NCBI GenBank assembly: GCA_001972305.1
Contig: BDDD01001632.1
Location: 155,739 to 219,738 of the forward strand
Source: Cephalotus follicularis
Lineage: Eukaryota; Streptophyta; Magnoliopsida; Oxalidales; Cephalotaceae
Length of the DNA stretch: 64,000 bases
Reading direction: 5' to 3'
The notes under the pieces are model-generated. The model was not told where the DNA came from and did no database searches. It saw nothing but the letters and a program-made list of their open reading frames with translations. Positions 1 to 64,000 of this stretch are shown here, piece by piece. The first letter of the stretch is position 1. Each line of letters opens with the position of its first letter. The position numbers and the translations under genes are program-made.

Positions 1-198
1 TATACGACAAAAAGTTTGAGGTTTTCATAGATCACAAGGGTCTGAAACATCCTTTCTCCTAGAAGGATCTAAATATGAGACAAAGAAGGTGGATGGAGTT
101 GCTCAACGGTTACATCTGTGAGATCCAATGTCAACCGGGTGAGGCTAATATGGTGGCAGATGCCTTAACTCGCCGATTAGCTTGCTTGACGGTCTCCT
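1..198 (+). pseudogene. Ty3/gypsy RNase H C-terminal fragment (element A)
   Basis: The window opens inside a Ty3/gypsy pol gene. Forward reading gives the end of the RNase H domain, including FIDHKGLK and a RRWMELLNGY stretch, then the EANMVADALTRR motif typical of the domain end before integrase. In the intact family RNase H degrades the RNA strand during reverse transcription. A stop codon interrupts the reading near base 60 (S-stop-KDLNMRQRRW), so the copy is dead. The upstream RT lies outside the window. The family resembles the Tekay chromovirus at 29744-42447, which has the same motif order around 38240-38420. The domain call is secure; the lineage is inferred. Confidence 0.85.
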
Positions 199-951
199 AA
201 GTTCAAGCACGACCATGGTTGATAGAATTGAGAGGCTCAAGGGATGGATGGTGAATTGCTTAAGGCTGCATTACATGATCAAGACGAATTCAAACCCGAA
301 TTCTCAATTCGTGGTGATGAGTTGATAAGATCCCAAGGCAGAGTTTGTGCCATTTTCAACGAAAAGCTGACAGAGGAGCTGTAATCATAGCTTATCGCTT
401 CAGTTTCTCAATACATCCGGCGATTAGCAAGATGTACCAGGATCCGAAGCCCAATCTGGTGGAATGACATGACGAAAGAGTGGGCACAGTATCCTATAGG
501 ATTGCCTTACCCCTCAGCCTATGAGATCGGAACCTACCATATAAGGTAGAGTGTATACCATGTGCCAGAGTGGCACAACGGGAACGTGATGGTTTGGGAT
601 GACAGTTGGAATCGACCTCTGCCATTAGCAGAAGTCACATGGGAAGATCATGTATCGCATAATGTGTTTATGTCTCAATGCTCAAAATGTATTATCCAGA
701 TCCTTCTCACGTGCTACAATATGAGCCGTTAGAGTTAAGGATGGATACGAGCTTGAAGAGATACCTTTTTGGATGATCGATTGTTGAATCAAACAGCTGA
801 GAAACAAAGGTATTTTGTTAATGGAAGTGTTATGGCAATATTATGGGCTTGAGAAAGTCACGTGAGACGTGAAGAAGAAATGAAGGCATTGTACCCTCAC
901 ATGTTTTAACCTAGGGAATCTCGAGATGAGATTTCTCTAAGGATGGGAGGA
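199..951 (+). pseudogene. Decayed integrase and pol 3' end of element A
   Basis: Only scattered pieces of integrase survive. At about 399-467 there is FSIHPAISKMYQD, the segment after the zinc-binding region that precedes the core in Tekay-type integrases. At about 678-770 there is YYPDPSHVLQYEPLEL, normally found near the integrase C-terminus just before the chromodomain. The catalytic DDE core that should lie between them is missing, so this is an internal deletion plus point decay, with many stops. Element D keeps the same FSIHPAISKMYQD stub at 51235-51310 followed by nearly the same 3' non-coding run, so A and D are relatives. Confidence 0.75.
940..951 (+). other. Polypurine tract of element A
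   Basis: A purine run (AAGGATGGGAGGA) ends directly before the TG of the downstream LTR. This is the expected position of the primer for plus-strand DNA synthesis. The same context precedes the D 3' LTR at 51435-51447. Confidence 0.7.
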
Positions 952-1194
952 TGTAATGCCCCGAAATTCCATAATGTATTATTATATTGTATTGTATTGC
1001 CTGGTGGTACTGAGTATTAATATAAAGCCCATTAATTAATGCTTAACCATAAGTCCCAATATTTGCACGTACATCAAGCTTATTTAGTTGACGGCTGGAT
1101 TCGATTAATATCGCAATGCGCAAATGGGACCCATGTCTTAATGTTTTGAATGGTTGAGAAATGGCCACGGTGGCTTTTTTGGCCTGCTGGATTT

Positions 1195-1480
1195 GACGCC
1201 ACACACACACTGCCTCGTCAAAATTAAGAAAGGCAGAGAACACAGGGAGAAGAAGAGAAAGTGAGAGACAAAAGAGAGAGAGGCATACGGAGGCGTGCGT
1301 TTTAGCGCCAGGCGCTTAAAGCGTGAGAGTGTGTGTGAGAGAGCAGTGCGCTCCAATGGCGCAATGGCCGATCCTCACGCTTCTGGTCGACAGAGAAAGA
1401 AAAGAGAAAGAGAGAAAGAGAAGAGAGGTAGTGGGAGAAAGAAGAAGACGGAAGCCGAGAGAGAGAGAGGAGACGAGTCG
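1195..1480. repeat. Low-complexity AC and GA-rich tract in LTR A
   Basis: A short (AC)n run near 1199-1212 is followed by about 250 bp of GAGA-rich sequence. It yields several overlapping open frames of 80-106 codons on both strands, all of low complexity and none resembling a protein. Comparable GA/CT-rich tracts occur in the D LTRs, so this is probably an LTR leader feature, not a gene. Confidence 0.7.
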
Positions 1481-1937
1481 GTGCCAGCCTCCACCCTCGT
1501 TCATGGACGAGCGTGGCTCTTCCTCATCGTCAATGTCTTCGTCCTTCTCCATCAAGGCCGAAGCTTGAAGCTTCCATTTCTGCGAAATCCTTCCCACCGC
1601 TGTAGTCGTCATTGATGGAAGCTCGGTGGCACTTGAGGGAGTTGTTGCTGTGTTAATGGTGGGCAGTGAAGAGAGCTAAAGGAAGTGGCAATCGTCGAAG
1701 GCAGTGACGACAGTGGCGCGGCAGCAAGTGGAGCGCTGCAACAGGCCATTCCAATCCGCCGTTCAGCCACCAAAAATTCCTGTGCTCTATCGACATCTTG
1801 GTTAAGTGAAGCCTGAAAGAAGTGGAAATCGTTGAATTGCAGTAAGCTCCATAGTCACTGTTAAACAGGTACAATATACACATTACACATGCTTTGAAAT
1901 GGATTTTGTTTGGCTTTGAGTTGTTCGACGAATCCCC

Positions 1938-2560
1938 CTGCCATGGTCAAGCCGTCGATGCTTCTGTTAAAGCGTCGACACCTTGAGAGCCATCTATCGA
2001 CGCCTAAAACGGGCTGTCGACGCTTAATGGCGTTGTGAGCATTGATTCTTGAGTGTGTAGTCGACGTTTTGAGGGGAGCAGTGATCACAGTTGATGCTTT
2101 GCATTGGTCTGTTGATGCCCCACACAAGCTGTAAACACCTTGTGTTGACAGCCACGTTCTCTTCTACCAGTCGATGCTCTGTGGTGGCAGTCGACGCCTT
2201 GAAAATGCAAGAGACACTTTAAGAGTATCCTATCGACGCCCTGGCTAAGCCTAACTGTCCATGCCCTGGCTAGAATGAGCTGTCGACACCTTAAAAGTAT
2301 TCTGTCGATGTTGACACCTTGACAATATTCTGTCGATGCCTAATAAAACTAGTCGATGCCTTGAGGGCAAGCTATTGATTCGCAATGTGTTTCCTAGCGT
2401 TTATGCACTAATCAGCGCAATGTGCTGATACGAGTTTATAGTTTGTCGACCCCTTGTGTTGAATTAGTCGACGCGTAAGTGTTTCCTTGCCTTGGTGCGC
2501 TAAGTAGCACACCACATCGACACGAACCATTGACGCACACATAACACGTCGACGCATAAA
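1938..2560. repeat. GTCGAC-type palindrome array 1 (LTR A)
   Basis: About sixteen copies of a short degenerate motif, core GTCGACGC or GTCGATGC followed by TT, occur at irregular spacings of roughly 20-60 bp. Examples start near 1955, 2013, 2057, 2168, 2189, 2230, 2468 and 2546. Copies differ mainly by C-to-T or G-to-A changes at CpG sites. Spacer sequences are unrelated to each other, so this is not a simple tandem repeat. Similar arrays occur in several other LTRs of this window. Confidence 0.8.
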
Positions 2561-2746
2561 CATTTCGGTTCAATACTATCAATGGCCGAGCAGACCTATC
2601 CTTAAGGCTGCCGAGCTGACTAATGCAATCAACTATTGGGCAGACCTGTCCTTAAGGCTGCCGAATAGACCTCGCACTGGAGGTATACATCGTGCTAAAG
2701 GTCAGAGCTTCAAGCTCATAGTCTATACCAATTTTGGAAGCCTTTA

Positions 2747-3560
2747 AGGCTAGGTTAAACGACCTAGAATATAATAGGAGGTTAAACGACCTGGAATGTA
2801 ATAGGAGGTTAAACGACCTGGAATTGGCTGCAGTTATCTTCACGTCCTCAGCAGTATATAGAAGGTTAAATGTCCTAGATTATCATAGAAGGTTAAAGGT
2901 CCTTAGGAGATATAGTAGAGCACAGATGGTTTAATGTCCACTGCCTACTTATACCTGCTGAGTGGAGCATAAATGGTTAAATGTCCTCTGCCTGCTCATG
3001 CCTTAGGAGGGTATAGTAGAACAAGAAGGTTAAAAGTCCTCTGCCTACTCATACTGACAAGAGTGATGTAGACGGCTAAATGTCCTCTACTTCCAAGAAG
3101 GTTAAAAGTCCTCTGCCTACTTTTATTTAGGATGGTATAGTAGAGCAAGAAGGTTAAATGTCCTCTGCCTACTCATACTGATAGGGTAGTGCATAGAAGG
3201 TTAAAATTCCTCTGCCTACTCTTATTTAGGAGGTATAGTAGAGCATATATGGTTTAATGACCACTGCCTACTTATACCTGCTGAGTGGAGTATAGATGGT
3301 TAAATGTCCTCTGTCTGCTCATGCCTTAATAGGTTAAATGTCCTCAATAGAATATAGATGGTTAAATGTCCTATGCCTGCTCATGTCTGAGAGGTTTAAG
3401 GTCCTCGATGGAACGAAGGTTTAAGGTCCTCGATAGAACGAAGGTTTAAGGTCCTCGAAAGGAGTGAGGTTTAAGGTCCTCGATAGAAGTGAGGTTTAAG
3501 GTCCTCAATAGAACAGAGGTTTGATGTCTTTAAGAATAAACAGAAGGTTTAAAGTCCTCG
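2747..3560. repeat. Tandem AGGTTAAA...CCT repeats in LTR A
   Basis: Three sub-blocks of imperfect tandem repeats share a unit of AGGTTAAA, a few bases, then CCT. At 2752-2830 the unit is about 27 bp (GGTTAAACGACCTGGAAT). From 2865 to 3400 it is longer and carries CTCTGCCTACTCATACTG plus TATAGTAGAGCA. From 3398 to 3550 it is about 23 bp (AGGTTTAAGGTCCTCGATAG). The core begins with AGG and ends with CCT, so each unit is a weak inverted repeat. Open frames reading through the block are artefacts of the repeat. Confidence 0.8.
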
Positions 3561-3831
3561 ATATGCTCATACCACCCTATTGAGTAGAGAAAGCTAAGAA
3601 GATCCTCTATGTGTTTCGAGATGACTTGGAACGTTGGTGGCCTGTTGAAATGAAGCTGTGAAGGTTGAGAAAGCCTGTATTGAATCTAAGAAGAGTTGGA
3701 GCATTTGTATTCTATTGCTATGACAGAGGAGGCTGATGACAGCCCGTATATATGTCTCGGAGTATACTGTTAAGATTGAATTGAGATGAATATTTGTTAA
3801 GTATATATATATGCTGGTATGGGACAGTATA

Positions 3832-5257
3832 TGTCACACCCCGTCTTTCCACAACATAAAAGTGGTAAGGCAATCAACAAATAAATCCGGCTTATGCAAT
3901 TTTACCATAAATTTAAAACTTTCAAAAAGAATCCCTCAACACATTGCGGAAGCATACAAATATAAGCCGAACACATCACGCATCCCATACTACGTGATGC
4001 CCGATAATCCAAACATAACTGTTAATCGCCCAAAACGGAGCGTGAAATAATACAATTCAACAATTATCCAATGTTACAAAACCAAATAACACGATAAATG
4101 TTCAGTAATCCAAAATAAGAGAAAATAACAAGTCTTCTCTTTAAATCTCCGTGCATGCTCCATGTAAGGACCACTCCATCAATCTGTTACAGTAGGGGTT
4201 AGCCTTTGTCCTCACTCGGCTAAGTGAATAAATCCATAAAATACAGTTTAAGTCGCAAGATAAAGAGTATCATGGATGAATGCATGATGACATGTAAACT
4301 TTACAGTAAAATACCTCCGTGAGTCCAGAATCTCAATCCATTCAATAACATGCAATTCATCATGTTAAACATTAGCTTTGGAACTCAAAATGCACATATG
4401 AATTCATCACTTTCCCGTACCTTTGATTTCAAGTTAGAAATCGAAAGTCCACCTCTTTAAGTACTCCAAATCAGGTCACTTGAATCCACAGGTACGCTTT
4501 GGCAACTCCTGGTTCGTCCTGGCAGTGGTGTGCAAGCTCCAAACTCCAACAATGGCACACACACACCTTTTCTCTTTCTCTCCTTCCTTCTGGTGTTATA
4601 AACGAGAGAGAGAGGTGAGGAGGGTTGGTATTAAGCAGATAGCTTCCTCCTGCCCTTTTCCTTTTGTCTTCCAACAACCTCTCCCAAAATCTCTCCCACT
4701 ATTTCTCTTTCTGCAATTCTTTTTCATTTTCTTTCTTTCCTTTTGCAGGTGGCATATGGCAGGTGAGGATTCCTCTGCATGTTCCATGTGAGGACATGTT
4801 CTGGGCATCCCTGGCAATACACAGACATGCACACACGTTGAATCGCACCAAAAAAGGCGTTAGGTAGCCTTTAAACAATTCCCCCTTGCATGATGTTCTG
4901 TCGACGAAGAACATGCTGTCCATTCGCACAAAAGGCGTCGACGTCTTCCCTTAGACGTCGATGTCTTTTCCAGATGGTAAGAAGGTGTCGAGGCTTCCTT
5001 CCCAAGTCGACGTGCATGCCCATGCATTCACGTGTGCCCTGGCTCACAAAGGAGTCGACGTCTTTCCAAAAGACGTCGATGCCTTTTGGCCAAAACAGCG
5101 CCGTTTCAAGCTTTAACATACACACTCCAATACCATGACCATAAATAGGGTTTTAAGCATACTTTTGAGTCCAAAACTCAACATTCTCATTAAATCAAGT
5201 TCAATGATTACATCATAAATCCAAAATATTACATCCAAGAAAATACCGGGCGTTACA
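3832..5257 (-). mobile_element. Solo gypsy LTR with 5-bp TSD
   Basis: On the plus strand the segment starts TGTCACACCCCG and ends GGGCGTTACA, so the LTR (TGTAACGCCC...GGGGTGTGACA) lies on the minus strand. It is flanked by direct repeats GTATA at 3827-3831 and 5258-5262, and no internal domain is present, which marks a solo LTR left by LTR-LTR recombination. It carries a palindrome array (4895-5090) and, at about 4191-4226, the minus-strand form of the box GAGTGAGGACAAAGGCTAAC found in most gypsy LTRs here. Length is 1,426 bp. The minus-strand block near 4430-4480 resembles one in the solo LTR at 54326-57466. Confidence 0.92.
4895..5090. repeat. GTCGAC-type palindrome array 2
   Basis: Seven copies, near 4897, 4937, 4955, 4986, 5005, 5052 and 5072. 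The best is GACGTCGATGTCTTTT at 4955. The host LTR is in minus orientation, yet the copies read the same way as in plus-strand LTRs, as expected for a palindrome. Confidence 0.8.
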
Positions 5258-6101
5258 GTATATATGTGTAGTCAACCTCTAGATTCCTAGTAGAATGCCT
5301 AAGGGCATGTAATGACATAGCTAGAATTATGAACTGCTAAACATTGACGAGTTATGTTAATATTATTGACATACATGTTTATCATGCATCCTCATGAAAC
5401 ATACTTACATACCTGATTCGCCCTGCATATTTCACTGCATATGTATATTGTTCACAGCCATAGGCTGCTGACTCATTGCATTGTAATGTAATGAGTCAGG
5501 TTCAGATCCAGGTACCGTGCAGCAGTGGCCAGCCAGGTTAATCGCAGAGTAAGGAATTATCTCATCCAACCTATCCTTGTATAAATGTAGTTAATGTAAA
5601 TGAACAGATGTGTATAAGAGACAATCTAAAGATATATTAGAGTTATGTTTTATTTCAGCTATCGACCTGCCGACATGTGGCAGTGCATATGATATGTGTG
5701 TTGATGTATTGGATATGTATGGATTCAACACTTGAGACATTAGAACGATCAATCGGACTTAAATTGTGATTACTGAGGGCTGAGCCCATATATATAAATA
5801 AACTGATGATTCCTCCTTCGGGAGTGTTGGTATATAAAATGTGTTTTCCTTTACAAGGGGTTTAGTCCGATAAACGAATACTTCATGCTGAAATTTCGGG
5901 AGATTTTAAGAGTTAGTTTTTATTTAATTTGATTATTCTGCTGATGTTATATATTGATTCTTCCGCTTATATGACTTTGATTTAAAGTTTTAAATTTGCA
6001 GCACTTTTTGGAGTATGAATTATATGTTTTGATGACGGAACGTAAGGTGTATATCACGCGTCGGATCGTGGGGATTTACTCTCGCGGTTCGGGGTGTGAC
6101 A

Positions 6102-6268
6102 GCTTGGCCTGGGGAGCACGGCTCTCCTTGGTAGCGTGTTTTAACGCCTACCCTGGCCTTAGCGTTAACCTTGGTGTTTGTTGTGGTTTTGGTTAGGGAT
6201 CAAGGTGAGGGATCCTTCCACCTGGCACGGCTGTCCTTGGGCGGGGTGCTCGGGCACGGGGCGTGTCA
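6102..6268 (+). mobile_element. 3' end fragment of LTR family B
   Basis: These 167 bp match 37744-37910, the right end of the large LTR inserted in element E. Shared features are CCTGGGGAGC, the TTAGGGATCAAGGTGAGGGA stretch and the terminal GGGGCGTGTCA. Homology starts exactly where LTR A ends, so element A probably inserted into an LTR of family B whose left part lies outside the window. Confidence 0.75.
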
Positions 6269-7635
6269 TAAACAGCCGACTATTCTTATGAACAGTAAAC
6301 TATTAAGAGATAATTTACTGATAATAGGTATTGTTTAGGTTTAGATTGTATGTAATTACCCTGGCCTCTACATGGGACGAGTTTAACATTCAATCCTGGC
6401 CATATGCAGTTACATTTCAGGAATTAAACGACTTATGTATTACTTGTGTGAATTGTGTAAGAATGACTATAGTTACGCTAATGATCCTTGTTTGAATCCT
6501 TGAATTGCTATTGTCCCTATTGTTATGCTACTGAATAATGCTGCTGTTATAGATATTGTATATCTATTAAGTGCTCATAAACACTATTGTTTCACTTAAT
6601 TTCAAGGATTGAACCATCAAAGTGCTATAAGCACAAATATGGATTTTAACTATGGTTTTCAAAATGAAAACTTACTGTCAATGATTTACTGTTTCCTCCC
6701 ACGTGAGGTGACACTACTGTTTTGTTCTCCTACCGAGAACCACTATTGTATTGATACCGTTTCCTCCAAAGAGAGGCACGACCATGGAATTGTTAAATGT
6801 TTCTAAAAAGAAAACTACTACTATATTGCATATTATAGATATATGTAATATTGTTATTGAATTGATTGAATTGTTTGTCTATGTTTATTGCCGTTAGCCG
6901 AGTGATAGGAGACATCACTGGCTACGGGGTGGTCCTATGTGCCAGGAGTTGGTTAGAGCTTCCACCAAACTTATCTGCAATGCATATCTTGATTGTTACC
7001 TGCCCACTAAATGCCGGTAGAATTGTTACCTGATCTGTCATCTTCGGAGTGTAGGGTGATAGTTAGGTGGTGCGCAGTTGGTGCTGTGAGTTAGCGACAT
7101 GTGACACACAACCATTGTATTGATTGATTTTACCCTTGTGCGGTATTCTTGAATTGTGCTGTTTATGGCCACTTGGCATGATTGTTCATATATTGGAATA
7201 CTTAAATATATATGTTATTTTCAATTAAACTATCATGCATGTTCACATTTATATATTCTTTCTCATGCATTATTCCTACTTAGTCGAGTGAGGACAAAGG
7301 CTAACCCCTACAATTTCAGATTGACGAAGGTATTTGGGAAAGTGCTGCTGAAGCTTCTTGAAGAGAGCTTCTATTTATTTAAGGTTGTTACTTTAAGATT
7401 TCAAGTTGTATTGTAATAAATCATACTCCGTTTGTTATATTTACATCGCTGACATGTAATTTATAACCTTGTGTTGTACTTAAAGCACATAGTATGGGCT
7501 ACGTGCGGATAATTTAAAATAACCCGGTTATGGAATGCTTCCGCTTTTGTATTTGGATCTTGGTTAATTGTTGAATGCTGGGTTATTATAACTGATATCT
7601 TTATATATGTTGTCGTTGGAAAACGAGGTGTGACA
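6269..7635 (+). mobile_element. Right part of a gypsy LTR (family C)
   Basis: This segment resembles the right half of the 3' LTR of element E (39982-42447). It carries a CAGCCGACT motif at its left edge, the box GAGTGAGGACAAAGGCTAAC at about 7287-7306, a GTATGGGCTACGTGC stretch, AATGCTTCCGC and a terminal GTGTGACA at 7635. The left half is absent, replaced by the nested B and A elements. The right flank AGTAA lies inside Copia1 gag. The open frame at 7156-7416 shows no recognisable protein features. Confidence 0.7.
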
Positions 7636-8218
7636 AGTAAGTCCAGGCTGTGATTAGATCTTTACCTGATTCATGGGTTAGCATGAGGCAGATTCTGACC
7701 CATAATGAAAACATCAAGAATTTTGCTAATGTTTCTCGCCATGTGGAACTTGAGGCTGAGCACGAGGAAGCAACCCGCGCCACTGCATTGTTCACCCAAT
7801 GGGGCAAGGGCCATGGAAATTGGTCCAAGCGCAAGAAAATGGGCAAATCAGGTAACAAAGAAGGATCTAGCAATCAAAGGCCTAGGGATGGCAGAGTTTC
7901 CAAGCACCATAGGGGCAAGCGTGGTGGAAAGAAGGACAAGATAAAGGTCAAGTGCTATAACTATCAGAAAATGGGTCACTTTGCTCGTGAGTACACTGAG
8001 CCGAAGCAGGTATCCATTTCTACCTCCTCTAGCATTATTTGTGTATGCTCACATGTACTAGTTGCTCATACTTTTCCTATGTGGATTGTAGACTCAGAAG
8101 TAACAAAATATGTAACCAGATATCGAGGAGGATTTGTAGATTATCATAGAATTCCAGCGGGTTCCCAAAGAATCTACATGGCTAATGGCACTAGCGAGGA
8201 AGTATTGTGAGTTGGATG
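7636..8218 (+). pseudogene. Copia1 gag C-terminus and protease fragment
   Basis: The reading begins inside a copia gag (VIRSLPDSW, then SRHVELEAEHE). A basic stretch leads to a zinc knuckle, CYNYQKMGHFAREY, in which the second and last cysteines of CX2CX4HX4C are lost. Further on, WIVDSEVTKYVT is the protease active-site region with the catalytic DSG changed to DSE. Gag packages element RNA and the protease processes the polyprotein; this copy can do neither. The 5' part of gag is cut off by the gypsy LTR ending at 7635. A stop near 8208 ends this frame. Confidence 0.85.
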
Positions 8219-9182
8219 CTATCGACTTCCATTGCATACAGGACGTACCTTTCTACTGCATTATGTTATGTATGCACATGGAGTGCAGTATAATCTACTG
8301 TCTGTCTTGTCTCTTCTAGCTTTAGGTTATGGTATTAGTTTCAGAATTCAAGTTTGGATATTAGTATGGATGGTGCTATTGTTGGACATGGCAGTTTATG
8401 TAATAGATTCTTTATAATGGATTTGGTTGATTCTGCTTCTTCATCTTTATTTGTGAATATAAATGATATTGATTCTATTACTTGGCATGCTAGATTGGGT
8501 CACATTGGGCAAGATATGATGACTCGATTAGCTAGAGAAGGTGTTTTAGCCCCACTCGCTAAGGTCAATCTTCTTATATGTGAGCCTTGTTTAGCTGGTA
8601 AGGCATGTAGAAAGCCTTTTGGAAAGGCTATTCGAGCCACTCAACCACTTGAGTTAGTCCACTCAGATATCTGCGGACCTATGAATGTGAATGCACGCCA
8701 TGGTGCTATTTATTTCCTTACTTTCATAGATGATTATTCGCGTTTTGGTCAAGTTTTTTTGTTAGCTCACTGTTATGAAGCCTTGGATTGCTTCAAACAC
8801 TTTATAGCAGAGAGTGAGAATCAGAAAGGAAGGAATTTAAAAATCCTTCGAACAGATCGTGGTCGCGAGTATTTATCAGCTCAGTTTAATGAACTTTGTG
8901 AGCAAAAGGGAATAAAAAGGTACCTTACTATTCCTTACACTCCACAACAAAATGGGATACTGAGAGAAGGAATAGAACTTGATTAGATATGGTTAGGTCG
9001 ATGATGGCACAAGCTAACCTTCCAATATCTTTTTGGGTGGATGTTTTATTGACTGCAGCCTACATCCTTAACAGAGTGCCATCACAGTCAATTTCCCCCA
9101 CTCCATATGAGTTTTGGAATAACCAAAAGCCTAATTTAAATCATTTACGCCCGTGGGGTGCAGTAGGCTATGTTCACAGTAC
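8219..9182 (+). pseudogene. Copia1 GAG-pre-integrase and integrase core
   Basis: The pre-integrase motif WHARLGHIGQDMM is near 8480, followed by the CEPCLAGKACRKPF zinc-type segment and the rve core. The first two catalytic aspartates are readable in HSDICGPM and RTDRGREY. The third residue lies at PQQNGI, where a frameshift at about 8957 moves the ERRNRT segment to another frame. Integrase continues as FWVDVLLTAAYILNRVPS and GAVGYVHST up to the Copia2 insertion site. Several stops and shifts separate the frames at 8232, 8354 and 8989. The protein resumes at 20201. Confidence 0.88.
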
Positions 9183-11346
9183 TGTTAGATATAGTGACCC
9201 GACAAGCCATTGGATGGACTGTCGTTTTATATCTATTCTTGTATAGAGCAATCTTATTCCTTATATATATATGATGTGTGCTAATTTGGTGTGGCTATAT
9301 CACTTCTATTTTATCACATAATTGAAGTAGTTTATTAATTACCTACTTATACTTATGATGCCCTGACATAAGGTTGGATGCCTGGAATGGAGGCTGTGAG
9401 ACTGGTTACCTTATTCCTTATGTCAAATTAGTTCCAAGTCATAGGTTCACTTTGTGGGCATTAGTGAACCGGATAGACTTACGCGTATGTTGCCTGCTCA
9501 TGGAATTGGAGGATGGATTCTCTCACTACCATCAGTGTTAGACACTAGGGCAAATACGAGGTGCGCGCTGGGAGCGTGCACACTGAACTGGACCCGCGTA
9601 GGAGACACTATTTGGATAGTCACTATTCTCGTGTCAGTAGTGACTCCTACTTGTTGCGGTTGTGTATAAGTGATCATCACTTAGCGAGTTCTTAAAGTCT
9701 GATCCTTAGACCTGAGCGACTACTCTATATTGTATGGAGACGGTTATGCTTTGATCTCCACCTTACCCAGTCCTTACGCAGGGCTGGAAATCGGTTGGTC
9801 TTTAGGTATGATCGAATCTATACGAATATAAGTGAGTGCGTAATATGGGATTGTCACACCTGAGCGAAGGTGATCGTCCCTATTATGGTCTGATTATACT
9901 TTGGACTTATGAAATCCTTGGCCAAGGTTGAGGTAGACTGGAAATTAGATTTCCAGAGAGTTTACCAAAGGTCCTAGTAATGATCAGATATTTTAGCCAT
10001 TGAGGTATTATCTAGGGTTGACACATATCCTTACCCTAGACCTCAATCGGGGCCAAGCATGACAAGGGATTATAGTACACGTGCACCGACGACTTAGAAA
10101 ATCTAGGGTTTATGAGGTGTATGGGAAAATTAATTAGATTAATTTTTCCATTTGGATAATATTTGGATATTATTACAATAGCATTTAAATTGGTCAAGGA
10201 CCATTTAGAATGGCTAAACCGGACCCAAGGGGTATTTCGATAATTTATGAACACCTCTTGTTTTGACCAAGATTTTAAAGGGTCCTTGCCTTATAATGAT
10301 GAGTTCTTTAATATGTTTGACATATTAAGTCTTTGTGTCAAATATCGGTTATGTGGATTTTGCATTTTATGGAAACACATATGTTTGATCTTACTTAACC
10401 AATATTCGAAGGGTACATGAGATCACTAAACGAGTTAGACTCTAATTGCTTCACTGGCCAGACAAAGCATCGATGTCTTTTAGAAAGACGTCGATGCTTA
10501 ACGATTTTAAAGACGTCGATGTCTTTTAGAAAGCGTTGATGTTTTTTAGTGGCACATTGCATGAGCGTCGATGTCCTTTGGAAGGCGTCGACGTCTTTGA
10601 GTAGAACGTGCAACCTGTGCACGAGCTCACTTCATGAGCACGTTTTCTCTCTCATCTCCAGCAGCCATCTCCCATTCTTGCATGTTATGGGAACGTGGGG
10701 ATCATGGCCACAGACTCCTAGGAGTGAGGACCATGATCCTAAGTGAATGGGAGAGTGGGAGAGAGAAGGAGGAGGCTAGTGATAAGCATTTTTTGCAGAA
10801 AAGAAAAAGTGGTGGTAGAGAGTTTTGTTGGGCAAGAGAAAGCTCGAATTTCTCTCTGCAGATTGTGTGTGTTCCCTTCATTGTTAAACATCAAGAAAGT
10901 GCTTATCTAGGGTGGATTGATTTTGACATCTTTGGTCAATATCAATTTACCTTTTCTAAGATTGGTGAGAGAGAGAGAGTTCATACACTTTGTTCTTAGT
11001 TCTTGCTGGTTGGAGTAGCTTCTGTACCAGGGATTTTGGAAGCAACGTGTTTGGTGTCTTCCCAAGCGTGTAGCGGCAGAGAAAGAAGGAGCCTTCACCC
11101 GCTGGTATATCTCTTGGTCCTTCTCTTCTTGCCATGCTTGTGTGTCACCATTGTTTGCTATGGTGACACCAATTCAATTCCGTTGATGATGTGGTGATCC
11201 ATGTGGCCTGTGGCCATGCCATTATGGACTGCATTTGTTTTATTGGGTGTTCTTCCGCTGCCATGTTTGTATGTTTTTGTTTTGTTCTACACCCTATATG
11301 CCTAAGTCCGTTTTTGGCACCGGATTGGGTTTAGCCGTTTCCATCA
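9183..11346 (+). repeat. 5' LTR of Copia2
   Basis: Starts TGTTAGATATAG and ends CCGTTTCCATCA, directly before the primer-binding site. It aligns along its length with 18032-20195 with scattered differences. It includes a palindrome array (10464-10600). Open frames inside (for example 10634-10999) recur identically in the assembly duplicate and slightly altered in the 3' LTR; they are LTR sequence, not genes. Confidence 0.93.
10464..10600. repeat. GTCGAC-type palindrome array 3 (Copia2 5' LTR)
   Basis: Six copies near 10466, 10485, 10511, 10533, 10564 and 10584. Two read GACGTCGATG followed by a T-rich tail. The duplicated copy lies at 12551-12687 and the 3' LTR counterpart at 19316-19450. 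This places the motif in a copia LTR. Confidence 0.85.
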
Positions 11347-11347
11347 G

Positions 11348-11359
11348 TGGTATCAGAGC
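11348..11359 (+). other. Primer-binding site of Copia2
   Basis: TGGTATCAGAGC follows the LTR end by one base and is complementary to the 3' end of plant initiator tRNA-Met, the usual primer for plant LTR elements. The duplicate at 13435-13446 is probably an assembly copy. Confidence 0.93.
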
Positions 11360-11639
11360 GTCCCACATCATCCTTGATTGAATTTATGCTTTAGATAATG
11401 AACTGATTAACCGTTTAATTGCTGGAGATGTTTTATGATCAAACTAGATTTTCAAAGTGCCTTAGTGAAAATTGCATGAAATTGGATTTCATTGTGTTTT
11501 TGTCCTGGGGATATTGTTTTAATGTTTTTAGATTATGTTTGGAACATGCATAGTGCAATTTGGATTGCCAGATTGGAATGCCAAAGTCTAAACCATTATT
11601 TTCTGCATTTTTCGAAATACAGAAACTGCCCAAGGGGTT

Positions 11640-11892
11640 ATAGACGTCGACGTTCTTAATAGACGTCGATGTCTTGTTCATCTTCTCGTGAAATGCGTCG
11701 ATGTTCTTGTTAAACGTAGATGCCTTGTTCATAAGTTCCCAGGAAACGCGTCGATGTTGTTGATAAACGTCGACGCCTTTTTCAATAGTTCTTGAGAAAT
11801 GCATTGATGCTCGTGTTATGCATCGACTCCTTTTTCAATTGTTTTTCCATGAAATGCATCGACACCTTTTTGGAAAGGCGTTGACGTCTTTA
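11640..11892. repeat. GTCGAC-type palindrome array 4 (Copia2 leader)
   Basis: About ten copies between the primer site and gag, near 11643, 11662, 11695, 11715, 11748, 11767, 11801, 11819, 11856 and 11878. They range from GACGTCGACGTTCTT to degraded forms such as GCATTGATGC. The duplicate is at 13727-13979. Unlike the other arrays this one lies outside the LTR. Confidence 0.8.
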
Positions 11893-14751
11893 TAAAAAAA
11901 AACTGTTTTTCAATAAAATTGGATTTTATACATTTTGGCACTTAGAAAATCAAAAATCATTGCNCCCTATTATGGTCTGATTATACTTTGGACTTATGAA
12001 ATCCTTGGCCAAGGTTGAGGTAGACTGGAAATTAGATTTCCAGAGAGTTTACCAAAGGTCCTAGTAATGATCAGATATTTTAGCCATTGAGGTATTATCT
12101 AGGGTTGACACATATCCTTACCCTAGACCTCAATCGGGGCCAAGCATGACAAGGGATTATAGTACACGTGCACCGACGACTTAGAAAATCTAGGGTTTAT
12201 GAGGTGTATGGGAAAATTAATTAGATTAATTTTTCCATTTGGATAATATTTGGATATTATTACAATAGCATTTAAATTGGTCAAGGACCATTTAGAATGG
12301 CTAAACCGGACCCAAGGGGTATTTCGATAATTTATGAACACCTCTTGTTTTGACCAAGATTTTAAAGGGTCCTTGCCTTATAATGATGAGTTCTTTAATA
12401 TGTTTGACATATTAAGTCTTTGTGTCAAATATCGGTTATGTGGATTTTGCATTTTATGGAAACACATATGTTTGATCTTACTTAACCAATATTCGAAGGG
12501 TACATGAGATCACTAAACGAGTTAGACTCTAATTGCTTCACTGGCCAGACAAAGCATCGATGTCTTTTAGAAAGACGTCGATGCTTAACGATTTTAAAGA
12601 CGTCGATGTCTTTTAGAAAGCGTTGATGTTTTTTAGTGGCACATTGCATGAGCGTCGATGTCCTTTGGAAGGCGTCGACGTCTTTGAGTAGAACGTGCAA
12701 CCTGTGCACGAGCTCACTTCATGAGCACGTTTTCTCTCTCATCTCCAGCAGCCATCTCCCATTCTTGCATGTTATGGGAACGTGGGGATCATGGCCACAG
12801 ACTCCTAGGAGTGAGGACCATGATCCTAAGTGAATGGGAGAGTGGGAGAGAGAAGGAGGAGGCTAGTGATAAGCATTTTTTGCAGAAAAGAAAAAGTGGT
12901 GGTAGAGAGTTTTGTTGGGCAAGAGAAAGCTCGAATTTCTCTCTGCAGATTGTGTGTGTTCCCTTCATTGTTAAACATCAAGAAAGTGCTTATCTAGGGT
13001 GGATTGATTTTGACATCTTTGGTCAATATCAATTTACCTTTTCTAAGATTGGTGAGAGAGAGAGAGTTCATACACTTTGTTCTTAGTTCTTGCTGGTTGG
13101 AGTAGCTTCTGTACCAGGGATTTTGGAAGCAACGTGTTTGGTGTCTTCCCAAGCGTGTAGCGGCAGAGAAAGAAGGAGCCTTCACCCGCTGGTATATCTC
13201 TTGGTCCTTCTCTTCTTGCCATGCTTGTGTGTCACCATTGTTTGCTATGGTGACACCAATTCAATTCCGTTGATGATGTGGTGATCCATGTGGCCTGTGG
13301 CCATGCCATTATGGACTGCATTTGTTTTATTGGGTGTTCTTCCGCTGCCATGTTTGTATGTTTTTGTTTTGTTCTACACCCTATATGCCTAAGTCCGTTT
13401 TTGGCACCGGATTGGGTTTAGCCGTTTCCATCAGTGGTATCAGAGCGTCCCACATCATCCTTGATTGAATTTATGCTTTAGATAATGAACTGATTAACCG
13501 TTTAATTGCTGGAGATGTTTTATGATCAAACTAGATTTTCAAAGTGCCTTAGTGAAAATTGCATGAAATTGGATTTCATTGTGTTTTTGTCCTGGGGATA
13601 TTGTTTTAATGTTTTTAGATTATGTTTGGAACATGCATAGTGCAATTTGGATTGCCAGATTGGAATGCCAAAGTCTAAACCATTATTTTCTGCATTTTTC
13701 GAAATACAGAAACTGCCCAAGGGGTTATAGACGTCGACGTTCTTAATAGACGTCGATGTCTTGTTCATCTTCTCGTGAAATGCGTCGATGTTCTTGTTAA
13801 ACGTAGATGCCTTGTTCATAAGTTCCCAGGAAACGCGTCGATGTTGTTGATAAACGTCGACGCCTTTTTCAATAGTTCTTGAGAAATGCATTGATGCTCG
13901 TGTTATGCATCGACTCCTTTTTCAATTGTTTTTCCATGAAATGCATCGACACCTTTTTGGAAAGGCGTTGACGTCTTTATAAAAAAAAACTGTTTTTCAA
14001 TAAAATTGGATTTTATACATTTTGGCACTTAGAAAATCAAAAATCATTGCCTGATTTAGTGAGAGTTTGATCAGTTAACAATCCTTAAATTAAATTGTAT
14101 GATTGGTTATTATTTATGGCATTTGTTTTATTTGTGTTTTATAATATTGGATATTATATAAGTCTTATGCACAATGGATGGCCCGAAAAAGGACATTGAC
14201 CTAGTTTATGGTTTTCTATGTGTGGATGGATGTTATTTATTTATTATTTTAAAGGTCTGTAATAAGGTGCCTGCGTGCACCATTTATTTTTCCTTACTTT
14301 TGTTATTTCTCCTTGTAATTTTTAAATGTAATTTCCTTTTCAAAATGTAAAGTACTTTTATGTAAATGAAGTTCTTACAAGGAGAGATGGAGGAAAGGAG
14401 AAATGGAGTACAAGACTTTTGAAGGCCATGTATGCATGGTAATTGTTGTAATAAATAGATTTATATCTTAACACCTAGGAAGACCTAGTAGTGATTTCGG
14501 GCTCAAGTCACTACTACTAATGTCCTTGCCAATCCATTGACATATTTTAGAAATATGTCCAAGGTGCATAAGATACACGTCTTGCATGCTAAGCCGTAAT
14601 TAATTGGAATTGGCTAATACAACCAATGAATTAATTAATGGCATGGTATTTAAAATTTGAGACCGCAAATTCCCTCACTTTAATAATAAGTCTTAACGTA
14701 GGAACCCATGGAGTGGTTCCCCGTGGCCTTCCACAATTTTCGTTCAGTAGT

Positions 14752-14804
14752 GTTCCTGGGTTGTTGGTTTGTCATGCCCTAGCTGAGGCTGATGACTTGG
14801 GGAT
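14752..14804 (+). ncRNA. Leader hairpin 1, shared 21-nt apical sequence
   Basis: The arms 14752-14767 and 14789-14804 can form 16 consecutive pairs if G-U is allowed (nine G-U, seven Watson-Crick). They enclose the 21-nt sequence at 14768-14788, which starts TTTGTCATGCCC and ends AGCTGAGG. The high G-U share means the stem exists only as RNA of this strand, not as a DNA palindrome. Function unknown. Confidence 0.65.
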
Positions 14805-14925
14805 TTTATGTCAACGTCGGTGTTGGGCACCGCAAAGGGTGGCTATGTTTTAGCACTTGGACAGCCTACGAGTGGTTGTTAAAACTAGTGCATTCCAATG
14901 AAAATTGTGGGTACTTGACTTATTA

Positions 14926-14971
14926 AGATTCTGATGGTTTGTCATGCCCTAGCTGAGGCCATATTGAATCT
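14926..14971 (+). ncRNA. Leader hairpin 2, shared 21-nt apical sequence
   Basis: The same 21-nt apical sequence lies at 14938-14958. The closing stem is ATGG/CCAT (14934-14937 with 14959-14962), then an internal loop of 3 and 4 nt, then AGATT/AATCT (14926-14930 with 14967-14971). The arm sequences are unrelated to those of hairpin 1. Confidence 0.6.
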
Positions 14972-15036
14972 AAGGTCGAATACTATGATTGGATCTTGTA
15001 TTGGATACAAATTGGCAAGAAAGTCTAACCATATGA

Positions 15037-15077
15037 TATATTATAGTTTGTCATGCCCCAGCTGAGGCTATAATATG
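15037..15077 (+). ncRNA. Leader hairpin 3, shared 21-nt apical sequence
   Basis: The apical sequence at 15047-15067 differs from the other two by one base (CCCC for CCCT). The arms TATATTATAG (15037-15046) and CTATAATATG (15068-15077) form ten consecutive pairs, the outermost being U-G. It ends about 185 nt before the gag start codon. Confidence 0.65.
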
Positions 15078-15262
15078 ATTGCGATGGATTCCAATCCCCA
15101 CTAGGAAGTTGGACTTCTCGAATTCCATATGGGGGTATGGGATACGATTAGAATAGTGGGAGGAACCATAAGCACTAAAGACCAAGTGTTATGGTTGTCA
15201 TATATTAAAATTGGAATAGATGCTGACTCAACTTTATATTTCCTTATCTAGGTTGCTATAAA

Positions 15263-16369
15263 ATGGCTTTACAATTTGCTAGGTCCCGCATTCTAGAGAC
15301 AAACAAATTGATAGGCCCAAACTTCATCGATTGGCAACGTAACCTCAAATTCATCATAACGACCAATAAATTGGTGTATGTGATAAAATGGGGGCCTCCA
15401 TCACTAGGTGATGATCCTACGCCTGATGAGTGCGACCGTCTGGCCATGTGGTTGGAGGATGATGAGCATGCTCGGTGTATCGCCCTTTTGGGGATGACAC
15501 CGGAGCTGCAACGCAAGTATGAGAAGATTGAGACCTTATCCGCTATACTACTTGATCTCGAGAAGATGTATGGGGCCGGGTCTAGGACTTAAAGGCTTAA
15601 TCTCCTACCCAAGCTCTTCAAGGCGCAGATGCCAGAGCGAGCTTCGGTCCATGATCATGGACTGGAGATGATAAACATGATTGAGCAGCTTACTCAATTA
15701 GGGTTTGTCATGGATCACAATCTGCAGATAGATCTTATTCTCACATCCCTCCCTGGATCGTTCTCACAGTTTGTGGAGTATTTTCACTTGATCGAAATAG
15801 AAGTAACTCTTTCTGAGTTAGTATCTATGTTGAGAACGGCAGAGGCCAATCTAGACTCTACGAAGTCAGAGATCCCAGCTCAGGAGGGGAAGCTTGGAGC
15901 TAGTGGGAGCGATGCCAAGAATCGAATGAAGCAGCTGGCGTCTGAGGGTGCTTCTTTCCAGTGCGGTAAGAATGGGCACTGGAAAAAGGATTGTTTAGTT
16001 ACTGGTACTGGAGTCTCTTCTGATGTTTTGCATGGTGCAAGTACATCAGGTATGTTCATGATTGAACTAAATCTAGCTTTGAATAGTAGTTCTTCATGGG
16101 TATTGGATACTGGATGTGGAACTAACCTTTGCAATTCGTTGCAGGGACTAAGAAAAGTTAGAAAGCTTAGAGCTGGAGACTTGGACTTACGGCTTAGGGA
16201 TGGATCTAGGATCATCGCTGAAGCTGTAGGGATGTGTGATGTTACTTTAAGTAATGGTTATGTATTGACACTTGATCCATGTTATTTCATTTCAAACATT
16301 GTAAGGAATATTATAAGTGTTTCATACTTATGTAATTTGGGCTTGGAGCTCAGATTCCAAGACATTTAA
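15263..16369 (+). pseudogene. Copia2 gag and protease
   Basis: One frame, broken by a stop at 15590-15592, gives a copia gag (MALQFARSRILETNKLIG onward). The central gag_pre-type region is followed by a zinc knuckle reading FQCGKNGHWKKDC, in which the first cysteine is lost. The protease active site is SWVLDTGCGTNLCNS with an intact DTG, and the frame stops at 16369. Start 15263 is chosen because the ATG begins the conserved gag N-terminus. Intact gag would coat element RNA and the protease would cut the polyprotein. The lost cysteine and the stop suggest this copy is inactive or relies on others. Confidence 0.88.
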
Positions 16370-16546
16370 TGTTTTGTTTATTCTGACAATATTTGTGTCG
16401 GTAATGGTTTTATCGACAATGGATTATTTGTCTTAAATACTGCACAATCCAAAGTCCTATCCATAGAGAAAAGTAATAAGAAAAGACAAAGAGAAACTGA
16501 GCTAAATAAAACCTATACCTAGCATTGTAGACTTGGTCATCTTAAG
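16370..16546 (+). pseudogene. Copia2 protease to pre-integrase linker, truncated
   Basis: After the stop the reading continues in a shifted frame with SDNICVGNGFIDNGLFVLN, then HCRLGHLKL near 16522. The latter is the start of the GAG-pre-integrase motif. It breaks off at the hairpin at 16547. The rest of integrase and all of RT are absent. Confidence 0.75.
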
Positions 16547-16583
16547 CTGCGTTTGGTAACGCGTTTTGCGTTACCAAACGCAG
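16547..16583. repeat. Perfect 16-bp inverted repeat at edge of foreign insert
   Basis: CTGCGTTTGGTAACGC is followed by GTTTT and then its exact reverse complement. Related AACGCGTTTGGCA and GAACGCGTT pieces follow within 150 bp. The arrangement resembles the terminal region of a small DNA transposon (a hAT-like or foldback MITE), but no matching right end was found near 17440. Confidence 0.7.
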
Positions 16584-16791
16584 TTATGGGAACACCGTTT
16601 CACAAAAAGTTGTATTTAACGCGTTTGGCAAAAAATTTAAAACTCAGTTCTTTAAAACGTCGTTCTCAAGATTAAGGCTTCAGAACGCGTTAAAATTAAA
16701 GCGTTTCGAAGCTCAACTGCATTCTCCTCACGCTTTGCCCATCTCTCCCTCAAGCTTCCTCTGCTCAACCATGACTCCCACCTTCTCTCGT
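16584..16791. other. Filler between hairpin and gene fragment
   Basis: AT-rich sequence with two further AACGCGTT pieces, possibly the inner part of a small DNA transposon. The 3'-most part (16765-16791) continues the minus-strand frame of the BRI1-like fragment for nine unrelated codons to a TGA. No gene was recognised. Confidence 0.45.
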
Positions 16792-17063
16792 CTCGATATT
16801 TTCAAGGGTGAAAAGAAATGAAGCAACGAAGTGAAACTCAATGCTCAAGGGAATGAAACTGAGGTCTATTGAAGAGACCCTGGTTTCTCTGCAAGCAACA
16901 CCAGTGAAGGCACATGGGTTTTGGTTAGGAAGCCAGTTTGGGAGGAGAGTTGTGTTAGGTAGTGAGGCTTTGAAGTTGATCAGTTGCTGTGTGTCGTTGA
17001 AAGAAGAAGAGGCTTGTAAAGTGAGAAAGGTTAGAGAGAGGAGGAGGTGAAGAGAGGTCTCAT
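16792..17063 (-). pseudogene. BRI1-like: BRI1-like receptor kinase N-terminal gene fragment
   Basis: The minus strand encodes the start of a brassinosteroid receptor (BRI1-type LRR receptor kinase). A hydrophobic signal-peptide-like stretch (LSLTFLTLQASSS) is followed by the N-terminal LRR cap with FNDTQQLINFKASLP, WLPNQNPCAFTGVACRETR and the first repeat VSSIDLS. Similarity runs to about residue 90 and stops at 16792. A plausible ATG is at 17061-17063, but one base is missing or extra between it and the conserved frame. The whole kinase and nearly all LRRs are absent. In plants BRI1 sits in the plasma membrane and binds brassinolide. Here it is a captured fragment, antisense to the element. 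The family call rests on recognition by eye; a close BRI1 paralogue (BRL) is possible. Confidence 0.85.
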
Positions 17064-17443
17064 TTTTGCAGCTGTTGTGAGAGAAAAAGTGGGTTGATTT
17101 TATTGTCTGAGGTCAGCCATTAGATAGAGAGGAGATAGCTTTGAGCTCTGGTTTTAGAGAGAGAGAGCGTGTGTGTGGTATTAAGGGAGTTAAAAGATGG
17201 AGTAGAGAAGGTAAGAAGAAAGTAAGAAGAAAGTAAGAAGGGTATTTATCAACTGGGGGAGGGGGACACAGCTATTGCTCACATGCCGTGTGACTGTCAC
17301 TCTTTCTCCTTAAAAAAAAATTCTCTGTTTTTTTTTTGTCTCTAAAACCAGTTTGTCTCTTTTGAGGCTTGATGCTTCCTAGCTCTATAAAATCACTAAT
17401 TCATAAAGAGATAAATTACTAATTTATGATGCTTTTATTTTCA
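17064..17443 (-). other. Probable captured BRI1-like 5' flank
   Basis: Read on the minus strand, the 270 bp upstream of the fragment's ATG are CT-rich with repeated TTCTTACTTTC and a CTCTCT run, as in many plant 5' UTRs, so they were probably captured with the gene. The stretch 17330-17443 is AT-rich and ends TTTTATTTTCAG exactly at the RNase H junction, which resembles a splice acceptor on the plus strand. That last point may be coincidence. Confidence 0.5.
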
Positions 17444-18031
17444 GTCTGATCCCGGTGAGAAGCACTGGGAAGTGGTCAAGGGAATCCTGAAGTACCTTAG
17501 GAGGACTCAGGATATGTTCTTGATATACGGAAAGGATAGTGATCTGAAATTGGAGGGCTTCACAGACTCCAGTTTTGATAGTGATCCGGATGATAACAAA
17601 TCTGTCTCTGGGTACGTTTTTGTACTTAATGGTGGAGCTGTGAGTTGGCGCAGTTCTAAGTGAGGGACTATTGCATATTCTACCACAGAAGCAGAGTACA
17701 TAGCAGCCTCAGATGCCACCAAGGAGGGTGTATGGATGCGCAAGTTCATTACCGAACTAGGAGCTGTTCCTTCCATAATTAGTCCAGTTGTAATATACTG
17801 TGATAATAATGGGGCTGTAGCACAAGCCAAGGAACCGCGGTCTCACCAGCGATCCAAACACATCGAGCAGCGCTATCATTTAATCCGAGAGATTATTGGT
17901 AGGGGAGATATACATCTTGAGAGGGTCTCCTCAGAGGAGAACACATCAGATCCGCTGACCAAGGCAATGGGCACCAAGGCTCTGGAGCATCATCGTGGGA
18001 CGATGGGTCTAGGCTATAGGAGTTCATGGCT
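17444..18031 (+). pseudogene. Copia2 RNase H
   Basis: The reading resumes with HWEVVKGILKYLRRTQDM, then FTDSSFDSDPDDNKSVSGYVF, then a stop at 17661-17663, then TTEAEYIAASDATKEGVWM, YCDNNGAVAQAKEPRSHQRS and KHIEQRYHLIREII. These are the copia RNase H motifs with acidic catalytic residues present. SSEENTSDPLTKAM marks the end of the polyprotein. The stop and the missing RT make it non-functional. The downstream frame runs into the 3' LTR. Confidence 0.9.
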
Positions 18032-20195
18032 TGAGGGTCATAGTGACCCGACAAGCCATTGGATGGACTGTCGTTTTATATCTATTCTTGTATAGAACAA
18101 TCTTATTCCTTATATATATGATGCGTGCTAATTTGTTGTGGCTATATCACTTGTATTTTATCACATAATTGAAGTAGTTTATTAATTACCTACTTTTACT
18201 TGTGATGCCCTGACATAAGGTTAGATGCCTGGCATGGAGGCTGTGAGACTGGTTACCTTATTCCTTATGTCAAATTAGTTCCAAGTCATAGGTTCACTTT
18301 GTGGGCATTAGTGCATCGGATAGACTTGCGCGTATGTTGCCTGCTTATGGAATTGGAGGATGGATTCTCTCACTACCATCTGTGTTGGACACTAGGGCAA
18401 ATATGGGGTGCGCACTGGGAGCGTGTACACTGAACTGGACCCACATAGGAGACACTATTTGGATAGTCGCTATTCTCTTCTCACTAGTGACTCATACTTG
18501 TTGCGGTTGTGTATAAGTGATCATCACTTAGCGAGTTCTTAAACTCGTCTGATCCTTAGACCTGAGCGACTACTCTATATTGTATGGAGATGGTTATGCT
18601 TTGATCTCCACCTTACCCAGTCCTTACGCAGGGCTGGCAATTGGGTGGTCTTTGGGTATGATCGAATCTATACAAATATAAGTGAGTGCGCAATATGGGA
18701 TTGTCACACCTGAGCGAAGGTGATCGGCCCTATTATGGTCTGAGTATACTTTGGACTTGAAATCCTTGGCCAAGGTTGAGGTAGACTGGAAATTAAATTT
18801 CCGGAGAGTTTACCAAAGGTCCTAGTAATGATCAGATATTTTAGCCATTGAGGTATTATCTAGGGTTGACACATATCCTTACCCTAGACCTCAATCGGGG
18901 CCAAGCATGACAAGGGATTATAGTACACGTGAACCGACGACTTAGAAAATCTAGGGTTTATGAGGTGCATGGGAAAATTAATTAGATTAATTTTTCCATT
19001 TGGATAATATTTGGATATTATTCCAATAGCATTTAAATTGGTCAAGGACCATTTAGAATGGCTAAACCGGACCCAAGGGGTATTTCGATAATTTATGAAC
19101 ACCTCTTGTTTTGACCAAGATTTTAAAGGGTCCATGCCTTATAATGATTAGTTCTTTAATATGTTGGACATATTAAGTCTTGGTGTCAAATATCGGTTAT
19201 GTGGATTTTGCATTTTGTGGAAACACATATGTTTGATCTTACTTAACCAATATTCAAAGGTTATATGATATCACTAAAAGAGTTAGACTCTAATTGCTTC
19301 ACTGGCTAGACAAAGCGTCGATGTCTTTTAGAAAGACGTCGATGCTTAACGTTTTTAAAGACGTCGATGTCTTTTAGAAAGCGTCAATGTTTTTTAGTGC
19401 CACATTGCATGAGCATCGATGTCCTTTGGAAGGCGTCGATGTCTTTGAGCAGAACGTGCAACCTGTGCACAAGCTCACTTCGTGGGCACGTTTTCTCTCT
19501 CATCTCCAGCAGCCATCTCTCATTCTTGCATGTTATGGAAATGTGGGGATCATGGTCACAGACTCCCTAGGATTAAGGACCATGACCCTAAGTGAATGGG
19601 AGAGTGGGAGAGAGAAGGAGGAGGCTAGTGATAAGCATTTTCTGCAGAAAATAAAAAGTGGTGGTAGAGAGTTTTACTGGGCAAGAGAAAGCTCGAATTT
19701 CTCTCTTCAGATTGTGTGTGTTCCCTTCATTGTTAAACATCAAGCAAGTGCTTATCTATGGTGGATTGATTTTGACATCTTTGGTCAATATCAATTTACC
19801 TTTTCTAAGCTTGGTGAGAGAGAGAGAGTTCATACACTTTGTTCTTAGTTCTGGCTGGTTGGAGTAGCTTCTATACCAGGGATTTTGGAAGAAACGTGTT
19901 TGGTGTCTTCCCAAGCGTGTAGCGGCAGAGAAAGAAGGAGCATTCACCCGCTGGTATATCTGTTGGTCCTTCTCTTCTTGCCATGCTTGTGTGTCACCAT
20001 TGTTTGCTATGGTGACACCAATTCAATTCTGTTGATGATGTTGTGATCCATGTGGCCTGTGGCCATGCCATTATGGACTGTATTTGTTTTATTGGGTGTT
20101 CTTCCGCTGCCATATTTGTATGTTTTTGTTTTGTTCTACACCCTATATGCCTAAGTCCGTTTTTGGCACCGGATTCGGTTTATCCGTTTCCATCA
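18032..20195 (+). repeat. 3' LTR of Copia2
   Basis: Same length as the 5' LTR and collinear with it, ending CCGTTTCCATCA before the TSD. The first dozen bases read TGAGGGTCATAG where the 5' LTR has TGTTAGATATAG; from there on homology is close. No clear polypurine tract precedes it. Confidence 0.9.
19316..19450. repeat. GTCGAC-type palindrome array 5 (Copia2 3' LTR)
   Basis: Six copies collinear with array 3, near 19317, 19336, 19362, 19381, 19413 and 19433. Some copies differ between the LTRs: GCGTCGATG here against GCATCGATG at 10466, and GCGTCAATG against GCGTTGATG. These are transitions at the CpG positions. Confidence 0.8.
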
Positions 20196-20200
20196 AGTAC

Positions 20201-21526
20201 TTCTCATAGATTTCGAAAGTTAGGACCTAGGGCTAGAAAGCATATCTTTATTAGATATTCTGATAGCTCAAAAGGTTATGTGATGTATGGTGAACATTCA
20301 GATGGAGGAGGTATAACAGAGGTCGAATCATGTGATGTTACTTTCCTTGAAAATGAATATCCAACTTTGGGTGAGACTTTTACGAATCTAGACCTCTTTG
20401 AGATAGAGGACAGTGGGAGCATCCTACCATCATTAGGCGCGGGTGGGGAAAATATTTCTTATTCGACAATCGCTAATGATAATAGGAGTGATCCCCAATC
20501 CAGTAGGAGTATACCAGATAATAAGAGTGTATCACCACAGGATGTTCAGGATTCTCAAGTGCGTAAAAGCAAACGTGGGAACATTCCTCACCGTAGTTTT
20601 GAGATTGAGGGGAATAAAATTCTCATGTGTGCTATATCCAGTGAGGATGAGCCTGCTTCTATCAGGGAAGCACTTTCTTCACAAGCTAGTTATGAGTGGA
20701 ATGTAGCTCTGCAAGAAGAGCTTGATTTTATGGCCAAGAACAATGTTTGGGAGTTAGTTGATCTACCGCCAGGGCGTAAGGCCAATGGAAATAAATGGGT
20801 CTTAAAGATCAAACACCAAGAAGATGGATCAATTGACAAGTATAAGGCATGCCTAGTGGCGAAGGTTATACCCAAATTCAGGGTATAGACTATGAAGATA
20901 CATTCTCCCCAATGGTGAGAATTGCTTCTCCTCGCTTGATCCTTGCTATTGTGGCACAGCAGGATTTAGAACTTTACCAGATGGATGTTAAGACAACTTT
21001 TCACAATGGGGAGCTAGATGAAGAGATCTATATGACTCAACTAGAAGGTTTTGAGGTCAAAAGACAAGAGCGCAAAGTTTGCCGCCTTAAATGCTCTATT
21101 TATGGTCTCAAACAATCATCTAGACAGTGGAATTTGAAGTTCCATAATTTCATTACTTCTATTGGTTTTGAAATGATGAAGGAAGACCACTGCGTTTATA
21201 TATCTCATGATGTGGTCACTGAGGATCATTCCATATATATAAATAAATCAAAAGGGAAAGTTCTTATCCTTGCTTTGTATGTAGAGGACATTCTCTTAGT
21301 TGGGAATGACATGGATTTAATTATAGCCATGCAGAAATGGTTGTCCTCTACTTTTGAGATGAAAGACATGGGGAAAGCGAGCTATGTGCTCGGAGTTACG
21401 ATTAGAAGAGATCAGAGACTTCTAGGTGTCTCTCAAGAAACTTACATAAAAAAAAGATCATTGAACGATTTCGCATGCATAACTCTAAACTTGTTGATAC
21501 CCCAATGGAAAAAGGATCTACTTTAA
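20201..21526 (+). pseudogene. Copia1 integrase C-terminus and reverse transcriptase
   Basis: The protein picks up after the Copia2 insertion with SHRFRKLGPRARKHIFIRY, a variable linker, then RT: KANGNKWVLKIKH, a frameshift near 20865, then YEDTFSPMVRIASPR, MDVKTTFHNGELDEEIYM and CSIYGLKQSSRQWN. The catalytic box reads LYVEDILLVG, where copia RTs have YVDD, so one catalytic aspartate is replaced. Reverse transcriptase would copy element RNA to DNA; this copy is almost certainly dead. The frame ends at 21526. Confidence 0.92.
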
Positions 21527-22246
21527 TCTTGGATTAATGTCCTAAGAATAATGAAGAAAACCATCGAATGTCCAAAGTATCATATGCGGCTACTGTAGGG
21601 AGTCTAATGTATGCTATGATGTGTACACGACTTGACATTTGCTATGCAGTTGGCATGGTTAGTCGTTATCAGAGTAATCCATGAGAAGCTCATTGGATAG
21701 TTATTAAGAGAATACTTCGATACCTTCGTGGTACAGTTGACCTTATCTTATGTTATCATGAAGGTGACTTAAGACTGCGAGGTTACAGTGATGCTAATTG
21801 GGCTAGTGATAGATGGGAGAAAGTCCACTTCAGGGTATGCATTCATACTTGGTGGTGGTGCTATCTCTTGGAGAAGTAAAAAGCAAACTTGCATTTCCCT
21901 TTCTACAATGGAAGCAGAATATGTGGCTTGTTCTGCAGCGATTCAGGAAGCTGTATGGCTGAGGAGATTTTTTATGCGGTTAGATGTCATGGCCCATTCT
22001 AAGGGGCTTGTTCTTATGTACTGTGATAGTACAGCTGCATTGGCATATGTTAGGGATCCCAAGTACCATGGAAAGACCAAACATATTGATGTTCGTTATC
22101 ACTTCATTCGAGACATGGTAGCACGTGGTGAGGTGATCATGCATCATATCTCTACTGACATGATGGTGGTTGATCCCTTGACTAAGCCTATTGCTAGAGA
22201 TGTGTTTCTTTCTCATGCTAGAAGCATGGGGTTATGTAGGATTTAA
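21527..22246 (+). pseudogene. Copia1 RT thumb and RNase H
   Basis: 21527-21787 is the RT-RNase H connection with stops and shifts (YAVGMVSRYQSNP-like reading in one frame, then YSDANWASD). From 21788 an open frame gives [57 protein letters not shown] and [14 protein letters not shown], ending with DPLTKPI and a stop at 22246. These are the standard copia RNase H motifs. The minus-strand frame here is a shadow. Confidence 0.92.
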
Positions 22247-23344
22247 TACGTGTGTTTGTTAATATTTCTATTAACTTGTATGATAACATATGTAAACTTT
22301 TTTAGTCATTCCTAATATTATTATGTGTGGTTTATTATGGAATAATTCTTTTATTATACACATCCATGTAAAGATGTCACCGGGCTTGATTTGACCTACT
22401 CACACAGGTAAATCACCTTGGCGCTAAGATAGCGAGCAAGTTGAGACGTTTAAACTTTTGGCTCTTAGAAGTTGAGCAAAGTTAGATTACATACTGTACA
22501 TCGCCTTAGTTAGAGCTAAGATGAGACCTATATACTTGGTCGATCATGGAGTATCACCACAACTCCATGTAGCCTGTCTATAGCTAAATATGAGATTTCA
22601 GACAACACTTTGAGATTGTAATTGTGCTGGAAAACTCAGGTTAGGCGCTAGAATAGCAAATAGCCCAAGATTCATATGGCGTTCTCTAATTTCGTTTGTA
22701 TAGTGACATGCCCATTTTTCCTTTTGGGAAAATGCCATAGCATACATTTCATACTGTATGTGCTATAAGACAACCGTTAGTGATAGTGACAAATAAATCT
22801 CTGTTTTGTCCCTGTGTGAGTCACTTGAATCATTTTTACATGATTCTACTTTTGCCTTTATTGACTAGAAACTATGTCAAGAAGAGGAAACCCAATGATG
22901 CTACTTTAGTATGTAGCCTATGATCATAATTAATGCGATTTCATGGGACATATCTAGGAAAGCAGTTGAGTCAAATTTTTTTGACATGAGCGTTTTGGGA
23001 AGAAAGTACGATAATACATCATGTTGTGTAACTCATATCCTAGGCGACTGCATCGGATTTAGTTCCTGATACAAGTCATGAGAACACGATATATTAGAGG
23101 TGTATAGCATTGTTCATTATACGAGGGATTGAAAATGCTATGTCTAGTGTAATCGAATTTTCTGGGGCAGAAACTAGATATTTTTTTTGGTGATATGTTG
23201 TATTAGTTTGGTGATGACTTAATACAACATTCGTATGTGGTGTTCTGCTCGTGAGGTCGCACGTTCCATTTCCTGTATGAAGAGTTATGAGAGTCTGAGA
23301 ATTTAATTGTAGAGATACTTTATGTCATGTGGGCGAATGGGAGC
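22247..23344 (+). other. Copia1 3' non-coding internal region
   Basis: 1.1 kb without coding potential lies between the end of pol and the 3' LTR. At 22420-22680 it carries several loosely similar hairpin-forming pieces: TTGGCGCTAAGATAGCGAGC near 22428, TTGGCTCTTAGAAGTTGAGC near 22458, and GGTTAGGCGCTAGAATAGC near 22639. The region ends with the purine-rich GCGAATGGGAGC (23333-23344), a probable polypurine tract. Confidence 0.65.
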
Positions 23345-23760
23345 TGTTAGTATATGGGTTGGGTTTAACCCAACCCATAACCCATGAACCACCCACATGA
23401 AATGGGTAGGTTCTTTATAACTCTCAGGAAGTTAGATAACTACTAGGGAGTTATTTTAACATATTTATTTTAAAAAGAAAAAGAACTCCTGAATAGAATA
23501 GAAGTTGTTCTCTGCAGAAATATAGACTGCTCCTGGAGAAAGAACGTTATATGTAGAACATATATGCATTCTCCCTCTCAACTCACAATATTATTCTCCT
23601 CTCTATCTCTAGTAACATCACCCACTGTTTCTAGGATTTGTGAACGTGGATTTAACCAGAGAAACTCTAGTAGCAACTCCATTGATCAAGAACAGTTTGT
23701 AATCTCAAATCAATTGTAAGTATCCTATTTTTTTTATGATTATGTTATTGTTTATTTACA
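23345..23760 (+). mobile_element. 3' LTR of Copia1
   Basis: Starts TGTTAGTATATGG directly after the polypurine tract and ends TTTATTTACA. At 416 bp it is a short copia LTR. The matching 5' LTR is outside the window, so the TSD cannot be checked; the right flank is GGACT. It contains no GTCGAC-type array. Confidence 0.75.
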
Positions 23761-24383
23761 GGACTGTTAGAAGGTTTATAGATCACAAAGGGGGTAAATT
23801 GGATATAAAAACCTAATTTTGAACCAAACACTCATTTCTAATCAATTCAATCCACAATCAATCAACACAATCAATATATATAGGCAGAGAAACTCTACCT
23901 AACAATTAGAAGCTTCAATGGAGGAAATCTATCAGAAATTGAAGATTGGACTCAAGTCCAAAGTTTTCTGTGGTTAAGCTTTAACCAATGGTGTGTTTGT
24001 AGATGTAGAAACAAGTTTACTATTCCATCAATGATTGTTAACTAGTGCAGCAAAGAGAGAGGAGAAGGAGATATTATTTTGGGGCTTCTGTGGAGAAGTG
24101 TTGAGAGAGCAAGAGATGTTAAGTTAGAGAGAGGGAGAGAAGTAAAGAATGGTAGGGAGAGAGAGTGTTAGGGTCTGTTTCAAAGACCAATTAAGTGGCC
24201 CCCAATGATTCCGATAAGTGGAAATAACAACAGTGGCCCAACAACTCGATACTCAATCTAATATCTCTCTAATCATAAAGTGTGAGCATACTCAATCAAT
24301 ATAATAACGGGCATAAATGCCCCAATCCAGTCAATCATCCAATAATGCGATCGATATCAGTACAGTGAAATGATGAATGGTAT
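23761..24383. other. Unassigned 623-bp stretch
   Basis: No retroelement protein, RNA gene or long frame was recognised. It has a TATATATA run near 23874, a GA-rich part (24050-24170) and otherwise ordinary AT-rich sequence. It may be older flanking DNA into which Copia1 inserted, or a decayed LTR. Confidence 0.4.
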
Positions 24384-25136
24384 TGTAAGCCCCGAGTTAC
24401 GGATGTATGTATTTTGTTTGTATTTATACAGTGTTGTACAGTATTGTATGTACGGATGACATAGATTATAAATATATTATAGTACTATTCACTTTTATGG
24501 ATGTTTATGGGTGGTAGGGGTTCAATAGAACCTAAGGCGTATCTTTGAGATTTTCTGCTAAAGGAGTCTATATATGGGCGAACTCCTTCTCTTCTTCTCA
24601 TTTTCATTTATCGTCTCTATTTCTAGAGAAAGGAAGTGGGAGAGAGAGTTAGAAAGATAAAGCTCATAATCGAGCAAGGAATGAGTCTTTGGGTTCGTGG
24701 TAGAGTGTAGAACTTGAAGGGAGAAGAAGAACAAGGATTCACGTAGCCAATCAGCTTGTTCTTCGTTCCCAACAATTTTGAAGTAGGTTCTACATATATG
24801 CTTTGAATCCATGTATTTTGATTGGATTGCATGTTTATATTGTTATACATGGATGGATGTAGGCTAGATGGATGAGTTAGGGCTATTGTTATTGAAATAA
24901 AACACTCTTGCAATATACAAGAGGAATAGGTTGATGTGAATAAATATAGCTCACAAAATGAAACACTCAGATACACTCAAAGAATGAAGCTTAGAAGCCT
25001 TGTTGAACAATGTAGAGCACTTTGAGCTTTTTGCACACTAGAATGCTTGAATTTGATTTCTCTTGATGTTGTGTGATTGATGTAGATAATTCTGAATTGT
25101 TGTAGTTCTCTGTATCTCTTCTGAGGTTCCATGCTT

Positions 25137-25148
25137 CCTTTTATAGCC
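25137..25148 (-). promoter_or_regulatory. TATA box of solo SIRE-type LTR
   Basis: The minus strand reads GGCTATAAAAGG, a strong plant TATA box. The collinear LTR at 27008 has GGCTATATAAAGG in the same relative place, which supports it as the element promoter. Confidence 0.75.
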
Positions 25149-25239
25149 AGAAAAGATTTATAGCCGTTGCTTAATTTGTGGAAGCTTTTGTTTTAAAAAT
25201 GTGAGTTACAATTATTGAATTTTATCTCTGCTGGTATAA

Positions 25240-25790
25240 AGACGTCGACTTCTTTGTGAAAGGCGTCGATGTCTTTTAGTTGGTAGCCGTTGAAAGTGGT
25301 CGAACTAGCCGTTCCAGATTTCCCGGGTGTTGTTCACTTGAAAAGACGTCGACTTCTTTTGAAAAGACGTCGACTTCTTTTGAAAGACGTCGATGTATTT
25401 TATGGAAAATCTCCTGGTCATGAAGTTTGAACATCTCATCGATCTCTTCCCTTGGAGTCGATGCTTTTTCTGGGAACTTTGAAAATGGCGTCGATCTCTA
25501 TTGAAAGGCGTCGATGTCTTTTACTTTAGCGTCGATGTCTTTTGTTTAAGGATCGATGTCTTTGATTACAATTTCATACAGTAGCTTCTGGTTTAGAAAA
25601 CGACTAAAAGCGTCGATGTTATCTCGGAAGTAGTCGATGTCATCTTGAAAGTAGTCGACGTCTTTTGGAAGTAGTCGACGTCTTTTGGTACGGACGTCAA
25701 TGCCATAACTGGGAGGACGATGTCTTCTTTGCAGTTAATCCTGTACAAAAGACGTCGATGCTATTTTGAAAGAGTCGACTTCTTTTTCTG
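25240..25790. repeat. GTCGAC-type palindrome array 6 (SIRE-type LTR)
   Basis: About eighteen copies in 550 bp, many as AAGACGTCGACTTC or GCGTCGATGTCTTTT, for example near 25240, 25261, 25345, 25365, 25386, 25505, 25529, 25613, 25663 and 25752. The array lies upstream of the TATA box in LTR orientation. Confidence 0.85.
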
Positions 25791-26139
25791 CAGATAGGTT
25801 TTAGGCTTTGATATTCAACTTGTAATTCCTTGCACATCAAGTAAATTAGTTAAATGCAAATATGTTATCATCAAAACAAGGATTGAGACTTAATCGTCAA
25901 CAGTTATGACTGTTTACGGCTTCAAATGGAAATCAGAGAGAGTTGAAAGTTATAGGTTTGTGGGCCTATTCTCCTCTCTCTCAATTATGGGTTATGGGCA
26001 TGGATATTGGGGTTTTAAACGTGTTTTAAGTTGCAATCGACCATAGGAGGCTTCTAGCTTCCTTTGGATAGAGTTTTACACGGTATAAATGGATTTAAAG
26101 TGGATTTAAATTGATTTTCAAATGTTTGAGGAACTCCCT

Positions 26140-26450
26140 GCTACTTTCAAACCGTCTATGCTTTGGCTAAAAGCTTCGACTCTTTGAGAGTGATCTGTCG
26201 ACACTCTCGAGCAATCTGTCAACACTTTTGGATGCGATCCAATACTGTCGACGCTTTGCTCAAACCGACGACGCTTCACCTAATACATAGACTGTCCATG
26301 ATTAAGGCAGTAGTCGACGCTTTATGTGTTGAGTAAACGTTCGATGCTTTGCGCAATGGTCGACGCTTAAGGTGTAACGCCTTAACCATCGACGCCTTGC
26401 ATGAGACCGTTGATGCTTTAGTGTAGCTAACTATCGACGCCTCGCTCAAA
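26140..26450. repeat. GTCGAC-type palindrome array 7 (LTR F)
   Basis: About twelve copies, mostly TCGACGCTTTG or TCGACGCCTTGC, near 26206, 26246, 26311, 26357, 26387 and 26431. The style resembles array 1 more than the SIRE-type arrays on either side. Confidence 0.8.
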
Positions 26451-27119
26451 TGTCTCCGTTTTAACCCTATAAACCATTGGCGATTGTGGAAATGGGTCGG
26501 CGCTTAGCGCCCTATTTTCTACGGAACACACTGTTTTTAACCATTTTTCAACCCAAACGCTTTTATCTTCAAATGGGTTCCATAGGAAGCCTCCCTAAGG
26601 CCCTGTAAACTATATGAACCATTCTTTAAACCAAATGATCTTCAAAATCAATCTTCAAATGAATTTTTAAAGAGGTTTTCAATAAATGGTTAGGTTAGTT
26701 CAATTAGGATGTTTGGACGCGAATATCCTAGTTGGACTTCCTTTCCATTGGTTTTATTAACTTCGATAGGGACCAAAAAAAGGGAAGCGGTTTTGGAAAA
26801 TAAGTATGAAAAACAATTACGAAAAATGGTTTTAATGGATGGATCCTAAGAGATCCTTTATATCAGGTCCCTTTCATTTAAACGATTATACGGTCACGGG
26901 TTACGGGCTCTGTATGATTTGTTATGAGTAAGACTTGACGAGATAACCCATTCATAATCTTCATTTCTGTCATGAAGGTTATGAGTGTTAGGCCACATTG
27001 TACGAAAGTGTTGATGTTTTTAGTCTCAATCCTAGTTTTGATGATAACATATTTGCATTTAACAAAGTTTATTTTATGTGCAAGATGTTAGAAATCTCAT
27101 AAAGGCAAAAAGACAGTTT

Positions 27120-27710
27120 TCTACACAAAGACATCGATGTAGTTGACAAGACATCGATGCTTTTACACAACATCGATGTGGTTAAAGACAACATCGATGT
27201 CTTAAGCTCCAGAAGTTACAGGCAATTTTTCCTCAAAGACATCGATCCTATTCTACATGGACATCGACGTCTTTGTCTATCAAAGTTACAAGCAGTTTTT
27301 CCTTGAAGACATCGATCCCATTTTGTGAAGACATCGAAAGTTTAACTAAAAGACATCGATGTGTTTAGAAAGACATCGATGTGTTTAAGTTCAAAAGTTA
27401 CAGGTCGATTTTGAAGAAAGGCATCAATCCTATTCTATGAAGACATTGACGTCTAACCAAAGGACATCGATCCCTTTTCTACGACATCGATGTGTTTGAA
27501 GACTCGGCTACAACTCCAGAAAAGACATCGATCCTTCACTATGACATCGATGTGGTGCTCATATCTTCAAAGCTTGGCTACAACCCCAGAAAGACATCGA
27601 CGTCCATAATAGACATCGATGTCTTTAATCAAAATTACGCCCTGGATGCTTGCAACGGCTAGTTAACTTACAAAGACATCGATTCTTATCGAAGACATCG
27701 AGGGCTTTGC
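27120..27710. repeat. ACATCGATGT-type palindrome array 8 (SIRE-type LTR)
   Basis: About twenty copies in 600 bp, nearly all AGACATCGATG or AGACATCGATCC, for example near 27129, 27150, 27171, 27192, 27238, 27260, 27352, 27372, 27482, 27543, 27594, 27612 and 27676. Compared with the GACGTCGACGTC form, the outer CpGs are mostly CA or TG, while the central TCGA is kept in all but a few. Confidence 0.88.
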
Positions 27711-27799
27711 TTCAATGGCCATATAACAAAGTTTACAGCAAATCATGAGTTTTTCATAAACACCCATGATTTATGCAACGGCTACAAGGAATTTTTGGC

Positions 27800-27809
27800 T
27801 ATATAAAGG
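27800..27809 (+). promoter_or_regulatory. TATA box of SIRE-type LTR
   Basis: TATATAAAGG, preceded by GGC, lies about 90 bp downstream of the palindrome array. Transcription would start roughly 30 bp further on and run into gag. Confidence 0.7.
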
Positions 27810-28219
27810 AAGATCCAAGCCTTCAGAAATCACCAAGAAACAAAGAATTCAAGCATTCAGGCAAATTTCATACTATAAAGTTCAAGTTCTCTTAGTGTCT
27901 TTAATAGCTTCAAAGCCTTTTTTGCGTTCTTCAGTTATTCGATTGTTCTTAGAGTTATAGGCTATATCAAACCTACTTAGAGGTTGTTTTGAAAACACAA
28001 AATCAAACACTTGTAAAAGAGGAGAGTGAATCCTATAAGGTCTTGAGGTCAAGCTCTTGTGATTAAGAGATCAATCAAGAAAAAGTGTAAGGTGTAATGA
28101 ATTGCTACCATACTCAATTCTAGCTAGTGGAAACTCAAGGAGCTACCTTGGGAAAAGTGGACGTAGGCAAGATTTAATATTCCTTATTTCTTAATTGTTA
28201 GAGGTTACAAAGATCTTCT

Positions 28220-29743
28220 ATGGAATTGAATATGACAAACAAAGAGAGTATGTCCATCTCAAGGCCTCCTTTCTTCGATGGAAACAACTGCAGTCACTGG
28301 AAGGCAAAGATGACGATCTTCATTCAAGCTCTTGACTTCAACTTATGGGACATCATCATTGACAGTCCTGAACTTCCCCACACAGTTTCAAAAGAAGGTG
28401 TCAAAACTCTTAAACCCAAAAGTTTATATACAGATGATGATAGAAAGAAGGTACAACTAAACGCTAAAGCTAAACATGTTATAATATGTGCCTTAAATTC
28501 TAATGAGTTTAATAGAGTCTCCTCATGCGCTACCGCAAAGGAGATGTGGGATAGAGTCGAGGTTACCTATGAGGGAAATAATCAGGTAAAAGATGCCAAA
28601 ATAAATATGCTAGTAAGAGAATATGAAATGTTCTCAATGAAAGAAAATCAAAATATTTCTAGTATGTTTGTTCGGTTTACCAACATTATAAACTCACTGC
28701 AATCTTTAAATAAGTGATACACTGACAGTGAGATGGTAAGAAAGATTCTCAAGTGTCTACCTAAGAGTTGGATGCCCAATGTCACTGCTATAGAGGAAGG
28801 TAAAGACCTCAACACTTTGCCTCTTGAAGAACTCCTTGGATCGTTAATGACACACGAGATGACGATCAAAAATCATGAATATGATGAAGAACAAGACAAG
28901 AAGAAAAAGAAAGTTATAGCTTTCAAATCTTCTACAGTGGATTCAAGCGAAGAAGAGAGTGATGATGAAATGGCCTTAATAACAAGGAGATTCAAAAGAT
29001 TCTTAGCAAAGAACAAATTTGACAATAAAAACCACAAACAATCAGTTACATCAAAATCAGTTACAAAGAAGGAAGAGATCATATGTTTCGAATGCAACAA
29101 AACTGGACACTACAAAAGCAAATGTTTGAGATTAAAGAAAGCCAAAGAAATAATCAAAAAGAAGAAAGCAATGCTAGCTACATGGTCAAACAGTGATGAA
29201 TCTAGCTCCGAAGAGGAGGAGAACCAAGAAGTAGCACAATTGGCATTAATGGCAATTGATGATCTCGATGAAGACGAAGGTGAAAACGAGGTAAGTGAAC
29301 TTCTTGAATTACTTGAAGAATTTAGTATAGAAAATGCATCACTCAAAAAGAACATAAAAATGATTAATAAAGAAAATACTAGTTTAAAACATGAGATAGA
29401 ATGTTTAACAAATAATACAATAGATGATAAGATTGCTTCTCTTGAAAAAGAAAATGAAACTCTCAAATTAGAAGTTGATGCTCGTAAGAAAACATTTTCA
29501 AAGTTTTCAAATAGTAATGAAAAACTAGATAACCTTTTAGGAATTCAAAGGTGTGTTTTCAATAAAGCTAGCCTTGGTTATGATGAGATCCACAATGTAA
29601 AGCACTTTCAAAAATATCTTGAAAAGAAAGATACTAAAAAGACTTCATCTAGTTTATCTTGTAATTATTGTAATAAAAATGGTCACACTACACATAATTG
29701 CTATCACAAAAAAACAATGCACAAGAGAAATAAGTTTCAATAG
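28220..29743 (+). pseudogene. SIRE-type copia gag
   Basis: A long gag with one stop (28715-28717) in an otherwise continuous frame. The N-terminus has SISRPPFFDGNNCSHWKAKM, then WDIIIDSPELP and EMWDRVEVTYEGNNQVKDAK, as in SIRE/Maximus gags. A first zinc knuckle CFECNKTGHYKSKC is near 29085, an acidic and coiled-coil stretch spans about 29200-29500 (SLEKENETLKLEV), and a second knuckle CNYCNKNGHTTHNC is near 29660. It ends abruptly at 29743, where chromovirus gag begins without an LTR. A related gag lies on the minus strand at 62701-63952. Gag would form particles around element RNA. Confidence 0.92.
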
Positions 29744-30484
29744 AACATGTTCAAAGGGGAGTTGGATGCTACAGCGGCAGAACAGTGGATGAAGGAAATG
29801 GAGAAGATCTTTGCTGCTTTAGAATGTTCTGATGCTCAGAAGTTAAATTTTGCTGTGTACTGCTTATGGGGAGAAGCTACCCATTGGTGGGAGATGATTG
29901 AAGCGAAGCGGGAATCCCGGCATCTTGACCGAACAGGGGACAGATTTCAGTCCGAGTTCAATGACGCTTATGTTCCACAGATGGAGCGGGATAGGAGGGA
30001 GACAGAGTTGCTTGAGCTGCGTCAAGGAGACATGACAGTGGCTCAATACCAGACACGGTTCATTAAATTGGCTAGACACACGCCCTATCTAGTGGAGGGA
30101 GAGTTGAGGAAGATGTGGAGGTTTTTGAAAGGGTTGAGACCGGACATCCAATCCAGACTGGTTGCTTTGCAGTTGTCTTATTTTGTTGATATGACAGAAA
30201 AGGCGAGAATTCTGTAAGCTGATGCTAATGAGAGAAGGATGGAGAGATCTCGTGGATCTCAATCGAAGCCTACTGCTTCGAACTGGCAAGGAAGTAATGA
30301 TCCTGCGGGTTCTTCAATGACAGAAAACAAGGGACGAAGGAACGCTTCTCATTCCAAAACACCAAATTGACGTGATCAACAGAGTTTTGGAGGGTGTAGT
30401 TTCTACGGTCTTCGCAGTCATGATGAAAATAATTGCTGGAAGAAAGCAGGAAAATGTCTGAAGTGTGGTTCGCAAGAGCATCGT
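29744..30484 (+). pseudogene. Element E gag (partial)
   Basis: Reads FKGELDATAAEQWMKEMEKI, THWWEMIEAKRE and ELRQGDMTVAQYQTRFIKLA, the retrotrans_gag domain of Tekay-type elements. Stops lie at 30215-30217 and near 30369 in the same frame. Two zinc knuckles follow: a degraded CSFYGLRSHDENNC and a complete CLKCGSQEHRVQDC near 30456. The frame is shared with the protease. The N-terminus is missing at the junction with SIRE gag. Confidence 0.9.
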
Positions 30485-31156
30485 GTGCAGGATTGTCCTA
30501 TTGTGAGGGCTCAGCAAAGAGGTGCTGGACCTAATGATGGTAGCGCGGTTGTGCAACCGCAAAGAGATTCAGGAAAAGTTGTTATGAAAGGTAGAGTCTA
30601 TACCTTGTCTAAGGTTGACGTACTAGAGTCTACTTCTGTTGTGGGAGGTACCATCTTTATATCTGGTATTTCAGCTAGAGTTCTGATTGACCATGGTGCT
30701 ACACATTCATTTATTGCAACATGTTTTATGTCTAATTTGCATTGTGATCCTATTTTCTTGCCTTATGTTCTGGAGGTGAATACTCCAGCTGGAAATAGTT
30801 TGTTATCTAATACTGTGATACGTGGTTGTGGGATCACAATAGCTGGGGTTCAGTTATATGTTGATATGATTGTGTTGTCTATCCAAGATTTTGATGTTAT
30901 CTTGGGGATGGACTGGCTTTATGCTCATCATGCGAGTGTTGACTGTTACAACAAGGTGATGACTTTCTATATGTCTGATGGGACTGAGTGTAGGTTTGTC
31001 GGAGAGAAAAAGGTTTCTGCTCCTATCATTTCTTACACGCGAGCACAGAAATATCTCAAGCGTGGGTGTGAAGGTTACTTGGCGTATGTCATTGATCATT
31101 CTAAAGGTACGCCTAGTCTGGAACAGATACCTATTATATGTGACTTTCCTATATGA
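30485..31156 (+). pseudogene. Element E protease
   Basis: An aspartic protease domain follows gag in frame: GRVYTLSKVDV, then the active-site region VLIDHGATHSFI, where the usual DSGATHSF has serine replaced by histidine, then VILGMDWLYAHHASVDC. It would process the gag-pol polyprotein. A frameshift near 31150 separates it from RT. The DHG substitution probably abolishes activity, though this is not certain. Confidence 0.9.
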
Positions 31157-31971
31157 TCTTGTTTCTTTGCCACCAGAACGAGACATTGAGTTCAGTATTG
31201 AGTTGTTACCTGGAACGACTCCTATATCTAAAGCTCCATACAGAATGGCACCTTCTGAATTGAAGGAGTTGAAAACTCAATTGTAGGACTATCTTGATAA
31301 GGGTTCTATTAGACCGAGTGTGTCAGCGTGGGGAGCACCGATCTTGTTTGTGAAGAAGAAAGATGGATCGATGAGGTTATGCATCGATTACAGATTACTG
31401 AATCAAGTGACAGTGAAGAACAAGTATCCTCTACCTCACATCGAGGAGTTGTTTGATCAGTTGCAAGGCTCAACTGTGTTCTCCAAACTTGACCCGAGGA
31501 CAGGTTATCATCAGTTGAGGATTCGTGAGGGGGATGTGGAAAAGACTACTTTTCGAACCAGATATGGGCACTATGAGTTTCTGATTTTGCCTTTTGGTTT
31601 GACTAATGCTCCTGCAACTTTTATGTGTTTGATGAACAGGGTGTTCCAACCCTACCTTGATCAGTTTGTCTTTTTCTTATTAGATGACATTCTGATTTAC
31701 TCCAGAAGTGTGGAAGAGCATATGCGACATCTCCGGATTGTGTTGAAAACCTTGCGAAAGGAGTAGTTGTATGTGAAGTTCAGCAAGTGTGAGTTTTGGC
31801 CATGTGACTTTTCTCGGTCATATTGTGTCAAGTGAAGGCTTGTCAGTGGATCCTTCGAAGATAGCAAGTATTATGGATTGGCCCCAACCGAGGAATGTTA
31901 CAGAAGTTCGTCGCTTCTTGGGTTTGGCTGGCTACTATAGAAGGTTTATCGAAGGGTTCTCGAAGCTTGCT
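31157..31971 (+). pseudogene. Element E reverse transcriptase
   Basis: RT motifs in order: [20 protein letters not shown], a stop at 31284-31286, [40 protein letters not shown], the first catalytic aspartate in [22 protein letters not shown], and the catalytic box [11 protein letters not shown] stop at 31764-31766 and a shift near 31787 precede [11 protein letters not shown] and [20 protein letters not shown], where the B LTR is inserted. Reading resumes at 37911 with [11 protein letters not shown]. Confidence 0.93.
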
Positions 31972-32929
31972 TGTAATGGCCCGCATTAATTTTGGATAAA
32001 ATGAATTTCTGGGCTTGGGGGAATTTTTTTTTCATTTCTCCTTGGTTGTGTTGGTTTGGACTTCTCCTTCTTGGGTAAGTGTTGATTGGGTTTGGGCTTG
32101 GTGGAGGCCCAATGCTATATGTGTGGTTAAGTTATAAGAGAGGTTTAGTTGGTGTTGGGATATGTGCAAAGCTTGTTTAGGAAGCTTGATAGTTGACTTC
32201 GGCAGATATCATGTCCATCACCTCACGCCTGAAGATGTGTTGGGAGAGTGAGCTTTCATCTTTCTTCTAGAGCTTTGAGCGCTGTCTGAGGTTGGAACTT
32301 TCTTTCACCCGTCTACACGTCTAGCAGGTGAGTGTCCTCGTCAGTACGTTTTGGTGCGTCTCTTGGTTGGTGCAGGCACGATCCTTGAGGCCGAGGAAGA
32401 ACTTCGCCTTGGTTTTCATGGTTGTATATGGTTCTTGCATAGCTTCAAAGATGTTATTCATGGTAGTAAGAGTTGTTGTGTGTTGGTCTTGCAGAGGAAG
32501 ATCTAGGCACAGAGCCCACGCAGCAAGGAAGCTAGCTGAGGAAACAATTGATACTAGTGAGTGGGATGTTCTTCTTTCTATCAATTGATAACTGAGAGTT
32601 TATTGATTTCATACCCTTCCATGATATTATCTTCGACTAGGATTTCTTCTCTTGTCATCTTGTTGATATTGCATGTGAATACTGCTTTGCCTAGGTTGAA
32701 CTGGTTGTTTCCCCATCTCTTGTTGAGTATTCATGCTTTATTTGATATCATGTGTTGTTGTCCTTGGATACTAGTTGCTGGGTGCTGGTTACTTGGTTAT
32801 GTATGAGATTGCCGGCACGAGATGGTCTAAGTGGTGATACACTTACCTCTGAGCTGAGGTTCTCCTATGTTATCTCGTCAAGGGTGGAGCTGAGCGGTGA
32901 TTTGCGGGCCCCTTGGACGATATTAATGC

Positions 32930-33122
32930 TATGTGATTGCCGACAAGGTAGCTTCTCGATCGATGTTCACCTGGTGTAGTGCTGAGCTCGTGATTGCCAA
33001 TGGGGGTGGGCTTACGTAGCCCCTCGTTCGAGGTTCATGTGGTAAGGTGCGCCCATGTATGATTGCCGGGGGAGGAGAGCTTGCGTAGACCTTCTACCGA
33101 TGTTCATGCAGTGCTTTGGAAG
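32930..33122 (+). repeat. Degenerate tandem repeats in LTR B
   Basis: Three units of 55-75 bp each begin GATTGCC and end near GATGTTCA or GGTTCATG (starts near 32935, 32991 and 33061). A fourth, weaker unit starts near 32810. Confidence 0.6.
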
Positions 33123-34429
33123 CGGGTATCTATATTGAGTATATGAGGGATGTGTTCAATCCTGTAGCCCATGACCGCGTTGATAGAACGTCAACAGAGT
33201 TGTTATTTATGCTGTCGAGGTGGTTCCGGCTATGGAAGTGTGTGAGTCGATTGTGCATGTGCGTGTGTGGAATGTGCTTGTGATTGATACAGTACCAGTA
33301 GTGCCTTTGAGAATCGTTGATCCTTAGAGTTGATCTCATGTTGATCCTTGGCATGTTCTGATATTTATATAAACTGTTGTTTATCTTCTTTCCTTGAGGT
33401 CAGTCATTGAGTTGGTAGCTCTGACGTCTCCTCGGACTTTCTTTTCATTGCTATCCTTACCCCTGCCTTGTTTTGTTGAGCAGTGATTATGGGTTGTTCT
33501 CAGCCCAGTTGGGGCAGGGCATGTTCACCTTAACTCTTGGCACCCCGGTGGGAGTGGGTTGCCCAGGATGTTCCTTGATCTTACTCACTAGTCAGTTGGA
33601 CTAATCCCCTCTCAGTTTTGTATGCAGAGGGAGCAGGGCAGCAGTGTTCTTGAGATCCACTAAGGACAGCTTGTTGAGTGAGGTAGACGCCGGACGCAGC
33701 ACCTTAGGATGGCTCCTAAGCCTCGGACACCTTCATGGATTTGGGGACATTCATGGGGTTTTTGTATAGCTTTTTTTAATATCTATGCCTTGTAAAAACC
33801 TTCTTTGTAATCTTGTGTATAACTCTCGGATGTTGGGCGTCCTTGGCAATTTGCCCGGGACCGTGTATATAATTCCTTTCTTTTGTTTTTTATACTTTGT
33901 TGTTTGTGCTATTTTGCTCAGTGTTTGGGTGTGCATGGACGACGTAGAAGTTCGGGGGTTGTTTGACCCTGGATAGAGGAGCAGGTCTCCCCAGCCCTGG
34001 CCTTGGTGAAACTTCAGTGTTTCTCTCCGGGTCTTTTTGTGCGTGGCACCTCGGGTGAGATGCCAAGGGAAGGGTGGCTTTGATCATGGTTGGTCAAACC
34101 CTAGGTTGACTTCGCAGTTCAGGTTTGTTAACCCTAAGCTGGAGTCTGGTGGCGTCCCCAGGTGTTGTCCTCGGGCATGTAGTAGGCGTTAAGTGGAGGT
34201 AAGCAGTTTTCTTTAGTTTTGCCCGACCTCCCGACCTCGGACCAGCTCGGTCCCTGGAGACGTTTTGGTTGGTGAGCCCTGGCGGATCCCCTGGGTGCCT
34301 GGCCGGGGTGAGATGTTATCTCTGTAGTGTAGTTTGAGTGTTGGTGGGACCTCGGGTAGTTGTCCCAGTGCTTGGCGTTTATCCCCGGACCCTTGTGTGG
34401 ATCTCAGGCTTAGCCTTTGTTGAACGTTG

Positions 34430-34806
34430 CCATTTTCTCATGCCCAGGCATAACCTTGTTGTATGGGTCATGCCCTAGGGAGGACATGCCCGTGGAGGAC
34501 ATGTCCGTAGTTGTGATCCCGTGAGGATATGCCCGAGGATGGCTCATCCGGGGAAGGCATGTCTTAGGATGGGGCGCAGTCCTGGCTTGTGTTACGTCAT
34601 GTTTGTGTTGTGTTGACATCTCTGCCCGGGACCCCAGGCAAGACGTAATATTGCATTCTCTGCCCTGGCTCGCTCCCCTAGCATGTTCCCTTTAGTGGAA
34701 CGGTGTGTTTGGGCAATGGGTGTGGTGTGCGTTCCCTTTAGTTAAACGGTGCGTTTGCTAAGTGGGTGTTGTGCGCATTTCTCTTAGTCAAACGGTGAGC
34801 TTTGGG
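34430..34806 (+). repeat. Two short repeat blocks in LTR B
   Basis: At 34438-34570 the phrase GGACATGCCCG and its variants (CATGCCC, ATATGCCC) recur about every 20-30 bp. At 34685-34806 a unit of about 46-58 bp beginning GTTCCCTTTAG and containing AAACGGTG recurs three times. Neither block codes for protein. Confidence 0.65.
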
Positions 34807-34979
34807 GGTAGTTTAAGTAAGGATGTAACGCCCGAGATTTTCACGTATTATAATTTCACAATGTATTTGTACTTTTGGATTGTGGAATTAATAAAGGATG
34901 GATTTTCCGAATTTGGTGATGTTTTCCCATCCCTATTATGTTGAATTATTGGGTTAAATGCTTAAAGAATGTTAAAAGG

Positions 34980-35160
34980 CTAAGACGACGTTGTTCTGGG
35001 GAAAACACGCCGATGCCTTTAGGATCACGTCGACGCCTTTGAGGCAGAATGGCTCACGTAGCTGCATGCACATGCACATTGATCCGGACTAGGACATCGA
35101 CGTCCTTGTGTAATATTGATGAAAGACATCGACGTCTTCAGAAAGACGTCGACGCTTTAA
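34980..35160. repeat. GTCGAC-type palindrome array 9a
   Basis: Six copies near 34983, 35007, 35026, 35093, 35125 and 35143, including GACATCGACGTCTT and GACGTCGACGCTTT. Confidence 0.8.
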
Positions 35161-35989
35161 CTTTGAATGTTATGCATGTTACTCTGCTGACAAATAACGT
35201 GAGAGGGGAAAATCGAGATGGGGCCTTTTGCAGGCGCCTTGAGGCATGGGTTAGGACGTGTTGGGCATGCACCTTACTCCCTAACCTGCATGGATGGAAT
35301 TATGTGGACAAGTGTGGCTTGTGTGTGTGTACATGCAACAAATGCAAGAAGAATGGAACATGTGTGCATGCAAGGGATGGATAGAGTGAATGGGGCACTG
35401 TCTGGCATGAAGGACTGGGAAAACGAACCCAGCTGCTGCATGCAGAGATGGGGATGTACCCTAGGCACATGTGACCTGCAACAAAAACGCAAAGGAAGAA
35501 GAAGGAGGGTGTATTGCATAAAAGACAGACTCCACCTCCTAACCTTCGGCTGTTATTGTTTGAGAAAGAACCAACACTTGAGAGAACACTGTGAGTGTGA
35601 GGAAACAGTAAGTAAAGGAGAGAAAACGTTTCCACCATTGTTGAGCTTGGAGCTTGGAGCTTGGAGCTTGGAACCACTGGTGCAGCTACGAGACGGACCT
35701 AGAGGGGCTGCTGTGACCTGTTGGAAACGAAAAGAGGTGGACTTTCCAGATCCTAACTTGGAACAAAAGGTAGGGGAAAGCCATACTATAATTTCGAGTT
35801 TGATAATCATGCATGGTTTATGATTTTGGATGTACAAAATGCATGATTCTTGGAATGTTATTGTTACTGGATTGATGCCATAATATGCTAGATATGTTTT
35901 GAGTATCTGCATGTTAGTTCCTTGCCTCGATTACCTGTTATTATGCATGATTATGGGTTGTTAAGGCCACTGTTTGTTAAGTCGTGAGG

Positions 35990-36345
35990 TAGAAGACGAC
36001 TACAGTTGGAAAAGACATCGACGCCTTTTAAATAAACATCGACGTCTTTTTAGTTTTGCCTTGTTACTGATTGAAAGGGATCGACGTCTATGGAAAGACA
36101 TCGACGCCCTAGGCTACCTACCTGGATTTTGACGTGAAAGACGTCGACGCCTAAGGTTCCTACCTTAACGCGTCGACGCCGTCAACAATACGCTGTCATT
36201 TTAAGGTTCCAGACCTTGAGCGTCGACGCGTATGAAATGGACATCGACGCCTTCTGTTGAAGAACGCGCTGACACTGAGACTTGGACATTGACGCCTGTT
36301 GGAAAAGACATCGACGCCTTTTGGAAAGACATCGACGTCTTTGCT
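35990..36345. repeat. GTCGAC-type palindrome array 9b
   Basis: About eleven copies in the same LTR as 9a, separated from it by 830 bp of other sequence. Copies near 36013, 36035, 36079, 36096, 36138, 36168, 36218, 36240, 36306 and 36326. Most read GACATCGACGCCTTTT or GACGTCGACGCC. Confidence 0.82.
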
Positions 36346-37910
36346 ACTGTTTGGGGTTTCCTTCATCTAACGATACGAAACGGTCCCGATTCCTGTTAGG
36401 GTGCATTTGAGCATATGTATGCATTGCATATGCACTGTTTATTGCCTGTTGTATACTGTTTGCGAATTGTTTATGATTTCTAAAAGTATTGATATTTAGA
36501 AATGCATATATGAACTCGGAATAGGATATTTTGAATACGAAAATATGTATTGGTTAGATAACGTATTTTTGACCGAACGGTTAAACAATTTACACTACTG
36601 AAACTGTTTATTGATATTTTCTACTGAAAATGTCTATTTTCAAATGTTGTCATTTTTGGAATCATTTTGGAAAACACTGCCTGTTGTCGATCTAATCGAT
36701 CAATACTGTTTACTGTACTGTTACTGTTTAAATTCACTGTTTGCTCTGTGAATTGCTATGTGTTTGTGTTTGAGCTACTAGTTGCGTGGCGGAGGTTGCC
36801 AACGATGACTAGTGGTAGGGTTGTACCTAGGGGCCAGGAGCATGGCTAGGTGACTCACTGTACTGTTGCCTCGCTCGGTTGCCCAAAGTGGGGACCGGAG
36901 TGGGAGTGTAGCGTGGGGCCAGGAGTTTGCGGCGCTATACATACTGTTGTTGTGGTCCCATGTGGACATACTGACTGTCGTTGTGGTCCTATGTGGACAT
37001 ACTGTACTGTACTGTTATTGGTCCTTTACGGACATTACTGTGATTGTTGATGTAGCCCTGGCCGGGTTACTACTGTACTGTTACCGTATACATATATTTC
37101 TTATATATGTAACACCGATATTTTACTGTACTGTTATACGTATATATATCTCATATATGTATAAACTAGGTCTCCACGGCACTGCATCATTTACGCATTC
37201 ATATCATGACATGCATTATGTTGATCCCGATTTACTGTTATGACTTTGCCGAGTGAGGACAAAGGCTAACCCCCTACTTTACAGATTGATGCAGTGGACT
37301 GTTGGATCGGCATGGACGAAGATCAAGTCGTTATATTCTTGATTTTGTTTATCCTCCTGTTTTGTATTAAACCCATGTGGGTTATGGTTTTAGGTTGTAC
37401 CATTGTTATGGTTCTGTTTCTGAAGGAATCTTATATTGTACTGTAATTCACGCTCCGTTTTATGGGCGATTAACTATGATGACCTGTATTTGGGTAGCGT
37501 GCGGTATGGGACGCACGTTACGAGTTACAGCTTATGAACTTGTTATGCTTCCGCAACCGACAGTTTGTTTAAAAGTTTTAAATTTTATGGATTTTACATG
37601 AGCTGTATTTTATGTTAATTGCCTTTACCGCTTTTATGTTGCATTCTCTATGAACGGGGTGTGACAGGGTTCTTTTGCTATTTTACCCTTCCTTCTTTCC
37701 ACCTTCCTGCTCGGGCATTCCTTGTTTTTATGCCTTGGGTGCATTTGGCCTGGGGAGCGCGGCTCTCCTCGGCAGTGCATTTTTAACGCCTGCCCTGGCC
37801 TTAGCGTTAGCCTTTGTTGTAGTTGGGGTTTGGTTAGGGATCAAGGTGAGGGATCCTTCCACCTGACACGGCCGTCCTCTGGCGGGGGTGCTCAGGAATG
37901 GGGCGTGTCA

Positions 37911-38455
37911 TTGTGAGTCCCTTGACTCGGTTAACTCAAAAGAAAGTAAGTTGGGAGTGGGATGATGCTTGTGAGGCAAGTTTCCAAGAGTTGAAGAGTC
38001 AGCTAGTTTTGGCTCCAGTGTTGACATTACCTGAGGGTAATGAGGGGTTTACTGTTTACAGTGATCCTTCTGGGAATGGACTGGGTTGTGTCCTTATGCA
38101 GCGGGGTCGTGTGATAGCTTGTGCATCAAGGAAGTTGAAGCCGTTCGAGGAGAACTATCCCGTACATGATCTTGAGTTGGCAGCCATAGTGTTTGCATTA
38201 CATAAGTAGAGACACTATCTCTATGGTGCTCAGTTTGAGATCTTTACCGACCACAAGAGCTTAAAATATATGTTTTCCCAGATGGAGCTAAATATGAGAC
38301 ATCGAAGGTGGGTGGAGTTTTTCAATGACTATAATTGTAACATCCAATACCACCCGAGAAAATCTAATGTTGTAGCAAATGCTTTGAGTCGCAAGGCAAT
38401 GATTGTCGGTGCGATGGTTTTACAATGGAAGCTTTTGGAGGATTTTCAGAGATGA
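37911..38455 (+). pseudogene. Element E RNase H
   Basis: Continues pol after the inserted [22 protein letters not shown], then [36 protein letters not shown], a stop at 38207-38209, then [28 protein letters not shown] and the terminal [11 protein letters not shown]. Motif order is that of gypsy RNase H. The aspartate in YSD is kept; VANALS replaces the usual VADALS, removing another conserved acidic residue. Confidence 0.92.
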
Positions 38456-39942
38456 AATTCGTTCATGGTTTCCCGAGGAGTGATTGTGGCGAGTCTTAGA
38501 GCACAACCGGAACTGCTTGACCGTATTCTTAATGCTCAGTACAGTGACACCGAGTTGTGGAATGTTTGGGAGAATTTGGGTTCAGAACCTGACTCTGAAT
38601 TCGCTGTACATGCCGATGGCATCTTGAGGTCCGAGGGAGAGTTTGTGTCCCTGAGGATGAAGGCATAAGGAATGAGCTACTGCAGCAAGCTCATAAATCG
38701 CATTATAGTGTTCATCCAGGAAGCTCTAAGATGTGGCATGACCTAAAGAGGAACTATTGGTGGAGTGGAATGAAGAGTGACATTGTCGGGTATGTAGCGA
38801 GATGTCTGACTTGTCAGAGAGTGAAGGCTGAACATCAAAAGCCTTCCAGTATGTTACAACCTTTATCAGTGTCTGAATGGAAGTGGGAGAATGTGACCAT
38901 GGACTTTGTGTCAGGGTTACCGAGGTCACAGAATGGAAAAGAAGCAGTGTGGGTTGTAGTGGACAGACTGACTAAGTATGCGCACTTTCTTCCGATGAAC
39001 ATGACATATTCGATCGAGAAGTTGGCTCGATTATATATCCGGGAGATTGTGAGACTACATGGTGTGCCAGTCAGCATTGTGTGTGATCGGGATGCGAGAT
39101 TTACTTCAAGGTTCTGGAAGAAGTTTCAAGCAGCGTTGGGGACAACCTTTAACTTCAGCACTGCTTTTCACTCCCAAACCGATGGACAGTCGGAGCGCAC
39201 TATACAGACTCTTGAGGATATGCTTCGTGCTTGTGTCATTGATTTAGCTGGAAGTTGGGAGGATCACATACCACTCATAGAATTCTCCTACAACAACAGC
39301 TACCATACCAGCATTGGGATGGCTCCGTATGAATCTTTGTATGGACGGAAGTGTAGATCGCCAGTATGCTGGGATGAAGTGGGGGAAAGACAAGTGTTGG
39401 GACCTGATATCGTCCAGGAGACTACTAATAAAGTGGAGATAATCTGGATGAGATTACTCGCTGTAGAGGATCACCAGAAGTGCTATGCCGACAGAAGGAG
39501 GAGGAATCTGGAGTTCGAGAAAGGAGACCATGTGTTCTTGAGAGTCTCGCCTTCAAAGGGCGTACACAGATTCGGCATGAAAGGGAAATTAGCTCCAAGG
39601 TATGTTGGACCGTATGAAATACTTGACCAAATTGGGGAAGTTGCTTATCAGATTGCACTACCGCCCAATCTATTGAATGTGCACAACGTATTTCATGTTT
39701 CCATGTTAAGGAAATACGTTCCTGATCCATCTCATATCTTGAGCTATGATCCTTGGTTTCTCAGTGATAAGTTGTCGTATGAGGAATGACCAATGCGGAT
39801 TCTGGATAGACAAGAGAAGGTGTTACGAAATAAGACAATTCCGATGGTGAAAGTACTGTGGCAGTTCCATGGGGTTGATGAGGCGACCTGGGAACGCAAA
39901 GCGGACATGGTTGAAACATTTCCTCACCTGTTTGAAATGTAA
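38456..39942 (+). pseudogene. Element E integrase with chromodomain
   Basis: Begins after a stop with the integrase N-terminal region. The HHCC-type zinc motif is spread over about 38660-38810 (HKSHYSVHPGSSKMW, CLTCQRVKAEHQ). The core holds all three catalytic residues: MDFVSGLP, CDRDARFTS and the glutamate in QTDGQSERTIQTLED. A GPF-type segment (APRYVGPYEILDQIG) follows. After a stop at 39787-39789 the frame continues with RILDRQEKVLRN, VKVLWQFHGVDEATWE and FPHLFEM, a chromodomain-like tail of the kind that directs chromoviruses to heterochromatin. The main frame, 38731-39789, is the longest open stretch in the window. Confidence 0.93.
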
Positions 39943-39970
39943 AATGAAATTCGAGGACGAATTTTTATAA

Positions 39971-39981
39971 GGAGGGGGGAA
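39971..39981 (+). other. Polypurine tract of element E
   Basis: GGAGGGGGGAA lies immediately before the TG of the 3' LTR, as expected for the plus-strand primer. Confidence 0.85.
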
Positions 39982-42447
39982 TGTAATAACCGTAAATTTC
40001 AATTAATGTATATTGTACCCATAATAAATAAAATATACATTTAACTGAGATTAAATGTCCAAGTGTTATGTTTTTATGGTTGTTGTTTGGTTTGGTTGGT
40101 TTAAATGCAAGGCTTGAGTTGAAAGTGTGTTGTGGTGTGAATAGTGGGAGGAACAGCCGACTGGTTGTGAAAACAGCCGACTGGTTGTTTTGTAAAGGCC
40201 ACAGCCGACTGTCGCAGGGTAACAGTCGACTGGGAAGTTAAGCGGTGGCAGTCGACTGCCTGTTAAAAACAGTCGACTGGCAGAGTCCAAACAGGAAGGC
40301 TACGTGTTGCTTGAAAACAGAGTGTGGCGTGTGCAAGTTGGACATGTGTGGGACGGCGGATTTCACAAGGTTGAGTGGCATAGAACATGTCACAGATTCT
40401 GCCACTTATGCCTTGGTGTCTTCTGAGTCTCTGCAACCTACAATGAAACGAAAAAAAACTGTGGGTAATGTGAGAGAGAAGGAAAATGGTGAAAACTTGA
40501 GTTAAAGGAATCAGGTGGTTTGCTGATACGAATTCCTTTATATCAACTGTCACATGAATGATTTCGGATGTTGACAAGGTTGAAAGGTGAGAAGTTATCT
40601 TCTGTGTGTGTTCATGATGAATTGAAGTTCAAGTGGAGTTAAACTTGGAATAGAAACTGGGAAGTTGGTAAGCTTCTGTTGTTCTTGAATTCAGTTGCTG
40701 TTATGGTTAGTTAGTAGTACATACGTACTAATTTTTGTTATGTATACCTACTGTTAACATGCACACATAGACTGCTGCTGGTTGTTGAAGTTGTTGGTTG
40801 AAAGTGGAAGTGTTGGAACTTAAAGAGGAGAATCATTTCAACTGATTATGGGATAGCATTTGAGGTAGGTAGAAGGAATTTATGACATGATTCTAATATA
40901 TGTAGCATGCTTTTCGTGTTATGATAGCGTATATCCGTTTGCATGTTGATCAAAATTGAATTGGAAGTTGTTATAACTCATGCTCTGTTTCTGTTAATAA
41001 CGAACCTGGACTTTAATAGTCGACTGTCTTCATTAACAGTCGACTGCTTAATGTAAACAGCCGACTGTTTAGCACAAAAAGCTGACTACTCAATGTATCC
41101 AGCTGGCTATTCATATAGAACAGTCGACTGTGTAAGGCAACAGCCGACTGTTCAGAGACAATTTTGCCTCTAATGCCTACTGTTTAATCTGAATTGAATG
41201 AAATTGGAATTGGGTTCATAAGGGATGGTTCTAATAATCAACCTATGATAATTTTAATTGTTTTACAACAAGTGAACAACTTATATAGATCCTTGTAGAT
41301 TGCATGTAATGTTATTGAGTGACTATTTTGTGCAATCCTTGAAATGTTAGGCAATCTTACCTATTGTTAGTGCTACTGTTATTGATGTTCTGTTTTCTTA
41401 AAATGATTACAACATCTTTATTCCAAGGGTTACTAATATTGAACACTATATGCATAGTTACGTTTTAACCACTAAATGATATATGCATATTTTGAAGGTT
41501 TTCCACTTATTTTGAAAGAAAACCTAATGTTATTGAATTGAGTTCTCTAAGTGAGGACTAGTGAGTGTTTATGGTTTTCTTAAACGAAAACTCCATGAAA
41601 TGTAATGTTTTCTCAGAAGAGATTTTATCGAAGTGTTATATTACATTACTTATATGTGATATTAGTAATTGATTGTGATTGAGTGATGTTGATGGTTTAG
41701 TGATCGGAGTGTGTCACTAACTACAGCGGGTGAGCGGATGTGCCAGGAGTTGGCTCGAGCTTATTCACCCCACCTATCTAGCTTGCAAATCGTGAGTGTT
41801 AACTACCCGCCAAGTGCCGGCAGTAGTGTTTGCCTTTTCCATCATCATCGGAGTGTATGGTGGTGGTTAGGCGGTGCATCGGTTGGGCTAGGAGGTAGCA
41901 CGAGATGACACCCAATAGTCGTCTTCGGACAAATGATTGAATTGATTGTACCCTTGTGCGGTATTCTTGTTGATTGATCATTGTAACCACTTGGCATGTT
42001 TTCTTATATATATTGACACATATAACTGGTTTTCAAATGATAAACTGTCATACATGTTTTGCATCATATATTTCTTTGTCATGCATATCTTCCTGCTTAG
42101 CCAAGTGAAGACAACAGCTAATACCTACTTTACAGATTTGCCCAAGTGAAGTGGAGTTGGCTGATGAAGCCGTGCTTGAAGGTTTCGGCTTTATCTTAAG
42201 GTTGTTATGTGTAATAGTTATGATGTTTTGTAGTGAATAAAGTTACACTCCGTTGTTGTATTTACATTTCCATATGTAATATATAACATGTACTTTTGAG
42301 CCTAAGCACGTAGTATGGGCTGCGTGTGCATGCTAACCTTTTAGTCCAGTATGTTATGCTTCCGCAAAAGTTTTAAGTTTTATGTGTTTTTGGATAATAC
42401 TGGATTTATGTTGATATCATATATGTTTGTTAAAACGGGGTGTGACA
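39982..42447 (+). mobile_element. 3' LTR of element E (family C)
   Basis: Starts TGTAATAACCG and ends GGGGTGTGACA, 2,466 bp. The right half matches 6269-7635. It carries two arrays of a CAGTCGACTG motif (40145-40285 and 41010-41150), the box in a degraded form (AAGTGAAGACAACAGCTAAT, near 42103) and ATGCTTCCGCAA near 42357. SIRE-type integrase begins at once at 42448. There is no 5' partner with which to check a TSD. Confidence 0.85.
40145..41150. repeat. CAGTCGACTG-type arrays (element E LTR)
   Basis: Six copies at 40152-40285 and about seven at 41017-41145, reading CAGTCGACTG or CAGCCGACTG, some decayed to CAGCTGGCT. The core GTCGAC is the same as in the other arrays but the flanks are CA and TG instead of GAC/GTC with A/T runs. 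Between the two blocks lies ordinary LTR sequence. Confidence 0.85.
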
Positions 42448-43571
42448 ACTCGAACTACTTCATATGAATTTATTTGGACCTATAAACATAAGAATCTTAG
42501 GCGGTAAGTCTTATGCTTATGTTATTGTTGACGACTACTCTAGGTACATATGGGTTTTCTTTTTAGCACATAAAAGTGAAGTATTTACTTTCTTTACAAA
42601 TTTTTGTAAACAAGTTCAACAAGAAAAAGGAATTTTTATTTTGAAAGTAAGAAGCGATCATGGTAAAGAGTTTGAAAATCATATTTTTGATAACTTTTGC
42701 ATTTAAAATGGTTTTGAACATGAATTTTCAACTCCTAGAACTCCTCAACAAAACGGTGTTGTTGAAAGGAGAAATAGAACTTTAGAAGAAATGACTAGAA
42801 CCATGCTTTGCGAAAACAATCTTCCAAAATTTTTTTGGGCTGAAGCTACAAACACTGCATGTTATATTTTAAATAGAACATCAATTGGACCAATTCTCAA
42901 AAAGACTCCATACGAGTTATGGAGAGAGAGAACGCCTAACATAAGTCACTTTTGTGCCTTTGGATGCAAGTGCTTCATTCATAACAATGGAAAGGATCAA
43001 CTTGGTAAGTTCGACTCCAAAGCGGATGAAGGTATTTTTCTTGGATATTCTCATACTAGTAGAACTTATAGATGTTTCAATAAATGAATCTTTCTAGTAG
43101 AAGAGTCTATGCATATAGTCTTTGATGAGTCCAATGTTTTAGATACATGTATGTAAGATAGTATAGATTTTCATGAAGATGATCAAATAGAGAACAATGG
43201 TGTAGATACTCATGTCAGCTATGAAGAAAATCTTGTAGATAAGACTCTTAAAGTAGTCAAAGATCACCCTCATGAGGCCATTATTGGTAACATTCAACAA
43301 AGCATAGTAACTAGGTCTAAAGCAAATACTTGTAATTATGTTGCATTTCTTTCTCAAATTGAGCCTAAGAATTTTCTAGAAGCTGAAAAACATGAAAGTT
43401 GGATTATTGCCATGCAAGATGAGTTGAATCAATTTGAAAGAAACAAAGTTTGGAATCTTGTGTCTAGACCTAGGGATCATTCTATTATAGGGACTAAATG
43501 GATATTTAGAAATAAACTGGATAACCAAGGTATAATAGTTAGAAATAAAGCTAGATTAGTTGCTCAAGGTT
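42448..43571 (+). pseudogene. SIRE-type copia integrase and start of RT
   Basis: Resumes the SIRE-type pol with LELLHMNLFGPINIRILGGK, where the first catalytic aspartate (usually MDLFGP) is now asparagine. RSDHGKEFENH keeps the second aspartate and, after a stop at 42704-42706, PQQNGVVERRNRTLEEM keeps the glutamate. FFWAEATNTACYILNRT and GCKCFIHNNGKDQLGKFDSK follow. A stop at 43085 leads to a linker and the RT start (HESWIIAMQDELNQFERNKVW, KARLVAQG). Element D cuts it at 43572. Protease and the gag-pol junction are missing between 29743 and 42448. Confidence 0.92.
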
Positions 43572-43917
43572 TGTAACGCCCCTAAATTTCATAAATAATT
43601 ATTATGAAATTGGTGCATGTACGATCGTAAATAAAACGGATAGAGACCCGGAGTAATAAAAAGGCATTACGCATTTAAGTCGTAATTATGTTGGCCAAAA
43701 CGGCTAATAAAGCCTATTTTTAATGCGCGACAGTAAAGCCCAGCGTCCGCGTTATTATTACAATTATTTTGGTTGCAGTTTGGATAATTTACGTCGCGAT
43801 TCGCGGAAAAAAAGGGACCCGGACCCTAATATTTGCTGGAAAATACCATAAAGAAAAGGGGGGAGCAATAGATAAAAGAAAAGGAAAGAGACACGGGCAC
43901 ATAGCACGCCCATACAA

Positions 43918-43920
43918 ATA

Positions 43921-43975
<55 letters not shown>
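43918..43975. repeat. (GA)n microsatellite in D 5' LTR
   Basis: About 50 bp of nearly pure GA. The matching place in the 3' LTR (about 51804-51836) has only a few units, so the repeat length changed after insertion. Confidence 0.9.
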
Positions 43976-44179
43976 CAGCGGGAGAGACTACGGGAGAGAA
44001 AGGGAGAGAGGGCGCCGGAGACGACATCGGAGCCAGCCACCTGACCAGGAGAGCACCGCGGTCAGCCCAGGACCTCCACCGGACGGTAACTCCTCCTTCC
44101 CCTTCCCCTTTTCCCTCTTTTCTTCTCTTCTTCCCCGCCATTGTGAGCGCCTCTGCCGGGCATTTTCCGACGTCGTTAG

Positions 44180-45760
44180 TGTAAGGACCCAAATTTCCAT
44201 GTAAGATATTAATTATGTTTGCTATTGTGTATTTGGCAGATAGTTTAAGGGACCCGTAGTATGACCCTACGCTCGGGGAGTACGGGGGTTCCGCTTTAGG
44301 TAAGAGTCGATCTCCTAATTTTGAACGTCGACGCGTTGAAGTTATATGTGTCAGCTGACTTAAAGCGTCGACGCTTTGTGATAAAGCGTCAGCGCTTTAG
44401 TCGGGATAGAGGTGAAAAAGTCTGGTAAAACCCTTAAGCGCCGACGCTTAGAAGGAAACGGTCGACGCTTTAAGCTGCAGACAAAGGTAAAATCTGACTT
44501 TTTGGCATTTTATAAGTAAAATTCTTTAATTGGGGACACGTGGCAGGCCAGGGGAGGTTGCTATAAGGTGTTATCTGGGGATCTAACAAGTGCAACACTT
44601 TGATTGGTTAAATTTTTGTCACATGGGGAGAGAATTAAGTGTGTGAGAGGGGGGAAGAAACTTACCCAAGAAGCCATCCTTCTATTTAATGGCAAAGAAC
44701 CTTGAACTCAGTCAATTTGAGCTGAGAAAGAGAGTAATCCTGCAGAGTGTGAAGTGTAGAATTTGTGGAAAGCAATAGAGAAAGGAATTCTAAAGCTAAG
44801 GTAAGGAGGTTCTATACCCATTTCATCAAAGTTTTCCTCTGTTTTGATTCAAAATTATGCAGCAGATACTTTAATTCATATCTTGCTGAGTTCTTGATGA
44901 AATTTCAAATGGTTTAATGTTTTGAAAACCTCAAGATGTCTACTTTAACTGTTATTTTTTATGCATCTCAAGATTCTCTCGAATTCTTGATGAAAATCCA
45001 TGTTTTCTTCCACTGCTCAGGTACTATTTTCAAAAGGAAACTGCAACTTTAAAAATTTATTTCAGCTTCGTTTCTCAATGGAATTTTATGATTTTTATCT
45101 CTATAGATTCATTGAGATGTCTACTTTAACTTTTATGTTTTAAGTTTTCTGAAACAGTGATTAATTCTATACGAAATGTCTATTTTACAAAAGGTATGCA
45201 AAACTGTTTTCTAAAGGTTTTTGAGTTAAATTACTCAAAGTAATGAAAATGCTTTATGGATTGTAAAATGAAATGAAATTAATGTTTCTATATGAGAAAC
45301 CAGTTTTAAAAGTATTGTACAAAGCTATTTTATAAATGTTTTATGAAATGTTTTATGAATGCATTTGAGTTAATTACTCAAATGAAGAGAAATGTTTATG
45401 AATTGTGAAAGAAATGTTATGAAATGATTTTATGATTGCTTTGAGCTGATCACTCAAAGTAAATGATGAATGAACCGCCCTTGTTTAAGAATAATGTTTT
45501 TCCGCTGTAATAAGTGTTTATGTACAATAGTGATCCTGTGTAATGTAGACCTATAATATGGTTATGACATCTTTTTATAAGATGACTATGTGTAAAGATG
45601 AATTGAAGATTATGTACGATTTTACAAAGACGTGAATTTATGATGTTATGTACTTTTAGAAAAGAGTACCTAAGGAGGTAACGTTTCACACCCAACGTAG
45701 CGCAACAGATCTTCGTAGTTCGCTTTGAGCTTAAAGTGGACTCGGGTCGAGGTCGCTACA
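44180..45760 (+). mobile_element. Solo LTR nested in the D 5' LTR
   Basis: A 1,581-bp segment starting TGTAAGGACCC and ending GGTCGCTACA, flanked by GTTAG at 44175-44179 and 45761-45765. The 3' LTR of D has the uninterrupted site (CGACGTCGTTAGTGTTGCAG at 52021), which confirms both borders. No internal domain. It contains a small palindrome array and long AT-rich stretches; no gene was recognised. Confidence 0.95.
44300..44475. repeat. GTCGAC-type palindrome array 10
   Basis: Six copies near 44305, 44324, 44362, 44383, 44440 and 44459, mostly GCGTCGACGCTTT or GCGCCGACGCTT. Confidence 0.75.
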
Positions 45761-46629
45761 GTTAGTGTTGCAGATGGAGGGGGATTTCGGCTAGAAGGCC
45801 CGCTTTGTCCATTTTGACCACCGGTGAGGCGTGGTTCGGCGGAATCAGTTGACTGAGTCGACTCACTGCCGCCTGTGACCATGCATTTGGCGTCGAGTCT
45901 CGGCCAGTTTTGGGCATTGAATCGTAGGACTGGTGAATGTATGGTGTTTTTGGGTGGCGATCGGACTTGTTGAAGTCCGGCGAGTTGACTCAGTGAGTCG
46001 CAACTCACTGCCGACCGTGACGCGGTGTTCGGCGCCGATTCACGGTGAGTCTTGAGCGGTTTTGAATAGACCATTCAATGTGGAACCTGTTTATGGGTGT
46101 TTTGCAAGCTGGATGAGTTGGCCGAAATCCGACCGGCGTTTCAGTGACGGCAATGTTTTGCATGCGTTGATCGTAATGAAATGTGTTGTATGTGAAGTGT
46201 GTGAGTGGCAATTGGATTTGGCAGTAAGCAATTGATCAATCAGCAAGAACCAGTTTCGGTTCAACGGTTATTGGGAAAGGTTCTGCAATTGAACCTGCAG
46301 CTCGATTGTGATGTTGCTGCTACGATTCCTAACTCAGAATCAGGGTTAAGGGTAATAGTAGGGGATTTATATACTTACATATTTGAGTTCAAGAATGGTG
46401 TTTATCATTGATGAAATGCATGAACTTTGTGGATTGAATTGCGTGCACGTTTTGGGATGATTTTCCCTTGGTGTGTGAATGGTGTGATTTATGTTAGGGT
46501 TGCTATGAGTAGTTAACCTGCCTTGCATATTGTGATTGAAATGATTGTGGATCGAATTGCATGTGTAATTATGCATGTTGATCTCCTGGTATTGAATGTG
46601 TTGAAGAAGAAGATGTTTCTGATCTTCTC

Positions 46630-47095
46630 GAACCGTCGATGTTTAAACGATAAGCGCCGACGCTATGGACTATTACGTGTAGGAGTGTACACTGACTTCG
46701 CGATAAACGTCGACGCTTAAGGAAAGCATTGACACATTGGCTTGAATATGCGTAGTGATGGACACGTGGATGTTGAAGCTTGAGGTCCTACTTCAAAGCG
46801 TCGATGCCAAAGTAATGAACGCCGACGCTCAAGGATCCTTACCTTGAAGCGTCGACGTCAAGGGCAATTGTTGACAATTGGGTTACTGGTTAAAGAGTCG
46901 ATGCTTAAAGGGTATAAGCGTTCACGCCTAGGGTTAAGCGGCAACGCTTAAGTGACTAATATGAACGATTTGGTGCCTAGAGATTAGGTGTCGATGCTGA
47001 AAGGGTCGGGTTGCATTTGAGCATATGTTTGCTTGCATATTACTGTGGATTGGTCGAGCTTTCCTTGCCTTGTGCCGGTTAGCGTCGATGTAGGT
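46630..47095. repeat. GTCGAC-type palindrome array 11 (LTR D)
   Basis: About eleven copies near 46636, 46651, 46706, 46797, 46818, 46848, 46896, 46988 and 47081. Only the first two are kept in the truncated 3' LTR (52901-52932). Confidence 0.75.
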
Positions 47096-48482
47096 ATGAA
47101 TTGAACTGTGAACTAAATTGGGAATTGAAATGTGATCGAATTCTAAGGTGTTTTATCATTTTAGAAGTGCATACATGATTTTATAACAAATCATTATTTT
47201 ACACAAAAATTTATATTTGTTAAATGTATATTTTTGAAGGATGGAAACGTGATTTCAAAGACTGTTTACATTTTGAATAAATGTATTATTTCAAGTATTT
47301 TATAAATTATGAATTACTTGGAAAGGATTGATTTTTGGATTGATTGAGCTATCCTAGAACCACAGGACGGTTAGTTGTGTGCTTTCCTCGCTCGGGGCCG
47401 GTTAGAATCAATGATTGAATTGTTTGACTGATTGCGATTGTTACGCTGTTAGTGCGGTGACGGAGGTTGTCACTTACGCTAATGGCAGGTTGTGCCCTAG
47501 GGGCCAGGAGATGGCTAGAGACAGCACACTGGATGGTCTTCCTCCACTATGTGCCGGTTGACATCCACACTATGAGATATCCTCCGCCTATGTGCCGGTT
47601 AGACTCATTTGTTTGTTGAACTTTCCTCTGCTACGTGCCGGTTAGTTTCAATTACTGATCGAGCTTTCCTCCGCCTATGGTCCGGTTAGCGTTGAAGTGA
47701 GATAATTCTAACCTACGGGTGTTGGTTATCTAATTCGGATTGGATTGATTGCTCCTTAGTGACATGATTGATGGATTGTGTTGATGTAGCCACTTGGCAT
47801 GGTTGCGTAACTGTTGATCAAGATACATATACAAATACATATTGTATATATATTGTACTGCATCACTATGCATTCATTACATGATTTACATTATTGTTGA
47901 TCCCGAAAGGTATTTATACTTTCTCTACTTAGCCGAGTGAGGACAAAGGCTAACCCCCTAAAATTTCAGATTGACATGGGCAATCGGACAAGTGCTGCTG
48001 AAGCTGTGTTGGAAGCTTCTTTTCTGAAGGTTGTTTAATTGTATTTTATTATAATAATCATGCTCGTGTTTTAAGAGAACGATGAGACGTGCTTGTTAAG
48101 AATTATCAGTTGGATGATTGTATCATTTGGTTATTGAAATGATGGAATCTTGTACTGGATTATTGTATAATGGTTTATGACATTACCAATTTGGGATAAT
48201 GTATTTATCGTACTTGATGGATTTCCATATTGAATGAAATATTGTATCGACATGTTTTAATCACGCTCCATTTTGAGGGCAATTAACTATGGAATGTTGT
48301 ATTTCGGTAACGCGTAGTATGGGATGCGTGTTACATTGTTAATTAGGCTTAATATTTGAATGCTTTCGCAAGATATAATATGTTTGAAAGGTTTTTATTT
48401 TTTTCTGTAAAATTTTATAAGCCGAATATTATGTTAAATTGCCATCACCTATTGTTGTTATAGAAACGGGATGTGACAACAG

Positions 48483-48494
48483 TGGTAGCAGAGC
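48483..48494 (+). other. Primer-binding site of element D
   Basis: TGGTAGCAGAGC, one base away from the tRNA-Met complement TGGTATCAGAGC, four bases after the LTR end. Confidence 0.85.
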
Positions 48495-48628
48495 TTATAT
48501 TTAATTATAGGATATCGCTAGGATACTATCCTTGGCAACCAAAATGATTGATACTACAATAGTGGTAATCGAGCATATTCCATGTATGCTTAAATTGAAT
48601 AAGGAATTTATCCAAGCTAATATTTTCC

Positions 48629-49797
48629 TTGGCAATTAATGAAATGTTTCCTGATGATGGTTTATGTCATTTCCTTATAGGAAACAGGATGGATGGTAGA
48701 AGGAAGCGTGGAAGAACTAGAGTTGTGGGGGAGAATGATCCTCAAGAAGCAAATGTTCCACAAAATGCGAATGTGGGGAGAGATCCGATGGATCGCATGG
48801 CTGACTACTTCCAGCAGCATCTGGCTGCCAATACAGCTAATATGGAAGAGATGCGGCACTTGTGTGCCCTTGGTGCACGTAATGAGGGTAATCAGTTTGG
48901 GAAAAACCTTGAAAGGTTCATGAGACAGAATCCTCCTAGCTTCAAGGGAGAGCTTGATGCTACTATTGTAGAAAGATGGTTACAAGATCTAGAGAAGATC
49001 TTTGACGTGATGGAATGCACCGATGGTCAGAAACTGAGGTTTGCTGTATATCGATTATGAGGGGAGGCCACTCACTGGTGGGAGATGGTCAAGGCAAAAT
49101 GGGAGTCAGTTGGGCTTGACAGTACTTGGGATAGGTTTCAGGAGGAGTTCTTGGCGACCTATGTACCCCGGATTGAGCGGGAACAGAGAGAGACGGAACT
49201 CTTGGAGTTACTTCAAGGTGACATGACAGTGGCCGAATATCAGGCCAGATTTATGGAGTTGTCCAGGCATTCAGCCTATCTGGTGGCTGATGATGAGAAG
49301 AAAATCCGGAGATTTCTGAGGGGTTTGCGACCGGATCTTTGGTCAAAGATTAGAGTTATGGAGTTGGAAACCTTTGTACAGGTTGCTCAAAAGGCAAGGT
49401 TGTTGGAAAGTATATCGAACAAAGACCGTGCTGAGAGGGCTCATACATAGTAGAGCAGGCAAACCTCTACACAGTCTAGGCCAGCCTCGTTGAAGGGGCA
49501 AGGTAGTGATTCTCTGACGGAATTGACTAAGAACAAATCTCAATAGATGACTATTCAGGGTACTCTGAGTCAAGGGAGTAATGCGAGACCTGGAGTTTGC
49601 TTCCATTCCAGCTGCATAGGCCATCAACAGAAGGATTGTTTGGCGAAGAATGGATTGTGTACAAGGTGTGGAGCACCTGGTCATGTAAAGACCGAATGTA
49701 CAAGAGGTCAGACGACAGGGTCAACTAGACCTGGGAGTGGTAATGATGTTGTGGCTTGGCCTTCATAGCGGAGAGATACCGGTAAAAGCATCATGAG
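48629..49797 (+). pseudogene. Element D gag
   Basis: One frame with stops at 49058-49060, 49448-49450 and about 49544. The likely original start is the ATG at 48689 (MDGRRKRGRTRVVGEN); the upstream ATG at 48629 gives a less typical N-terminus. The retrotrans_gag domain reads FKGELDATIVERWLQDLEKI, THWWEMVKAKWE and ELLQGDMTVAEYQARFMELS. Two zinc knuckles follow: CFHSSCIGHQQKDC, degraded, and CTRCGAPGHVKTEC, complete (near 49659). The frame ends at 49766-49768, but GRV-type residues continue briefly (SIMRGKAFALT) before homology to pol is lost. Confidence 0.9.
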
Positions 49798-51230
49798 AGG
49801 TAAGGCTTTCGCTCTCACTTTTAAAGCTTACTTATATTGTCAAAAGTACATCGTATTGTTAGTGATCGTAACTGTTATTGATTGAATGGATTGTCTATAG
49901 TCGTGATTGAGTGAATGTGAAGTTAGGACCTTCGAGACTGACTAATGAGTGCAAGAATGAATGAACGATTGAATTGACGATCTAATGAATGATTGAATGG
50001 TTGTTTAGACAGCTAAGTGAACGAACGACTATATATGTTGGTGTGGAACGACATATATACTCAGTTGATGATATATAGTAGATTTGTTGATGACGGATTA
50101 TGTTATGACTTATATAGATGTGAAATGACATTGTTCACATTGCTTATGCTATGTACGCATCTCACATGATTGACATTATATATATATCTGCTACAACCAG
50201 ACACGCATCCATTGCATATGTATGTTGTACACAGCCATTGGTTGCTGACCGTTTCATTGAAATGAAGAGGGTCAGGTTCAGGTTCAGATGACAGCTACAA
50301 TGATTAGTCAAGACAAGCACATGGTAAGAAATTATACTTCTCCAGCTTATCTTGTGTTATATGAATAAAGTAAGGGAACTGATATTTTGAGGCTTGTTAT
50401 TGTACATTATATGACTTGTCGGCTTGTGGCAGTGCTGCAAAATAAATGTGTGTTGATGTATTGGACCTGCCGGCATGTGGCAGTGCATAAGTTGATCAGT
50501 GTATGATATTATTGGATATGATCAGACCCATCTTTTGAGGTTTTGACGTGATTATCCTTCGCATGCGTATGATATTATTGGATATGATCAAACCCATCAT
50601 TGAGGGTATTGAAAGGATTGTCCTTTGCATGCAAATGATATATTTGGATTTAGTTGAGATGTAGTCTTGTGCGGGCTGAGCCGCCAGCACATAGATTGTG
50701 ATGAGATATGAGGGTTGATCCCCAAATATATAAACTGTGGTTTATCAGGTGTCATGGAGTTCGATAAACGAATACTTCATGCCCAAATTTCGAGAAATCC
50801 TAAGAGTATGATTTTAATGGATTCATCACTTGAGGTTCTAGGATGATGTAATTCTATTGAATTGTGGTTTGATGAAGGCTGGGCCCATTTATGAATGTTG
50901 GTTCCTCCTTCGAGAGTGTGGATATAAATTGTGTTTTCTTTACAGGAGGCATAGTCCTGTAAACGAATACTTCATGCCCGATTTCGGGAGATTATAAGAG
51001 TTGAAATGTATTCAATTGATTATTCCGCTGATGTGATATGATTGATAAAGTGCTAATTGGAGTTATTTGAAGTTGCGGAATAATAATAGGTGATATGTTG
51101 GGTTCTTGGAGACCCAGTGATATGGATATAGTATGGTTACAAATCGAACAGATACAAATTGTACAGTTACAGAATGTGCGGTCATAAACCATATGACTAT
51201 GGATCGTATGATTATGAATTGTTTGATGTA
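49798..51230 (+). other. D interior, non-coding, resembling LTR A
   Basis: Where protease, RT and RNase H should be, there is 1.4 kb without coding motifs. The part 50040-51060 resembles 5330-5990 in LTR A: GTGTGTTGATGTATTGGA, CGGCATGTGGCAGTGCAT, GGTTCCTCCTTCG and AACGAATACTTCATGC. A local duplication of about 72 bp lies at 50497-50640 (GATATTATTGGATATGATCA). The simplest reading is an LTR-derived insert followed by deletion of pol. Confidence 0.7.
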
Positions 51231-51363
51231 GATGAGTTGTGGTCACAAGCCTATCGCTCCAGTTTCTCCATACATCCGGCGATTAGTAAGATGTATCAAG
51301 ATCTGAAGCTCGATATTGGTGGAAGTGTGATGGTAATACCATGGGCTTGGAAAGCCACTTAGA
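51231..51363 (+). pseudogene. Integrase stub of element D
   Basis: AYRSSFSIHPAISKMYQDLK is the only pol remnant. The sequence then jumps to the 3' end of the internal domain (GGAAGTGTGATGG), which in element A lies about 370 bp further on (near 820). Confidence 0.8.
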
Positions 51364-51434
51364 ACGTGAGGAAGAAGTGAAGGCATTCTACCTTCACATG
51401 TTTAATCTAGGGAATCTCGGGACGAGATTTCTCT

Positions 51435-51447
51435 AAGGGGGGGAGGA
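51435..51447 (+). other. Polypurine tract of element D
   Basis: AAGGGGGGGAGGA directly precedes the TG of the 3' LTR. Confidence 0.88.
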
Positions 51448-52939
51448 TGTAATGCCCCTAAATTTCATAAATAATTATTATGAAATCGGTGCGTGTACGA
51501 TCATAAATAAAATGGATAGAGACCCGGAGTAATAAAAAGGCATTACGTATTTAAGCCGTAATTATGTTGGCAAAAATGGCTAATAAAGCCTCTTTTTAAT
51601 TAGCGACAGTAAAGCCCAGTGTCCGCGTTATTATTACGATTATTTTGGTTGCAGTTTGAATAACTTACGTCGCGATTCGCGGAAAAAAAAGGGACCCGGA
51701 TCCTAATATTTGCTGGTAAAATACCATAAAGAAAAGGGGGAGCATTTAATAAAAGAAAAGGGAAGAGACACGGGCGCATAGCACGCCCATCCAAAGAAGA
51801 GAGACAGGCCCGAGAGAGAGAGAGGGAAAGAGTGAGAGGCAGCGGGAGAGAAAGGGAGAGAGGGCGCCAGAGACGACGCCGGAGCCAGCCACCTGACCGG
51901 GAGAGCACGGCGGTCAGCCTAGGACCTCCCCCGGACGGTAACTCCTCCTTCCCCTTCCCCTTTTTCCCTCTTTTCTTCTCTTCTTCCCCGCCATTGTGAG
52001 CGCCTCTGCCAGGCATTTTTCGACGTCGTTAGTGTTGCAGATAGAGGGGGTTTTCGGCTGGAAGGCCCACTTTGTCCATTTTGACCACCGGTGAGGCGTG
52101 GTTCGGCGGAATCAGTTGACTGAGTCGACTCACTGCCGCCTGTGACCATGTGTTTGGCGTCGAGTCTCGGCTAGTTTTGGGCATTGAATCGTAGGACTGG
52201 TGAATGTATGGTGTTTTTGGGTGGCGATCGGACTTGTTGAAGTCCGGCGAGTTGACTCAATGAGTCGCAACTCACTGCCGACCGTGACGCGGTGTTCGGC
52301 GCCGATTCACGGCGAGTCTTGAGCGATTTTGAATAGACCATTCAATGTGGAACATGTTTATGGGTGTTTTGCAAGCTGGATGAGTTGGTCAAAATCCGAC
52401 CGGCGTTTCAGTGACGGCAATGTTTTGCGTGCGTTGATCGTAATGAAATGTGTTGTATGTGAAGTGTGTGAGTGGCAATTGGATTTGGCAGTAAGCAATT
52501 GATCAATCAGCAAGAACCAGTTTCGGTTCAACGGTTATTGGGAAAGGTTCTGCAATTGAACCTGCAGCTCGATTGTGATGTTGCTGCTACGATTCCTAAC
52601 TCGGAATCAGGGGTAAGGGTAATAGTAGGGGATTTATATACTTGCATATTTGAGTTCAAGAATGGTGTTTATCATTGATGAAATGCATGAACTTTGTGGA
52701 TTGAATTGCGTGCACGTTTTGGGATGATTTTCCCTTGGTGTGTGAATGGTGTGATTTATGTTAGGGTTGCTATGAGTAGCTACCCTGCCTTGCATATTGT
52801 GATTGAAATGATTGTGGATCGAATTGCATGTGTAATTATGCATGTTGATCTCCTGGTATTGAAAGTGTTGAAGAAGAAGATGTTTCTGATCTTCTCGAAC
52901 CGTCGATGTTTAAACGATAAGCGCCGACGCTATGGACTA
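51448..52939 (+). repeat. Truncated 3' LTR of element D
   Basis: Starts TGTAATGCCCC and matches the 5' LTR, without its nested solo LTR, as far as GACGCTATGGACTATT. It then stops at about 45% of full length. No TG...CA right end and no TSD. Confidence 0.88.
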
Positions 52940-53030
52940 TTCATATTCGGATGCCGGCTTTGGTGGTTATAAGGTTGATCGTAAGAGCACTAGTGGCGCA
53001 TGCCAATACCTAGGAAGTATGGAATTTTTT
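52939..53030 (+). pseudogene. Copia RNase H fragment
   Basis: YSDAGFGGYKVDRKSTSGAC and QYLGS are copia RNase H residues of the SIRE/Tork type, in the orientation of the integrase at 42448-43571. The RT between them is gone. About 45 bp of unassigned sequence follow before the TR-GAG LTR. Confidence 0.82.
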
Positions 53031-53099
53031 TCTCTCTCTAAAACTATTTTTCAAAAATCCGTCTAACCATTCAAACGTGCTCAACCCCACTCCTTAGCC

Positions 53100-53320
53100 T
53101 ACTATTGTCTATGATGGGAAGTTGAGTGAGTCTTCCCCCAGGTCCTACCTACATCTCCTTTACACTATTGTCTATGATGGTGTTGAGGGTATGAGTGCAG
53201 CCGAGCACTATGTACATAGCTCCAACCTCCTCGGTCTACTATTGTCTATGATAGGAAGCTGGGCGAGACTATCCCCAGGTCCTACCTGGATCTCCTTCAC
53301 GCTATTGTCTATGATGGTGT
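53100..53320 (+). repeat. Tandem CTATTGTCTATGATGG repeats
   Basis: Four copies of CTATTGTCTATGATGG (one GATAGG) at about 53102, 53164, 53239 and 53302, alternating two spacer types (CCCCAGGTCCTACCT and TACATAGCTCCAACCTCCTC). The same block is at 60650-60870 in the 3' LTR. Confidence 0.8.
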
Positions 53321-55059
53321 TTAGGTTTTGAGTACAGCAAAGCTAAGTTGCTAAAATAGAGATTAGAGACTTTCAGTAAGTCTTCTAGAGGAGGACTTTG
53401 TCCTCGGCAGTTATGCCACCAGCCTAGATAAGAAAGTAAAGCAAAGAATGGCAAGCACATAAGGGAACCATGGGTTATTGGCAGTTACTACCAAGCAGGC
53501 TTTGGCCTAGATCAGCTCAGCGCCACTATAAGTTGACAACTATATTATGTAACCAGCAGGCTTCGGCCTAGATCAGCATAGCAAGGAAAAGCCAGTTCCT
53601 AGCTTAGTTGTTCTCCTCAGGTGTTTAGCCGGGAAGGACCCCAGTTCTTTATCAGATATCTTTCTTTTTATCAGTTGTACTCTTAAGTTTATTTCAACTT
53701 TTATGAACGTTCTAGAACCAGCTATGCAGAGAAAAGAGTATGTTTTTCAAGTACTTTGAGCGTTTCTTTATTGTATGCCATGAGATAGACTTGTTTGCAG
53801 TCTTTTCCCCAGTTGGGATAGCTTTTCATGCTCATGGTAAGCTTTCTTTCAGCACATTCATTTATAAGAATGTACTAGAGGATGTTTTGTTCTCATTCAC
53901 TTAGTCAGTTGGACTAATCCCCTCACAGACCATTTTGCAGACCAGCCAGCCAGAGGAGACCCTCCAGCCCAACAGTAGATAGCTTTATGAGGTAGTTTTT
54001 GAGCTCAGCACCTTGGAACGTCAGCTCGGGCGTTTAGCATTGCATAGCATGGGGAATTCTTTGGGTTATGTTACCCTTTGTTTGTAGTAGAGTAGCTGAG
54101 AGTTTACCTTTTGTATAGACAGTAAGCTTTCTTGTTCTTTTGCCTGCCAAGGGAGGCAGTGTATGTATACCAGAGGACAAATATGTAATAGTTTTATACT
54201 TTCCAGTTATGTTATGGATGTTTTGAGTTGACAGATGTGTTTATCATGTGTTTTTATGAAGTTTTCATGTTTTGAGTTTTGTGATCCCAGGCCTGGCACG
54301 GGAGCTAGAGAGTCCACGGGCTTGTTGTCACACCCGGTTTTCCAAACGACGTGTAAGTGGTAGCAATTAACATATAATAACCCGGCTTATCCAATTTTAC
54401 GATAATTTAAAACCTTTTAAACAGATATATCAGTTGCAGAAGCCTTTAATATAAGCCGAACTAACCACGTAACACGCATCCCATACTACGTGTTACCATA
54501 AAACAACATCATTGTTAATTGCTCACAAAACGGAGCGTGAATTAACCTTCATTTTTAAACCATAAATATCTCCCAAGAGGAGTTCACATATGATCAAAAC
54601 CCAAAACATTGTTCCAAAACCCAAATACAAAATTATCCAAATTGAACAAGTACAAAACATCATCCTCTCCAACATGAGTAGGATTATCATAATACATAAA
54701 TCAGCTTAAACAACCTTCAAATAGTAGCTCCAAAAATAGCCTTAACCGCACTTGTCCGATTGTCTCCGTCAATCTGAAACAGTAAGGGATTAGCCTTTGT
54801 CCTCACTCGGCTAAGTATAAATGCATTTTGGGATCAAGTAATGAATGACATGAAATGAATGCATTCATGATGCAGTACAGTTTATAAACATATCGCAGTA
54901 TATATATATCGCAGGATAGGCATATGTAAAATATATGCATGTTCACAGTACAGGTATAACCTCATAAGCCTACGTCAATACAAGCAGTAAAGATGTCCCC
55001 AAAGGAACCAGACAAGCCATTTTTCTCAGGTCACTAAGGACCCATCAAGCACAAACCAG

Positions 55060-55620
55060 ATGGATGCGTACACACTATGATTAGCACCCGGTCACATTAC
55101 ACACATGTGATTGGTGACCCTATTATATTACACACAGTGATTAGTAATCATTCATAAGGGAGTCTCAACTATTTACACACTGTGATTTATAGTCACAAAG
55201 AGAAACCCTATCTACTTTACACATGGTGATTAGTAGCAACACATGTGAAACCCCCAGTTACCTTACACACCATGATTAGTAACCTAAGGAATTCCCATCA
55301 CAATCCATTTCAAGTAAATTATTATGTATAAAGTACTTGACAATATTACATTTGTTCAAAATGTATAACAAGTCTTTTGCACAGCATTTAATCCTTTGAA
55401 AATACTCATTTTCGTACACGTAATTCCGATCATTTGAAATCGTTGTAAATTTCCATCACAATCCATTTTCAAGTAAATTATTATGTATAAAATACTTGAC
55501 AATATTACATTTATTCAAAATGTAAAACAAGCCTTTTGCACAGCATTTAATCCTTTGAAAATACTTATTTTCATATACATAATTTCAATCATTGAAATCG
55601 TTTGTACAAACCTTTTTGGA
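55060..55620. repeat. Internal repeats in the solo LTR
   Basis: At 55068-55280 a unit of about 42 bp, TTACACAC plus ATGTGATTGGTGAC-like sequence, recurs five or six times. At 55286-55600 a 166-bp segment beginning CCATCACAATCCATTT is duplicated in tandem with a few differences (second copy starts at about 55452). Confidence 0.8.
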
Positions 55621-55809
55621 AAATATATTTTTCCACACAATATCATATACATATTTCTCAAATCTAAATCATTTAAGAAATCATGCGGTATCTCAACAAT
55701 GTAAATCACAGCATTATTAAATGCAACCATATGCTCAAACATGCCTAAGGACGCTTCTAGAATCGTTTCGGAGCTAACGGGTCCAAAACGGGTCGAACCA
55801 TACAAGTCA

Positions 55810-57262
55810 GGAGGAAAGACGTCGATGTCTTTCCTCGACGCGTCGAAGTTCATTGCCCCAAAAGCGTCGAGGTTTATCTTCAAGGTCAGTGCTTGCAACA
55901 GTACAAATCGCGTCAACGTTTTTCTATAGGCGTCGATGCCTTCGAGTCAAAATCCTTGGGCGTCGATGTCCATCACAACGCATCGACGTTTAAGGTAGGA
56001 ACCTTAGCACGTCCACGCGTCATGAGCAAGACTTAATGCACAGTAACGAAAGGCGTTGATGCCTTCAATAGGCGTCGATGTCTAAGTGGTACCAGCAGGT
56101 ATCACTTCGTCCAATCTCCATTTCCAAGGAAGAAAACATCCTCCATCCACACATGCACTTCAAGATACATTACTCACAGTGTAACGTGCACAACAGGTTA
56201 TTCACATGTATAACCAGATCATCAATCCATCAAAGTCCACAAGTCCAAAAGCAACATTGCAGTTCTGTAAATGTTTGAAATAGACATCGACGCTTAACTA
56301 AGACGTCGACGTCTATTGCCTTATCGTATAAAGACATCGATGCTTATCGCAAAAGCATCGATGTTCAAGAGTCCAGAACACTGTCTCTTCCATACAACAA
56401 CCAAACAGGGGCATAAAATGCAATTATACATGCAGTCTAACATGGAGAATTTGACATGCATACATAATCCACTTAACCAGACGTTCATATCATCAAACAA
56501 ACATCCAAACCAACCTCAAAACAGGCATGCAATTCATCCATTTTATTCATAGAAAGACATTAGTTGAACTCAAAAGTGCACATATACTTCCCTTACCTCT
56601 GGTTTCAAGTTAGAAACCTTGAAAGTCCACCTCTTTGTGTTCCAAGGGTTGATCACAGCAGTTCCAAGGTTGTCCCGTTGCTGCAAGCCTCCAGCTCCAA
56701 GTTTCCCAAAGCTCCACTCATCCAGCAATGGAGGAAGTGTTTATCTCTCCTCACTGTTCTCCTTAACACTCAGGTGTTTTAACCAGACAAGCAGGGAAGA
56801 GAGAGCATTTATGCTAGGGAACTCTCTCCCCTCATCACTATTCCCGTGCATGCATTTGCAGGCTCCATTTCCCCATTCCTTCTCTCCCCGTTTTCTTCTT
56901 TCTTTTTTGATCTTTTCCCTTGTTGTTTTCTGCATTTGCAGGTGAAGATGTGTGCCCTTTTGCATGCACAAGGTTAAGGACACGTTCTGTTGCATGCCTG
57001 GTAACATTCCAGCATGCACAACACGTTGCTTCTGGTGCCTGCAAATGCCTTGGATTTCCCTTCCCTTGCACGTTATTCTGTCAGTTCATAACGTGACTGA
57101 TATTCCTCTTAAAGACGTCGACGCCTTCTATAGACATCGATGTCTTTTCCTTTTTCGTACGAGGGCGTCAATGCCTTCGTCTGCATCGACGTGCGTGTTC
57201 ATGCATTTACGTGTGCCCTTTGCGCCCATAGGCGTCGATGTCTTTACAAAGACATCGACGTG
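55810..57262. repeat. GTCGAC-type palindrome arrays 12a-c
   Basis: Three groups: nine copies at 55816-56085, four at 56282-56365 (including GACGTCGACGTC at 56300) and six at 57113-57262. The second and third groups are separated by about 750 bp of LTR leader sequence. Confidence 0.82.
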
Positions 57263-58307
57263 TTTAGTCCAAAACTGCATCGTTTTGTCTCTAATTGCAC
57301 CTCTTAGAAAATCCTTATCATTCCAATCATTCCCTCTTCCAAAATCTAACTTTTAAGTTTTTGGATAGCATCATCTAGGTCAAAAATCATGCCATTCCCA
57401 TAAATTCAATAATAGTATTTCAATGAAATTGAAATATTACATTGTACAAAAATCTTGGGCGTTACACTTGTATAGCTGAGACGAGCTTAGCGGGGGAAAA
57501 TTTTTAAGGCTAAGGTGGTTTCCTTAAGTTTTTGGAGTGTTACCCGTGGTGGTAGGGTGCCCCCGGGTAAGGTTGCTTTGGAGTATGACCCCGAGAAGCA
57601 GTCCTCGGGTAGATACTAGGGAAGGCTTGTTAGAAGAAGGCCCGGGATGGGCATAAGTTTGTTGATAGTGTTTAAGGTAAGCTGTGCGTTTTGATGTTAG
57701 TTGTGTTGTTGAGTTGAGCATGTTTGTATGCCGGGGGACAACAATATGTATGCGTGGTCTCCAGGGGAGTTTAAGTGGGCACGTGAGGCGTGCGTGGGTT
57801 TCTCCCCAGGCGCTTATGTTGTTTTCTCTCTGGGCGTTAGTTATGCGCAGCATTTTGGAACTTGGGCTAAGGGTGTTTTAGCCTAGGAAGGAGCAAGACC
57901 CGAGTACAAGGTGTGTCCCCGGGCATGTTGGACCACAGGTGGTTAAGTGTGCTCGTGAGTTGCACGTGTGTGCTCTCCCTGGGTATGCTTTGCGCATTAT
58001 GTTAAGTGGCCATGTGAGGAGCACGTGGGGCTTAAGTGATGCGGAGCATTTTGGAGCCTTGGTTAAGTGAAGCTTTGGGCTTAAGTGATACGGCGTGTTT
58101 GGAGCTTTGGTTTTAAATGGTGCGCGGGGCATGAGCAGGAGAGGAGTTGGATCCTCTGCCCTGGCTGCCCTGTTAGCTGCGCGCCCAGCCCAGCCCAGGC
58201 TTTCTCCTCTAGCAGTTACAGTTTAAGAGGGTTGTTGGCAAGAGGAGAGCCATACCCGGTCAGGGCACGTGTCTCATAGAGTTAGCGGGAACGGGTCCTG
58301 ACAGCAT

Positions 58308-58319
58308 GGTATCAGACCG
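58308..58319 (+). other. Primer-binding site of the TR-GAG element
   Basis: TGGTATCAGACC, one base from the tRNA-Met complement TGGTATCAGAGC, four bases after the LTR end. Confidence 0.85.
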
Positions 58320-58439
58320 AGGTTTGCGTTTCCTTGTGCTTTCTTTGTTAGCTAGTGGGGTATCATGTGGGTTGCATTCATGCATTGCATATAGGTTACG
58401 ACGTTTTCGTGACACATTAGCATGTTGTTGTAGAAGACG

Positions 58440-59803
58440 ATGCCACCTAAGACACGTAGCGGAGGTCGTGCAGATCGCGGCAGAGGTTGTGGCAGAGGCA
58501 GAGGAAGAGCGATTCCTTGCCAGACAGTGGAGCAAGAGGTTCCTATGGAAGCGCTAGAGGAACAAGAGCATGTGGAAGTTGAAGAGCAGGGAGTGCAGCA
58601 GGTACCGGAGGAGCCTATTCCAGCAGCGCAGTCAGCCTCGCGTATGCCTCCTCCAGCACCTACCAGTGGACCTACAGAGATGATGCAGGTGATGACGAGC
58701 TGGGCTCAAACTATGGGTTTGGTCAGACCTCAACCTCTTCCTGTGGAATGCATGCAACAGCTGGGAGAAACATCCTTCGAGGGAACAGGAGACCCCATGG
58801 ATGCAGATGCGTGGTTGAGCCGCCTAGAAGAGATCTTCGTTCAGTTGGAGATAGCAAAGGACACGAGGGCAAGAAATGCCTCTTTCTTTCTTGCAAGAGG
58901 TGCACGAAGATAGTGGGATGCTCTGGTAGCTCAGCACGAGAGCTTTGTAGAGATCACGTGGGAGAAGTTCAAGAAGGAGTTTAGATAGTACTTCTTCCCA
59001 CCCACTTTCATCAAAGAGAAGAGAAAGGAGTTTTTGTATCTGCGGCAAGGTAATGGGACTGTATCTCAGTATGAGTATCGTTTTATGGACTTGTCTCATT
59101 TTGCTCCAGCCCTGGTAGCAGATCAAGAGGAGCGATGTCAGAAGTTTCTTGAGGGCCTTAAACCCAAGATCAGACATATGGTGTCCGTCACCCCGTGGTT
59201 GGTGTTTGGAGACTTGGTGGAAGCTTCCAAGAGAGTGGAGTCGAGCCTGGCAGACCAGAGGATGTGTCAAGAGCAAGGACAGAAGAGATCCTCATCTCAG
59301 TTCGAGCAAGCAGAGAACCCCTCCAAGGCTCAGAAGCAGTGGGGACCTCAGACAACGCCAGAGGAGGAGCTTCTCAGCAGACACAGACGGCTCCAGTTGC
59401 TAGCAATGTTCAAGGGAGTTCTTATCAAGGCAACAAGGCCCCTCAGTGTGAAGTTTGTGGAAAGCTGTATTCAGGAGAATGGAAGAAGGGAAGCACTGCA
59501 TGTTACAGGTGCGGCAAGGAAGGGCACATGAAGAGAGATTGCCCTCAGCAATCTCTTGGTGAAGCGATGACGCCTGTGGCAGCACCTGTGAGGAAGCAGA
59601 CCACGGCCAGTGGTATGACCCAATCATCTCATCCATCAGGAGAGCAGAGAACGAGATATACATCACCCCACACCAGTACAGCCAAAGTTGGTGGTAGCAG
59701 ACCAGGGGCTACAGCAAGAGTTTACTCTCTTCACACAGGGACAGATATGACAGCGCCAGATATGCCACTAGGTGAGATCTTACGTCATGTGTTTCTTCTT
59801 TAG
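58440..59803 (+). pseudogene. Gag of the TR-GAG element
   Basis: Starts MPPKTRSGGRADRGRG, then a proline/glutamate-rich region, then the gag core FEGTGDPMDADAWLSRLEEI and YLRQGNGTVSQYEYRFMDLS. Stops at 58911-58913 and about 58984 and a frameshift near 59355 break it. The C-terminus has a complete zinc knuckle CYRCGKEGHMKRDC near 59496, preceded by a degraded CEVCGKLYSG. The frame ends with ARVYSLHTG and a stop at 59803, roughly where gag would join protease in a full element. Gag would let the RNA be packaged with proteins from a related autonomous gypsy element. Confidence 0.9.
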
Positions 59804-59931
59804 TAGGATAAGTTAAGTTATAGTATCTGTTAGTTAAGCATAGTTGCAGAGAAGCCAGAGAAGATAGAACAGTTTTTCCTAAGGTTTGACTTGAGGAATT
59901 TTGAGGACAAAATTTTTTAAGGTGGGGAGGT
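59804..59931 (+). other. Gag to LTR spacer with polypurine tract
   Basis: Contains TTTGAGGACAAAATTTTTTAAG, the usual end of gypsy pol reading regions, and then GGTGGGGAGG directly before the LTR. The pol 3' end context is therefore kept although pol itself is absent. The longest frame is shorter than 20 codons. Confidence 0.75.
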
Positions 59932-62700
59932 TGTAACGCCCCGTTGCTGTTTTGGAGCCTAAGAGAAAACTTTTACTATGGTGTATAATTTTTTTATGGG
60001 CTTTGGACTTAATTTGAGAAAGAGAAGAAGGTTAAGTGTTATTTGTGTTATAAGCCCAAGTGTAAAGCATGATTAGTTATAGTTGGAAGACCTAAGTGCA
60101 AAGCTTCTTGAGGAAGATTCCAACTTCCAAGACAAAAGACGGCTTAAGTTGGGATTAGTGTGGAGACTTTTTGAGTTGTAGCCATCCTTTCTTCTAACTT
60201 CAGCAGAGAGTTTAGAGAGTTTTAGAGAGAGAGAGTTCTAGTTTTCTTCTTCTTCTTCGTTCTTGCACCTGGACCAGTAGCAGTTGAAGCTTCCAAGCGC
60301 AGCAGTGGAAGAAGCAGACAAGGTAAAGGAAAGAAGCAGTCAACCAGAGGAAGAGCGTAGCAAAAAAGAAGTGACGTTAACGTCCAAGGAAGTAGCAAGA
60401 ACTGTGAGTGGGACATCCTTTCTATGTTTCTAGTTGTTTTATGATTTTCTTGATAACACTTCAGTTTCTAACCTCCAGTACAGTGAGAGATTTCTAACGG
60501 GTATTTGTTTCCCTAGCGTCTTTGTATGTTTCCTTTGACAGAAGAGAGAGAAAGAGGGTTTCTCGAGCACTAGAGCTCAAGTTCTTTAAGTGAAATAGTA
60601 ACTTTCCAATAAGGTAACGCGTACGTACTCAACCCCACTCCTCAGCCTACTATTGTCTATGATGGTAAGTTGAGTGAGTCTGCCCCCATGCTCTACCCGG
60701 ATCTCCTTTATACTATTGTCTATGATGGTGTTTCGGGTATGAGTACAGCCGAGCACTATGTACATAGCTTCAACCTCCTCGGTCTACTATTGTCTATGAT
60801 AGGAAGCCAGGCGATACTATCCCCAGGTCCTACCTGGATCTCCTTCACGCTATTGTCTATGATGGTGTTTAGGTTTTGAGTACAGCAGAGCTAAGTTGCA
60901 AAAATAAAGAATAGAGCCTTTCAGTAAGTCTTCTAGAAGAGGACTTTATCCTCGGCAGTTATGCCATCATCCCAGATAAGAAAGTAAAGCAAAGAATAGC
61001 AAGCATAGAAGGGAACCATGGGTTCTCGGCAGTTACTACCAAGCAGGCTTCGGTCTAGATCAGCTCAGCGCCATCATAAGTTTGCAACTATATTATGTAA
61101 CCAGCAGGCTTCGACCTAGATCAGCATAGCAAAGAAAAGCCAGTTCCTAGCTTAGTTGTTCTCCTCGGGTGTTTAGCCGGGACGGACCCCAGTTCTTTAT
61201 CAGATATATTTCTTTTTATCAGTTGTACTCTTAAGTTTATTTCAGCGTTTATGAACGTTCTAGAACGAGCTAAGCAGAAAAAAGAGTAAGTTTTTCAAGT
61301 ACTTTGAGCGTTTCTTTATTGTATGCCATGAGATACACTTGTTTACAGTTTTTTCCCCAGTTGGGATAGCTTTTCATGCTAATGGTAAGCTTTCTTTCAG
61401 CACATTCATTTTTAAGAATGTACCAGAGGATGTTTTGTTCTCATTCACTTAGTCAGTTGGACTAATTCCCTCACAGACTGTTTTGCAGACTAGCCAGCCG
61501 GAGGAGACCCTCTAGCCCAGCAGTAGATAGCTTTACGAGGTAGTTTTTGAGCTCAGCACCTTGGAACGTCAGCTCGGGTGTTTAGCATTGCATAGCATGG
61601 GGCATTCTTTGTGTTCTGTTACCCTTTGTTTGTAGTAGAGTAGCTGAGAGTTTACCTTTTGTATAGACAGTAAGCTTTGTTATTCTTTTGCCTGCCAGGG
61701 GAGGCAGTGTATCCATACCAGAGGACAAATATGTAATAGTTTTATACTTTCCAGTTATGTTATGGATGTTTTGAGTTGACAGATGTGTTTATGATGTGTT
61801 TTTATGAAGTTTTCATGTTTTGAGTTTTGTGATCCCAGGCCTGGCAGGGGAGCTAGAGAGTCCACGGGCTTGTATAGCGGAGACGAGCTTAGCGGAGGAG
61901 AATAGTTAAGGCTAAGGTGGTTGCCTTAAGTTTTTGGAGTGTTACCCATGGTGGTAGGGTGTCCCCAGGTAAGGTTGCTTTGGAGTATGACCCCAAGAAG
62001 GAGTCCTCAGGTAGACGCCAGGGAAGGCTTGTGAGAAGAAGGCCCGGGATGGGCATAAGTTTGTTGATAGTGTTTAAGGTAAGCTGTGCATTTTGATGTT
62101 AGTTGTGTTGTTGAGTTGAGCAGGTTTGTATGCCGGGGGACAACAATATGTATGCGTGGTCTCCAGGGGAGTTTAAGTGGGCACGTGAGGCGTGCGTGGG
62201 TTTCTCCCCAGGCGCTTATGTTGTTTTCTCCCTGGGCGTTAGTTATGCGCAGGATTTTGGAACTTGGGCTAAGGGTGTTTTAGCCTAGGAAGGAGCAAGA
62301 CCCGGGGACAAGGTGTGTCCCCGGGCATGTTGGACCACAGGTGGTTAAGTGTGCTCGTGAGTTGCACGTGTGTGCTCTCCCCGGGCATGCTTTGCGCGTT
62401 ATGTTAAGTTGCCATGTGAGGAGCATTTGGGGCTTAACTGATGCTGAGCATTTTGGAGCCTTGGTTAAGTGAAGCTTTGGGCTTAAGTGATACGGCGCGT
62501 TTGGAGCTTTGGTTTTAAATGGTGCGTGGGGCATGAGCAGGAGAGGAGTTGGATCCTCTGCCCCGGCTGCCCCTTTAGCTGCGCGCCCAGCCCAGGCTTT
62601 CTCCTCGGGCAGTTACAGTTTAAGAGGGTTGTTGGCAAGAGGAACGCCATCCCCGGTCAGGGCACGTGTCTCGTAGAGTTAGCGGGAACGGGTCCTGACA
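59932..62700 (+). repeat. 3' LTR of the TR-GAG element
   Basis: Starts TGTAACGCCCCG and ends GGGTCCTGACA, 2,769 bp. No GTCGAC-type array was found in it, which makes it a useful negative control within the same window. It carries the CTATTGTCTATGATGG repeats and the uninterrupted CTTGT site. The first 690 bp, lost from the 5' LTR, are CT- and GA-rich near 60180-60370. Confidence 0.92.
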
Positions 62701-63952
62701 AAGTTTCTTTTTCTGAAGTAGAAATCTTTTCAATCAAACATTCATCATTTTTCATATTCAAATTATGATTTTTCAATTCCAAATTTTCTTTAGTTCTATC
62801 CCTAGACATTTTATTTAAAAGTTGATATTCTTTATTAAGATCATTCAAAACATCAATCAATTCATTGTATTTACTTAGAAGATCATTATAGTTAAGAGAT
62901 GAAGAACATACCTCATTATCACCTTCTATAGCCGTAAAAGCTATATTGGCAATTTCTTCATTTTCGTCTTCGTACGAACTTGAATCGTCACTATCTCTTC
63001 AAGTTGCAATCATAGCTTTCTTCTTGTCCTTCTTTTTATTATATTTTGGACAATCCGGTCTTATGTGGCCCGGTTTGTTGCATTCGTAACAAGTTACTTC
63101 TTTTTCTTCTTTGTCACTTTTGCTCGAATCTCCTTTTGATTGGAACTTCTTCAATTGCTTCTTTGAGAAGTTTTTCTTGTCAAGTAGGATTCTTCTTATC
63201 CTTTTTGTAAGCAATGCCATTTCATCTTTGTCTTCATCGCTTTCTTCATCTTTTGATGCTTTCAAAGCGATTGTCTTTTTCTTCGGCTCATTCTTTGCTT
63301 GGTCACTCATTCATAACTCATGTGTCATCAAGGATCCCAGCAAGTCTTCTAAGGGCAACGTTGATAAGTCTTTTGCTTCCTCTATTGCTGTGACTTTTGG
63401 TTCCCATGATTTTGGTAAACACCTAAGTATCTTACTGACAAGTTCATGGTTAGTGTATACCTTTCCAAGACCTTTCAAAGCATTGATAAAATCATTAAAG
63501 CGAGCATACATACTAGAAATGTTTTCATTTTCAGGCATAGTGAAAAGCTCATAATCATGCACTAATCTATTGATTTTAGTGTCATTTACCTGGTTGGTAC
63601 CTTCATAGGTATCCATTAACCTATCCCACATTTCCTTTGCAGAATCAAGGGATGAAACACGATTATACTCACTAGGACTTAATGCACAAAAAATGACATG
63701 CTTTTCCTTAACATTCAATTGAAGCAATTTATAGTCATGATCATTAAACTCGTTGTTCGTTTTCAAATCCCTTTGACCATCAACTAAATTGGTAGGAATT
63801 TCAGGTCCATTTGTGATAATATTCCATTGTTGATAATCCAATGATTGAATGAAAATAGTCATACGAGTTTTCCAATAACTATAATTGTTTCCATCAAAGC
63901 TAGGAGGCTTATTAATAGATTGACTAATATTATCATGAAAAAATGTTTCCAT
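62701..63952 (-). pseudogene. SIRE-type copia gag on the minus strand
   Basis: A gag like that at 28220-29743, reading leftward from the ATG at 63952. It has SINKPPSFDGNNYSYWKTRM, EMWDRLMDTYEGTNQVNDTK and FNDFINALKGLGK, then after a stop at 63311-63313 MSDQAKNEPKKK, the zinc knuckle CYECNKPGHIRPDC near 63070, another stop at 62999-63001, and a coiled-coil-like stretch. The three parts share one frame. It is cut by the TR-GAG element at 62701. The last 48 bases of the window are its leader. Confidence 0.92.
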
Positions 63953-64000
63953 AGAATCAGATTATCTCAATTAAGATTAATGATAACAACTGCTCTAATA

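What the first reader, a model, noticed from the sequence alone, without database searches (positions are those of the whole stretch)
14752..15077. Three RNA hairpins with one invariant apical sequence and different, still-pairing stems
In the Copia2 leader a 21-nt sequence (starts TTTGTCATGCCC, ends AGCTGAGG) occurs three times with one base change. Outside a constant closing G-C pair the flanks are unrelated, yet in each case they pair: 16 consecutive pairs at 14752-14804 (nine of them G-U), 4 plus 5 pairs around an internal loop at 14926-14971, and 10 pairs at 15037-15077. Changed stem sequence with kept pairing around a fixed loop is the hallmark of a selected RNA structure. The heavy G-U use fits only the element's sense RNA. 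The loop holds self-complementary CATG and AGCT, so loop-loop contacts are possible. Position before gag suggests packaging, dimerisation or translation control, but the role is unknown.
Basis: partly seen in the sequence, partly recalled or inferred. Interest (0 to 1): 0.9.

Follow-up and report, generated by a model that had tools for sequence, protein, structure and literature searches.

The report
Three selected RNA hairpins in retrotransposon leader
The leader RNA of a very common plant-type Copia retrotransposon carries three hairpins whose sequences changed between related copies while their pairing was kept, so selection acts on the RNA fold, perhaps as the tag by which the element's coat protein recognises its own RNA.

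Summary
The motif occurs three times here (0 in 100 shuffles); its first 12 bases occur 6,979 times in the host genome against 89 reversed-control hits. I compared 67 leader rows: 58 of family A including the window, and 9 of a distant family B. Family B has hairpins at the same three places (8 of 9 rows; L062 keeps only H3). On internal branches of the family A tree (56 rows) 21 of 41 pair changes keep pairing and 5 break it; on terminal branches, mostly dead copies, 85 of 189 keep and 100 break. Slid controls give no two-sided compensation; the true register gives four.

The "invariant loop" is itself a hairpin: UCA/UGA, bulged U, GC/GC, CCUA, with C-G/U-A swaps of its own. This argues against palindrome loop-loop contacts. 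The hairpins belong to a larger structured domain (about 14722-15205), upstream of a conserved 3' splice-site-like sequence before gag (15 of 18 rows).

Best reading: repeated Gag-binding packaging hairpins, probably in a leader intron. Structure strongly supported; splicing and function inferred. No Rfam match.

The parts
14752..14804 (+). Hairpin H1: 16-pair outer stem around the apical hairpin; helix extends to about 14742-14815 in alignments
14926..14971 (+). Hairpin H2: 6 plus 4 outer pairs around an internal loop, same apical hairpin
15037..15077 (+). Hairpin H3: 10-pair outer stem, same apical hairpin (CCCA loop here); further helix 15029-15034/15082-15087
14772..14786 (+). Apical hairpin of H1: UCA/UGA, bulged U, GC/GC, loop CCUA
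14942..14956 (+). Apical hairpin of H2; C-G/U-A swaps at 14943/14955 among copies
15051..15065 (+). Apical hairpin of H3; C-G/U-A variation at 15052/15064 among copies
14722..15205 (+). Larger structured leader domain that holds the three hairpins
   Evidence: RNAalifold on 11 family A and 8 family B rows; best conserved bins 15080-15200
15223..15251 (+). 3' splice-site-like sequence: branch-like CTGAC, pyrimidine-rich tract, TAG; 11 nt before the gag ATG
   Evidence: TAG|GT kept in 15 of 18 aligned rows, YTRAY in 17 of 18; splicing itself not shown
14420..14440 (+). Conserved block with two middling candidate 5' splice sites (14430, 14439)
   Evidence: unproven
13435..13446 (+). Primer binding site-like TGGTATCAGAGC after the 5' LTR
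   Evidence: sequence; assignment to initiator tRNA-Met is recalled
15263..15589 (+). Start of gag up to an in-frame stop
   Evidence: no Pfam hit for this piece, Retrotran_gag_2 in the next piece 15629-16366

Best explanation
A selected RNA domain in the leader of a Ty1/copia-type LTR retrotransposon presents one recognition hairpin three times: a short apical hairpin closed by GC/GC under a loop that starts with CC, set on stems whose main constraint is to pair. It most likely offers several binding sites for the element's own Gag, so that full-length genomic RNA is chosen for virus-like particles. Because a conserved 3' splice-site-like sequence lies just before gag, the hairpins are probably intronic: splicing would take them, and upstream AUGs, out of the translated RNA and leave them in the packaged RNA. 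Shown: the hairpins, their compensatory change, their presence in two families, the conserved acceptor-like sequence. Inferred: splicing, the donor site, Gag binding, packaging.
For: Same three places with different stems in families A and B. Internal branches: keep 21, restore 13, break 5, neither 2 of 41; terminal: keep 85, break 100, restore 3, neither 1 of 189 (keep against break p 0.0013). Slid controls: 6-13 keeps of 31-49 internal changes and no two-sided keep, against 21 of 41 with four two-sided. Stems not used to pick the rows pair 87-99% in register, 2-75% slid (20 rows). A family A covariance model finds H3 in 10 of 10 family B loci and H2 in 4 of 10 at E up to 0.05. Place between primer site and gag. 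BARE separates spliced, translated RNA from packaged RNA (PMC3735527, passages).
Against: No RNA, protein-binding or packaging data. Family B H1 is not found by the model (0 of 10) nor H2 in 6 of 10. Minimum-energy folds miss the outer stem in 6 of 33 segments by my reading. The bulge is missing in family B H1 and in H2 of L052, L057, L071, L072. H2 and H3 motif sites change on internal branches about as slowly as the rest of the leader (0.26 and 0.22 against 0.29 per site), so the motif is not specially invariant. H2 has no joint helix in the A plus B alignment. The donor site is unknown, and the search for spliced copies gave 3 hits against 2 in the reversed control, none a clear spliced copy.
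Confidence: 0.47

Rival explanations
1. Nuclear export or splicing control: the domain binds host proteins so that unspliced RNA leaves the nucleus, or sets how much is spliced, like the RTE and MTE elements of mouse LTR elements.
For: Structured domain next to a conserved acceptor-like sequence; such elements are described for mouse IAP and MusD (PMC12786077, passages).
Against: A thrice repeated small hairpin suits a repeated protein contact, but does not say whose protein. No direct evidence against.
Confidence: 0.23
2. Translation control of gag: ribosome shunting, or minimal upstream reading frames AUG-CCC-UAG lying in the hairpins.
For: The leader has 60 AUGs; AUG-CCC-UAG is present in 49, 45 and 39 of 58 family A rows for H1, H2, H3.
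Against: Family B has AUG-CCC-UAG in 0, 0 and 1 of 9 rows, and no AUGCC at all in H1; the window H3 also lacks the stop. If the leader is spliced out, the question falls away.
Confidence: 0.15
3. RNA dimerisation by kissing loops through the palindromes CAUG and AGCU.
For: Kissing loops start dimerisation of Ty1 RNA (PMC5454406, abstract and passages).
Against: Most of the palindrome bases are paired in the fold; the exposed loop CCUA or CCNNC is not self-complementary; family B lacks CAUG in H1 and has CGCU for AGCU in many hairpins.
Confidence: 0.08
4. A DNA-level repeat, such as a host factor binding site, or a repeat without function; pairing is by chance.
For: The 21-mer is nearly identical three times in the window.
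Against: Compensatory changes, 9 G-U pairs in sense H1, better folding on the sense strand, stems pairing in register only.
Confidence: 0.03

Closest known systems
MS2-type coat protein hairpin and dispersed packaging signals of RNA phages (PMC4751978, passages)
   Same: Small stem-loop, present in several places, bound by the particle protein; in family A a bulged base, two pairs and a four-base loop (the MS2 detail is recalled).
   Different: No shared ancestry is suggested; bulge missing in part of family B, loop sequence different, host and element unrelated, binding not tested.
Ty1 5' RNA domain for packaging and dimerisation (PMC5454406 and PMC4974528, passages)
   Same: Structured RNA near the 5' end of an LTR retrotransposon, tied to packaging.
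   Different: Ty1 uses a pseudoknot and kissing loops; here one hairpin is repeated three times in an untranslated leader before gag.
BARE, barley copia element with separate RNA pools (PMC3735527, passages)
   Same: Plant copia element; spliced RNA for Gag, other RNA packaged; dimerisation and packaging signals are mentioned for BARE2.
   Different: [quoted passage not shown] here a long leader is proposed to be removed. BARE signals were not compared by sequence here.
Mouse RTE and MTE export elements (PMC12786077, passages)
   Same: Structured RNA in LTR elements acting on full-length RNA.
   Different: Described for mouse elements; MTE has pseudoknot and kissing loop motifs; no sequence comparison made beyond the Rfam scans.

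Membership tests
Ty1/copia LTR retrotransposon | Long terminal repeats around the element | tested here: met
   About 9191-11346 and 18040-20195, 95.6% identical
Ty1/copia LTR retrotransposon | Copia-type gag domain | tested here: met
   Retrotran_gag_2 E 3e-7 and Pol_BBD E 7.3e-9 in 15629-16366
Ty1/copia LTR retrotransposon | Copia order of pol domains in this copy | tested here: inconclusive
   Most of pol is missing between 16366 and 18040; copies with pol were not examined
Known Rfam family | Match at or above gathering score | tested here: not met
   0 matches in the window; 9 sub-threshold matches up to E 10 in 13400-15300, best E 0.46
MS2-type coat operator | Bulged base, two pairs, four-base loop | tested here: inconclusive
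   Met in family A by fold; family B has five-base loops and lacks the bulge in part
MS2-type coat operator | Specific binding by the particle protein | not testable with these tools
   Needs a binding assay
Retroelement packaging signal | Lies in genomic RNA near the 5' end, selected structure | tested here: met
Retroelement packaging signal | Needed for RNA packaging | not testable with these tools
   Needs an experiment
Kissing-loop dimer initiation site | Exposed self-complementary loop, conserved | tested here: not met
   Loop CCUA or CCNNC; palindrome bases mostly paired
Leader intron | Acceptor-like sequence conserved | tested here: met
   TAG|GT in 15 of 18 rows, YTRAY in 17 of 18
Leader intron | Matching donor and spliced RNA or spliced copies | tested here: inconclusive
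   Two middling donor candidates; 3 pattern hits against 2 in the control, 2 of 3 read, none clearly spliced

The most novel reading that the evidence does not exclude
A packaging code of plant LTR retrotransposons: one coat-binding hairpin, built in family A like the phage MS2 operator though unrelated to it, repeated three times inside a leader intron, so that only unspliced genomic RNA carries the tag while spliced RNA is left for translation. Two families in this genome share the layout but have drifted to different loops (CCUA and CCNNC), which could let each family pick its own RNA.
Probability: 0.25. Interest if true: 0.86.

Novelty: new variant of a known kind. Interest (0 to 1): 0.67.

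Why it matters
LTR retrotransposons can make up most of large plant genomes, yet even for yeast Ty1 and Ty3 the sequences important for packaging are said not to be precisely defined (PMC4974528, passage). Here is a concrete, repeated RNA structure with evolutionary support, so Gag binding, splicing and export can be tested directly. The contrast between internal branches (lineages that kept copying) and terminal branches (decaying copies) is also a simple way to look for working RNA structures in any high-copy element.

Tried and rejected
Known RNA family: none. The 21-mer in IMG/VR viral contigs: 0 exact matches. Minimal upstream reading frame as the conserved feature: rejected for family B. 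Coding explanation: longest stop-free stretches at 14720-15262 are 43, 47 and 48 codons in the three sense frames. Other hairpins of this type in the window: a descriptor scan gave the three and two others (59538 plus, 58708 minus) with 5 and 2 outer pairs; model R1 gave one further hit, 587-627, E 0.12. Pattern: of 29 hits 9 are family B, 5 family A (L060, L069, L070, L074, L075) and 15 have the 13-mer without the hairpin. The C-A mismatch in the H3 stem of most family B rows is an artefact of my pattern, which excluded T there; L020, not picked by it, pairs fully at that place. The pooled 30-hairpin alignment A1 was not structure-aware and was not used for pair counts. Literature: searches listed no paper that describes this hairpin; only open-licence PMC papers are held, so this is weak.

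Limits: one genome only. Rows were picked by the motif, so its conservation is biased upward, most for H1; stems were free, except the H1 3' arm in the loci. Of 107 loci, 4 duplicates were skipped, and 66 of the other 103 plus the window gave rows: three motif-like hits (up to 7 substitutions each) at the right spacing, or family B by H3. The branch test dropped the 9 family B rows, L069 and L074. The tree is midpoint-rooted; some of the 13 'restore' events depend on the root state, and three of the four two-sided keeps are at one pair. The two-sided counts are not corrected for relatedness. The tally is the first 100 listed of 1,075 matches (reversed control 2), counted by eye and typed into; copies share descent, so its Fisher values are not independent evidence. 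The donor scores use splice-site frequencies that I recalled.

Full report
WHAT WAS CHECKED. The finding names three copies of a 21-nt sequence in the leader of a Copia element. All three are there, with one base change, at 14768, 14938 and 15047; shuffles of the window give none. Over 63,800 window positions such outer pairing has frequencies of 1.6e-5 (H1), 0.017 (H2, one internal loop allowed) and 5.8e-4 (H3).

THE LOOP IS A HAIRPIN. RNAfold gives the same apical fold in all three: two U-G pairs, a two-base bulge, UCA/UGA, a bulged U, GC/GC and a four-base loop, CCUA (CCCA in H3 of the window). The minus strand folds less well in all three cases. Against shuffles only H1 stands out clearly (z -2.69, -1.84, -0.94); the leader 14650-15270 has z -3.41 on 20 shuffles.

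THE ELEMENT. Self-comparison puts LTRs at about 9191-11346 and 18040-20195, 95.6% identical, with a primer site at 13435. gag starts at 15263 and has an in-frame stop; most of pol is missing. The element seems to lie inside another copia element, whose integrase and reverse transcriptase domains are on either side (inference). The host genome (1.58 Gb, unnamed; a plant by inference) has 6,979 matches to TTTGTCATGCCC against 89 for the reversed pattern. As a full copy has three, this suggests some two thousand copies or more.

COPIES COMPARED. I took leader copies from the host genome: 58 family A rows including the window, and 9 rows of a distant family B. Family B came from a pattern that shuns the family A stem. 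Where it aligns, its gag DNA is about 65-70% identical to the window, and the piece around H3 about 76-83%. In 8 of its 9 rows there are hairpins at the same three places; in L062 the sequence before H3 is not homologous. H2 of L053 is TTATGGTT/AACCATAA around UCA-A-GC-CCUCC-GC-UGA; L057 has CACAGC-CCAAC-GCUGUG instead. The form GTCANGCCCNNCGCTGA occurs 392 times in the genome, reversed control 0. In minimum-energy folds of 33 hairpin segments (11 copies) I count the outer stem in 27: 11 of 11 H1, 8 of 11 H2, 8 of 11 H3 (by eye).

BRANCH TEST. On a FastTree tree of 56 family A rows, pair states were traced by parsimony. Internal branches: 41 pair changes, 21 keep pairing (4 with both sides changed), 13 restore it, 5 break it, 2 neither. 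Terminal branches, mostly decay after insertion: 189 changes, 85 keep, 100 break, 3 restore, 1 neither. Keep against break differs with p 0.0013. With the 3' partner slid by 1 to 3 bases, internal branches give 6 to 13 keeps of 31 to 49 changes and never a two-sided keep. Three of the four two-sided changes are C-G/U-A swaps at 14943/14955, inside the supposedly invariant 21-mer; the fourth is 15045/15069. Changes per site on internal branches: 23-mer 0.17 (H1 0.04, H2 0.26, H3 0.22), outer stems 0.52, rest of the leader 0.29, first 62 bases of gag 0.95. H1 is biased by how rows were found; H2 and H3 are hardly slower than the leader around them. So the stems change fast but keep pairing, and the motif is conserved but not specially so.

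FREE PARTS. Twenty usable rows of the 30 loci were picked by the H1 motif and its 3' arm only. Their H1 5' arm, H2 and H3 pair 87-99% in register against 2-75% when slid. A pattern for H3 that allowed all four combinations at two pairs has 1,075 matches (reversed control 2). The first 100 listed have A-U 61, G-C 34, G-U 2, A-C 3 at 15045/15069, and C-G 88, U-A 7, C-A 5, U-G 0 at the apical pair (counted by eye). Copies share descent, so this is a picture, not an independent test.

MODEL SEARCH. A covariance model of 15 family A hairpins was run on the window, 10 family B loci (the 9 plus L020) and L055. Besides the three window hairpins it finds, at E up to 0.05, H3 in 10 of 10 family B loci (L062 in part) and H2 in 4 of 10 (L020, L053, L059, L077). 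H3 of nine of these loci was picked by its first half, so only L020 H3 and the four H2 are free finds. It finds no family B H1 (0 of 10), and nothing in L055. Those H1s are alike by place and fold only.

LARGER DOMAIN. RNAalifold on 11 family A and 8 family B rows shows helices beyond the three hairpins, several with two-sided change. In H1, 9 of 11 pairs of two shared helices vary on both sides. H3 has a further helix, 15029-15034/15082-15087, with 3 of 6. H2 has good helices within A and within B but none in the joint alignment, because the stems cannot be aligned. The best conserved stretch is 15080-15200. So the hairpins are parts of a structured RNA domain of about 480 nt.

SPLICE SITE. 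Just before gag, 15 of 18 aligned rows keep TAG|GT and 17 of 18 a branch-like YTRAY, with a pyrimidine-rich tract between, in spite of indels; L040, L010 and L062 lack TAG|GT. L055, which has a gag about 67% identical, shows it too. The donor is unknown: the block 14420-14440 is well conserved and holds two middling candidates. A pattern for copies made from spliced RNA gave 3 hits against 2 in the reversed control; of the two that I read, one is an ordinary unspliced copy and one shows no clear relation to the leader. The leader has 60 AUGs, which on general knowledge makes translation of gag from unspliced RNA unlikely.

INTERPRETATION. A repeated recognition hairpin on free stems, between primer site and gag, is what a coat-protein tag would look like. 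MS2 stem-loops are a formal parallel (PMC4751978, passages; the exact bulge geometry is recalled), weakened because part of family B lacks the bulge. BARE shows that a plant copia element can separate spliced, translated RNA from packaged RNA (PMC3735527, passages). Export or splicing control is the main rival (PMC12786077, passages). Kissing loops are disfavoured because the palindromes are mostly paired, translation through AUG-CCC-UAG because family B lacks it.

NOVELTY. No Rfam match at gathering score. Seven literature searches listed no description, in an open-licence library only. I rate it a new variant of a known kind: leader RNA signals of retroelements are known; this triplicated hairpin family is not, as far as I could see.

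Noticed in passing
9878-14050: 9878-11963 and 11965-14050 are identical over 2,086 bases, one base apart, while the two LTRs differ by over 4%: a very recent duplication or an assembly artefact.
   Followed up: partly
8354-22246: The element seems to be nested in another copia element: integrase domains before it (8354-8986), reverse transcriptase after it (20849-21526). Target site duplication not checked.
   Followed up: partly
16546-16584: Perfect-looking inverted repeat CTGCGTTTGGTAACGC, as at the end of a small DNA transposon, inside the broken coding region.
   Followed up: no
14768-15068: H1 and H2 hold AUG-CCC-UAG, a two-codon reading frame; common in family A, nearly absent in family B.
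   Followed up: yes
14842-14889: A fourth long hairpin between H1 and H2, without the motif, predicted in families A and B.
   Followed up: partly
15080-15200: The best conserved part of the leader between the two families, better than the gag start, with its own helices.
   Followed up: partly
13720-13990: Diverged 53-base direct repeats with GACGTCGATG-like words between primer site and hairpins.
   Followed up: no
L074:1490-1530: A copy in which the LTR end seems joined directly to the H1 motif, the leader between being absent.
   Followed up: no
L069 (minus strand) 1490-1516: A copy in which GTTTGTCATGCCC is doubled head to tail in H2.
   Followed up: no
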